This document shows, one piece after another, positions 1 through 42,036 of a stretch of 42,036 nucleotides of DNA. Made by a program: the position numbers and the translations under genes. Below the pieces are notes generated by a model. That model ran no database searches. It was given only the letters and a program-made list of their open reading frames with translations, and was not told the DNA's origin. The DNA comes from Magnetococcales bacterium (GTDB lineage: Bacteria > Pseudomonadota > Magnetococcia > Magnetococcales > UBA8363): contig JADGCN010000018.1 in assembly GCA_015228975.1 (NCBI GenBank), positions 1 through 42,036 of the forward strand, given 5' to 3'. Within the stretch, counting starts at the first letter, position 1, and every line of letters begins with the position of its first letter.

Positions 1-70
1 CCGACCGGCTTCAGCCGGTATTCGGACTTTCAGTCCGCAATCCAAACCCACCGGCCTTAGCCGGTGGTTG
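1..70 (+). mobile_element. Likely right end of an IS200/IS605-type element (three stem-loops)
   Basis: Three compact inverted repeats follow one another: 4-19 (ACCGGCT/AGCCGGT), 23-37 (CGGACT/AGTCCG) and 48-67 (CCACCGGC, loop CTTA, GCCGGTGG). Known family pattern: IS200/IS605 elements carrying tnpB end in subterminal hairpins with exactly this kind of C/G-rich stem and short TTCA or TTAG loop, and the same DNA encodes the 3' part of the omega RNA. Inference: a tnpB gene lies just outside the window and its right end is here, directly before the MHYT kinase gene. The alternative is an intergenic palindrome family or a terminator of an upstream gene. The strand is uncertain because each hairpin is symmetrical. 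Confidence 0.5.
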
Positions 71-116
71 TTTAGTGCTGTTCCATATCAGGCATTATTT
101 CGGGTGATCCCACATT

Positions 117-2447
117 ATGCTGAGCGATTTTTTTATCACCGGCTCCATGCCGCCGAGCCTCATGGTTGGGTTTTACGACTGGCGCCTGGTCATGCTCTCC
201 TTCGCCGTTGCCAGTATCACCTCTCTCACCGGCTTGGACATTGCCATTCGCGTCGAATTGTCGCATTCGGAACGGTTTGGGAACGTCCTTTCACGACAGC
301 TTTGGATCGGTGTCGGGGCGTTGGTTATGGGGGTCGGGGTTTGGTCCATGCATTTTGTCGGCATGCTGGCCTACGATATGAGCTGCCGGGTTTCCTACGA
401 TTTTTTGACAACCTTTTTCTCTGTTCTGCCGGCCATTGCTTCCTCCTTTTTCGCCTTGCGACTGGCCGTGCGGAAAAACAGCGGCTTGCAACAACATCTG
501 GCCGGTGGTGTGATCATGGGGTTGGGTATCGGCATCATGCATTATATCGGCATGGCGGCCATGCGGATGCCGGCCCACATTCGTTATCTCCCAGAACTAT
601 TTCTGCTCTCCATTCTGGTTGCCGTTGTTGTATCGTTCATTGCCTTGAGATTTACGGCTCGCATGCTCCAATATCAGGGCCAGGATATCATCATGCAAAA
701 ATTGGTAAGCGCCATGGTCATGGCATTTGCCATTTGTGGCCTGCACTATACGGCGATGTTTGCCGCTGTTTTTATCCCCATTCCCATGTATGCCCTACCT
801 ACCCCCGGCTTTGCCCCCGAGTTCTTTTCCGGGGCCACCTTTTTTCTCGTTTTCTTGATCATGGTTGGCTATTGGCTGCAACTCAATGTCAACGAACTGG
901 AGTTGGCGCAGGCACAGGAAAAAGCGGAACGGGCCAATCATGCGAAAAGTTTATTTTTGGCTAATATGAGTCATGAACTCAGGACTCCCATGAATACCGT
1001 CGTCGGCATGATCGACTTGGTCCTGGATACCAACCTGGATAATCGCCAGAGGCACTATTTGCAAACCGTACATCGTTCTGCCGATGCACTCTTGGCCATT
1101 ATGGACGATATACTCGATTTTTCCTGGCTGGAGGCGGATAAACTGGTATTGGACCAGGTCCCGTTCGCTATCAAACAGGTGGCTGCCGAGGCCATGGCGT
1201 TGATTCATCTGCCAGCAAGTCAAAAGGGACTGCGCTTGACCTGGGAGTATGACGAAGGGCTTCCCTCCCGGGTTGTGGGCGATCCGGTCCGTTTGCGGCA
1301 AGTCCTGATCAACCTGTTGCACAACGCCATCAAATTTACTCAAACCGGTTTTGTCGCCCTTGTTATTAAGCCGGGCAGCTTTGTTGTGAGCGAACAGGCC
1401 AACCGGGTTCCGGTGCATTTCATGGTCATGGATACCGGTGTGGGTGTTCCCAGAAAGGATCAGGAGATTATTTTCCACAGCTTTACCCAGGCGGATGGCA
1501 GCACTACCCGACAATTTGGCGGTACTGGACTGGGGCTGGCCATTTGCCGCCAATTGGTGGAAAAATCGGGAGGGAGCATTTGGGTGGAAAGCGATGGTTC
1601 CACGGGCAGCACCTTCCATTTCAGTATTCCCTATCCCCGTTCCGATACCAGCGAATCGTTGGATCCGGTGCCGTCCACCCCGATCCCCGTTGCCACCACT
1701 TCTCCAACTGAGAAAACCAGACAAGTGGCCATCCTGGCAGTTGATGACGAGGAAAGTAATCTACTCTTGTTGGAACATGCCTTGGAAAAATATGGATTCC
1801 TGGTCTCCCTGGCGCATGACGGCCATGATGCCCTGAATCAATTGGCTCATAAACCTGTCGATTTGATTCTCATGGATATTATGATGCCGATTTTGGATGG
1901 CTTGGAGACAACGCGCAGAATTCGGCAGGGTCAGGTATCCGGGCTTAATCCCCAGGTGCCTGTGATTGCTATTTCCGCTTCGGTCTTGTCGGAACAGCGG
2001 GCGCAATGTTTGGCTGCCGGAATGAACGCTTTCGTGGCCAAACCGGTGCATATCGACAAACTGGTGGCGGTGATTCGTGAACACCTGCCCGGAATGGAAA
2101 ATCCGAAAACGGTATTGGCACATGAGGATCCGGTTACGCAAGCATCCCATGAGGTGACAATGCCAATCTGGGAAACACCATCGGACATGATCGCCCATGT
2201 TGGAAATACCACCGAATCTTGGTTACAGTTGGCGGATGGGCTCAAAGAGATCCATGCCCATTTGGCGGTTGCACAGTACGATCAAGTGGTCCAGCTTGCA
2301 GGTCGCATACAGCGATTTGCCGAACAGCAGGGTGAGGATACCATCTTGCAGGTGGCCATGGACTTGATTTTTGCCGCTCGGAGTCGCGATCTGTTCCAGG
2401 CGGAAGGACATTTGGATCGTTTGCATGCGGAGTGGCCCAGCGACTGA
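117..2447 (+). CDS. MHYT-domain hybrid sensor histidine kinase
   Basis: This is a 776-residue inner-membrane signalling protein. Residues about 15-260 form an MHYT sensor with several membrane spans and three signature repeats (MHFVGM, MHYIGM, LHYTAM); the family is proposed to bind copper and sense diatomic gases. A HisKA domain follows, with the H-box NMSHELRTP and phospho-acceptor His286. Next comes an HATPase domain with N-box NLLHNAIKF and G-boxes DTGVGVP and GGTGLGLAI. Residues about 540-660 are a receiver domain with acceptor Asp587 in LILMDIMMP and the conserved KP. The last 100 residues are not recognised and could be a degenerate HPt. The ATG at 117 aligns with the N-terminus of the paralogue at 36.4-39.5 kb. 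The receiver-PilZ gene 92 bp downstream is a plausible partner. Confidence 0.93.
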
Positions 2448-2539
2448 TGTGGAACATTGTTTGGCTGGGTCGGGGGCCGATTGTTGATAGCACGGGTTGG
2501 CCTGATATCGGGTGGGCAAGTCGAGAGGAGGATTGGGTT

Positions 2540-3514
2540 ATGGCCTTGAAAATATTGGTTGCAGATGATGAGGATGATGCCTGGACTCTGATGCAGGAGC
2601 TGTTAAAAAAAATTGGCGAGGTGGATCGGGTGGCCAACGGTCATGAAGCGGTCGCTGCTTTTATTTTGTCGGCGGTGGATGGAGATCCGTATGATTTGGT
2701 ATTTTTAGATATCATGATGCCGGGAATCGATGGTTACGAGACGGTCAGCCGCATGCGCTCCGCGGAAAGGGAGCAGGGTGTGAAACAAAACGAACGTGCG
2801 GTGATCATCATGACTTCCGCCTTGTTTTCCCGCGAAAATCAGGCGACCGCCATGGCGCAGGGGGCAACGGACTACATCGTCAAGCCGATCATTCGCAGCA
2901 AACTGTACGCAATAATCCGCAACTATTTTCCGGGAACGGGAGAGGATGAAGCCTCGGTTGCGGATGATAAAAGAAAATTTGATCGTCCCTTGTTTCATTC
3001 CCGTGCCGAGTTAATTCTCAAGTCAGGAATTGTAATTACAGGAAGGACAAAGGATGTCAGTTTCAACGGCATCTTGTTTCAAAGTGATCAAGATGCTGCG
3101 GTGTTGCAACCTCATGTCGAAGGATTGCTGCGTATTGCTTTGAGTGATGCGCAGGAAGTCGCGGCCTTCCATGTGGCATTTCCCTGTAAGGTTGTGCGTA
3201 TCAACGAGCAGGGCATTGCCTTGAAGATGTCGGCAGCCGCTGCCCGTACTTTTGCCGATGCCGCCATTGCACCCAAGCCCGTGGCCGTACATCGCACCGG
3301 GGGCAAGGTTGATCCGGGATGGGAAATACTGGACTTTAATCATACCATCCCGGACGATGTTTTGCAAAAATTGCAACGAAAAATTGCCAAAATGTCTCAG
3401 GATGGTCCCGTAGTGGTCTGCTGCAAAAAGGGGACTGCCCATGACGAGGAACTCTATAAGGTGGTGAATATCCGCCATTTGAAGGAAATTCAAAAATTGG
3501 CACCCTCGTCTTGA
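2540..3514 (+). CDS. Response regulator with PilZ-type output domain
   Basis: A soluble protein of 324 residues. I chose the ATG at 2540 because a strong Shine-Dalgarno sequence (GAGAGGAGG, 2523-2531) precedes it and the protein then begins directly at the receiver strand ALKILVADDE. Longer in-frame starts would add 36 residues of no domain. Receiver: acidic pocket DDEDD, acceptor Asp in FLDIMMPGIDG, Thr/Ser switch in IIMTSA, Lys in YIVKPI. Residues about 150-245 carry the c-di-GMP-binding PilZ signatures RxxxR (RKFDR) and DxSxxG (DVSFNG). The last 60 residues are not recognised. Known of the family: PilZ receivers act as c-di-GMP effectors, often for motility or surface behaviour. Inference: it may be phosphorylated by the MHYT kinase encoded just upstream. 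Confidence 0.88.
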   Translation: MALKILVADDEDDAWTLMQELLKKIGEVDRVANGHEAVAAFILSAVDGDPYDLVFLDIMMPGIDGYETVSRMRSAEREQGVKQNERAVIIMTSALFSRENQATAMAQGATDYIVKPIIRSKLYAIIRNYFPGTGEDEASVADDKRKFDRPLFHSRAELILKSGIVITGRTKDVSFNGILFQSDQDAAVLQPHVEGLLRIALSDAQEVAAFHVAFPCKVVRINEQGIALKMSAAAARTFADAAIAPKPVAVHRTGGKVDPGWEILDFNHTIPDDVLQKLQRKIAKMSQDGPVVVCCKKGTAHDEELYKVVNIRHLKEIQKLAPSS

Positions 3515-3680
3515 GGATGGCGGGCTCCTTCACCTGCGGATCGAACGAATGGCATCACACTTTGATGCGGTGTTTGGAATCCAACCAAGATACAAGCGTG
3601 ATTAGGTTGGACGATATCGGACGATATAGGGTACCATGTCCTGAGGGAATCGATTGGATTGACCCTGGAAGGAAGCTGCC

Positions 3681-4415
3681 ATGAGTACAACCATCGCCTT
3701 CGATACGCACGCCTACGTCAAAAAGCTCCGGGATGCTGGGGTGGACGAACGTCAAGCGGAAATCCAGGCAGAAGCTATTCTCGCCCTGGTGGAAGATCGT
3801 CTCGCAACCAAACAGGATATGGCTACGCTCAAGCGGGATTTGGCTGACGTGGAATCCAATCTTCGTAAGGACATGGCAGCCATCGAAGCCAATCTTAAAC
3901 GAGACTTGGCTGATGTACGCAAGGACATGGCAACCATTGAAGCCAACCTGAAGCGGGACATCAAGGAACTGGATGTCAAAGCTGAAACCCGCATCAAAGA
4001 ACTGGATGTCAAAGCTGAAACCCGCATCAAAGAACTGGATGTCAAAGCGGAAGCCCGAGTCAAGGAACTGGATGTCAAAGCGGAAGCCCGCATCAAAGAA
4101 CTGGATGTCAAAGCTGAAGCCCGAGTCAAGGAACTGGATGTCAAGATTGAGACAAGCAAACTTGAGTTGCGGAAGGATATTGAATCCGCCAAGGTGGATA
4201 CCATCCGATGGACGGCAGGGATGTTTGTCGCCCAAACCGCATTGATTATCGGTGCGTTGTTTGCTGTGATGAAGATGAACCAACCAAGCCTGCAACCAAC
4301 GGGGTACCCCACGGCACCCATTCAGGAAATGCGGTTGCCTGCACCTTCAACACCCGCGCCACCGCCACCTGCACTATCGGTACCCGTGCCTTCCATGGTT
4401 CCACCATCACGCTGA
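3681..4415 (+). CDS. DUF1640-like coiled-coil protein with C-terminal membrane anchor
   Basis: A 244-residue protein. The N-terminal part (FDTHAYVKKLRDAGVDERQ) matches the start of DUF1640/CCDC90-type coiled-coil proteins. A long highly charged coiled coil follows (about 45-180), and inside it an 11-residue unit (KELDVKAETRI and variants) is repeated five to six times without break. One membrane span lies at about 180-200 (GMFVAQTALIIGALFAVMKM). The C-terminal 40 residues are rich in Pro and Ala. The start has a GGAAGGA ribosome site. No enzymatic motif is seen. Bacterial members are of unknown function and are often near transposase-like genes. The tandem codon-level identity of the repeats suggests recent unit duplication. 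Confidence 0.75.
   Translation: MSTTIAFDTHAYVKKLRDAGVDERQAEIQAEAILALVEDRLATKQDMATLKRDLADVESNLRKDMAAIEANLKRDLADVRKDMATIEANLKRDIKELDVKAETRIKELDVKAETRIKELDVKAEARVKELDVKAEARIKELDVKAEARVKELDVKIETSKLELRKDIESAKVDTIRWTAGMFVAQTALIIGALFAVMKMNQPSLQPTGYPTAPIQEMRLPAPSTPAPPPPALSVPVPSMVPPSR
3960..4154 (+). repeat. 33-bp coding minisatellite, about six units
   Basis: Five complete 33-bp units at 3960-3992, 3993-4025, 4026-4058, 4059-4091 and 4092-4124, plus a diverging sixth, encode the hendecad (I/V)KELDVKAE(T/A)R. The units differ only at a few positions (Ile/Val, Thr/Ala), so the array is young. An 11-residue period suits a right-handed or straight coiled coil. Unit number could vary between strains. Confidence 0.9.
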
Positions 4416-4495
4416 CAGCTTGGAATGGTCACGTCCGGTGTGACTCTTTGGCACCATGCCAAACAGGACCGTGAAGAAATGAGGACCGATGCCCT

Positions 4496-4804
4496 ATGAA
4501 CAACGATGTTAAAAGTTTGCTGGACAATGCGCAGTCGGTTGATAAACTGATGCAAACGTTGCAGCAGGACACAACGGTGCAATCGATGGTCTCCGGTTTT
4601 TCCGTGGAAGGCATTGTTGCTTCGATTGTTTTCAGTATCATCGGCATGGCATATATGCGTACCGGTAAGAAAAACGGCCCGTTAAGTACCATGCTGTACG
4701 GGCTGGTTTTGTTGATTTTTCCCTATTTTGTCACCGATTTTTCCAGCATCATGCTGATAGGATGTTTGTTTACCGTGCTTCCTTTTTTGTTCAAGTTTGG
4801 TTGA
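4496..4804 (+). CDS. Small membrane protein of unknown function
   Basis: A 102-residue protein. The N-terminal half is hydrophilic and possibly helical (MNNDVKSLLDNAQSVDKLMQ). Two hydrophobic segments follow, at about 42-54 and 64-100 (the latter long enough for two spans: LYGLVLLIFPYFVTDF and IMLIGCLFTVLPFLF). The tail is very short. A GAGG about 13-16 bases upstream of the ATG is a weak ribosome site. It ends 7 bp before the convergent ackA stop codon. I do not recognise a family. The composition and closed frame support a real gene. Confidence 0.65.
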   Translation: MNNDVKSLLDNAQSVDKLMQTLQQDTTVQSMVSGFSVEGIVASIVFSIIGMAYMRTGKKNGPLSTMLYGLVLLIFPYFVTDFSSIMLIGCLFTVLPFLFKFG

Positions 4805-4811
4805 GACCCGT

Positions 4812-5987
4812 CTATCTTGTGTCAAGGATCTCTTGCACATGGTGGGCGATCATCAAATCTTCGTCGGTTGGCAGGACGTAAGCGGGGATTTTTGATTGTC
4901 GTGTGGTGATACGGGTGGCATGTTGCGTATTGGCGACATCGTCGAGTTCAAACCCCAGCCAGTGCAAACCTTGCAACGTTTTACGCCGTATCAGACTGGA
5001 ATTTTCGCCAATTCCTGCGGTGAACACCGCGCCATCCAGTCCCCCGAGGCTTGCGGTCAGGGCACCGAAATATTGTTGGATGCGGTAGACCATCAAGGCG
5101 ATGGCTTGGGCTGCTTTGGGGTGGTCCGATTGTTCCAGTTGACGCATGTCATGACTGATGCCGGAAATACCTTTGAGACCTGACTGCCGGTACAGGACAT
5201 CCTCGATGGAATCCAGGGACATGTTGAGTTCTCTGGCCATGTACAGCAGGACGCCGGGATCTAAAGTTCCCGACCGGGTCCCCATGGGCAGGCCATCGGC
5301 TGCGGTCATCCCCATGGTGGAATCGACGCACTTGCCGTTGTCGATGGCGCACATGCTGGCACCGTTGCCCAGATGGGCCACGACGACGCGTCCACGGGCC
5401 AACTCTGGATCCAATTCCTTGAGTTTCATGGCGATATATTCGTAGGACAGGCCATGAAAACCATAGCGCCGAACCCCGGCATCGGTCAGGGTGGCCGGCA
5501 AGGGGAAACATTGCGCCTCCTGGCGTTTCGTGGCATGGAAGGCGGTATCGAAGCAGGCCACCTGGGTCAGGCCTGGGTGGAGTGTTGCCAAGGCGCGAAT
5601 GGGTTCCAGATTGTGCGGTTGATGGAGGGGTGCCAGGGGAATCAAGGCTTCCAGGGCGGTGATGACCGCAGCGTCCAAAATGACCGGTTGCGAATAGTGG
5701 ATCCCACCATGTACCACGCGATGACCTGCGGCATCGACCCGGGCGTGTTGTTCCAACCAAGCCAACAAAAATTTCAGGCAGCGATGATGTCCGACATGGT
5801 TTGATCCCAGGAGTTGATCGGGTTCTTTGGGATCTGAACCAATACGGGCGGAAAAAACCGGGTTGGAGGTGATTTCGGCGATTTGCCCGCGAATGCGTCG
5901 CAGGGGTCCCTTGGGGGTCAACTCGAACAGGGAAAATTTCAAGCTGGAAGAGCCGGCATTCAAGACGGCAATGTTTTGTGGTTTCAT
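4812..5987 (-). CDS. ackA: Acetate kinase
   Basis: This 391-residue enzyme is close to the usual 400 of the family. It interconverts acetate plus ATP and acetyl phosphate plus ADP in the cytoplasm. Family motifs are present throughout: the N-terminal NAGSSSLKF, the substrate-site RVVHGG, DTAFHAT, the phosphate-binding HLGNGAS, GTRSGTLDPG, and the C-terminal FTAGIGENSSLIR. The start codon overlaps the stop of the phosphotransacylase gene upstream by four bases (ATGA, 5984-5987), so the two are translationally coupled. Together they form the acetyl-CoA/acetate overflow or assimilation route, with acyl phosphate as intermediate. Propionate or butyrate may be alternative substrates. Confidence 0.95.
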   Translation of the reverse strand: MKPQNIAVLNAGSSSLKFSLFELTPKGPLRRIRGQIAEITSNPVFSARIGSDPKEPDQLLGSNHVGHHRCLKFLLAWLEQHARVDAAGHRVVHGGIHYSQPVILDAAVITALEALIPLAPLHQPHNLEPIRALATLHPGLTQVACFDTAFHATKRQEAQCFPLPATLTDAGVRRYGFHGLSYEYIAMKLKELDPELARGRVVVAHLGNGASMCAIDNGKCVDSTMGMTAADGLPMGTRSGTLDPGVLLYMARELNMSLDSIEDVLYRQSGLKGISGISHDMRQLEQSDHPKAAQAIALMVYRIQQYFGALTASLGGLDGAVFTAGIGENSSLIRRKTLQGLHWLGFELDDVANTQHATRITTRQSKIPAYVLPTDEDLMIAHHVQEILDTR

Positions 5988-6964
5988 AGTGCCAGTTCGC
6001 TCTTTAAGCGCAATCCTTTTTTACGGGCATCCACGACGCGCGCCGCCACGGCGACCGAGGCCATGCGGGTACGGGCATTGTCGGAACGGCTGGTCAATAT
6101 GATGGGAACTTTGGCCCCCAACACAATGCCGGCCCCTTCGGCGTGGGCTTGCCAAGTCAATTGTTTGGCCAGCATGTTGCCGGACTCCAGATCGGGTACC
6201 AGGAGGATGTCGGCAAAGCCGGCCACAGCGCTTTTGATTCCTTTGGTTTGTGCCGCTTCCACGCTGATGGCATTGTCATAGGCTAATGGACCATCGACGA
6301 TACCACCGACGATCTGTCCCCGTTCCGCCATTTTGGAAAGGGCTGCGGCATCCAGGGTGGATTGAATGGCGGGGTTGACGGTTTCCACGGCTGACAGAAC
6401 CGCTACTTTGGGGGTGGGGATGCCCATGGAGTGGGCCAGTTCGATGGCGTTTTGACAGATATCGACCTTGATGGCCAGTGTTGGGGCAATGTTGATGGCG
6501 GCATCGGTGATCAGCAGGGGACGGGGAAAATTGGGGATGTCCATTAAAAAAACGTGGCTGATGCGTCGGTCGGTCCTGAGTCCCTTATTTTTTTTGACGA
6601 CCTCCCCCATGACTTCGTCGGTGTGCAGACTACCCTTCATCAACGCTTCAACCTCGCCGGAGAGGGCCATGGCGACGGCAATTTCTGCGGCATGATGGCT
6701 GTGTTTGGAATCGATAATTTTATAGGGAGAAATGTCGAGTCCTTCTTTTTCGGCGGTTTTTTTGATGCGACCCTTGGGGCCAATGAGAAACGGTACCAGA
6801 AGGTTGGCTTGTGCTGCCTGAATGGCACCTTGCAAAGAATCGTGATCGCAGGGATGGATGATGCCAGTCAGCAAAGGATCCACCGGGGCACAGGAGTGGA
6901 TGAGATGATCATAGCGCCAATATTCTTCCAGGTGGGGTGGTTGGCAGTGTTGATGGTCAGTCAA
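5984..6964 (-). CDS. Phosphate acetyl/butyryltransferase
   Basis: A 326-residue enzyme of the PTA/PTB fold that makes acyl phosphate from acyl-CoA and phosphate. I placed the start at the TTG at 6964, because AAGGAG lies six bases before it. Upstream in-frame codons would add 35 residues with no family resemblance. Recognisable features are GPKGRIKKTAEK, the conserved VDGPLAYDNAIS, and PDLESGNMLAKQ with a C-terminal SRSDNARTRMASVA. It is the short type, without the DRTGG or MaoC extensions of larger forms. It overlaps ackA by 4 bp, and this pairing is the strongest evidence for its role. Whether acetyl or butyryl is preferred cannot be read from the sequence. Confidence 0.88.
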   Translation of the reverse strand: MTDHQHCQPPHLEEYWRYDHLIHSCAPVDPLLTGIIHPCDHDSLQGAIQAAQANLLVPFLIGPKGRIKKTAEKEGLDISPYKIIDSKHSHHAAEIAVAMALSGEVEALMKGSLHTDEVMGEVVKKNKGLRTDRRISHVFLMDIPNFPRPLLITDAAINIAPTLAIKVDICQNAIELAHSMGIPTPKVAVLSAVETVNPAIQSTLDAAALSKMAERGQIVGGIVDGPLAYDNAISVEAAQTKGIKSAVAGFADILLVPDLESGNMLAKQLTWQAHAEGAGIVLGAKVPIILTSRSDNARTRMASVAVAARVVDARKKGLRLKSELAL

Positions 6965-7109
6965 GGGGCACTCCTTGGGATCGTTGGATGGGTGACTTTG
7001 GGGAAAGGTTTGAAAAATAAAACATTCATCCCATTTTACTCGGGGACACTTTCTACCCGCTTGGCTCAATTTTCAAGGGATTTTTTTCACTGGCGTGACA
7101 ATTGCTTCC

Positions 7110-7148
7110 ATTATTGAGAGGGATTATTGAAAGGGATTATTGAAAGAG
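7110..7148 (+). repeat. Three tandem 13-bp direct repeats between divergent genes
   Basis: Three copies of a 13-bp unit (ATTATTGAAAGGG consensus) lie head to tail at 7110-7122, 7123-7135 and 7136-7148, with one or two differences between units. They sit in the 247-bp gap between the leftward phosphotransacylase gene (start 6964) and the rightward gene at 7212. Inference: they could be a binding array for a regulator. They are AT-rich compared with the flanking genes. Confidence 0.8.
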
Positions 7149-7211
7149 ATTTTCCCTGCCGACTATGGAAGAAAATGGGTGCAACCATTCACGATATCGA
7201 GGGATGACACT

Positions 7212-7904
7212 ATGGAATCGTTTGATTTTCAGGCGTGGCCGGAGGGAAGGTCACCATCCGGGGAAGTACAAACATCCACAGATTCGGTTGTTGTTAAACC
7301 GGTGGTGCCGGATACCTGGTTGATGCGTAGCAGACGGTATTGGTCAGCAGCCAGGCTCGGCAAGCTGTCCCTGGCGGTGTTGTCCGTTGTGATCGCCGCC
7401 AAGGCGGGTTTGGCCTTGGACCACAACGTGTTGGCGTTTTCCTTGGAATCGGATCGTGAGTCCCAGCAGCGCATGCTTCCTGCTTCCCAGGCGGTCCAAC
7501 AGTCCGCCTTATCCGGGGATGCCGAATTGTTTCCCGCCGATTTGCGTTTTACCCAATCCTTGAAATGGTTGTCCCAATCGTCCAGTGGACTGAAGTTTGC
7601 CATGCCCGGCGAACATTTCCAGTCCCGGGAAATGCGGCAAGAAACGCAAGCGGCAGTCCGGGAATTGATGGATATCCCCCTCCGGGTGGACAAATCGAGC
7701 CAGGTACGGAATGCGGTTCCACGTGTGCCTGTGCAACATGGGGCTGGAGTGCGCCTGGAGCTGGACCCCGACATGATGAAGTTGGTGGCGGATCTGCCCG
7801 ATCCCGAAGTTTTTGCCAAAGGGTTGCATGGAAAATCACGTGATCCGATAAAAAAAGATCCCTTTACCCAGAAAGAGTTGATAGAATTGGCCTCCATGCG
7901 CTGA
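7212..7904 (+). CDS. Unknown single-span membrane protein
   Basis: A 230-residue protein. The ATG at 7212 follows a GAGGG site at 7199-7203. A longer frame from 7140 lacks a better site and would start inside the 13-bp repeats. There is a hydrophilic cytoplasmic N-terminus of about 45 residues, one membrane span at about 52-75 (LGKLSLAVLSVVIAAKAGLAL), and a long polar, probably periplasmic, C-terminal part without cysteines. Sites rich in Arg and Trp before the span fit the positive-inside rule. I recognise no domain. Its stop is 28 bp before the receiver-PAS-DAC gene, so the two are probably co-transcribed and this may be a membrane partner or input for it. Confidence 0.65.
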   Translation: MESFDFQAWPEGRSPSGEVQTSTDSVVVKPVVPDTWLMRSRRYWSAARLGKLSLAVLSVVIAAKAGLALDHNVLAFSLESDRESQQRMLPASQAVQQSALSGDAELFPADLRFTQSLKWLSQSSSGLKFAMPGEHFQSREMRQETQAAVRELMDIPLRVDKSSQVRNAVPRVPVQHGAGVRLELDPDMMKLVADLPDPEVFAKGLHGKSRDPIKKDPFTQKELIELASMR

Positions 7905-7932
7905 CCATCCACATCGAGGAACGAAACCCGAC

Positions 7933-9945
7933 ATGGCAGACCAGGATACCCCGGTCATTCTCGTCATAGACGATGACGTCATTATTTTGCAACTCCTGGA
8001 AGCTTTTTTACGGGACAATCGTTTTACCGTCCATCTGGCGGAAAACGGACAGGAAGGTTTAAAAGCGTTTGAAGAGCATCATCCCGATCTGGTGTTGTTG
8101 GATGCGCAGATGCCGATGATGGATGGTTTTGAAACCTGTCGCCGGATAAAAAATCTACCGGGGGGCGGTGATGTGCCGGTGGTTATGGTCACGTCCCTGT
8201 CCAGTAGTGACGCGGTCAACCGGGTTTTTCAGGCCGGGGCGGAGGATTATATTCCCAAACCCATCAACTGGGATCTCCTCAGACAGCGCATGCGGCGTAT
8301 TCTGCGTGACAAGGCTTCCTTCATCGCGCTCCGGGAAAAAGAGGAGCAGATGCGTCTGGCCACCGATTCGCAAAATGATGCCATCATTACCGCCGATGCG
8401 ATGGGTAATATCGTATTTTGGAATCGTGGCGCGGAATCCATTTTTGGCTTCACCAAAGAGGAGGTATTGGGGCGTCCTTTGACGATGCTCATGCCGTTGC
8501 GCTTTGCCAGTCAACACGAAGAGGCTTTGAATCGGGTCCGGGAAACCGGGCGCATCAAACGGGAGGGGCGGCTGCTGGAACTGTTGGGACGGCGCAAAAA
8601 TTTTGAAGAATTTCCAATGGAAATATCCCTGACCCATTGGAACGTTGATGAAAAAATGTTTTTCTCGGCGGTGATACGGGATATCAGCGAGCGCAAGCGT
8701 GCCTTGGGGGGACAGGAAGGCTTGGCGCTGTTCGACTCCCACATTATCGATCACATTCTGGCACTGGCCAACCGGGTTCATCCCGAGGGGGCGGGCTTGT
8801 TGGCGTTTCACCACGTCAAATCAATCATGGAAAACGTTTTTTTGGCAGGTTTGCGTCGCGAGGAGGACTTGCCGGTCCGGGTTAACGTGGCCCTGGGTGA
8901 TGACACGTTACTGATGCAAACATTGGGGACGGAAGTACCGTTCATCCGTTTTGAAACCCCCGTTCCCTTTACCGTTGATTCCCTGGTCAAGCTGGGTCCC
9001 GGTTTTGATCCAACGACCACATCGCTGTTCGTGCGTGCCAAAGAAAGCGACCCGAAAAAATTGGAACTTTGGGGGGCTTTGTTTGCCAGCAACCGGGGCC
9101 AGGGGGTATTGGATCCTTTTCCACGGCAAAAAAGCCCGCCGCAACTTTTGACTATCGTGACCCGCAAGGCGGGTTCGTTGGTGATTCGCTGGGGGGACAG
9201 GATACTGGCCCACTTCCAGGCGGGACATTTTTCCGAACCTTTGGCCAAGCCATTTGAAGATTGCGTGGTCGCCAAGACAATATTGGATGTCGTATCCCGC
9301 CACCCGGAATATCATGTTGCCGGAGAACTGTATTGGGATATTTATCGATCCGTATTGATGTTTTTGCTCAGGAACGCTTCGGTGGATAGTACCGGCGGCA
9401 CGCTGATCTGGCTGCCTGAACACTTCGTGATCAGAACCCAGGAATCCCTCATCGACCGCTATCCACTTTCGGAAAGCCAGGAAGGGGCCAGAATTATTGA
9501 CGAATATTGTCAATTGGAGTTGAAAAGAATGCGCATGGCGGGGGGGAAGAACCCGCCGTCCAGCGTGTCGGACTTCAAACCTTTGGGGCAGGCCTTGCTG
9601 GATATCAAGCGCCGTATGATCGAACACACCGAGTTTTTGTCACATTTAATGCGTATCGACGGGGCCGTGCTGATCTCGCATCGCATCAAACCCATTTCAT
9701 TCGGAGCGATTTTGGCGGCCAATTCATGGAATGGCAGGGTGGTCTATGAGGATCGGGGGTTGTCCCATTCCGGGGGGGATGTGGATCGTTCCAAATACGG
9801 TACCCGGCATGGTTCCGCAATCGATTTCGTCGCCCGTTATCCTGGAGCGGTTGCGTTCGTCTTGTCCCACGATGGGCCGGTTTCCGCCCTGACGTTTCGT
9901 GGGGAAGCGGTGCGCTGGGTGCCCGACTATATCAGCACCAATTGA
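7933..9945 (+). CDS. Receiver-PAS protein with C-terminal diadenylate-cyclase-like domain
   Basis: A cytoplasmic protein of 670 residues with a GAGGAA ribosome site. Residues 1-125 are a receiver (DDDVIIL acidic pair, acceptor Asp57 in LLDAQMPMMDG, KP at about 112). Residues about 135-255 are a PAS/PAC module (ITADAMGNIVFWN, FGFTKEEVLGRP, AVIRDISERKRA). Residues about 270-555 resemble the DACNV-type sensor region known to precede DisA-like domains. Residues about 560-665 carry the DAC signatures: DGA at 576-578 and GTRH at 623-626. In active DisA/CdaA enzymes the second motif is usually RHR; here the third residue is Gly627, so activity is uncertain. Inference: phosphorylation and a PAS ligand would control c-di-AMP synthesis or binding. 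A DAC-like domain behind a receiver is unusual in proteobacteria. Confidence 0.75.
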   Translation: MADQDTPVILVIDDDVIILQLLEAFLRDNRFTVHLAENGQEGLKAFEEHHPDLVLLDAQMPMMDGFETCRRIKNLPGGGDVPVVMVTSLSSSDAVNRVFQAGAEDYIPKPINWDLLRQRMRRILRDKASFIALREKEEQMRLATDSQNDAIITADAMGNIVFWNRGAESIFGFTKEEVLGRPLTMLMPLRFASQHEEALNRVRETGRIKREGRLLELLGRRKNFEEFPMEISLTHWNVDEKMFFSAVIRDISERKRALGGQEGLALFDSHIIDHILALANRVHPEGAGLLAFHHVKSIMENVFLAGLRREEDLPVRVNVALGDDTLLMQTLGTEVPFIRFETPVPFTVDSLVKLGPGFDPTTTSLFVRAKESDPKKLELWGALFASNRGQGVLDPFPRQKSPPQLLTIVTRKAGSLVIRWGDRILAHFQAGHFSEPLAKPFEDCVVAKTILDVVSRHPEYHVAGELYWDIYRSVLMFLLRNASVDSTGGTLIWLPEHFVIRTQESLIDRYPLSESQEGARIIDEYCQLELKRMRMAGGKNPPSSVSDFKPLGQALLDIKRRMIEHTEFLSHLMRIDGAVLISHRIKPISFGAILAANSWNGRVVYEDRGLSHSGGDVDRSKYGTRHGSAIDFVARYPGAVAFVLSHDGPVSALTFRGEAVRWVPDYISTN

Positions 9946-9981
9946 CCAGGATCCTTCCTGCGGGATTGTCAGGGTATCATA

Positions 9982-10917
9982 ATGGAATTTTCAAATAATT
10001 GCCTGGGTTTGGTTGCCTTGGGGTGGATGATGGATCGCTGGTTGGGGGAACCGGCGCGTTTTCATCCTTTGGTCGGGTTCGGCAACATGGCGAACGCCTT
10101 GGAAAAAGGGATACGGAGCCGTTTCGTCCTGAACGGTTTGCAAGGGCGTCTTTTGGGTTTGCTGGCGGTGTTGGTGTTGCTTCTGCCCCCTTTTTTATTG
10201 GCAGTTTACCTGTGTTCCTGTGAGCCGCTGGGTCTGGTGTGTCACGTCGTTTTGTTGTACGCGGCGTTGGGGGGACAAAGCCTGGAGCACCATGCCTTGA
10301 GGGTGTATCAGGTGTTGGCTCAGGGTGATCTGCAGGTGGCGCGTCAGCGGGTGGGGTATCTGGTCAGTCGCGACACCGGGAACATGGAAGCACCAGAGGT
10401 GGCGCGGGCAACGGTGGAATCGGTGCTGGAAAATGGGAGCGATGCCGTTTTTGGCGCCTTGTTTTGGTTCATGCTCCTGGGAGGACCTGGGGCGCTGTTG
10501 TTCCGCTTGGCCAATACCTTGGATGCCATGTGGGGCTACCGCAATGATCGTTTTCGCTATTTCGGTTGGGCGGCAGCCCGTTTGGATGATCTTTTGGGTT
10601 TGTTGCCCGCCCGTCTTACGGCTGTGACGTATGGCTTGGTCGGTCAGAGTCGGGGTGCATTCGCAGCGTGGCGCCGATGCACGCAAAGGAAGAGTCCCAA
10701 TGCCACGCTTGTCATGGCATCCGGGGGTGGGGCTTTGGGGGTGCGCCTGGGGGGCGGTGGTATCTACCATGGCCAGTGGCAACCGACACCGGAATTGGGG
10801 GGGGAGCGCCCACCTGAAGCTTCCGATATTCTCGCGGCAGTACGTCTGGTTGGCATGGGCGGGACGGGTTGGGTGATCGGGAGTCTCATCCTGGGCGTTG
10901 TCGCCATGGTATCCTGA
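9982..10917 (+). CDS. cobD: Adenosylcobinamide-phosphate synthase
   Basis: A 311-residue polytopic membrane protein of the CobD/CbiB family. It attaches the aminopropanol arm to adenosylcobyric acid to give adenosylcobinamide (phosphate). Family hallmarks: DRWLGEPARFHPLVGFG near the N-terminus, a central VESVLENGSDAVFGALFW, GGPGALLFRLANTLDAMWGY, and RFGWAAARLDDLL-like spacing in the C-terminal third. Hydrophobic spans are evident at about 50-75, 80-95 and 290-310. It opens the cobalamin cluster. Only 36 bp separate it from the preceding signalling gene, which leaves no room for a cobalamin riboswitch. Confidence 0.92.
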   Translation: MEFSNNCLGLVALGWMMDRWLGEPARFHPLVGFGNMANALEKGIRSRFVLNGLQGRLLGLLAVLVLLLPPFLLAVYLCSCEPLGLVCHVVLLYAALGGQSLEHHALRVYQVLAQGDLQVARQRVGYLVSRDTGNMEAPEVARATVESVLENGSDAVFGALFWFMLLGGPGALLFRLANTLDAMWGYRNDRFRYFGWAAARLDDLLGLLPARLTAVTYGLVGQSRGAFAAWRRCTQRKSPNATLVMASGGGALGVRLGGGGIYHGQWQPTPELGGERPPEASDILAAVRLVGMGGTGWVIGSLILGVVAMVS

Positions 10918-10937
10918 AAATCTGTCTGGGAATGGCC

Positions 10938-11897
10938 ATGACCGATCACGATTCTATCTATCATCGCCTATTTTCCCATCCCGAGATGGTAGCCGAGTTG
11001 TTGCGGGATTTTTTGGATGCCGCCATTCTTGCGGAGCTTGACCTTTCTGGAATGAAGCGGCTGAACACCAAGTTTACCGCCATGACGGGACATCGTCGAC
11101 GAGGTGATATGGTGTGGGAAATTCCCACCCGCTCTGGTAACAGCCTGTTCGTGCTGCTGATCCTGGAATTTCAATCTGAAGTTGACGAGTGGATGGCGTT
11201 GCGACTCGACGTGTATTCCGGTCTGCTCTACCAGCAACTGGTGGATGAGCGCAAACTGAAAGCTGTTGATGGTTTGCCCCCTGTCCTTCCCATCGTCCTC
11301 TACAACGGGGAAACACGGTGGCAAGCTTCGACCAGCTTGCGGGACTTGATCCGTCTCCCGAGTGACTCGCCATTGTGGCAGTATCAACCGGAAATGCGCT
11401 ACTATACGATTGATGAGGGCCAATACCCGGAAGAAGACTTGCGGGGCTGTCACTCTTTGGTGGCCATCTTTATTCGCTTGCAACACCCGGTCAGTCCCGA
11501 GTCGATTTTGGCGGCCAGTCGTGCTGCCGTTCAATGGTTTGCCGAGCATCCTGAGGGACCTCCGGTCAAACGGTTATTTCGTGAATTGTTGACCACAGGC
11601 CTTGCACGACTTAAAGAACCAAGTTTCACCCAACCCGTACCCGAAGGACTTGAGGAGGTGGTACCCATGTTGGCACGTTATGTTGAAAAGTGGGAGAGGG
11701 ATATTAGGCGAGAAGGTCACAAGAAAGGTGAGCGCGATGGTGAGGCGCACCTGCTTACCCGGCTTTTGCAGCGTCGTTTTGGCACTGTGCCCGATTGGGT
11801 CAGTAAAAAAGTTGCCGATGCCGACCAATCATTGCTGGAAGAGTGGGGTCTTCGGGTATTGGATGCCGAGTCGTTGGAGGAAGTGTTTCGCGAATGA
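10938..11897 (+). CDS. Rpn-type PD-(D/E)XK nuclease / putative transposase with DUF4351 tail
   Basis: A 319-residue protein that starts at MTDHDSIYHRLFSHPEMV, the usual opening of the Rpn (YhgA-like, Transposase_31) family. The in-frame codons further upstream overlap cobD and are unlikely. The nuclease core is visible: an RRGDMVW aspartate strand followed by LLILEFQSEVD, the E-x-Q form of the PD-(D/E)XK motif typical of the family, then DVYSGLLYQQL. The C-terminus (about 265-319) is a DUF4351 module (HLLTRLLQRRFGTVPDWV and GLRVLDAESLEEVF). Rpn proteins promote RecA-independent recombination in E. coli and may act in defence. It sits 20 bp after cobD and 69 bp before cobU and has no role in cobalamin synthesis, so it is probably an insertion into the operon. 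Confidence 0.88.
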   Translation: MTDHDSIYHRLFSHPEMVAELLRDFLDAAILAELDLSGMKRLNTKFTAMTGHRRRGDMVWEIPTRSGNSLFVLLILEFQSEVDEWMALRLDVYSGLLYQQLVDERKLKAVDGLPPVLPIVLYNGETRWQASTSLRDLIRLPSDSPLWQYQPEMRYYTIDEGQYPEEDLRGCHSLVAIFIRLQHPVSPESILAASRAAVQWFAEHPEGPPVKRLFRELLTTGLARLKEPSFTQPVPEGLEEVVPMLARYVEKWERDIRREGHKKGERDGEAHLLTRLLQRRFGTVPDWVSKKVADADQSLLEEWGLRVLDAESLEEVFRE

Positions 11898-11966
11898 TGA
11901 CCATTCCCAAGCGATCCAGAAAGATACGACAGGATAACACCTTCAACCAATAGGTTTCAGACAATC

Positions 11967-12494
11967 GTGGCGCTTACATTGATTCTAGGGGGGGCGAGAA
12001 GTGGTAAAACGGCCCTGGCACAAGAGCGTGCGGGCCGCATGCACCACGATGTGGTGTATATTGCCACCGCTCAGGCACATGATCAGGAGATGCAGGAGCG
12101 GATACAAAGACATCGCCAGTCGCGGCCACCGCACTGGCACCTTGTAGAGGAACCGGTGTACCTGGCTCGGGCCGTTAGGGAGCATGCGGCTCCCGACCGT
12201 ACCCTGTTGGTCGATTGTTTGACTCTATGGTTGACCAACCTGTTGACCCATCCCGAAGATCCCCTTATTCTCGCAGAGCAAAAGTCGGCACTGTTGCTTC
12301 AGTTGTCCCGGGTGACGGGAGATGTGATCCTGGTGAATAACGAAACGGGGTTGGGAATCGTTCCCATGGGTGTATTAAGCCGGCGTTTTGTCGATGAAAA
12401 CGGTTGGCTGAACCAAGCCCTGGGCCAATTGTGTCACCGTGTTACCCTGGTGGTGGCTGGTTTGCCCATGGAACTTAAAGGAGGAAATGTCTGA
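11967..12494 (+). CDS. cobU: Adenosylcobinamide kinase / adenosylcobinamide-phosphate guanylyltransferase
   Basis: A 175-residue bifunctional enzyme that phosphorylates adenosylcobinamide and transfers GMP to give adenosylcobinamide-GDP. It starts at GTG (11967). Walker A is LGGARSGKT at residues 7-15. YIATAQAHDQEM and the guanylylated-histidine region RIQRHRQSRPPHW follow, then the Walker B-like LLVDCLTLWLTNLL, ILVNNETGLGIVP and the C-terminal VTLVVAGLPMEL. The gene overlaps cobT by one base (TGATG), the first of a chain of overlaps that couples cobU, cobT, cobC and cobS. Confidence 0.94.
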   Translation: MALTLILGGARSGKTALAQERAGRMHHDVVYIATAQAHDQEMQERIQRHRQSRPPHWHLVEEPVYLARAVREHAAPDRTLLVDCLTLWLTNLLTHPEDPLILAEQKSALLLQLSRVTGDVILVNNETGLGIVPMGVLSRRFVDENGWLNQALGQLCHRVTLVVAGLPMELKGGNV

Positions 12495-13546
12495 TGTATC
12501 CTGATTGGCTTCGTCTTCCCATCCCCTCAGTCTCCATTCCCCACCGGGAACGTGCCCGTGAACGCCAGAATCAACTGACCAAACCTCCAGGTTCCCTGGG
12601 CATTTTAGAGGAACTGGCCGTGCGTGCGGCGGGTTGGCTGGCAAGCGATCGCCCGCAATTGGAACGTGTGCGCATCGTGGTGTTCGCGGGTGATCACGGT
12701 ATTGCCGCGCATGGGGTGTCGGCGTTTCCACAGGCGGTGACACTGGAAATGGTGCGTAATTTTGCCCGAGGGGGGGCAGCCATCTGTGTCCTGGCTCAGG
12801 AGACCGGAGCCGAACTGGAAGTGGTGGATGCCGGTGTTGTCAACCACCCGGGCCAGTTGCCCGGTGTGGTTTCGGCGCGTGTGGCTCCGGGCACCGCCGA
12901 CTTTCGCTCCGCTCCCGCCATGACCCATGCCCAATTTCACGCCGCCCTGGCGTTGGGACGCGAAGCCGTACAGCGGGGACTCGACAAGGGGGTGCAACTC
13001 TTTGTCGGTGGTGAAATGGGGATTGGTAATACCACGGCGGCTTCGGCTGTCGGGTCGGTGCTGACGGGTGTTCCCCCGGAATCCATGGTGGGTCCGGGAA
13101 CCGGCCTGGATCGGGAAGGCATTGAGAAAAAATCCAAGGCCATTGTCGAGGCTTTGGCTTTTCATCATCTCTCCAAAGAGGATCCCCTGGAGGTGATGCG
13201 TTGTTTGGGGGGATTGGAGATGGCCGCCCTGACGGGATTCTATCTGGCTGCGGCCCAAGCGGGTGTCGCTTCGCTGATTGACGGCTTTATCGCGGCGAGT
13301 GCCGCCTTGACGGCATTACGTATGCAACCCGAAATTCATCCCTGGTTGTTGTTTGCGCACATGTCCAAGGAACCGGGGCATGTTGCCCTGATGCAGGCGG
13401 CCAATGTGGCACCGGTGTTGTCTTTGGGGATGCGCTTGGGGGAAGCCAGTGGTGCCGCGACACTGTTACCCATTTTAAAGGTTGCCTGCGCCCTGCATAA
13501 TCGCATGGCTACCTTCCAGGAGGCTTCCGTCTCCGGAAAGTTATGA
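12494..13546 (+). CDS. cobT: Nicotinate-nucleotide-dimethylbenzimidazole phosphoribosyltransferase
   Basis: A 350-residue enzyme, the standard length, that makes alpha-ribazole phosphate from 5,6-dimethylbenzimidazole and nicotinate mononucleotide for the lower ligand of cobalamin. Signatures: RQNQLTKPPGSLGILEELAV at the N-terminus, VVFAGDHGIAAHGVSAFPQ, GGAAICVLA, FVGGEMGIGNTTAASA, and the C-terminal MSKEPGHVALM that carries the catalytic glutamate region. It is coupled to cobU at its start and overlaps cobC by four bases at its end. Confidence 0.95.
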   Translation: MYPDWLRLPIPSVSIPHRERARERQNQLTKPPGSLGILEELAVRAAGWLASDRPQLERVRIVVFAGDHGIAAHGVSAFPQAVTLEMVRNFARGGAAICVLAQETGAELEVVDAGVVNHPGQLPGVVSARVAPGTADFRSAPAMTHAQFHAALALGREAVQRGLDKGVQLFVGGEMGIGNTTAASAVGSVLTGVPPESMVGPGTGLDREGIEKKSKAIVEALAFHHLSKEDPLEVMRCLGGLEMAALTGFYLAAAQAGVASLIDGFIAASAALTALRMQPEIHPWLLFAHMSKEPGHVALMQAANVAPVLSLGMRLGEASGAATLLPILKVACALHNRMATFQEASVSGKL

Positions 13547-14148
13547 CGGTCAGCCCGGTATTATTGGACATTATGCGCCATGGTGAGGTGACGGGAAAGC
13601 CTGCTTTCAATGGGGTGAGCGATCCGGTGTTGACCGAAATGGGATGGCGTAGCATGGCGGTTGCGGCGGCGAAATCGTTACGCGCCGATGCCATTGTGAC
13701 ATCCCCTTTGATGCGTTGTGCCGCTTTCGCTGAGGATTGGGGGAGGAAACAGCGCATTCCGGTCAGGGTGGAGCCTGATCTCAGGGAATACGACTTTGGC
13801 CGCTGGGATGGTCGAAGCGTTGATGAGATCATGGCAATGGATCCCGAATTATTGGCCGCTTTTTGGCGGGATCCCCTGCGCAATCCCCCACCCGAAGGCG
13901 AGTCCATGGTCTCTTTCCAGCAACGGATTGCCTCCGTCTTCGCTGCTCTATTTCATTCGTCTATTGAGGGGCATGTTTTGGTCATTACCCATGGCGGTGT
14001 GATGCGGCAATTTGTTTCCGAACAACTCAACTGTTCGTTTACCGCAAGTTGGTCCTTGGATATACCCTTGGGATCCCTGTTGCGTGTTGTGTGTCGTCCC
14101 CGGTCTTGTAGCGATTCTGGCGAACTCCTGTTTTTGGGCATGGCATGA
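13543..14148 (+). CDS. cobC: Alpha-ribazole phosphatase (histidine phosphatase family)
   Basis: A 201-residue member of the phosphoglycerate-mutase-like histidine phosphatases. The phospho-histidine motif RHG is at residues 12-14 (DIMRHGE). The second half of the site is VLVITHGGVMRQ near residue 150, and an acidic residue of the site lies in DLREYDFGRWDGRS. Within this operon the natural role is removal of phosphate from alpha-ribazole-5'-phosphate or adenosylcobalamin phosphate. Family membership alone would not prove that. Starts and stops overlap cobT and cobS by four bases each. Confidence 0.9.
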   Translation: MTVSPVLLDIMRHGEVTGKPAFNGVSDPVLTEMGWRSMAVAAAKSLRADAIVTSPLMRCAAFAEDWGRKQRIPVRVEPDLREYDFGRWDGRSVDEIMAMDPELLAAFWRDPLRNPPPEGESMVSFQQRIASVFAALFHSSIEGHVLVITHGGVMRQFVSEQLNCSFTASWSLDIPLGSLLRVVCRPRSCSDSGELLFLGMA

Positions 14149-14891
14149 TCGGGCGCCCCTTGCTGTTGGCGTTGGGGTTGCTGACTACTCTGCCGGTTCC
14201 ACGGGTCGTGGATCCTGCGGAACGAGAGATCGGTCTGTCGGTACTGTGGTATCCCTTGGTAGGGGCCATTATCGGTGTGATGATGTGGGGATTGGCGGTG
14301 TGGGGGGCGGCTTGGCCCGGTGATTTGGTAGCTCTTGGTATCCTTTTGCTCTGGCTCATGGCTACCGGCGGCTTGCACCTGGAAGGTTTGGGGGATCTGG
14401 CCGATGCCTGGGTTGGTGGACTAAGTGGTGGCCCCGAGCGCATGTTGGCCATCATGAAGGATCCCCGTGCCGGACCTATGGCGGTGATGGCTATCTGCAT
14501 GCAACTGTTTTGCAAGGGGGTTGCGATTCACAACCTGTTGCAGCTCCATGCTTTCGTCGTTCTCGGTGTGGCTCCGGTCATCGGACGTACCATGATGGTG
14601 GCGCTGATGCTGTCCACCCCGTATGTTCGCCCCGAGGGGATGGGAGCGGTGGCGGTACGGGCGTTGCCAAAGAATGCCGGGTGGTGGGTGGTGGGTGTGA
14701 CGAGTCTGGCTGTCGCGTTTTTGAGCCAACCTTCCCTGGCTTGGGCCGTGCTTGTAACAGGGCTTGGCTTGATGACACTGCGTGCGTTGATCCTGCGTCG
14801 TCTTAAAGGGGTGACCGGGGATGTGTTGGGTGCCTCCTGCGAATTGTCGGAAACCATTTTCTTGCTGGTCACCGTCCTCCTGCTTTTTTAA
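14145..14891 (+). CDS. cobS: Adenosylcobinamide-GDP ribazoletransferase (cobalamin synthase)
   Basis: A 248-residue polytopic membrane enzyme that joins adenosylcobinamide-GDP and alpha-ribazole (phosphate), the last assembly step of cobalamin. Motifs: LTTLPVPR at the N-terminus, WYPLVGAIIG, the catalytic acidic GGLHLEGLGDLADAW, and the conserved RMLAIMKDPRAGPM. There are about six hydrophobic spans, and the C-terminus ends in LGASCELSETIFLLV. It is the last gene of the cobalamin run, and its stop overlaps the stop of the convergent brnA gene (14888-14891). Confidence 0.94.
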   Translation: MIGRPLLLALGLLTTLPVPRVVDPAEREIGLSVLWYPLVGAIIGVMMWGLAVWGAAWPGDLVALGILLLWLMATGGLHLEGLGDLADAWVGGLSGGPERMLAIMKDPRAGPMAVMAICMQLFCKGVAIHNLLQLHAFVVLGVAPVIGRTMMVALMLSTPYVRPEGMGAVAVRALPKNAGWWVVGVTSLAVAFLSQPSLAWAVLVTGLGLMTLRALILRRLKGVTGDVLGASCELSETIFLLVTVLLLF

Positions 14892-15142
14892 CTTGCCGCA
14901 CGTAATTCCTCACGAATCACTTTCCTGAGCGTTTCTTCCAATGGCTTCTTGCGCATTTCCAGATACGCACGCAATGCGTTGTTGATCATGAACTGATAAC
15001 CAGTTCCGGCCTCTTCGGCAAGACTCCGAAATTCTGCAATGACATCATCGGATAAGTTGATGGTGATACGCGTTCTTCCAGTCTGGGAAAGAACGGGTCC
15101 ACGCTTGGCATTGCTAAAATCAAATCCTTCTTTCGTGATCAT
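14888..15142 (-). CDS. brnA: BrnA-like antitoxin (ribbon-helix-helix type)
   Basis: An 84-residue protein. The core RTRITINLSDDVIAEFRSLAEEAGTGYQFMINNALRAYL is a MetJ/Arc-like ribbon-helix-helix DNA-binding fold, as in BrnA and CopG-type antitoxins. The positively charged C-terminus (EMRKKPLEETLRKVIREEL) would contact the toxin. It begins 3 bp after the brnT stop, and the order toxin then antitoxin is the known BrnTA arrangement. Known of the family: BrnA neutralises BrnT and, as a complex, represses the operon promoter. Confidence 0.85.
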   Translation of the reverse strand: MITKEGFDFSNAKRGPVLSQTGRTRITINLSDDVIAEFRSLAEEAGTGYQFMINNALRAYLEMRKKPLEETLRKVIREELRAAS

Positions 15143-15145
15143 ATC

Positions 15146-15409
15146 TCATCCCTCATAAAGTTTTCGTTCCCAATTTTCAGATTTGCGTGCGCTGATGATA
15201 CGGTGGATATTGTCACGATAGGTGAAGATCACCGTAAGAACCCGGCCAAAGGCATCCGCACCAATCATTTGGAAGCGTTGTTCGTCGTGGCTGGCGTCCT
15301 CCGAAACCAAAGCCATAGGGTCATCCATCACGGTTGCGGCCTCCATAAAGGAGACACCATGTTTCTTCTGATTCATCTCGGCTTTTGCCGGATCAAATTC
15401 AACATCCAT
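15146..15409 (-). CDS. brnT: BrnT-like toxin (RelE-fold ribonuclease)
   Basis: An 87-residue protein with the complete BrnT pattern: MDVEFDPAKAEMNQKKHGVSF, the family tryptic core EAATVMDDP, RFQMIGADAFGRVLTVIFTYR, and the C-terminal IHRIISARKSENWERKLYE. Known of the family: BrnT cleaves RNA and stops translation. The gene has no visible Shine-Dalgarno sequence. Its ATG falls where the predicted promoter would begin the transcript, so the mRNA may be leaderless. It lies directly beyond cobS, a typical accessory position. Confidence 0.88.
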   Translation of the reverse strand: MDVEFDPAKAEMNQKKHGVSFMEAATVMDDPMALVSEDASHDEQRFQMIGADAFGRVLTVIFTYRDNIHRIISARKSENWERKLYEG

Positions 15410-15415
15410 ACGTGC

Positions 15416-15444
15416 ATGTTATGCATATGATAGGCATATGTCAA
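15416..15444 (-). promoter_or_regulatory. Sigma-70-type promoter of brnTA with overlapping repeat
   Basis: On the minus strand TTGACA (15444-15439) is followed by exactly 17 bases and then TAACAT (15421-15416), a perfect -35 and a good -10. Counting from the -10 puts transcription start at about 15409, the first base of the brnT ATG. The spacer contains two directly repeated CATATGC heptamers (plus-strand GCATATG at 15423-15429 and 15434-15440), 11 bp apart and so on one face of the helix. Inference: they are the operator for the BrnA or BrnTA repressor. Confidence 0.65.
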
Positions 15445-15569
15445 TAGTTTCATTGACATACCTTCTCATGTTGAACAGATCTAACCTGACTTTGTCAACA
15501 ACAAGGTTTTTTGTTGTGTTCCTCTGGGGCTTGATTATGTCATGCCGGGAAATTTGTACCGAAGAGGCA

Positions 15570-17048
15570 TCATGTTCCACAAAACGTTTGATAGTCCCGT
15601 TGGGGCTGGGTTGGCGGTTGCGCCAAGTCGGATTGTTCGGCATTAATGTCGTAAGGTTTTTGCAGGAGGTCGAACAAGGTTTGAAAGGGTTCCAGATTGC
15701 CGTCGTTGACCGCAGCATCAAGGGCACTCTCAACACGATGGTTACGCGGGATAACGGCAGGATTGACTGAAAGAATTTGTTCTTCCTGTTGCTTGGGATC
15801 GCGTCCTTCCCGTGTCAAACGAGAGCGCCAGCGTGTGGCCCAGATTTTGAACTGTGCGGCATGCTCGCCAAACATCTCTGAAACCTGGGGATCCTCCGCG
15901 ATGGCGCGACTCAAGGATCGAAAGCTCACGGTGAAGTCGGCACCGGCGTTGTGCAGGAGGGTGAGAAACTCTTCTGCCAGGGAAATATCTTCGGGTTCCT
16001 TGAGGACCAAGCCCATTTTGGCGCGCATGCCGTTGAGCCAATGGCTGGTAAAGCGTTCGGCGAAGCCTTCGATGATGGTATTGGCCTCGGCAACAGCCTT
16101 GTCAGGATCGGGATTGATGAGGGGGAGCAATGTTTCCGCCAATCGGGCCAAGTTCCAGGCGGCAATTTCTGGTTGGTTGGCGTAGGCGTAGCGACCCCAT
16201 TGGTCGATGGAACTGAACACGGTCGCCGGATCGTAGGTATCCATGAAAGCGCACGGTCCATAGTCGATGGTTTCGCCCGATACCGTCGTGTTGTCGGTAT
16301 TCATGACGCCATGGATGAAGCCGACCAACAACCAGCGGGCGACCAGAGCGGCTTGGCGTTCGGCGATAGCCGCCAATAGGGCCAGGTAGGGGCGCTCCTG
16401 GTGGGTCAGGTCGGGATCATGGCGGGCAATGACATGGTCGGCCAGGGTGCGAATCCCATTTTGATCGCCTCTGGCGGCAAAATATTGGAAAGTGCCAACG
16501 CGAATATGACTGGCGGCCACCCGGGTCAGGATGGCTCCGGGTAGTGGCCGTTGCTCACGCCAGATGGTTTCGCCGGTGGTGACCACTGCCAGGGATCGGG
16601 TGGTGGGTATGCCCAGGGCATGCATGGCCTCTGAGATCAGGTATTCGCGCAATACCGGTCCAAGCCCGGCGCGACCATCTCCCTGGCGTGAAAAAGGGGT
16701 CTGCCCGGAACCTTTGAGTTGCACATCATACCGTTGATTGTCGTTGCCGATGAGTTCGCCCAGGAGAATGGCGCGTCCATCGCCCAATTGAGGTACGAAA
16801 TGGCCGAACTGGTGCCCGGCATAGGCGAGGGCAATGGGTTTGGCGTCGGCAGGCAACACATTGCCTGAAAAAAATGCGTGTCCCCGGGAAGAAAGTATGG
16901 CGGGATCCAAACGTAAATCCCGGGCCAGGTTGTGGTTGAGGACGATCAGTTTCGGATTTTTAACCGGCACGGGGGGTAGGCGGGCGTAAAACCGTTCGGG
17001 CAGGCGCTGATAGCTGTTATCAAAGCCGAAGGTGTCGGGATTTTTCAG
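15570..17048 (-). CDS. selO: Protein adenylyltransferase SelO
   Basis: The SelO (YdiU/UPF0061) pseudokinase transfers AMP to Ser, Thr or Tyr of target proteins. Diagnostic stretches: PIALAYAGHQFGHFVPQLGDGR, RYDVQLKGSGQTPFSR, REYLISEAMHALGIPTTRSL, GFIHGVMNTDN and TIDYGPCAFMD (metal and active-site region). It ends in TFCGT, with the Cys common in bacterial members. From the first standard start (GTG at 16970) the protein would be 466 residues and would lack the family N-terminus. The open frame continues upstream through FDNSYQRLPERFY, which is family-like, to a CTG at 17048. AAGGAG lies seven bases before that codon, and no ATG, GTG or TTG occurs in frame there. I therefore take CTG as the start (492 residues, a normal length). 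Confidence 0.9.
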   Translation of the reverse strand: MKNPDTFGFDNSYQRLPERFYARLPPVPVKNPKLIVLNHNLARDLRLDPAILSSRGHAFFSGNVLPADAKPIALAYAGHQFGHFVPQLGDGRAILLGELIGNDNQRYDVQLKGSGQTPFSRQGDGRAGLGPVLREYLISEAMHALGIPTTRSLAVVTTGETIWREQRPLPGAILTRVAASHIRVGTFQYFAARGDQNGIRTLADHVIARHDPDLTHQERPYLALLAAIAERQAALVARWLLVGFIHGVMNTDNTTVSGETIDYGPCAFMDTYDPATVFSSIDQWGRYAYANQPEIAAWNLARLAETLLPLINPDPDKAVAEANTIIEGFAERFTSHWLNGMRAKMGLVLKEPEDISLAEEFLTLLHNAGADFTVSFRSLSRAIAEDPQVSEMFGEHAAQFKIWATRWRSRLTREGRDPKQQEEQILSVNPAVIPRNHRVESALDAAVNDGNLEPFQTLFDLLQKPYDINAEQSDLAQPPTQPQRDYQTFCGT

Positions 17049-17063
17049 GGGTTGGCTCCTTAT

Positions 17064-17117
17064 TTCTACTTTGTCAGATTCGTTAACCTGAGCGGAAGGC
17101 TTTTAGTTCATTGATAT
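17064..17117 (+). repeat. 54-bp dispersed direct repeat, copy A
   Basis: This stretch is about 85% identical over its full 54 bp, without gaps, to 20025-20078. The last 20 bases and a GTTAAC core are identical. It lies just upstream of selO and just before the transposase remnant. Both copies point the same way and bracket 3 kb of minus-strand genes. It could be an end of a decayed mobile element or an intergenic repeat family. Confidence 0.8.
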
Positions 17118-17175
17118 ATGTTGCTAAAAGGCTTTCTCGTTGACCTTACTTGGAGGAAGTCATGGCCACCCCTGA

Positions 17176-17343
17176 AATGGGATGGTAACCCATTACAATT
17201 TCTGTTGGAAACCAGGTACCCTGCGGATTCCCATCGGGGACCAGCGCTATCGTTATCGAACTCCAGCCATGGCGGCTGGGTTGACGGACCACGCCTGGAG
17301 TATCATGGAGTTGCTGAGCTACCAACTTATTGAAACCGGATGA
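17176..17343 (+). pseudogene. C-terminal remnant of a DDE-type transposase
   Basis: An open stretch of 55 codons reads NFCWKPGTLRIPIGDQRY, then TPAMAAGLTDHAWSIMELL and a natural TGA at 17341-17343. The TPAMAAGL(T)DH.W pattern near the C-terminus is familiar from DDE/integrase-core transposases of the IS1-like and related groups. A stop (TGA at 17173) lies upstream, and no start or catalytic DDE residues are present, so only the tail survives. The exact IS family cannot be told from this piece. It follows repeat copy A by about 60 bp. Confidence 0.7.
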
Positions 17344-17395
17344 CGATCAGGCTACAAAAATTAATGAAACTATGGTCGGCCACCAAGCAAAATGA

Positions 17396-17869
17396 TCAAC
17401 AATGATCATTCAGCAATCCACATTGCCTGAAATGCTCGCGGTACTCCACATCGATATGATTGACATGATGGGAAAACCAATGGAGAAGGAAGAACTTTGC
17501 ATCCACGACACATAAAATGTCACCATGATCAAATAAATAATGATAAAGTTCCCCATATTTCCTCACAAAATCGTCATGTTCTTTCTTGTGTTCCGCCAGT
17601 TTCGGAAAAGAATGTTTTCTCATCAAAAGTTCTTCCGATGCAAAGTGTTCCTTGGCATAGTTCCCCAAGAAATCCATGGTTTCTTTTATCTTTTTCCACT
17701 CTTCCGGTGTTGGACGCTTTTTGGACAGGTAATCCACCAGATCGTTAAAATCCAACAAACACCTGTGAAGCTCTTGATGTTGTTTGTTCAGTACCGGCAC
17801 ATAGACATCCTCAAGATGATCCAGAATGTGATTGGGAGAACGATGCGGTACCTTTTTCATGGTCTTCAT
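17396..17869 (-). CDS. Bacteriohemerythrin
   Basis: A soluble protein of 157 residues with the hemerythrin four-helix di-iron pattern: His31 in NKQHQELH, the HxxxE pair in EHFASEELL, the HxxxxH in AEHKKEHDDF, and the last HxxxD in HHVNHIDVEY. These provide the ligands that bind O2 reversibly. I chose the ATG at 17869; a GTG three codons upstream (17878) is possible. Known roles are O2 storage, delivery or sensing in microaerobic bacteria. The gene stands alone, next to an M43-like peptidase gene on the same strand. Confidence 0.9.
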   Translation of the reverse strand: MKTMKKVPHRSPNHILDHLEDVYVPVLNKQHQELHRCLLDFNDLVDYLSKKRPTPEEWKKIKETMDFLGNYAKEHFASEELLMRKHSFPKLAEHKKEHDDFVRKYGELYHYLFDHGDILCVVDAKFFLLHWFSHHVNHIDVEYREHFRQCGLLNDHC

Positions 17870-17950
17870 GGAACCCACCCCGGTATTTCAAGGATAGAGA
17901 GAGGAATCAAACATTCCCAAGTAGGGATGACAGGGTATCGGATCGGTCCG

Positions 17951-19249
17951 CTACTGCCCTATGGGGGCATAGCGGAGGATGGTTTGTTGATCATTGGTCA
18001 AGGTATCCTGCGTCACCCGTGTCCCTGAACCGGTGAAAGGGGTCCAAAACATCAGGTTGTCGGCACCCGAACCGCTGCAATCATCCACCTCCACGGAACC
18101 CGACATATTGGTATCCCGACTGATCGGACACGAAGGGGTATCGTCCAACGGGTCGAAAATCGCCCCATCCGCTTCCGTGGTATGAAACAGTCCCAAAAAG
18201 TGGCCCATTTCGTGGGCCGAGGTTTCCCCCAAAAAGTTCGTATCCAGCAGCGTACCCTTTTTGTGCGGCGACAAACCAATGAGGATACCATTGAATCCCC
18301 CCGCCACCCCCATCGAACCCGGAATGGCCGAGGCGATCCCCAACGCGCCATACTCACTGAAATCATCGACGAAAAACAGGTTGACCACATCGGTTGCCCC
18401 CCGCGCCAACAAAGCCTGTGTCACCGGGTCGGTAAAATCAAGGTTGGTCACCAGGTAGCGGGAATCATCGACCAAGGTTACATCACGCACCGTAACCGTA
18501 ATCTGGTTTTTGGCATAAATGGCCACCAGATGATCCAGGGCCGCCTGGATGGCGCTGGTTGAGAATTTGGAAGCCTTCAACATATAAGGGGCCACGATTA
18601 TTTTGGTGCCTGATCCGGGAGTCGGGCCGCTCCGGAAAGTGACAGACACTTTAAAATCACTGGGTGTGGTGGTTTTGGCACTTTGCAAACGAAAGCTCCA
18701 GGAGCCATCGATACCGATCATCGCCGGCGTCCGTGGCACCAACACGCCACAATAATTGGCAACACACGGTTGCAGAGTCATATCCAGGCTTTTCCCCTGG
18801 GGATTGGTAACCGATTGAAACGATACCCCGCCATCCCCGACGCTGCTCCCCGTCAGGTGCAACAAAAACGAAACGGGAGGCGTTGTTGAAGAACGAAAGG
18901 TGCCGCCGCGACCATCGAGAGACGCCAACGTGGCACTGTCAAAGGTAAATATCGGCGACAGGTTTTGCTTGTTCACCGTGGTGAAGGTCACACTGCTGTT
19001 GCTGCCGACCGCTGTTGCGGTCACCCCGGGTGCCACCAAGCTGCCGCTGCTGCTGATGGTGACGGTGGTTGTCGTATCCGAAGAACTCGTTGAGCTGGCA
19101 GAACTCGCGTCTGACACCGTTCCCGAAAAACCGCTACTGTCCGCAGACGATGCCCCCGAGGAACTGCCACCGCCGCCACACCCGGTTGCGACCATCCACA
19201 ATGGCAGCGCCAAGAAAACCAATGCTATCGTACGCAAGGTTCGTCCCAT
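17951..19249 (-). CDS. Metzincin-type zinc metalloprotease, lipoprotein
   Basis: This 432-residue protein begins with a type II signal peptide; the lipobox is MVATGC with Cys24, followed by a Gly/Ser-rich linker (GGGGSSSG). The catalytic zinc motif HEMGHFLGLFH (HExxHxxGxxH) starts at His346. It is followed by DDTPSC and a candidate Met-turn DNLMFW, as in the pappalysin/M43 group. Residues 60-250 form a beta-rich region I do not recognise. It is probably anchored in the outer membrane or on the cell surface. The ATG at 19249 is preferred over a GTG at 19252. The HEAT-like gene ends 9 bp upstream, so they form one operon. Confidence 0.82.
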   Translation of the reverse strand: MGRTLRTIALVFLALPLWMVATGCGGGGSSSGASSADSSGFSGTVSDASSASSTSSSDTTTTVTISSSGSLVAPGVTATAVGSNSSVTFTTVNKQNLSPIFTFDSATLASLDGRGGTFRSSTTPPVSFLLHLTGSSVGDGGVSFQSVTNPQGKSLDMTLQPCVANYCGVLVPRTPAMIGIDGSWSFRLQSAKTTTPSDFKVSVTFRSGPTPGSGTKIIVAPYMLKASKFSTSAIQAALDHLVAIYAKNQITVTVRDVTLVDDSRYLVTNLDFTDPVTQALLARGATDVVNLFFVDDFSEYGALGIASAIPGSMGVAGGFNGILIGLSPHKKGTLLDTNFLGETSAHEMGHFLGLFHTTEADGAIFDPLDDTPSCPISRDTNMSGSVEVDDCSGSGADNLMFWTPFTGSGTRVTQDTLTNDQQTILRYAPIGQ

Positions 19250-19258
19250 CACCTTAAG

Positions 19259-19813
19259 TTACTCCAAACCGGTTGCGAGGGAACCCGAATCCAGAAGTTT
19301 TTGAACACGTTGCGAAACGGCACTGCGTGGCAATTTTTGCAACGTGACCGCTGCGCGCATGCGGATATGCGCGTCCGGGTGATCCAACAAAGGTTCGGTT
19401 GTCCGGGCGACCCGGGCGGGTTGATCGTTGCCGAAGGCGAAGGCGTAGGCCTCCAATTCCCGACGCAACATATCGGTCGCATCTTCCTGGGCGATGCGGT
19501 TTTCCAGGAAGAGGGCCACCTGGGGATTGGCGAAGTAGCGCAGGGCGGCCAACGCCCGGAAACGGATCACCGCATGCCAATCGGCATTGGCGGCAATATC
19601 CATCAAAGCCTGATCGGTGCCCTCACCCAGATTAAGGAAGACATCGGGTCGATCACGCCATTCGTACCCCTGCAACAACGGCATGACCCGACTCATGGTC
19701 GGTGAAGCCGCGAACGTGGTGGACAACGGAAAACACAGGAGTAGCAACAGAATCACCACAACACCCCAAAAACGGGTATTCCTTGGTAAACTGCTTTTCA
19801 ATTGCGTAGCCAA
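19259..19813 (-). CDS. Exported HEAT-repeat-like protein
   Basis: A 184-residue protein that starts at TTG (19813) with AGGGG a few bases before. A signal peptide or anchor lies at residues 16-36 (WGVVVILLLLLCFPLSTTFA). The rest is helical with HEAT-like pairs: WHAVIRFRALAALRYFANPQ, LRRELEAYAFAFGNDQ, and HPDAHIRMRAAVTLQKL. HEAT units act as scaffolds for protein contact. Its position 9 bp before the metalloprotease suggests a periplasmic partner of that enzyme, but this is inference only. Confidence 0.72.
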   Translation of the reverse strand: MATQLKSSLPRNTRFWGVVVILLLLLCFPLSTTFAASPTMSRVMPLLQGYEWRDRPDVFLNLGEGTDQALMDIAANADWHAVIRFRALAALRYFANPQVALFLENRIAQEDATDMLRRELEAYAFAFGNDQPARVARTTEPLLDHPDAHIRMRAAVTLQKLPRSAVSQRVQKLLDSGSLATGLE

Positions 19814-20344
19814 TCGATTCCCCTAAGCAATATGCGCCACCGCCCCCTTTCGTATCGATGTCACTCTAAACCAAGACCACACCATTGTCCATTCATGACT
19901 CTTCCCCCGCATCACCATCGCCTGATTTGTCGGCTTCGTGGGTGCCTGGACCATGCAAATCTTCGGACCTGACATGCTGCTTTTGACCGGATTCGCCGGG
20001 GCTGAGGTCGCCACCTCCTTTAAGTTCTATCTTGTTACATTCGTTAACTTAAACGGATGGCTTTTAGTTCATTGATATGAAGTTCGCCTTCACAGCGCCA
20101 TCGGATACGTCACTCCTTTGACCAAACTGGAAGGTCGGGAGGAACAGAATTTCAAGGATCGAGACCGCAAACGCTTTTTTTCTCCAACCGGGTACCACCA
20201 CCTTCCCTTCCTTCCGGTTTTTCCATGGTGTTTTATGCCCCCCTGTGCTACCTTATCGCAATCCATGGGATGGTTCACTTTTCAAGGTCCGAGGCTACCG
20301 GAAACAGGCCGGTTCCACTTTCATCGCAAGGGGGAAAATCAATC
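19814..20344. other. Intergenic region without a supported gene
   Basis: This gap of 531 bp separates the leftward HEAT-like gene from the rightward adaptor gene. It should hold both promoters, but I could not find a convincing -35/-10 pair. The only clear structure is repeat copy B at 20025-20078. Frames that extend the adaptor protein upstream (from 20225) run into sequence with no signal-peptide character and are not accepted. Confidence 0.6.
20025..20078 (+). repeat. 54-bp dispersed direct repeat, copy B
   Basis: The partner of 17064-17117 (about 46 of 54 positions equal, same orientation). Similarity stops sharply after GATAT on the right, which is what is expected of an element boundary. 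It lies 266 bp before the start of the adaptor gene. Confidence 0.8.
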
Positions 20345-21538
20345 GTGCTAACGCCAGGAAAATCACGCAAACTCCTCCCACTTTTGGGCCTGATGGTCCT
20401 TTTCGCCGGTGTGTGCCCCGCTGTGGCCGCAGAAGAGGGAAAGGAAATCTTTACCGTTCAATCCCGACAGGTGAGTGATACGGTCACCTTGGGTGGAACG
20501 GTGGTGCCCTTGCGGGATGTAACGCTTTCAGCGCAGATGCCCGGACGTGTTCGCTCCATCGCCGGTCAGGAGGGGGATTCCTTCAAGAAAGGGGCGCTAT
20601 TAGTCTCCATAGAGGATGTTGACCTCCAGGCCAAAAGAGATTCCGCCGTGGCCGAATTGGCCAAAGCCCAGTCCATGTTCCAGAACAACAACGTGCAAAT
20701 GGCCCGGCAGGTTTATTCCGGCTCCCCCATGGCGTCCGACAACATGGGGATGGGGATGCCTCGCATGTTTGATCGCGCCTTTACCCGACCCTTTTCCTCC
20801 ATGATGGGGATGGATAACCCGGGATTGGCCGACTACGCACAAAATTATTCCCACGGAATCCAGGTACAACAAGCGCAAATGTCGATGATTCAGGCGCAGG
20901 CCTCCATCAAGGAGATTGATGCCAAATTGCGCGATGCCCGTTCCATTGCCCCTTTTGATGGTCTCATTACCGCCAAACGGGTCGAAAAAGGCGATACCGT
21001 GCAACCAGGAATGCCTCTGCTCTCATTTGCCGATCCCAGTCAACTGCTGATCAAGGTCGATGTCCCGGCACGCATCGTCACTGGCCTGAAAAAGGATATG
21101 ATGGTCCAGGCACGCCTGGACATTGGTGATGCCCTTGTGGAAACCAAGGTGGTGCAGATCTATCCCATGGCCGATCCCCAGCGCCATACGGTGACCGTCA
21201 AGTTGGAATTGACCGACAAACCGCAAGGCCAAGGTTTGCTGGGTATGTATGCCGAGGTGATGATTCCTGATTTGACCGTGCAACCCCGTTCCCTGCCCAC
21301 GGTTCCCCGCTCCGCAGTCATATGGCGCGGCAGCCTGCCGGCTGTCCTGGCCCAGGCCGAGCATGGCGAACCGGAATTGCGCATGGTGCGTCTGGGTGGA
21401 CTGGTCGACAAAGATTTCGTCAGTGTCCTTTCCGGACTCAAAGAAGGTGAAAAAATTGTTGCCAGAAATCCAGCGGCCATGATGACCGGGTGGGGTGAAA
21501 AAGCCGAAGGTGGCGTGAAACAGCATACAACGTTCTGA
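20345..21538 (+). CDS. RND-type efflux periplasmic adaptor (membrane fusion protein)
   Basis: A 397-residue periplasmic protein. The GTG at 20345 is chosen because AAGGGGG precedes it and the protein then begins with a proper signal peptide (LLPLLGLMVLFAGVCPAVAA, cut near AEEG). HlyD/AcrA-type order: N-terminal beta strand, first lipoyl half (MPGRVRSIAGQEGDSFKKGALL), helical hairpin with a Met-rich insertion (SPMASDNMGMGMPRMF), second lipoyl half (SIAPFDGLITAKRVEKGDTVQPG), beta-barrel and membrane-proximal domain. The Met-rich insert hints at metal contact but proves nothing. No RND pump or outer-membrane channel gene lies beside it, so its partner must be elsewhere. Confidence 0.85.
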   Translation: MLTPGKSRKLLPLLGLMVLFAGVCPAVAAEEGKEIFTVQSRQVSDTVTLGGTVVPLRDVTLSAQMPGRVRSIAGQEGDSFKKGALLVSIEDVDLQAKRDSAVAELAKAQSMFQNNNVQMARQVYSGSPMASDNMGMGMPRMFDRAFTRPFSSMMGMDNPGLADYAQNYSHGIQVQQAQMSMIQAQASIKEIDAKLRDARSIAPFDGLITAKRVEKGDTVQPGMPLLSFADPSQLLIKVDVPARIVTGLKKDMMVQARLDIGDALVETKVVQIYPMADPQRHTVTVKLELTDKPQGQGLLGMYAEVMIPDLTVQPRSLPTVPRSAVIWRGSLPAVLAQAEHGEPELRMVRLGGLVDKDFVSVLSGLKEGEKIVARNPAAMMTGWGEKAEGGVKQHTTF

Positions 21539-21585
21539 ACTCACTTGAGCTTGAAAAGTCGGGCTGCCAGTCGGATTGGTGTACC

Positions 21586-21840
21586 ATGTCGGAGCAAAAA
21601 TGGGATAGGCCAGCGATCCAGGATCGCGTCCTCGGCATCATCGCCACGGTCCTGAACATGCCGGTGGAAGTGGTCGACCTGGAGTGGATGTTTGGCGATG
21701 TGGCACAGTGGGACTCCTTGAAGCATGTGGCTATCATCACTCAGGTGGAGGAGTTTTTCGGTTTGGTGTTTGATGTCGATCAGATAACCGAGCTGGAGAG
21801 TGTCGAAGATATTATCGATCTGGTGGAAGAGTGCCAGTGA
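21586..21840 (+). CDS. Acyl carrier protein
   Basis: An 84-residue acidic four-helix carrier protein. The phosphopantetheine attachment site is Ser44 in QWDSLKHV, the family DSL motif preceded by the usual Trp. The C-terminal helix is acidic (ELESVEDIIDLVEECQ). It is not the housekeeping acpP, which usually sits with fabD, fabG or fabF; no synthase, ligase or transferase gene is adjacent. Carriers like this serve peptide, polyketide, lipid or amino-acyl transfer systems. It is followed by a pseudouridine synthase gene 9 bp downstream. Confidence 0.88.
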   Translation: MSEQKWDRPAIQDRVLGIIATVLNMPVEVVDLEWMFGDVAQWDSLKHVAIITQVEEFFGLVFDVDQITELESVEDIIDLVEECQ

Positions 21841-21849
21841 TGGACGCCT

Positions 21850-22530
21850 ATGGACTTGTTGCAACGTTTGCTTTACCGCGATGGGTTGATGTTGGTGATC
21901 GACAAACCAACCGGGTGGGCAGTGCATGGTCCAACGCAAAGGTCGAAAAATTTAGAACCTCTGTATGATTCATTGCGGTTTGGGTTGCCGCGTCCCCCAA
22001 GTCTGGCCCATCGTTTGGATCAGGGAACCAGTGGTTGTTTGGTTCTGGGGCGGCATCCCAAGGCGTTACGGCGCTTGCAGCAATTGTTTGCCCAGCACAA
22101 AGTGGAAAAAACATATTGGGCCCTGGTGCAAGGCCGACCCGTGGAGGTGGAGGGGTGTGTTGATCAGCCACTCCTGAAAGTGGTCAGTCCCGATCCCGGG
22201 GTCACCATGGCCGTTCATCCCGGGGGACAACCCGCCGTAACGCATTACCGTCTTCTGGGTCAGATAGAGGATGTGTCCTGGCTGGAACTGCGGCCTGTTA
22301 CGGGAAGAACCCATCAACTACGCCTGCATTGCCGATTTCTCGGTTGTCCGATTATTGGCGATCATCGCTACGGTACGAACGCCAGCGGTCAACTTTGCCT
22401 GCATGCCCGGCAAGTGACTGTTCCTCTCTATCCCAAACGTCTTCCCATCATGGCTATTGCGCCACCACCGCCCCATATGAAAAAATGGTTGGACTTTGTG
22501 CCAACCGACACCGGGGATAGGGAACCATGA
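21850..22530 (+). CDS. RluA-family pseudouridine synthase
   Basis: A 226-residue enzyme without an S4 domain, of the short RluA/TruC type. The catalytic Asp57 lies in AHRLDQGTSGCLVL; other motifs are LVIDKPTGWAVHG at the N-terminus, VEKTYWALVQG, the LRPVTGRTHQLRLH motif and a C-terminal LCLHARQVTVPLY. It converts uridine to pseudouridine in tRNA or rRNA; the target cannot be assigned. The last four bases overlap the start of the DUF4139 gene (ATGA, 22527-22530), so the pair is translationally coupled. Confidence 0.9.
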   Translation: MDLLQRLLYRDGLMLVIDKPTGWAVHGPTQRSKNLEPLYDSLRFGLPRPPSLAHRLDQGTSGCLVLGRHPKALRRLQQLFAQHKVEKTYWALVQGRPVEVEGCVDQPLLKVVSPDPGVTMAVHPGGQPAVTHYRLLGQIEDVSWLELRPVTGRTHQLRLHCRFLGCPIIGDHRYGTNASGQLCLHARQVTVPLYPKRLPIMAIAPPPPHMKKWLDFVPTDTGDREP

Positions 22531-24680
22531 CAACCAGAACTATGCCGCACCTTACCACTATAGGAAAGATCGTGCGTTTGTCAGCGGAAAAGGTCGGTTT
22601 GGCCCCGGTTGGACTCTTGTTCGGGCTCGTTGGACTCTTAATGCCGGGTTTGGCGGGGGCTGGTAGTGAGAAACCGTTACCAACGGTTCAGTTGCCAGTG
22701 ATATCGGTTTCATTGTTCACGGGTGGCGTGGGTTATTTCCGGCATGCCGGCGATATTGAAGGAGGGGTACAGGTCAGCCTCCCTTTTAAAACGGATGAAA
22801 TCAACGATGTGTTAAAATCTTTGGTGATTGACGCCCCCCTTGCGGAACCGGCGGCTTCGGTCGTTTTTCCCTCGCAGCAACCCCTGGAAAGATTGTTAAA
22901 AAATTTTCTTGTAGACCTTTCCGGTCATCCCACCTTGGCTGACCTTCTGACGCAACTGCGTGGTAGCCAGGTTCGAGTCGTTTATCAAGGAAAAGAGGTG
23001 GAGGGGCGTGTATTGGGACTGGAGCAACGTCCTTTACCCATCGCCGGGGATCACAATGGTTCTTCGATCCAGGATTGGTTTGTTAATCTGGCCTCCCATG
23101 ATGGGCTGCGCGCCATGCCCCTGCGTGAACTGGATGAGGTGCGCTTGGCCAAAGGGGATATTCAGGGCGACCTGATCAAGGCCTTGGAAACCTTGGAACA
23201 GGCCGGGGACCATGAACGAAAAAATTTGCAGCTCACGTTCAAAGGGGTTGGAACCCGGCGGGTCACCGTGGGCTATGTGGTCGAGAGTTCGGTGTGGAAA
23301 CCAGGTTATCGCCTGGTATTGCCGTCTGCTTCAGGTGCCGGCACCCAGGCAGCGCTGCAAGGATGGGCCATTGTGGAAAATCAAACCGATAATGATTGGA
23401 ACGGGGTGCGTCTGGCCTTGGTCAGTGGTCGTCCCATTTCGTTTGTTCAGGAGTTGTATTCGCCCCGTTACGTCAGTCGACCTCGTGTCACCCCAAAGGG
23501 TACCGAAGGGGTGGTACCAACACGCCATGAAATAGGTATGGCCCCAGTTGCAAAGAAAAAAGACCTGGGTGCTTCCGCCAACGCCCCCCGCGCACTTGCC
23601 GCACCAGCCCCGGCTGCCGCACGGGAGGCCAGCCATGGATCCTCCGAAGAAGCCGTTGTTGCGGACGACAATGCATCCACCGACGCCAAAAGCTCCCTGC
23701 TGCCATTTCCGGTTTCCCTTGAGCATCAGGAGAGTCGAGGCATTCGTTTTGTCGTTGAGGGGGTTACTTTACCGCGCCGTCGCGGTGCCATGATCACCTT
23801 TTTCAACCGTAGCCTGCCTGTGGAACGGATCAGTTTGTTCAATATCAAAAACCATGTTTCCCATCCTTTGCTCGGGGTCCGCATGGAAAATGATAGCGGT
23901 CAACAATTGCCCGATGGTCCGGTGACAGTGTTTGAAGATTCCCGTTATTCCGGGGATGCCTTGCTGGATGATCTGGCACCGGGACAAAAGACGTTGTTAA
24001 CTTATGCAATTGATCAGGATGTCCAGGTATTGGTCACGCCAAAGTTGGTTTCAGGGCGACAGACCACGGGCAAGGTTTCCAAAGGGGTGCTGCATCTGAC
24101 GCGACGCAATCAATCGCATCATGATTATTTGATCAAAAATTATTCCCAGGAAAAACGCAATTTATTGGTGGAGCATCCGCGTACCCCCACTTGGACTTTG
24201 GTACAACCCGAAACCGTCCTGGAAACAACGGAAAAGTGGTATCGCTTGGCAGTGGAATTGGCACCGGGGGAACAAAAGCAAGTGCAGGTTATCGAAGAGT
24301 TGGTCCGGGAACAACAGGTTAAACTATCGGGTGGTCTCTCTTCGGTTGTATATTCCTACGCCTCCGAAGAGGGATTTTCGCCCAATCTGCAACAATCCTT
24401 GGCCCGGGTTTCACTCCTTCAAGGGCGCGTGGAAGAGATTGATCGCAAGATTAATGAATTAAACCGGGACATGCGTACCGACAATGAAGAACAAGCTCGG
24501 GTTCGCGCCAATCTTTCTTCCATACCATCGGGGACGGCCTTTCACAATCGGATGATGGCCAAACTGGATACGCTGGAAAGCACCATGGAAAACAAGATGT
24601 TGGAGATGAAGATCTTACGAGTGGATCGTGAAATCGCCCGCAAGCATTTGGCCACCTACATCGCCGCCCTGGAAATTTAG
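22527..24680 (+). CDS. DUF4139 domain protein with signal sequence
   Basis: A 717-residue protein. A hydrophobic N-terminal segment (VGLLFGLVGLLMPGLAGAG) indicates export. The start of the mature part (VSLFTGGVGYFRHAGDIEGG) and the central strand-rich block (RRVTVGYVVESSVWKPGYRLVL, WAIVENQTDNDWNGVRLALVSGRPISF) are typical of DUF4139/mucoidy-inhibitor A-like proteins. A disordered Ala/Pro-rich stretch lies at about 335-385. Residues about 615-715 are coiled coil (LQGRVEEIDRKINELNRDMR). The function of the family is unknown; eukaryotic and bacterial members are thought to be adhesive or envelope-associated. It ends with a TAG codon, so TAG is an ordinary stop in this genome. Confidence 0.82.
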   Translation: MTTRTMPHLTTIGKIVRLSAEKVGLAPVGLLFGLVGLLMPGLAGAGSEKPLPTVQLPVISVSLFTGGVGYFRHAGDIEGGVQVSLPFKTDEINDVLKSLVIDAPLAEPAASVVFPSQQPLERLLKNFLVDLSGHPTLADLLTQLRGSQVRVVYQGKEVEGRVLGLEQRPLPIAGDHNGSSIQDWFVNLASHDGLRAMPLRELDEVRLAKGDIQGDLIKALETLEQAGDHERKNLQLTFKGVGTRRVTVGYVVESSVWKPGYRLVLPSASGAGTQAALQGWAIVENQTDNDWNGVRLALVSGRPISFVQELYSPRYVSRPRVTPKGTEGVVPTRHEIGMAPVAKKKDLGASANAPRALAAPAPAAAREASHGSSEEAVVADDNASTDAKSSLLPFPVSLEHQESRGIRFVVEGVTLPRRRGAMITFFNRSLPVERISLFNIKNHVSHPLLGVRMENDSGQQLPDGPVTVFEDSRYSGDALLDDLAPGQKTLLTYAIDQDVQVLVTPKLVSGRQTTGKVSKGVLHLTRRNQSHHDYLIKNYSQEKRNLLVEHPRTPTWTLVQPETVLETTEKWYRLAVELAPGEQKQVQVIEELVREQQVKLSGGLSSVVYSYASEEGFSPNLQQSLARVSLLQGRVEEIDRKINELNRDMRTDNEEQARVRANLSSIPSGTAFHNRMMAKLDTLESTMENKMLEMKILRVDREIARKHLATYIAALEI

Positions 24681-24696
24681 GGAGTGGCGGGACGGA

Positions 24697-26001
24697 TCAC
24701 CCCTCAGAAGCAAAAAAATGGGTCAAAAAGGATTGCAGGTTGGCGATATCCGCAAGGCCGGCGGTTTCGCGGATGGAATGCATGGCCCAGGTAGCCACTC
24801 CCAGGTCAACGGCCCGCATCCCCAGGTTGGCAGCCAGCATGGGACCGATGGTGCTGCCGCATGGCATATCGGCCCGCATGGCGAAGTCTTGCCAGGGAAT
24901 CCCATGAGTACGGCATAATCCTTTCAGCATTCCCTCCGCCTCCGGCGAATGGGCGTAACGCTGATTGGCGTTGTGCTTGAAGACCAAGCCGGCATTGAGT
25001 TCCGGGGCGTTATTACTGTCATATTTGTCAGAAAAATTGGGGTGCAGGGCGTGCGCCGCATCCACCGATACCAGGGTGGAACGGGACAGGATACGCTCCA
25101 AGTAGTCGGGTTGGGGAAACAGACGGCGTAATACCGACGGCACCAGGTTACCCTGGGCTCCAACCGGGCTGAGACTTCCACTTTCTTCATGGTTGAAACA
25201 GGCCAATATCGGCAGGTTGCCCTGGTTGCGCAGGGAGGGGGAGGTGATGGCCAGCACCCCGGTCAGGCAAGCCAACAGGTTGTCGAGTCGCCCACCGGTC
25301 AACCATCCTGATTCGCCCCCCAGACAGCGGGGCGGGGTGCAGTCAATCAGGGATAAATCCCAGGCGATCGGCTCCCAGGAGTGCCAATCTTCCGCCGGAA
25401 AATGGCGTTCCATTTGCAATTTGACCCAGCTCTGAAAAGTTGCGATGGGTTCCTGGCCGGAAACCACCGCATCGGGCAGGATAATGGGGGAAAGGTCATC
25501 ATGACGGCGAATTTTAGTGCCATCGTTCGCCTCGCGGTTCAGATGTATGGCCAGGCTGGGGAGGATAGCCGTCGCTTCCCGGTCATGGATCATTCTGTGT
25601 CGCACCCCCAGTTCGGGGTGGATCAGGGTGATCTGTCCCGCCAATCCCAAGTCCCGGTCAAACCAAGTCGATAACAGCGGTGAACCATACACTTCCACGT
25701 CCCAAACCAAGTGCGACCCTTTGCGTTTGCAGGGCATCGGTTTCAATTTTAATCCGGGGCTGTCGGTGTGGGCACAAGTCAGATGGATGGGGGGCAGTGT
25801 TTCGGGGTAACCTGTGGGAAGAATGAAGGCAACCAAGGCACCGGGCTGGCGGGTAACGACATATCCCTTTCCAGGGGACAAATCCCATGGGGATGCTTCC
25901 GAAAGCATGGTAAACTCATTTCCCAGAAGGATTGTTTCCATTTGCGCCACCGCATGCCATGGGGTGGGTGAGGCTTGCAAAAACGGTATCAGTTGTTCCA
26001 T
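24697..26001 (-). CDS. M18 family aminopeptidase
   Basis: A 434-residue cytoplasmic zinc aminopeptidase of the aspartyl/leucyl M18 group (PepC/ApeB). The N-terminus LQASPTPWHAVAQME is family-typical. Metal and active-site regions: LTCAHTDSPGLKLKP, WLTGGRLDNLLACLTGV, ACFNHEESGSLSPVGAQG, VDAAHALHPNF, and a late ADMPCGSTIGPMLAANLGMRAVDLG carrying the last ligands. The ATG at 26001 gives the normal length. It is convergent with the DUF4139 gene. Likely role: peptide turnover with a preference for acidic or neutral N-termini, which cannot be settled here. Confidence 0.93.
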   Translation of the reverse strand: MEQLIPFLQASPTPWHAVAQMETILLGNEFTMLSEASPWDLSPGKGYVVTRQPGALVAFILPTGYPETLPPIHLTCAHTDSPGLKLKPMPCKRKGSHLVWDVEVYGSPLLSTWFDRDLGLAGQITLIHPELGVRHRMIHDREATAILPSLAIHLNREANDGTKIRRHDDLSPIILPDAVVSGQEPIATFQSWVKLQMERHFPAEDWHSWEPIAWDLSLIDCTPPRCLGGESGWLTGGRLDNLLACLTGVLAITSPSLRNQGNLPILACFNHEESGSLSPVGAQGNLVPSVLRRLFPQPDYLERILSRSTLVSVDAAHALHPNFSDKYDSNNAPELNAGLVFKHNANQRYAHSPEAEGMLKGLCRTHGIPWQDFAMRADMPCGSTIGPMLAANLGMRAVDLGVATWAMHSIRETAGLADIANLQSFLTHFFASEG

Positions 26002-26075
26002 GCGCCGATTCCTGGTAGGTATTACTGTTACGACTGTAGCTGGTTATCCCGTACGATACTACGAAAGGAGGCCTT

Positions 26076-26504
26076 ATGGCCATGCAGGGTTTGCCCGACA
26101 TATCGGTCCATTTTTCTGGTGGCAAAAAAGTGGACGCCACCTTCGACAAGTTTACCGTCAAGACAGATCAAAAGGTCATTGATGGTGGCGAGGATTCTGC
26201 TCCACAGCCTTTTATGTTATTTTTGTCTTCTCTGGCAACGTGTGCGGGTATCTTTGTTTTGGGGTATTGCCAAAGTAGGGGTATCGATACCACAGGAATT
26301 TCCCTGACGCAAACCCATGACATGCTCCCCGATGGTCAGGGCCGGATGCGTCTTGGTCGGATTGGTATTCGCATTACTGTTCCGCCAGGGTTTCCCGAAC
26401 GGGAACGACAAATGATCAAGCGGGTGGCGGAACAATGCGCCGTGAAGAAGGTGATCGATAATCCCCCTGATTTTCTGGTGGAAACGAGTGAGGGCTCAAG
26501 TTGA
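26076..26504 (+). CDS. OsmC-family peroxiredoxin-like protein
   Basis: A 142-residue protein preceded by a strong AAAGGAGG site. The OsmC fold is recognisable: VHFSGGKKVDATFDKFTVKTDQ, a helix with LFLSSLATCAGIFVL, and a second with RVAEQCAVKKVIDN. The two cysteines, Cys56 and Cys121, match the reactive pair that reduces organic hydroperoxides in OsmC and Ohr. The sequence is nearer to the YhfA/general OsmC branch than to Ohr. It probably protects against peroxides or removes reactive thiols. The following glycosyltransferase gene begins 88 bp downstream. Confidence 0.88.
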   Translation: MAMQGLPDISVHFSGGKKVDATFDKFTVKTDQKVIDGGEDSAPQPFMLFLSSLATCAGIFVLGYCQSRGIDTTGISLTQTHDMLPDGQGRMRLGRIGIRITVPPGFPERERQMIKRVAEQCAVKKVIDNPPDFLVETSEGSS

Positions 26505-26592
26505 CTCAAGTTGGTTTCTGGGTTACGATACCTTTCTGGGTCTGTTGATAATTAAAGTTTTTTTGTTACCTCGAACGTGGACGTCGAAGATC

Positions 26593-27720
26593 GTGAGTGA
26601 AAAACTGAGTGTTGTCATTCCCTGCTTCAACGAGGCCCAGACACTGACCCAATGCGTCCGCCGCGTCTTGGCGATTGCCGGACCCGATCTGGATCTGGAG
26701 ATCATCGTTGTCGATGATGCCTCCTCCGACGACAGTCTGAGCATTGCCAAAGAATTGCAACAGCTCCACCCCGAGGTCAAAGTGTTGGGGCATGCCGTCA
26801 ATCAGGGCAAGGGAGCCGCTTTGAGAACGGGCTTCAGCCAAGCGACCGGGGATTATGTTGCGGTTCAGGATGCCGACCTGGAATACGATCCCAGGGATTT
26901 GAAACGGTTGATCCAACCCATGCAGGATGGTCTGGCTGACGTGGTGTTTGGTTCCCGGTATTTGACCACGGGGTGTCATCGCGTCCTTTATTTTTGGCAC
27001 TCCCTGGGCAACCGATTTCTGACCTTTCTATCCAACATGTTTACCGATCTCAACCTGACCGACATGGAAACCTGCTACAAGGTTTTCAAGCGTGAAATCA
27101 TTCAACAGGTTGATATCCAGGAGAATCGCTTTGGCTTTGAGCCGGAAATCGTCGCCAAAGTTGCCGATATGCGCCTGAGAATTTACGAAATGGGGATTTC
27201 TTACCACGCCAGAACCTATGAGGAAGGCAAAAAAATTGGTCTGAAGGATGGTTTCCGCGCCCTGTTCTGCATTTTGCACTATAATTCCCATAAGGCTCCG
27301 GTACCGCTACAATTTTTAATATACCTTTTCATTGGCGGCCTGGCGGCCCTGTTCAACCTGGTGGTTTTTTTGTTGATGTTGTCCCTGGGCGTTATGCCAG
27401 TGTGGGCTGCCCCAGTCGCTTTTGTCCTGGCGGCGGTATTGAACTACCAACTCTGCATCATGCTTTTATTCCGCCACAAGGCCCAGTGGAGTGGTCCAGT
27501 GGAATGGCTGCTCTATGCCCTCCTGGTGACGGTCGTCGGTTTTGTCGATCTGTGGGCCACCCAATTGTTCCTGCATTATGGCGTGGGGGCTGCCAAAGCT
27601 AAATTAACGGCAACACTCATCGGTCTGGTTCTTAATTTTTCTGGGAGACGATTGCTGATTTTCTCAGAAAAAGGCCGGGGTCATTGGCGTCCACAACTGG
27701 ATCAAAAGGGCGATCCGTGA
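26593..27720 (+). CDS. Dolichyl-phosphate-mannose-synthase-like glycosyltransferase fused to GtrA
   Basis: A 375-residue protein; I start it at GTG 26593 so that it opens with SEKLSVVIPCFNEAQTL, the normal first strand of GT2 enzymes. GT-A motifs: EIIVVDDASSDDS, NQGKGAALRTGFSQATGDYV, the metal-binding DADLEYDP, and FGSRYLTTG. Residues about 240-370 are a GtrA domain with four membrane spans (LQFLIYLFIGGLAALFNLVV and following). This architecture transfers a sugar from a nucleotide donor to a polyprenyl phosphate and flips it. Its TGA overlaps the GTG start of the next gene (27717-27720), so both probably work on the same glycan. Confidence 0.9.
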   Translation: MSEKLSVVIPCFNEAQTLTQCVRRVLAIAGPDLDLEIIVVDDASSDDSLSIAKELQQLHPEVKVLGHAVNQGKGAALRTGFSQATGDYVAVQDADLEYDPRDLKRLIQPMQDGLADVVFGSRYLTTGCHRVLYFWHSLGNRFLTFLSNMFTDLNLTDMETCYKVFKREIIQQVDIQENRFGFEPEIVAKVADMRLRIYEMGISYHARTYEEGKKIGLKDGFRALFCILHYNSHKAPVPLQFLIYLFIGGLAALFNLVVFLLMLSLGVMPVWAAPVAFVLAAVLNYQLCIMLLFRHKAQWSGPVEWLLYALLVTVVGFVDLWATQLFLHYGVGAAKAKLTATLIGLVLNFSGRRLLIFSEKGRGHWRPQLDQKGDP

Positions 27721-29294
27721 CGAAAGCCCTGGATGATGCGCCGAGGATTCCGTCCGGGATACATGGTCTGGCCAAGGCGTTGCTTGTGGGAGTGTTTCTG
27801 CTATTCGTCGCTTTAACATTTTTTGTCTGGCCCTCTTCGGACGACTACGGTTTCGCCCATCATTATTCAAGCCAATCTTTGGTAACATGCCACAAGGTCG
27901 TCAACGGCGAAACTGTTGCAGTCGATTTTCCCTGTCATCGTTACTATTCGTTTGATAATCCTACCCGGAAAGCGGGCCTGTTTGATTTGGCGATCAACGA
28001 ATATTTAACCTTTGTGGGACGCTATTCTACCAATCTGGTGGCTTTCTATCTCCAGGGTGAACTGGCCAAAACGCTGGGGGGTTTTGAATTTCATAAATAT
28101 TATCCGCTGATTTCGCAGTCGATGTTGCTCTTGTTTTTTGCCGCTGCCTGGATCTTTGCCCGGCAAGGGGGGTATTCCCGAGAACACTTGTCATCGGGGC
28201 ATTTGTTTTGGGGCTGTCTGGGATTCGTTACCCTATACCTCTTGCACATGCCGCATTTGGCCTCGTCGATCTATCAAATTTCCCAACTGCTGATGCACCA
28301 GCTTTGCCTTGCCTTATCCTTGGTTATGCTGGCCTTGCTGGCACGTTATCAAAATTCTCCGCCAGGGTGGTTACGGAAAACATGGGCGGGATTGGGGTTG
28401 ATCACCTTGATCGGTGTCATGGGGGCCAGCGAAATCATTCTGTTCTGGAATGGAACATTTGTTTTCTTGATCCTGGTGGCAGCCCAGTGGACCCGGCAGT
28501 CCAATCGCCGCTTTTATCAGATTGCCTTCGGAATGGCGGTATTGTGTGCGGCGGCCGTGGTTTTGGCTCCCGGTACCTTGTCCAGAATCGGGGAGACCTC
28601 CTCTGTGGCAATACCCATGCAGGAATCATTGGCAAGAAGCTTCTACTGGGGGGGACGTTACCTGGCCTCCTGGGTTATGAGTCCCGTTTTGTGGGCCATG
28701 TCGGTGATCATGCTGCCCTATGCGTTCGCGATGGTTCGGTCGCATGCTTGGTTTAAACGGGTCCGGTTGATCCATGTGGTACTCTTTGCCATTCTATGGG
28801 CTGGCATGATTTGCGCCTCCTGGATGTTGCTGGCGGGAATAGGGAGAGAGATGCCGGCCAGGGTCATCAATGGAATTTATTTTTATTTCCTGCTGGGGTG
28901 GTGGATCGGTTTGCACCTGTTGCTGGCCTCACTTTCAATCGATGCGCTCCCCTTGTGGTTGACACGGAATAACCGTATATCACTCTTATTCATGGTATTT
29001 TTTTGTGCCGGGTTAATCTTGCCCGGGCCGGGACTTTTGCGTTCACAAAATAATTTTTTGCGGGCGATCACTGACTTGCAGGGACCGCTATGGAATTATC
29101 GGCAGCAACAACAGGAGCGTTTGGCAATAATTCGTGAAGCACGGAACAATGGAAAAACCGAAGTGACTCTCCCCCCTTTCCGGGAGGTGCCTTCAACGGT
29201 ATTTTACGAGGATGTCGTTCCACATCAATGTTCCAACTGGCGTAATCGGTTCATGGGGGCACTCTACGGCCTGCGCACGGTCTGTGTGGAATAG
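27717..29294 (+). CDS. Polytopic membrane protein, GtrII/DUF6056-like
   Basis: A 525-residue protein with 10 or more hydrophobic spans. After the first span comes an acidic FVWPSSDDYGFAHHY on the outer side, the DD motif found in GT-C type glycosyltransferases and in DUF6056 proteins. A loop with NEYLTFVGRYSTNLV follows. The GTG at 27717 overlaps the stop of the GT2-GtrA gene, which is how O-antigen-modifying gtrB-gtrII pairs are arranged. Inference: it uses the polyprenyl-linked sugar made by that enzyme to modify a surface polymer. The specific sugar and acceptor are unknown. It ends at TAG. Confidence 0.68.
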   Translation: MTKALDDAPRIPSGIHGLAKALLVGVFLLFVALTFFVWPSSDDYGFAHHYSSQSLVTCHKVVNGETVAVDFPCHRYYSFDNPTRKAGLFDLAINEYLTFVGRYSTNLVAFYLQGELAKTLGGFEFHKYYPLISQSMLLLFFAAAWIFARQGGYSREHLSSGHLFWGCLGFVTLYLLHMPHLASSIYQISQLLMHQLCLALSLVMLALLARYQNSPPGWLRKTWAGLGLITLIGVMGASEIILFWNGTFVFLILVAAQWTRQSNRRFYQIAFGMAVLCAAAVVLAPGTLSRIGETSSVAIPMQESLARSFYWGGRYLASWVMSPVLWAMSVIMLPYAFAMVRSHAWFKRVRLIHVVLFAILWAGMICASWMLLAGIGREMPARVINGIYFYFLLGWWIGLHLLLASLSIDALPLWLTRNNRISLLFMVFFCAGLILPGPGLLRSQNNFLRAITDLQGPLWNYRQQQQERLAIIREARNNGKTEVTLPPFREVPSTVFYEDVVPHQCSNWRNRFMGALYGLRTVCVE

Positions 29295-29377
29295 TCATTC
29301 CATGTTCCAGGGGTAGGGTATCCCAGGCTTCTTCTGCAAAGAAAACGCACGCCTGACAGGGGTAGTGAGGTATCGAG

Positions 29378-30496
29378 ATGAGTGATATTTATGGCATGAC
29401 CCAGTTCAACCGCAGCCAATTTGAGACCTTTTGGCAAGTATTGAACGCCAAACTGAAGGAAATTGAGACGCGTGACGGGTTGACCGGGGTGATTGAGGCC
29501 CTGAAGCAGGAACAGTTGGATCGCGGATTCATCCAGGATGATCTGAGCGATGTTATTAAATATCGGATGATCAAGGAAAATGATCCGGGGCATTATTTTA
29601 TTGTGCAATACAATCCCAGGCGGGCGTTGCGTTTTGCCGGTGCGGGGCGTCGCATCCCTCCCGTTGGATCGATTGCCAGCAACGGAGGCTGTTTTTTGTG
29701 TCGCGATAATGTTCGCTGGCAACAACGCGGGATTGAATATGGCTATGATGCCTTTCTGGACTCCCCGAGGGGACAACGTCAATATATTATCTGGATGAAT
29801 CCTTTTCCGCTGATGCCCAATCATGTCACGGTGGGAACCTCTTTGCACCGTCCCCAGGCTTGGTTGCAATCCGATGCCGATATGGGGGGATTTGTGACCC
29901 GCATGGATGAAATCATTCAAGATTTTTTATCTTTTTTAAGCAAACTGCCCAGATATGTGGGGTTCTACAATGGAGAAGGGGCCGGAGCGACGATCCCGCA
30001 TCATTTCCATTTTCAATTTTTTCGACGGACCGAGGGTCAGGATGGTTTCCCTTTGGAAAGGGCCGCACGTCAAGGGGGGGAACATGGCTCCAAAACGGGC
30101 CCCTGGCTCGTGCCTAATTATCCCATTACGGCGATTCATTTTCGCGGTACCATGGAGGAGGTATCTGGGCAATTGCTCAATGTGATCCGATATTGGGAAG
30201 GGATGTTTACCGATCCCAGTGTGATCACCGCCAATGTGATTGGTTCGATGGAAGCGAGCAACCCAAAAATATTTAATTTATATTTCATTCCACGCGATAA
30301 GACTTTTAATCGCGGTCCAGGAATGGTTGGCGTGATTGGCGGCTTGGAATTGTTGGGTGAGGTAGTCTATTCCACCGAAGAGGAAAAACGTTCCTTGGAT
30401 CGCGGTCAGGTAAACTTTGATTTTATCGAACGGATTATCGCATCCGTAGAGGCACCCAGGGCCAGGGAATTATGGAGTTTGCTCCTTGGCCAATGA
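29378..30496 (+). CDS. HIT-superfamily DUF4922 protein (GalT / Ap4A-phosphorylase-like)
   Basis: A 372-residue soluble protein with a GAGG site before the ATG. Residues about 75-230 resemble galactose-1-phosphate uridylyltransferase and Ap4A phosphorylases: FIVQYNPRRA, a Cys pair in GGCFLCRDN, WMNPFPLMPNHVTV, YNGEGAGATIPHHFHFQFF. The last motif gives the H-x-H-x-Q active site, in which the middle His is the nucleotidylated residue. DUF4922 members are uncharacterised phosphorylases or nucleotidyltransferases. The gene stands just downstream of the glycosyltransferase pair, which would fit nucleotide-sugar metabolism. Confidence 0.72.
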   Translation: MSDIYGMTQFNRSQFETFWQVLNAKLKEIETRDGLTGVIEALKQEQLDRGFIQDDLSDVIKYRMIKENDPGHYFIVQYNPRRALRFAGAGRRIPPVGSIASNGGCFLCRDNVRWQQRGIEYGYDAFLDSPRGQRQYIIWMNPFPLMPNHVTVGTSLHRPQAWLQSDADMGGFVTRMDEIIQDFLSFLSKLPRYVGFYNGEGAGATIPHHFHFQFFRRTEGQDGFPLERAARQGGEHGSKTGPWLVPNYPITAIHFRGTMEEVSGQLLNVIRYWEGMFTDPSVITANVIGSMEASNPKIFNLYFIPRDKTFNRGPGMVGVIGGLELLGEVVYSTEEEKRSLDRGQVNFDFIERIIASVEAPRARELWSLLLGQ

Positions 30497-30638
30497 TATT
30501 TTGCCTGATTTGCAAGATGTTATGTTTCTGGATTGGACATCGGAGACGGTTCAGTGGCCCGATCCTTGCAGCCACTATTACAGAAGGTCGTATTCACGTT
30601 TTATCACAATAAAATTGCTCACAAAGGGATAGTGATTC

Positions 30639-32576
30639 ATGCGCATTCGGGCAATCAAGGCGATCGGTATGGCATTGTTGCTGGGATCTGGGGGGTGTGT
30701 GACCCATCCCGTGCAGACTGGTCAGGCTGACCCCATTGTCAAACCGGTTGCCGCCGTCAAGGCACCCGTGCAACTGAGCGATTCCGACTTGTTAGCCTCA
30801 GAAGCCATTCAACTGATTTCGGAAAACAAACTGGATGATGCCTCAACGAAGATCAACCTGGCCTTGAAGCAACGTCTGGATCGCTCCTACTATCATTTGC
30901 TCAATGGTCTTATTTATCACTTAATTGCACGCAGTGCCAACAAGGGTGAGGCGGACAAAGGGTCGTATGATCTGGCCAGACAGGGCTATGAAATGGCGAT
31001 CCGGTTTGACCCGAGCAATTGGCAGGCTCAATATTTGTTGGGACGTTTGTGTATTGATGTCGGGGATTATAACAATGCCCAAAAATATCTCGTCATGGCT
31101 GTCGGATTACACCGGGATGATCCCAAGCTGTTGGACAGCTTGATTTATGCCAGTTATCGCAATAATTCCCCGGATGTTGCGGCGGCGGCCATTCAGGCCA
31201 TGGAAAAGGCGGGTGGATTTAACGGGCGTGATACAACATTGCGCAATGCGGCCCTTGTCATGTCAGCCCTTGGAGAGCGAGAGCAGGCGGATCGGTATTT
31301 CAATCAATTACGCACAGTGTCAACCGACCAACACTTGTTGACGCACGTGAATCGCCGGATCCAGGATTGGCAAGAATTCTACGCCATGGAACCGAAACTG
31401 CGTACCGTGGAGTTCAGTAATTTTCAGGGCAGTAATTTTAATGCCCCTGCCACTCAGATGGTAACCCCCGCTCCATTTGGTGGGGGGTTTGGCAATACCA
31501 TGGGCGGCGTGCCACCGAAAACGGCTATCGGCACCGAAAACAAGATGGTGGTTGTCGATGTGGTCATGATCCTCACCGAGGAAAATATGGCGACATCCCG
31601 GGGGGTGAATGTTTTGACCGGACTGAAAATGCAGTTTGGTGATTCGACCAATCCAGCCTATTCAAAAGGTTTTTCGAGAAAAATTACAGATACGACTGCT
31701 GCCAGTACCGCAGCAGATGCCACAACGGGAGTGGTTGCAGCGCCATCCACAACGACAGGGATCACGGATACCCGTTCCATTACCCGCGCCCTGACAATAC
31801 CGGCGATATCGTACACATTGAACATCATGAATGCCAGTGAGCAGCGCAACGAAATTTTGGCGCGCCCGACGTTGGTGGCCCTGGCTGGCGAATCATCGGA
31901 ATTTTTTTCCGGCGTGGATTTGACGGCGGCTGCGGTTTCCCAGGGAACCCAAGGTGGTGAAGCGGTACGTATTCAAAAAGAGATTGGGGTTAGATTATTG
32001 ATCTCTCCCTCGTTCATCGACACCAACCATTTAAAGCTGAATGTGACCGCCCAGCGTTCGTTCCTCAACACACCGAGTACCAATGTCGATTTTGCCTACA
32101 AACTGGAAACGACACTCAACAAGGTGACGGCAAGCGTTGTGATGCGATATGGCGAAACGCTGATCCTGGGTGGCCTGAGCGAAAAGGAATCGGAAAAAGC
32201 CAGCGATGGTGTACCGGGGTTGCAGGATATTCCCGGTTTGCAATATCTCTTTTCGCAGAATATCAAACGTGATTTTCAAAAATCGGTACTGATACTTTTG
32301 ACACCCCATCCGCCCCAGTATGTTTATCAGACGGAGCGGGCGCGTGAAGAATATGAAAAAACGCTCAGCGAAGATGAGCGTCCGTTAGCGGCATTGCGGG
32401 CGCGCTATGCCGACTGGTTCCGGCCCTATCCCAACTGGGCATCGGCTTTCCATCATTTACAAAACAACAGTCTTTATCGGGAATTTCGTACTGGGGATGT
32501 GGCATTGGAGAGTTGGGCCGATATGACCGATATCAGTGAGCGCCTGAAACAGATTAAAGAATTTCTTTATTATTAG
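30639..32576 (+). CDS. Secretin-domain lipoprotein with N-terminal TPR-like region
   Basis: A 645-residue protein with a lipoprotein signal peptide (LLLGSGGC, Cys20). Residues about 55-260 are alpha-helical with TPR-like units (YYHLLNGLIYHLIARSANKG, WQAQYLLGRLCIDVGDYNNA). Residues about 385-560 form a secretin domain: ILARPTLVALAGESSEFFSG, then GVRLLISPSFIDTNHLKLNV and MRYGETLILGGLSEKESEK, GVPGLQDIPGLQYLFSQ, and KSVLILLTPHPPQ. This is the C-terminal barrel of GspD/PilQ-type outer-membrane channels, yet the usual N0-N3 ring domains are replaced by the TPR part. A short C-terminal tail follows. No other secretion gene lies near. It leads an operon with two envelope proteins. Confidence 0.85.
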   Translation: MRIRAIKAIGMALLLGSGGCVTHPVQTGQADPIVKPVAAVKAPVQLSDSDLLASEAIQLISENKLDDASTKINLALKQRLDRSYYHLLNGLIYHLIARSANKGEADKGSYDLARQGYEMAIRFDPSNWQAQYLLGRLCIDVGDYNNAQKYLVMAVGLHRDDPKLLDSLIYASYRNNSPDVAAAAIQAMEKAGGFNGRDTTLRNAALVMSALGEREQADRYFNQLRTVSTDQHLLTHVNRRIQDWQEFYAMEPKLRTVEFSNFQGSNFNAPATQMVTPAPFGGGFGNTMGGVPPKTAIGTENKMVVVDVVMILTEENMATSRGVNVLTGLKMQFGDSTNPAYSKGFSRKITDTTAASTAADATTGVVAAPSTTTGITDTRSITRALTIPAISYTLNIMNASEQRNEILARPTLVALAGESSEFFSGVDLTAAAVSQGTQGGEAVRIQKEIGVRLLISPSFIDTNHLKLNVTAQRSFLNTPSTNVDFAYKLETTLNKVTASVVMRYGETLILGGLSEKESEKASDGVPGLQDIPGLQYLFSQNIKRDFQKSVLILLTPHPPQYVYQTERAREEYEKTLSEDERPLAALRARYADWFRPYPNWASAFHHLQNNSLYREFRTGDVALESWADMTDISERLKQIKEFLYY

Positions 32577-32597
32577 GGAATTTTTGAGGAAAAATCC

Positions 32598-33797
32598 ATG
32601 ATTTGCCTTTCTTATGGGATGCCGGGACGGGGCGGGTACTTGCGTTTGGCGGGGGTACTGGCACTGATGGTTGTTGGCGGATGTGGTGACATGGTTGTCA
32701 AGGAACGCTACCACGACAAAGCCTTGAATAACAATCAATGTAGTTTTTGCGATTTGCGCTACGACGATTTCTCCTTGCGAGATATGACCGGCAAAGATTT
32801 TTCCGGATCCTACCTGTATGGGGCTAATTTTTCCTGGTCCATCCTGACCGATATGCAATTTCGTTCGGCCAATCTGACCATGGCCCGCATGGAGTGGGCC
32901 GATTTTGACAATGGCAATTTTGCCAATGCTACCATGGAAGATGCCTCGATGTTTCGCTCGACCTTCCGGAACGCGCAGATGCGTATGGCAACGTTATCAC
33001 GTTCCAACTTGTCGAGCAGTGATTTGACCGGAGCGGATCTGCGCACGGCCATTCTGGAAAGGGTTGATCTGACAGAAGCCATATTGGCAAAGACCAATCT
33101 GCGCAATGCCAATTTACGCGATGCCAACCTGTCCAGTGCCACGTTGCGAGAAGCCGATCTGCAGGGGGCTATCCTGGACCGTGCCGACTTTGAAGGTGCC
33201 GACATGGACAATGCCAATTTTGGCGATGCGCAACTGAAACAGGCCGCGTTTGCCTCGACGTTTATCCGTCAGGCCAATTTTCGCAAGGCGGACCTGCGCT
33301 CAGCCACCTTTACCAATGCCTACCTGGACAGTGTGTCCTTTCAAGGGGCTGATTTGCGCAAGGCCAATTTTACCGGGGCTACGATGAAGAATGTGGTGCT
33401 GCACGATGCCGATTTGTGTGATGCCATTCTTCAAGATGGCAGCCGTGGGGCGTGTGCAGTCAAGAAGGTAGAGCCTTCCCAGCAGCCGCCATCGGGCACT
33501 GCCGGGAACATGCCAGAGACGAATCCGAATCCACAGGCCCAGACCAATATGCCACTGAATAACCCGGCTTTCCAGAGCGCGCCGGCCAACCCGTTTAACC
33601 CCTTCAATGCCAATACCCAGCCCGGTTTTCCGCAGCAAACATTTCCTGGACAAGTCCCCGGGCAGCAACAACCCGTCCAGCCATTCGTAGCCCCACAGCA
33701 ACCGTTTGGCGGTGCCGCCCCGGCTCCTCCTTCTGGAGCCTCGCTGAATGGTCCGGATTTTCAAGTTAGGCCTCGTGTTGTCCAAATCTCCCTGTAA
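32598..33797 (+). CDS. Pentapeptide-repeat lipoprotein
   Basis: A 399-residue protein starting 21 bp after the secretin gene, with a GAGGAAA site. A lipobox (MVVGGC, Cys29) predicts lipid anchoring. Residues about 45-275 are nearly unbroken pentapeptide repeats of A(D/N)LxxA type (for example ANLRDANLSSATL, ADLQGAILDRADF), which fold into a right-handed quadrilateral beta helix. Residues 285-390 are disordered and rich in Pro, Gln, Asn and Phe (NPFNPFNANTQPGFPQQTF). Two cysteines flank the helix region (CSFC near 48, CAVK near 280). The helix can act as a spacer or binding rod on the outer membrane. Confidence 0.88.
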   Translation: MICLSYGMPGRGGYLRLAGVLALMVVGGCGDMVVKERYHDKALNNNQCSFCDLRYDDFSLRDMTGKDFSGSYLYGANFSWSILTDMQFRSANLTMARMEWADFDNGNFANATMEDASMFRSTFRNAQMRMATLSRSNLSSSDLTGADLRTAILERVDLTEAILAKTNLRNANLRDANLSSATLREADLQGAILDRADFEGADMDNANFGDAQLKQAAFASTFIRQANFRKADLRSATFTNAYLDSVSFQGADLRKANFTGATMKNVVLHDADLCDAILQDGSRGACAVKKVEPSQQPPSGTAGNMPETNPNPQAQTNMPLNNPAFQSAPANPFNPFNANTQPGFPQQTFPGQVPGQQQPVQPFVAPQQPFGGAAPAPPSGASLNGPDFQVRPRVVQISL

Positions 33798-33811
33798 GGG
33801 TCGTAAATACC

Positions 33812-34657
33812 ATGCTGAATCGTTTGTTGGTCTCCGTGGTTGTCGGTTTGATGATTGGTTTGAGTTCTGGCATTGGTCAGACGGAAGTTGTGGATCTGCC
33901 CGGTGCCGAGAAACAAAAGTCCGATCAGTCTGGTGCCACCGCGCAAACTGACAAAAACAGCCGTACGGTATTGGTTGCAGCTCCCTGGACCGTCTTTACC
34001 AAGGTTAAAAGGGGCGCACCAGTCGGCGTTTTGGCGGAGACCACGGATATCATACTCAAACGTATGGGATTCAACCCGGTATTCGTCGGCATGTCCATGG
34101 GGGAGATTCCCAAGGCCATGAAGGAAAATCAAGTGGCCGCGTCGGCATTGATGGTGAAAAATCCCGATAATGAGAAAAATGTCCTGTTGACCGAACCAAT
34201 CGTCAATGAATACACGGCAGTGGTCGTGCGTCGCGGCGAAAGCTTTTCCCTGGAACGGTTGAGTGATCTCAGGGGTCGCAAAATCGGTGGCCGTCAGGGG
34301 TATCGCTATCCGCTCCTTGAGGAGGATGACGAAATCAAAATTCAAAGGTTCCGCTCCGATGGCGAAGTCATGCGTAGCCTGTTGTTGCACAAGGTTGATA
34401 TCGTATTGGTCTCCGCTTTGTCCAACGTTTACAGTTTTCGGGTTGAAGGGGTGATCAATAAACTGGAAGTTCTTCCAGTTACCGTGGGTATCGTCCCCTT
34501 ACGTGTGGCTTTGTCGCCCAAGGTGTTCACCCCTGCCGATCAAACCCGTTTCAATTCCTTGATCGAACAGGTGCGTAACGAACCCGTATGGCAAGAGATT
34601 CTTGCAAAAAATGGCTTCGCGGATCTGATCCACGATTTTCCCCTGCTGAAAAAATAA
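33812..34657 (+). CDS. Periplasmic solute-binding protein, family 3-like
   Basis: A 281-residue protein 14 bp after the pentapeptide gene, with a TAAGGG site. A signal peptide occupies residues 1-23 (LLVSVVVGLMIGLSSGIGQ). The two-lobed SBP_bac_3 pattern is seen: VAAPWTVFTKVKRGAPVGVLAETTDIILKRM, then EKNVLLTEPIVNEYTAVVVRRGE, LSDLRGRKIGGRQGYRY, and a late LRVALSPKVFTPADQTRFNSL. There is no ABC permease or ATPase gene nearby. In this operon it could be a ligand-sensing partner of the outer-membrane proteins or a stand-alone receptor. Confidence 0.8.
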   Translation: MLNRLLVSVVVGLMIGLSSGIGQTEVVDLPGAEKQKSDQSGATAQTDKNSRTVLVAAPWTVFTKVKRGAPVGVLAETTDIILKRMGFNPVFVGMSMGEIPKAMKENQVAASALMVKNPDNEKNVLLTEPIVNEYTAVVVRRGESFSLERLSDLRGRKIGGRQGYRYPLLEEDDEIKIQRFRSDGEVMRSLLLHKVDIVLVSALSNVYSFRVEGVINKLEVLPVTVGIVPLRVALSPKVFTPADQTRFNSLIEQVRNEPVWQEILAKNGFADLIHDFPLLKK

Positions 34658-34739
34658 TTCCACGTTAACCAGAATTAATGATACAATGCCATCGGATTAC
34701 TGAGACCTTCAAGCGAAAACCGATTGACTGGCATTGTCG

Positions 34740-36365
34740 ATGTCGTTGCGATTAAAAAATGTACTGGAACATGGTGCTGGATTTTTGTCCAAAACACTGT
34801 GCCATCCCCGATACCGATTTATTGGATTGGGGGTGATCCTCAGCGCACTGATGTTTACCCTGTATCTGTCCGTTTCTGGTGTTGGTCTGCTGTTTGACCA
34901 TGTAACAGAAGAAAATCGAATTAAATTCTTCAAAATCATCCTCTGGATGACCGCTGCCTTCGCTTTGAACAGGGTGGTAAGGAAAAATATATGGAACGGG
35001 GTCGTTACCCGTCGATTGGGCTATAGCCCACCCGCCCTGATCGTCAATTTGTCCGCCATTCTGGTTTATTTTTGCGCCATCGTCGGCATCTCTGTCGATG
35101 TGTATCAAAAATCGGTGGTCCATTTCTTGACGGCATCGGGTGTCGTCGGCATTGTGCTGGGATTCGCCCTGCAAAAAATCATAGCTGACATCTTTTCCGG
35201 ATTGGCAATCAACATAGACCCATCATTTCGCTTGCACGACTGGGTGTTGCTGCATGGACGCAATGCGACGCAAAATATTTTCGGCTGCGTCAAAGAGATC
35301 AATTGGCGGACCACACGCATCCAGACCGAAGAAAATGTCATGGTTGTCATTCCAAACAGCGTCATGGCAACTTCCATTGTCAGCAATTATCAGATGCCTG
35401 ACGAAAAAACCCGTTTTTCGGTTTTCCTGTACCTGGATTTTGCTGTTCCCATTGAGCGTGCGATTCGGGTCATCCAATCGGGCATTTTGCAACTGGCTGG
35501 CAAGGAGGGTTTTCTTGACTCTCCCGCTCCCAAAACATTGGTATCGGATATTGCGGAATCTGGAATCAAATATTGTGTCACTTTCTGGCTATTGCCTTCC
35601 AAAACATTTCCCGATGTGGGACGCCACCAAGCCATAACCTCCATCCTGGAGAGTTTGGCCAAATCGGGCATTACTCCGATGTTGCCCAAACAGGAAACCA
35701 TTCTTGCCAGGAACAACAATGCCGGCGTTTTTGATTTTAATCTGCCCCAATATCGTCGACAACTCTTGAGCAGGCAGCAAATTTTTACATGCTTGCACCC
35801 GGATGAGGTCTCAGAGTTAAGCGAAAAATTGCTCTATAGGACATTTCATCCCGGGGAGATCGTTTTTAAAAAGGGGGATGCCGGTTCTTCCATGTTCCTT
35901 CTTGTCGAAGGAATAGCCGATGTGGTGGTGGAAACTTCGGAGTCAACGCCGAAGGGCAACAAAATCAACCGAATCAAATCGGGCGAAATCTTTGGCGAAA
36001 TGGCTCTGTTCACCGGGGAAAAGAGGAGTGCAACACTCTCGTTTCCGACCTCAGCGATTGTTTATGAACTGACCAAGGAATCGTTCCAGCCGATTTTGGA
36101 GAAACGACCCGAATTGGCCAAGGAGTTTGGCTTGTTGATTGCCAAAAGAAAGATGGAAATGTCTGAATTCAGTGATCGTTTGCGTGATGCCGATGCCGAT
36201 ATCGCTTGCAAAGGCGGGCTCATCGAATCCATGATCAATACCTATTTTAATTTTATGCGCGGTCCTGACCGCCGATCCGCCGATCCTAATACGCCCCCAT
36301 ATCCCCCCGAAAAAGAGCGGAGGAAAAGCACGGAGCGCCGGTCCAACGGGACAACAGCCCGATAA
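34740..36365 (+). CDS. MscS-type mechanosensitive channel with cyclic-nucleotide-binding domain
   Basis: A 541-residue protein starting at ATG 34740. Spans lie at about 25-50, 60-75 and 90-150. The MscS pore helix is LTASGVVGIVLGFALQKIIA, followed by the cytoplasmic beta domain (FRLHDWVLLHG, NWRTTRIQTEENVMVVIPNS). Residues about 345-465 are a cNMP-binding domain: FHPGEIVFKKGDAGSSMFLL and the phosphate-binding cassette FGEMALFTGEKRSATL at 418-433, whose Glu and Arg positions suit cAMP or cGMP binding. The C-terminal 60 residues are polar. Fused channels of this kind are gated or modulated by cyclic nucleotide and are known in cyanobacteria and some proteobacteria. Confidence 0.9.
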   Translation: MSLRLKNVLEHGAGFLSKTLCHPRYRFIGLGVILSALMFTLYLSVSGVGLLFDHVTEENRIKFFKIILWMTAAFALNRVVRKNIWNGVVTRRLGYSPPALIVNLSAILVYFCAIVGISVDVYQKSVVHFLTASGVVGIVLGFALQKIIADIFSGLAINIDPSFRLHDWVLLHGRNATQNIFGCVKEINWRTTRIQTEENVMVVIPNSVMATSIVSNYQMPDEKTRFSVFLYLDFAVPIERAIRVIQSGILQLAGKEGFLDSPAPKTLVSDIAESGIKYCVTFWLLPSKTFPDVGRHQAITSILESLAKSGITPMLPKQETILARNNNAGVFDFNLPQYRRQLLSRQQIFTCLHPDEVSELSEKLLYRTFHPGEIVFKKGDAGSSMFLLVEGIADVVVETSESTPKGNKINRIKSGEIFGEMALFTGEKRSATLSFPTSAIVYELTKESFQPILEKRPELAKEFGLLIAKRKMEMSEFSDRLRDADADIACKGGLIESMINTYFNFMRGPDRRSADPNTPPYPPEKERRKSTERRSNGTTAR

Positions 36366-36399
36366 CACCAAACATGTCTCCAAAGTAAAACAGCTCTGG

Positions 36400-39300
36400 T
36401 CACTTGATCTTATCATGGGCCCAGGCCTCAAAGTGGGCCAAGCAGGCTTCGAACTGAAATTGATCGAGTTCTTTTCGTATTGCCTTGAGTCTGGCAACAC
36501 CCGATGCATCGTGAACCAGTCGTTCCAGTTCTTCGACAACGGTTTCCACCGCGGAATCGTACGATGCCAAAAGCTCTATGGCACGATTGATGAGGCTCCC
36601 CAAGTGCTGTGGATCAATGCCAGGATTGCAGGAGGGGTGGGTATCTTCGAGACCCATCGGTGACGGGAATTGGGTTTCAATGCTGTTGATGACGAGATGC
36701 AGTTCCCGATCTGCTTTTTCAATGAGTTCGGCAATCTCGGTGGCCCTTTCGGGCATTTCTGCAATTTTCTCAATAACAGCCATGTGTTGCGAAAGTGTTT
36801 TGGCTCCAATTGTTGCCGAAACACCTTTGAGGGCATGGGCCCTGCGACTCAGAGCGGTGAAATGACCATCAGCCAAATGTTGCCGCATCTGGATACAGGT
36901 TTGGCTCTGGTTGACGGCAAATTTGCGAAGGATACTCTGATAGAGGGTGGTATTACCCGCCACATGGCGTAAACCGCAGTCGGTATCCATTCCGGGCAAA
37001 TCGAGAAGGGGAGAAGGGGGAACAGGGGGAGCTTCCGGCGCAGGGAAATGTTCTTGCAGGGGGGGATGACACCTGCTTCTGCCAGGGATCCATTTGGCCA
37101 GGGTGAGGTAGAGTTTGCCAGTGTCTATGGGTTTGGCGATGTGATCCTGCATCCCCGCTTCCAGACACATGTCTCGGTCGCTCGACATGGCGTTGGCCGT
37201 CATAGCCAGTATGGGCAGGGTGGCAAAACGCGGATCCTTGCGAATGGTCCGGGTGGCCTCAAGCCCATCCATGACGGGCATCTGCATGTCCATCAATACA
37301 CAATCCAGAGGTTCTCTGGCCACCAAGTCGACCGCCTCCTGGCCGTTTTGCACCGTGAACACCTTGATTTTGGCCTGTTCCAGCAATTCCTTCCCCACTT
37401 GTTGGTTGATTTCGTTATCGTCGGCCAACAAAATCCTGGCCCCCTCAAGTGACGCCATATGATCCTGCGGGCCATACGCAACCGTTCCAGAGGCCATGTG
37501 TCCGCCGGAACAGTTGAGATTGAGGACATCACAGAGAACCGCGAAAAGACGACCGGCAGGAATCGGTTTGACCAAATAATGATCGATATGGGATTCCTGG
37601 ATGGCCAGTTTGACGATGGCTTCTGAACCATAATTGGTGGCCAGGATGATTGGCTTTTGGTGATGCAAACCCAGCGAATGGCGCAAGATAGCGGCGGTGG
37701 TGATACCATCCATGGTCGGCATCATGAAATCCATGAGGATCAGGTCAAAAGGGGTTCCCAGGGATTCGGCTTCTTCGGCGAGGAGGATCGCTTCAGGTCC
37801 ATCGTGCGCCTTGGTAACCTGCATGTGGAATGCGTTCAAATAGCCAGTCAGGGTGGTCAGTGAGGTTTTGTTGTCATCGACGACCAGCACCCTTATGTCA
37901 CGCAACAAATCCCGGGAAGAAAGGATGGGCTCCTTGACGTCGGGCCGGGCGATACCCATGGGGATATCGAATAGGATCTGGCTTCCCTTCCCGGGAGCGC
38001 TTGTTACCTCGACAGCCCCTCCCATCATGGTGATCAGGCGTTTGGCGATGGTCAGCCCGAGGCCGGTGCCGCCAAACTTGCGGGTAATGGTAGTATCGGC
38101 CTGAGAAAAAGCCATGAACAGCTTTTCTTGTTGCTCTCGGGTCATACCGATGCCGGTATCGCGTACGATAAATTGCAGTCGGACTTCGGTATCTTTCCGC
38201 TCCAGTAAGCGAACCCTCAGGGTGACATCGCCTGTTTCAGTAAATTTAACGGCATTGTTGGTCAAATTGAGGAGAATTTGTCCCAGACGTAAGGGATCAC
38301 CTATCAGGTTCGTGGGAATGTCCGGGGATGTATCCACGATGAATTCCAATTTTTTTTCCTGGACCCGCAAGGCAACCATGACCGTAAGGCTTTCCAACAC
38401 TTCTTCCAGAGAAAATTCGATGGCCTCCATATCCAGACGCCCCGCCTCGATTTTGGAAAAATCGAGGATGTCGTTGATGAGACGCAGCAGGGAAGTCGCG
38501 GAAAGATGGACTTTGTGGATGTAATCCTGCTGCCGGGGATCCAGGGATGTCTGCAGGCACAGGTGACTTAAGCCAATGATGGCGTTCATGGGAGTGCGGA
38601 TTTCATGGCTCATGTTGGCCAGGAACATTCCTTTGGCATGGTTGGCCTGATCCGCTTTTTTCTGCGCCTGGGCCAGTTCTTTCTCGTTCAGGTTGAGCTG
38701 AAACCAATAGCCGGACAGGATCAGGAACATCAGAAAGAATACCGCACCGGAAAAAAAATCGTGACTGACCGATCCACTGATATCGACCGGGGTTGTGGAG
38801 GGGATGAAAACCGCAGCCTGCATGGCTGTGTAATGCAATCCACAGATGGCAATGGCCATGATCAAGCCGCTGACCAGTTTGGGCAGGATGGTGTTGTCAT
38901 GACGGCGTTGGACCATGCGGGCGGTTATGGCCAGGGCGATGAAAGAAGCGACCACGGCAACCAGGACCGCGAGAAAAAACAGATCGGTCCGGTAGCGGAT
39001 ATGGGCGGTCATGCGCATGGCATCCATGCCGATGAAATGCATGCTGCCGATACCGGATCCCATGATCAAGCTGGCCAGAGGCAGATGCTTCCAACTGCTG
39101 TTTTTGGCAATGGCCAGGCGCAGGGCGAAAAAAGAACTGGCGATGGCAGGTACGATGGAAAGGAGGGTGGTCAGCAGATGGAAATAGGTATCACGGCTCA
39201 TGTGAAACGCCAGCATGCCGATAAAGTGCATGGACCAGACACCGATTCCCATGACCAGGGCACCGACGCCATACCAGAGCAGCCTGGCCTTTTCCGTTTG

Positions 39301-39471
39301 CAGGCGTTCCGATTTGAGCATCTCGACGCGGATGGCGATATCCAGACTGGTCAGCGAGGTGATGTTGGCAACGATAAATGAGAGGAGGACCAGACGCCAA
39401 TCGTAGGATCCATGCGCTATCATTTCGTGGGGAAGGGGACCGAACAGGAAAAAATGAGGAAACATGCTCAT
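36400..39471 (-). CDS. MHYT hybrid histidine kinase with two receivers and HPt
   Basis: A 1023-residue inner-membrane signalling protein, counted from the ATG at 39471. A longer frame begins at 39522 with a TTG and is less likely. The N-terminal MHYT sensor (repeats MHFIGM, MHFIGM, LHYTAM) is a paralogue of the kinase at 0.1-2.4 kb. HisKA has His289 in NMSHEIRTP; HATPase shows NLTNNAVKF and GGTGLGLTI. Two receivers follow, with acceptors Asp581 (LILMDFMMP) and Asp728 (CVLMDMQMP), then an HPt domain with His879 in RRAHALKGV. The C-terminal 145 residues are a helical tail. The chain His-Asp-Asp-His allows a full phosphorelay within one protein, to a regulator encoded elsewhere. Confidence 0.92.
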
Positions 39472-39598
39472 GATCTGGCTGGTAACGAAATAAATAAGGA
39501 AAGTCAAGCAACAACCAGGCAAGAATTGCCACGGAAAATTGTGTCGGATGGGTAAAGCCTACCGCTTGGAATGCCGATACGTGTTAAGGAGATGCCGG

Positions 39599-39620
39599 GA
39601 TAACGGTGATGACCGTTATC
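39599..39620. promoter_or_regulatory. Perfect 9-bp inverted repeat upstream of the small exported protein
   Basis: GATAACGGT, four bases GATG, then ACCGTTATC form a perfect palindrome 45 bp before the start codon at 39666. No T-run follows, so it is not a terminator. The size and place suit an operator for a dimeric regulator or an mRNA leader hairpin. Confidence 0.6.
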
Positions 39621-39665
39621 GACGTAAGCGCTAATTGAGTACCACTATAAAGAGAAGAAACGACC

Positions 39666-40205
39666 ATGACTACCTTAAAAAGAACGCGAAGACCAATTTC
39701 CATGTTGGCTTGTGCCGCCCTTATGGCAGGGGGATTGGCTGTGGCCCAGGATGCGCGAGCCGATGTTGCCACGGCAACGGTGCTTGGGGGAGCCGCCCTT
39801 CTCAGCACACTGATGCATGCATCCACCCCCGAGGTGGTCCCTGTGCCCGCCCCGGCCCCCGTAGTAGCGGCGCAGCCTGTTGGCATGATGCCCACGGTGA
39901 TCCATCAGCCAGCCATTTACACCTCTGTCAACCCCATCGTGGCCCCTTGTCCGGTTCCGGTGGCCCAGCCTTATGCGGTTCCCGTTCCGGTGGCACAACC
40001 TTACCCGGTTCCCGTTCCGGTGGCTCAGCCTTATGCGGTTCCGGTGCCTGTTCCGGTGGCCCAGCCCTATGTCGTTCCGGTCCCGGTGGTTCAACCGGTC
40101 ACTTATCAAGTTACGACCCGGGTGATTCAACCCGTTTCCGTTCAGGTCGCCGCCCCCTTGCCGATCTGTGGCGTTGGGGTAGTCGTAGGTTGCGCGCCAC
40201 GCTAA
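39666..40205 (+). CDS. Small exported Pro/Val-rich repeat protein
   Basis: A 179-residue protein with an AGAGAAG site. A signal peptide (MLACAALMAGGLAVAQDARA, cut before DVAT) precedes a hydrophobic conserved stretch DVATATVLGGAALLSTLMHASTP that recurs in the paralogue at 40886. The middle and C-terminal parts consist of repeats of PVPVAQPYAV, then a tail with two Cys in CGVGVVVGC. It is probably periplasmic or surface exposed. No known family is recognised. Confidence 0.72.
   Translation: MTTLKRTRRPISMLACAALMAGGLAVAQDARADVATATVLGGAALLSTLMHASTPEVVPVPAPAPVVAAQPVGMMPTVIHQPAIYTSVNPIVAPCPVPVAQPYAVPVPVAQPYPVPVPVAQPYAVPVPVPVAQPYVVPVPVVQPVTYQVTTRVIQPVSVQVAAPLPICGVGVVVGCAPR
39951..40076 (+). repeat. 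Tandem 30-bp coding repeat, four units
   Basis: Units encoding PVPVAQPYAV occupy 39951-39980, 39981-40010 and 40011-40040, and one expanded to 36 bp occupies 40041-40076, followed by a diverged unit. Nucleotide differences are mostly synonymous, so the protein unit is under selection while the array is able to change length. Confidence 0.85.
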
Positions 40206-40263
40206 GGGGGCGTTTTGCACCCCCAGTGCGGGACTTTACATGGAAACCGTCGCGGTCAGGTCA

Positions 40264-40290
40264 GGAAGGGGGGGGATTCCCCCTCCTTCC
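40264..40290. other. GC-rich stem-loop
   Basis: GGAAGGGGGGG, loop ATT, and CCCCCTCCTTCC pair over eleven bases with one bulged T. It lies between the stop of the small exported protein (40205) and the end of the minus-strand gene (40297), a natural place for a bidirectional terminator. No T-run follows on either strand, so factor-independent termination is doubtful. Confidence 0.55.
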
Positions 40291-40296
40291 GAGAGT

Positions 40297-40722
40297 TTAC
40301 CTGTCGTCACGGTTAGGTGGAGTGAGGGGGTGCGGGGCGTGATGGGTCCGATCATATTCGGTGACGGCCCCGTGGAGGATGTTCATGAACCAGGAGGACG
40401 TAGTGGTGGGTTGTTGCAATTTTTCCAAGGGAGATCGATAGCGCTCATCGGTAATAGCAGGGTTGCCTGGACTCAAAGTGGTTTGATTGTCGGTCGATTC
40501 AGGCAGGTTTGCCCAATCATTTCTTTGGAATGGTTGTCCAAGGAGGGGATTGGCATTTCCCATCGTCGGTGTTTCGGCAACACGGATGGGATCGGCGGCG
40601 GCGTGAGATATCACGGTCACCGGGGCAACTGCCAACGACAAGAAGAGTATACAGGCAATACTTTGCAAGAATATATCATTGGAGCTTAACTTTTGCTTTT
40701 TCGGAAGCTTATGAAAAAACAT
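40297..40722 (-). CDS. Small exported protein of unknown function
   Basis: A 141-residue protein if it starts at the ATG at 40722, which is placed so that a hydrophobic signal peptide (IFLQSIACILFLSLAVAPVTV, cut near SHAAADP) sits at residues about 17-40. The mature part is polar, with Asn, Pro and Thr, and has no cysteines or known motif. No clear Shine-Dalgarno sequence is visible, so the start is uncertain; the frame itself stays open to 40857. It lies divergently from the small protein at 40886 and between two paralogous exported proteins. It could be a false frame, but the signal peptide argues otherwise. Confidence 0.5.
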   Translation of the reverse strand: MFFHKLPKKQKLSSNDIFLQSIACILFLSLAVAPVTVISHAAADPIRVAETPTMGNANPLLGQPFQRNDWANLPESTDNQTTLSPGNPAITDERYRSPLEKLQQPTTTSSWFMNILHGAVTEYDRTHHAPHPLTPPNRDDR

Positions 40723-40750
40723 AAAAATACGCAAACGTTTTGTCCGACCG

Positions 40751-40774
40751 CCGCTGTAGGCGTCTTGACAGCGG
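40751..40774. promoter_or_regulatory. Inverted repeat in the divergent gap
   Basis: CCGCTGT and ACAGCGG are perfect 7-bp arms separated by ten bases, and the right arm overlaps a TTGACA (40765-40770). No good -10 lies 16-18 bases downstream, so the promoter itself is not proven. It may be an operator between the minus gene at 40722 and the plus gene at 40886. Confidence 0.4.
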
Positions 40775-40885
40775 GTGGTGAGCGGGTTAGCCTGCTCGAC
40801 GATACTTGAGGAGACGATATCAACCATGGTGTTTGTTTCAGGATTGAGATCCGGCAAACATCAGCTACATAAAAAGAAAAAGGCC

Positions 40886-41191
40886 ATGAAAACTTCTATC
40901 AAATCACGTTTGTCAGTCTCATTACCCCTTTGTGCTGCGCTTTTGGCAGCCGGTCTGGCCATTCCCCACAAGGCCCAGGCCGATGTTGTTACGGCGACCG
41001 CCCTGGGCGGGGCAGCGCTCCTGGGAACGTTGCTGCATGCTTCGACCCCGCGCTATGCGGCGCATCCGGCTTATGGTTACCCCATGGCACATCCGGTGGT
41101 GCCTTACGCTACGTATGCCTATCCAGCGCCGGTTGTATATCCGGCGGCAGTACCGGTGTACGGCCCCGCCTACGTGTACTATCCGTACTAA
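40886..41191 (+). CDS. Small exported protein, paralogue of the one at 39666
   Basis: A 101-residue protein starting at ATG 40886. A signal peptide (VSLPLCAALLAAGLAIPHKAQA, cut before DVVT) is followed by VVTATALGGAALLGTLLHASTP, nearly identical to the same stretch of the 39666 protein. The rest is rich in Tyr, Pro and Ala (YGYPMAHPVVPYATYAYPAP) and ends YVYYPY. It was probably produced by duplication with divergence of the repeat tail. A strong terminator follows. The function is unknown. Confidence 0.72.
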   Translation: MKTSIKSRLSVSLPLCAALLAAGLAIPHKAQADVVTATALGGAALLGTLLHASTPRYAAHPAYGYPMAHPVVPYATYAYPAPVVYPAAVPVYGPAYVYYPY

Positions 41192-41210
41192 TCGCATTTG
41201 CTCCGTTACG

Positions 41211-41226
41211 CCATGTTTCGACATGG
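41211..41226 (+). other. UUCG-loop hairpin
   Basis: CCATGT, TTCG, ACATGG: a perfect six-bp stem closed by the very stable UUCG tetraloop in the transcript of the 40886 gene, 20 bp after its stop and 15 bp before the terminator. It could protect the 3' end. Confidence 0.7.
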
Positions 41227-41240
41227 TAACAGAACTTTCG

Positions 41241-41280
41241 CACCGGGGGGAGTCTTCGACTCTCCCCGGTGGCGTTTTTT
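41241..41280 (+). terminator. Factor-independent terminator
   Basis: CACCGGGGGGAGTC (41241-41254) pairs with GACTCTCCCCGGTG (41258-41271) over fourteen positions with one G-U, loop TTC, followed by six T at 41275-41280. It ends the transcript of the small exported protein at 40886. Confidence 0.9.
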
Positions 41281-41316
41281 CGGGTATCGGCAGAGTGAAT
41301 AGACCACCTTTGATTA

Positions 41317-41342
41317 TATTTCATAGTCAGAGACATGAAATA
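41317..41342. promoter_or_regulatory. Inverted repeat upstream of the malic enzyme gene
   Basis: TATTTCAT and ATGAAATA are perfect 8-bp arms with ten bases between them (one helical turn from centre to centre of each arm is roughly two turns overall). It lies 35 bp before the start codon at 41378 and suits an operator for a dimeric regulator. Confidence 0.5.
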
Positions 41343-41377
41343 GTACCGATGCAGGCTTCCTGATGAGGAGAATGATT

Positions 41378-42036
41378 ATGAGTTTGAATGAATCGATTCG
41401 CGCCGCCGCCCTGGAGTATCACAAATCACCAAGTCCCGGTAAAATTTCGGTAACACCCACCAAATCTTTGGCCTCCTAGACCGATCTTTCCCTGGCCTAC
41501 TCCCCGGGAGTCGCGGCAGTGTGCGATGAGATCGTCAAGGATCCCGTCAATTCCTATCTGTACACCTCCCGGGGTAATTTGGTTGCGGTTGTAACCAACG
41601 GCACCGCAGTGTTGGGATTGGGAAACATTGGCCCCCTGGCTGGAAAACCTGTCATGGAGGGCAAAGGGGTATTGTTTAAAAAATTTGCCGGTATTGATGT
41701 GTTCGATATTGAAATCAACGAACTGGATCCAGACAAACTTGTTGAAATCATCGCCTCTCTTGAACCAACCTTTGGTGGCATCAACCTGGAGGATATCAAA
41801 GCTCCAGAATGTTTTTATATTGAGAAAAAACTGAAGGAAAGGATGAAAATTCCCGTGTTCCATGATGACCAGCATGGAACGGCGATTATTGCCAGTGCAG
41901 CGGTCCTCAATGGACTGACCCTGGTCAAGAAAAACATGGGAGAGGTCAAGTTGGTATGTTCCGGAGCCGGAGCCGCCGCTATTGTGCTGGTTCAGCGAAA
42001 ATCGGACAAACCGCCTTTTTTGATAAGCTACTTCTT
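41378..42036 (+). pseudogene. maeB: Malic enzyme (NADP-type, MaeB-like) with in-frame stop, truncated
   Basis: The gene starts at ATG 41378 after GAGGAG. It reads as a MaeB-type malic enzyme, which decarboxylates malate to pyruvate with NAD(P)H: SPGKISVTPTKSLAS, then a TAG at codon 34 (41477-41479), then, in the same frame, [58 protein letters not shown] and [11 protein letters not shown]. In relatives the residue at the TAG is usually Gln ([13 protein letters not shown]), so a single C-to-T change (CAG to TAG) is the simplest cause. From 41985 the sequence no longer resembles the enzyme. At least three other genes here end in TAG, which argues against recoding. Confidence 0.8.
41985..42036. 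mobile_element. Possible insertion-sequence end inside the malic enzyme gene
   Basis: After the NADP-binding GAGAAAI, where relatives continue with AC or similar and a helix, the sequence changes to TGCTGGTTCAGCGAAAATCGG and onward and shows no family similarity. A junction starting with TG and containing a GCGAAAATCGGAC-like motif resembles ends of IS21-type elements. Only 52 bp are visible, so this is inference. Confidence 0.4.

Follow-up and report, generated by a model that had tools for sequence, protein, structure and literature searches.

A Magnetococcales receiver-PAS-DACNV protein with a predicted, divergent diadenylate cyclase output domain

Among response regulators, the diguanylate cyclases PleD and WspR have receivers that gate the synthesis of a cyclic dinucleotide, c-di-GMP being made by their GGDEF output domain. 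PMC7288161 reports no structural similarity between GGDEF and the diadenylate cyclase (DAC) domain. In the Listeria CdaA structure 4RV7 the ATP/metal site involves the side chains of Leu31, Asp71, Thr102, Arg103, His104, Ser122 and Glu124 and the main chain of Leu88, Gly101 and Glu123 (PMC7288161); the third Arg of the RHR motif is absent from this list. Replacement of RHR by AAA is reported to inactivate both mycobacterial DacA and CdaS and, in DacA, to abolish ATP binding as well. In these published mutants all three residues are altered together, so that the third Arg is not separated from the other two. Hydrolysis of c-di-AMP by PgpH is reported in the literature; PMC3328451, PMC4568413 and PMC8573169 were further sources. 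The association of DACNV with a DAC-like domain is an already annotated kind, carrying a Pfam name and an NCBI product name. A survey from 2015 probably described such DAC-linked domains; no relevant paper on DACNV or its sister names was found in the literature searched.

The window, a whole stretch of 42,036 nucleotides of a Magnetococcales assembly, carries at 7933–9945 a gene whose protein has a solid anatomy (Table 1) and an activity that is predicted only. The protein is read here as a response regulator with a divergent diadenylate cyclase output, which would make it an input-gated c-di-AMP synthase. We give this reading a probability of about one half and favour it over that of a nucleotide sensor. 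Since the DACNV-DAC architecture was already annotated, the protein is a variant only, whose new features are the presence of receiver and PAS domains and the missing third Arg.

Table 1. Coordinates of the features of the locus (window positions) and of the PgpH-type gene of the source genome (locus handle).
Feature	Position	Strand	Remarks
Acetate kinase (ackA), conserved divergent neighbour	4812..5987	-	PF00871 9.5e-113; 6/7 loci
Phosphate acetyl/butyryltransferase (pta), conserved divergent neighbour	5984..7069	-	PF01515 1.9e-41; 6/7 loci
Predicted single-span membrane protein, 254 aa, no Pfam family	7140..7904	+	adjoins gene in 6/7 loci
Receiver-PAS-DACNV-DAC-like protein	7933..9945	+	670 aa, ATG start
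Receiver domain, residues 9-120	7957..8292	+	PF00072 (Response_reg), 7.9e-30
Predicted phospho-acceptor Asp57	8101..8103	+	kept in 25/25 receiver-bearing members
PAS domain, residues 148-253	8374..8691	+	PF13426 (PAS_9), 1.6e-15
DACNV, "probable sensor domain", residues 294-382	8812..9078	+	PF21751, 3.9e-12, above cut-off
Divergent DAC-like domain, about residues 465-665	9325..9927	+	PF02457 E 0.015 (full protein), hhalign
GGTLI (488-492) opposite GALI adenine-binding motif, exact register unsure	9394..9408	+	profile alignment puts GALI on 488-491
DGA motif, 576-578	9658..9666	+	D 65, G 64, A 65 of 65
GTRH-G, 623-627: retains GxRH, has another residue for the third Arg of RHR	9799..9813	+	G, R, H 65/65; 627 never R
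S-H-D (645-647) opposite (V/I)SEE; Asp647 in place of metal-binding Glu	9865..9873	+	S 65/65, D 65/65
PgpH-type protein of the source genome	L118:4390-6723		HDED, 7TM, HD domains (Pfam); HD-type metal residues by eye

Translation of the ORF located Asp57, the DGA and GTRH motifs and Gly627 at the positions given by the first-pass annotation, and Pfam bore out its claim that receiver, PAS and a DAC-related domain share one chain, DACNV itself being a curated family whose cut-off the protein exceeds. The receiver scores 103.7 bits, past the PF00072 threshold of 30.2, and has the acidic pair, phospho-Asp, Thr/Ser and Lys; D13, D14, D57, T87 and K109 are found in the alignment in 25/25 receiver-bearing members. 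DACNV scores 46.6 bits against a cut-off of 27 for PF21751, a match shared by 64/64 members. Of the long DACNV-like region described earlier, DACNV proper covers some 90 residues (294–382) and not all of 260–560. Pfam identifies no family over cut-off in residues 385–465, where an Argonaute-N model reaches E 0.16 at 391–424. The DAC-like domain begins near residue 465 in the profile alignment; its GALI-like strand is separated from DGA by an insert that varies among members and measures some 45 residues. Its PF02457 match spans residues 575–651, with 15.3 bits in the full protein and 16.8 bits in the core, below the cut-off of 27. The profile search that had been proposed as a check succeeded for DACNV and fell short of the cut-off for DAC. 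As to a different family fitting residues 270–665 better, DACNV is the best match to its own segment (294–382), and the only higher C-terminal matches were to SEC13 chains in a PDB profile search, judged spurious. The PADLOC models SduA (5.4e-7, residues 1–66), PDC-M60B (2.5e-4, 8–64) and PD-T4-6 (0.0038, 5–128) all match within the receiver part and were rejected as signs of a defence function.

DACNV occurs in 43/398 genomes of the phylum sample, namely in 43 of the 48 genomes of the order and in 0/350 others. From 67 distinct sequences, exclusion of two short contig-end ones left 65 full-length proteins that come from 40 of the 43 genomes, the remaining three having matches at contig ends. 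Alignments A1 and A6 have 64 rows, L015 (open 3′ end) being also excluded; alignment A4 holds 34 of these 64 rows, picked for spread, with the DACNV match G137:C149 outside the set. For the residue alignment of the 65, proteins longer than 430 residues were trimmed to their last 415. The family also occurs across the order as stand-alone DACNV-DAC proteins and as GAF fusions. Pfam found a receiver in 25, a PAS domain in 25 and GAF in 13 of the 64 scanned members, which leaves by subtraction 26 with neither receiver nor GAF; the receiver, GAF and stand-alone classes were assigned from the tree and from lengths, in agreement with these counts (25, 13). The 25 receiver-bearing rows are grouped in the tree (100/99), and the 13 GAF rows, joined by a single stand-alone row, make up a clade (100/100). 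Since the tree is midpoint-rooted and carries a warning of long branches that meet, any direction of fusion read from it is an inference. Families f1 (that of the protein studied here), f9 and f10 (one genome) have receiver- or GAF-bearing copies only in the tree and 0 stand-alone ones, so that any c-di-AMP made there by the family would be made under such control.

The protein has orthologues 73–98% identical in loci L004–L008. Its core is 98% identical to that encoded by Magnetococcales contig PEAK01000032.1 and 71–74% identical to those of four other contigs. Genomes of the order have up to three DACNV proteins, and the source assembly, 75.9% complete, has three full ones: two with receiver and PAS (7933–9945 and L001) and one with GAF (L003). 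It also contains, at a contig end, a DACNV-DAC fragment of 53 aa (L128:2034-2195), whose visible end resembles paralogues of G026/G133 and not L001; the fragment is possibly an assembly contamination. The core had 0 matches in plasmids or phages at E <= 0.01. The L009 protein, compared to plasmids at E <= 10, retrieved six records, of which two are from Hymenobacter (2e-16, 6e-7) and four, at E 4–10, were taken as chance. Among 34 and 1 candidate stretches, the viral contigs yielded 0 relatives.

The putative active site combines strict conservation with two consistent departures from canonical DAC. Residues G488, D576, A578, G623, R625, H626, S645, D647 and G648 are identical in 65/65 of the Magnetococcales proteins. 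The GxRHRxA signature of PF02457 is represented by its GxRH portion in 65/65 and by its third Arg in 0/65, residue 627 being N (23), A (14), T (12), G (7), S (7), I (1) or H (1). The (V/I)SEE signature retains its Ser in 65/65, while E-E is replaced by Q/H-D with Asp in 65/65. Thr624 is found in 51/65; the 14 proteins that lack it comprise every one of the 13 GAF members and 1/27 stand-alone proteins. In terms of the Listeria site, the equivalents of Asp71, Arg103, His104 and Ser122 (Asp576, Arg625, His626 and Ser645) are kept in 65/65, Glu124 is conservatively replaced by Asp647 in 65/65, and the position equivalent to Leu31 is unsure. The first-pass annotation had taken Gly627 as a pointer to binding rather than synthesis. 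As argued, this is unsupported: the third Arg is gone in every one of the 65 proteins while the listed CdaA side chains are kept or conservatively replaced. Gly627 alone does not imply a dead enzyme, because these side chains persist and the 4RV7 list omits the third Arg, and it decides neither for enzyme nor for sensor, because the RHR to AAA mutants alter three residues at once. A binding-only role of the DAC-like domain is possible.

In the favoured reading, phosphorylation of Asp57 together with the state of the PAS domain would place two protomers head to head. Two ATP molecules would be held by Asp576, Thr624-Arg625-His626 and Ser645, with a metal on Asp647, and joined to c-di-AMP in a catalysis that would dispense with the third Arg. 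The product would be removed by the PgpH-type membrane HD phosphodiesterase of the order. A PgpH-type gene (7TMR-HDED, PF07697) is found in 46/48 genomes of the order and in all 27 of those with completeness of 90% or more and contamination of 5% or less; the two genomes without it are 69% and 57% complete. By analogy with PgpH, this enzyme could hydrolyse c-di-AMP. The search of the 48 genomes with PF02457 yielded matches at E <= 0.001 in nine, three of them above the cut-off and the best at 28.7 bits, and the matches in these nine genomes are DACNV members or belong to a second DAC-like family. Whole canonical DAC matches in the phylum score 107–150 bits, one genome (G184) having two split pieces, and no match of such strength was found by this search in the order. 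CD-NTases (SMODS) are present in 2/48. The DACNV-DAC proteins are the leading candidate for the c-di-AMP source of the order because a PgpH-type gene is nearly universal there, canonical-strength DAC was not found and CD-NTases are rare. Their co-occurrence with PgpH is confounded by descent, since all data come from one clade. PF07697 is found without a DACNV match in four genomes of the order (G101, G129, G165 and G173; 93, 75, 71 and 76% complete). Outside the order, PF07697 was found in 0/73 DAC genomes of the phylum sample; the one strong match, in G032, comes from a genome that matched neither DAC nor DACNV, and three further ones are below cut-off. Canonical DAC is common in phylum family f18, where the same sample gave no PF07697 match. 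Among 14 control genomes, three have PF07697, all within the 11 having DAC. Known c-di-AMP riboswitches (strict filters, at most 54 candidates scored per genome) and DarA were each found in 0/48 genomes of the order.

Beyond the single locus, it is tentatively proposed, at a little under even odds, that the family is an order-wide diadenylate cyclase branch lacking the third Arg, represented in several families only by receiver-PAS or GAF fusions, driven by phosphorelay and supplying the PgpH-type enzyme. Several observations count against a synthase: the loss of the third Arg, the change of the metal Glu to Asp, Thr in 0/13 GAF members, a DAC score below cut-off and an hhalign probability of 36% (see below), together with PgpH-type and DAC genes that are not paired elsewhere in the phylum sample, the four genomes of the order with PF07697 but no DACNV match, the riboswitch and DarA searches that found neither, and structure models of low pLDDT that were uninformative.

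The strongest alternative, possible at odds clearly below even, is that the DAC-like domain has lost catalysis and serves as a nucleotide sensor: it would bind ATP or a cyclic dinucleotide and relay the binding, along with the input from receiver and PAS, to a partner, perhaps the upstream membrane protein. Loss in 65/65 of an Arg that is invariant in 23 canonical sequences, themselves selected for the motif, fits this proposal, as do the loss of activity and of ATP binding in the RHR to AAA mutants, the multiple paralogues per genome, the recurrent membrane-protein neighbour and the null results for riboswitch and DarA. It has to be reconciled, however, with five listed ATP/metal side-chain positions that are kept in 65/65 and with published mutants in which the third Arg is not separated from its two neighbours; it also leaves the PgpH-type enzyme of the order without an identified c-di-AMP source.

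The presence upstream of a gene for a predicted single-span membrane protein, as noted earlier, was confirmed: the ORF ends 28 bp before the 7933 gene, and the in-frame ATG at 7212 is more probable as its start codon than the TTG at 7140. Its product has one hydrophobic stretch (73–94), and the 19-residue hydropathy window exceeds 1.6 in 5/6 sequences and is 1.47 in the sixth. The order divergent ackA/pta, membrane protein gene and receiver-PAS-DACNV-DAC gene is conserved in six of the seven loci (the present one, L004–L007 and L123; not L008), and because of this adjacency the membrane protein is kept as a possible partner. Acetyl phosphate is able to phosphorylate receivers. PMC11323494 describes an effect of acetyl-phosphate-dependent acetylation on DisA in an actinobacterium. 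A link of ackA/pta, through acetyl phosphate, to the receiver-DACNV-DAC protein is speculation. The window codes for hybrid histidine kinases at 117–2447 and 36400–39522; their BLAST cluster is absent beside the gene in the short flanks of L004–L008 and L123, and neither is put forward as the kinase partner. The first of them, an MHYT hybrid histidine kinase, is followed by a receiver-PilZ protein (2432–3514), the two being perhaps a c-di-GMP-responsive pair. A mechanosensitive-channel domain fused to a cyclic-nucleotide-binding domain is encoded at 34734–36365 of the window. In the stretch L122:2495-7138, an 842-aa ORF downstream of the GAF-DACNV-DAC gene of the source genome clusters by BLAST with the two hybrid histidine kinases; no such ORF lay next to the GAF paralogue in L125.

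It is unlikely that the enzyme is active but, its chemistry changed by an altered phosphate pocket, forms something other than c-di-AMP, such as a linear dinucleotide or a different cyclic one. The consistent loss of the third Arg and the change of Glu to Asp in an otherwise fixed site would suit this reading; no positive sign of such a product was seen, and the presence of the PgpH-type gene in nearly all genomes of the order speaks against it.

The synthase and sensor readings both take the carboxyl-terminal domain as a DAC, and its common descent with canonical DAC is supported by profile comparisons. Taken singly, 63/64 members match PF02457 at E <= 0.1 (best 3.3e-5). Alignment by hhalign to canonical DAC from the same phylum (alignment A3, 23 sequences; from 30 loci, four failed the motif pattern and three more were left out) gave P 3.8e-4, but the probability, over 26 columns, was only 36%. 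When the alignment-confidence threshold was switched off, DGA paired with DGA, GTRH with GTRH, VLSHD with VVSEE and GGTL (488–491) with GALI, in conserved order, the GALI part not being confidently aligned. The real score of 31.9 was reached by 0/300 column-permuted decoys (maximum 26.3), and the reversed profile scored 10.5. Addition of one Hymenobacter row with the canonical motif changed P to 2.4e-5 and the probability to 75%. The second DAC-like Magnetococcales family, represented in its alignment by two of three sequences (L114 not included), gave P 3.2e-6 to the DACNV-DAC family and 1.5e-4 to canonical DAC over 117 columns. The domain is read as a divergent DAC because of these many weak matches, the decoys, the second-family links and the Hymenobacter GTRHRAA relative. 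Structure prediction was poor, two models based on the protein studied here and L004–L008 having mean pLDDT of 35.0 and 42.5. Foldseek with the second model returned 123 weak matches, 0 at E <= 0.001, with CdaA chains at ranks 4, 7 and 8 among the best 50 of the 123; these matches do not count here as evidence for a fold. In the PDB profile search with the C-terminal part, SEC13 (E 0.0035) ranked above DisA (0.99) and diadenylate cyclase (1.1). It was rejected as accidental: one stretch of ~68 profile positions aligns on a WD40 propeller, where H-x-S-A-V-x-x-V...S-x-D-G-x-I happens to resemble a WD40 repeat, and the Pfam scan of the members lists no WD40 family. The whole-core profile listed 0 DAC chains, and the core alone found two chance matches only. 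That the region is not a DAC and its motifs arose by chance would agree with the sub-threshold PF02457 score, the SEC13 ranking, the whole-core result, the poor models and the lack of Foldseek matches at E <= 0.001, but is very improbable given the near-universal DAC match among members, the decoy result of 0/300, the Hymenobacter relative and the CdaA chains in the weak Foldseek list.

If the protein is active, a two-component system would control c-di-AMP synthesis directly, in the way known for c-di-GMP from PleD-type proteins; the RHR rule for recognising diadenylate cyclases would overlook a branch; and it would become clear how an order that conserves a PgpH-type gene, and in which no canonical cyclase was found, could make c-di-AMP. 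The protein could be the missing c-di-AMP cyclase of the magnetotactic order Magnetococcales. If inactive, it would be a clean example of a response regulator in which a cyclase domain has been turned into a nucleotide sensor.

Among the closest known systems is the stand-alone WP_243520307.1 of Hymenobacter monticola ("putative sensor domain DACNV-containing protein"), which has DACNV followed by a DAC-like domain, DGA and S-Q-D-G. It differs by an intact GTRHRAA, by having no receiver or PAS found, and by being plasmid-borne in a Bacteroidota species. The Magnetococcales profile aligns to it over positions 30–399 of 410 (102 bits, E 1.6e-28 for 100,000 sequences), and its own DAC score of 24.9 bits (E 1.6e-5) is also under the cut-off. 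Its matches to one E. coli plasmid (0.03) and 13 coliphage records (0.01–0.03) involve the same 41% of the query, mostly against tail tape-measure proteins, and were attributed to chance. The DACNV gene of Hymenobacter volaticus (L127:7896-9138) is seemingly interrupted and annotated as two adjacent genes. The second DAC-like Magnetococcales family, found in 3/299 genomes searched, all three of this order (L113, L114 and L115/L076; L075:18-3035), is DAC-related and shares G-x-R-H-A and S-Q-D-G-P in L113 and L115, but these two have DGC for DGA and the family has no DACNV match. A copy of this family is preceded by an unknown protein and followed by a ClpX/HslU-like AAA+ ATPase in a cassette-like layout; the DAC-like gene had 0 PADLOC matches. 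With the canonical CdaA/DacA, DisA and CdaS (PF02457) the Magnetococcales protein shares the DGA and GxRH positions, the Ser of (V/I)SEE, a GALI-like position of unsure register and the order of these elements, whereas it lacks the third Arg, has S-Q/H-D for SEE, an insert before DGA, a sub-cut-off score and other partner domains. With PleD and WspR it would share the working principle, receiver-gated synthesis of a cyclic dinucleotide, and differ in the output, which in those proteins is GGDEF and c-di-GMP.
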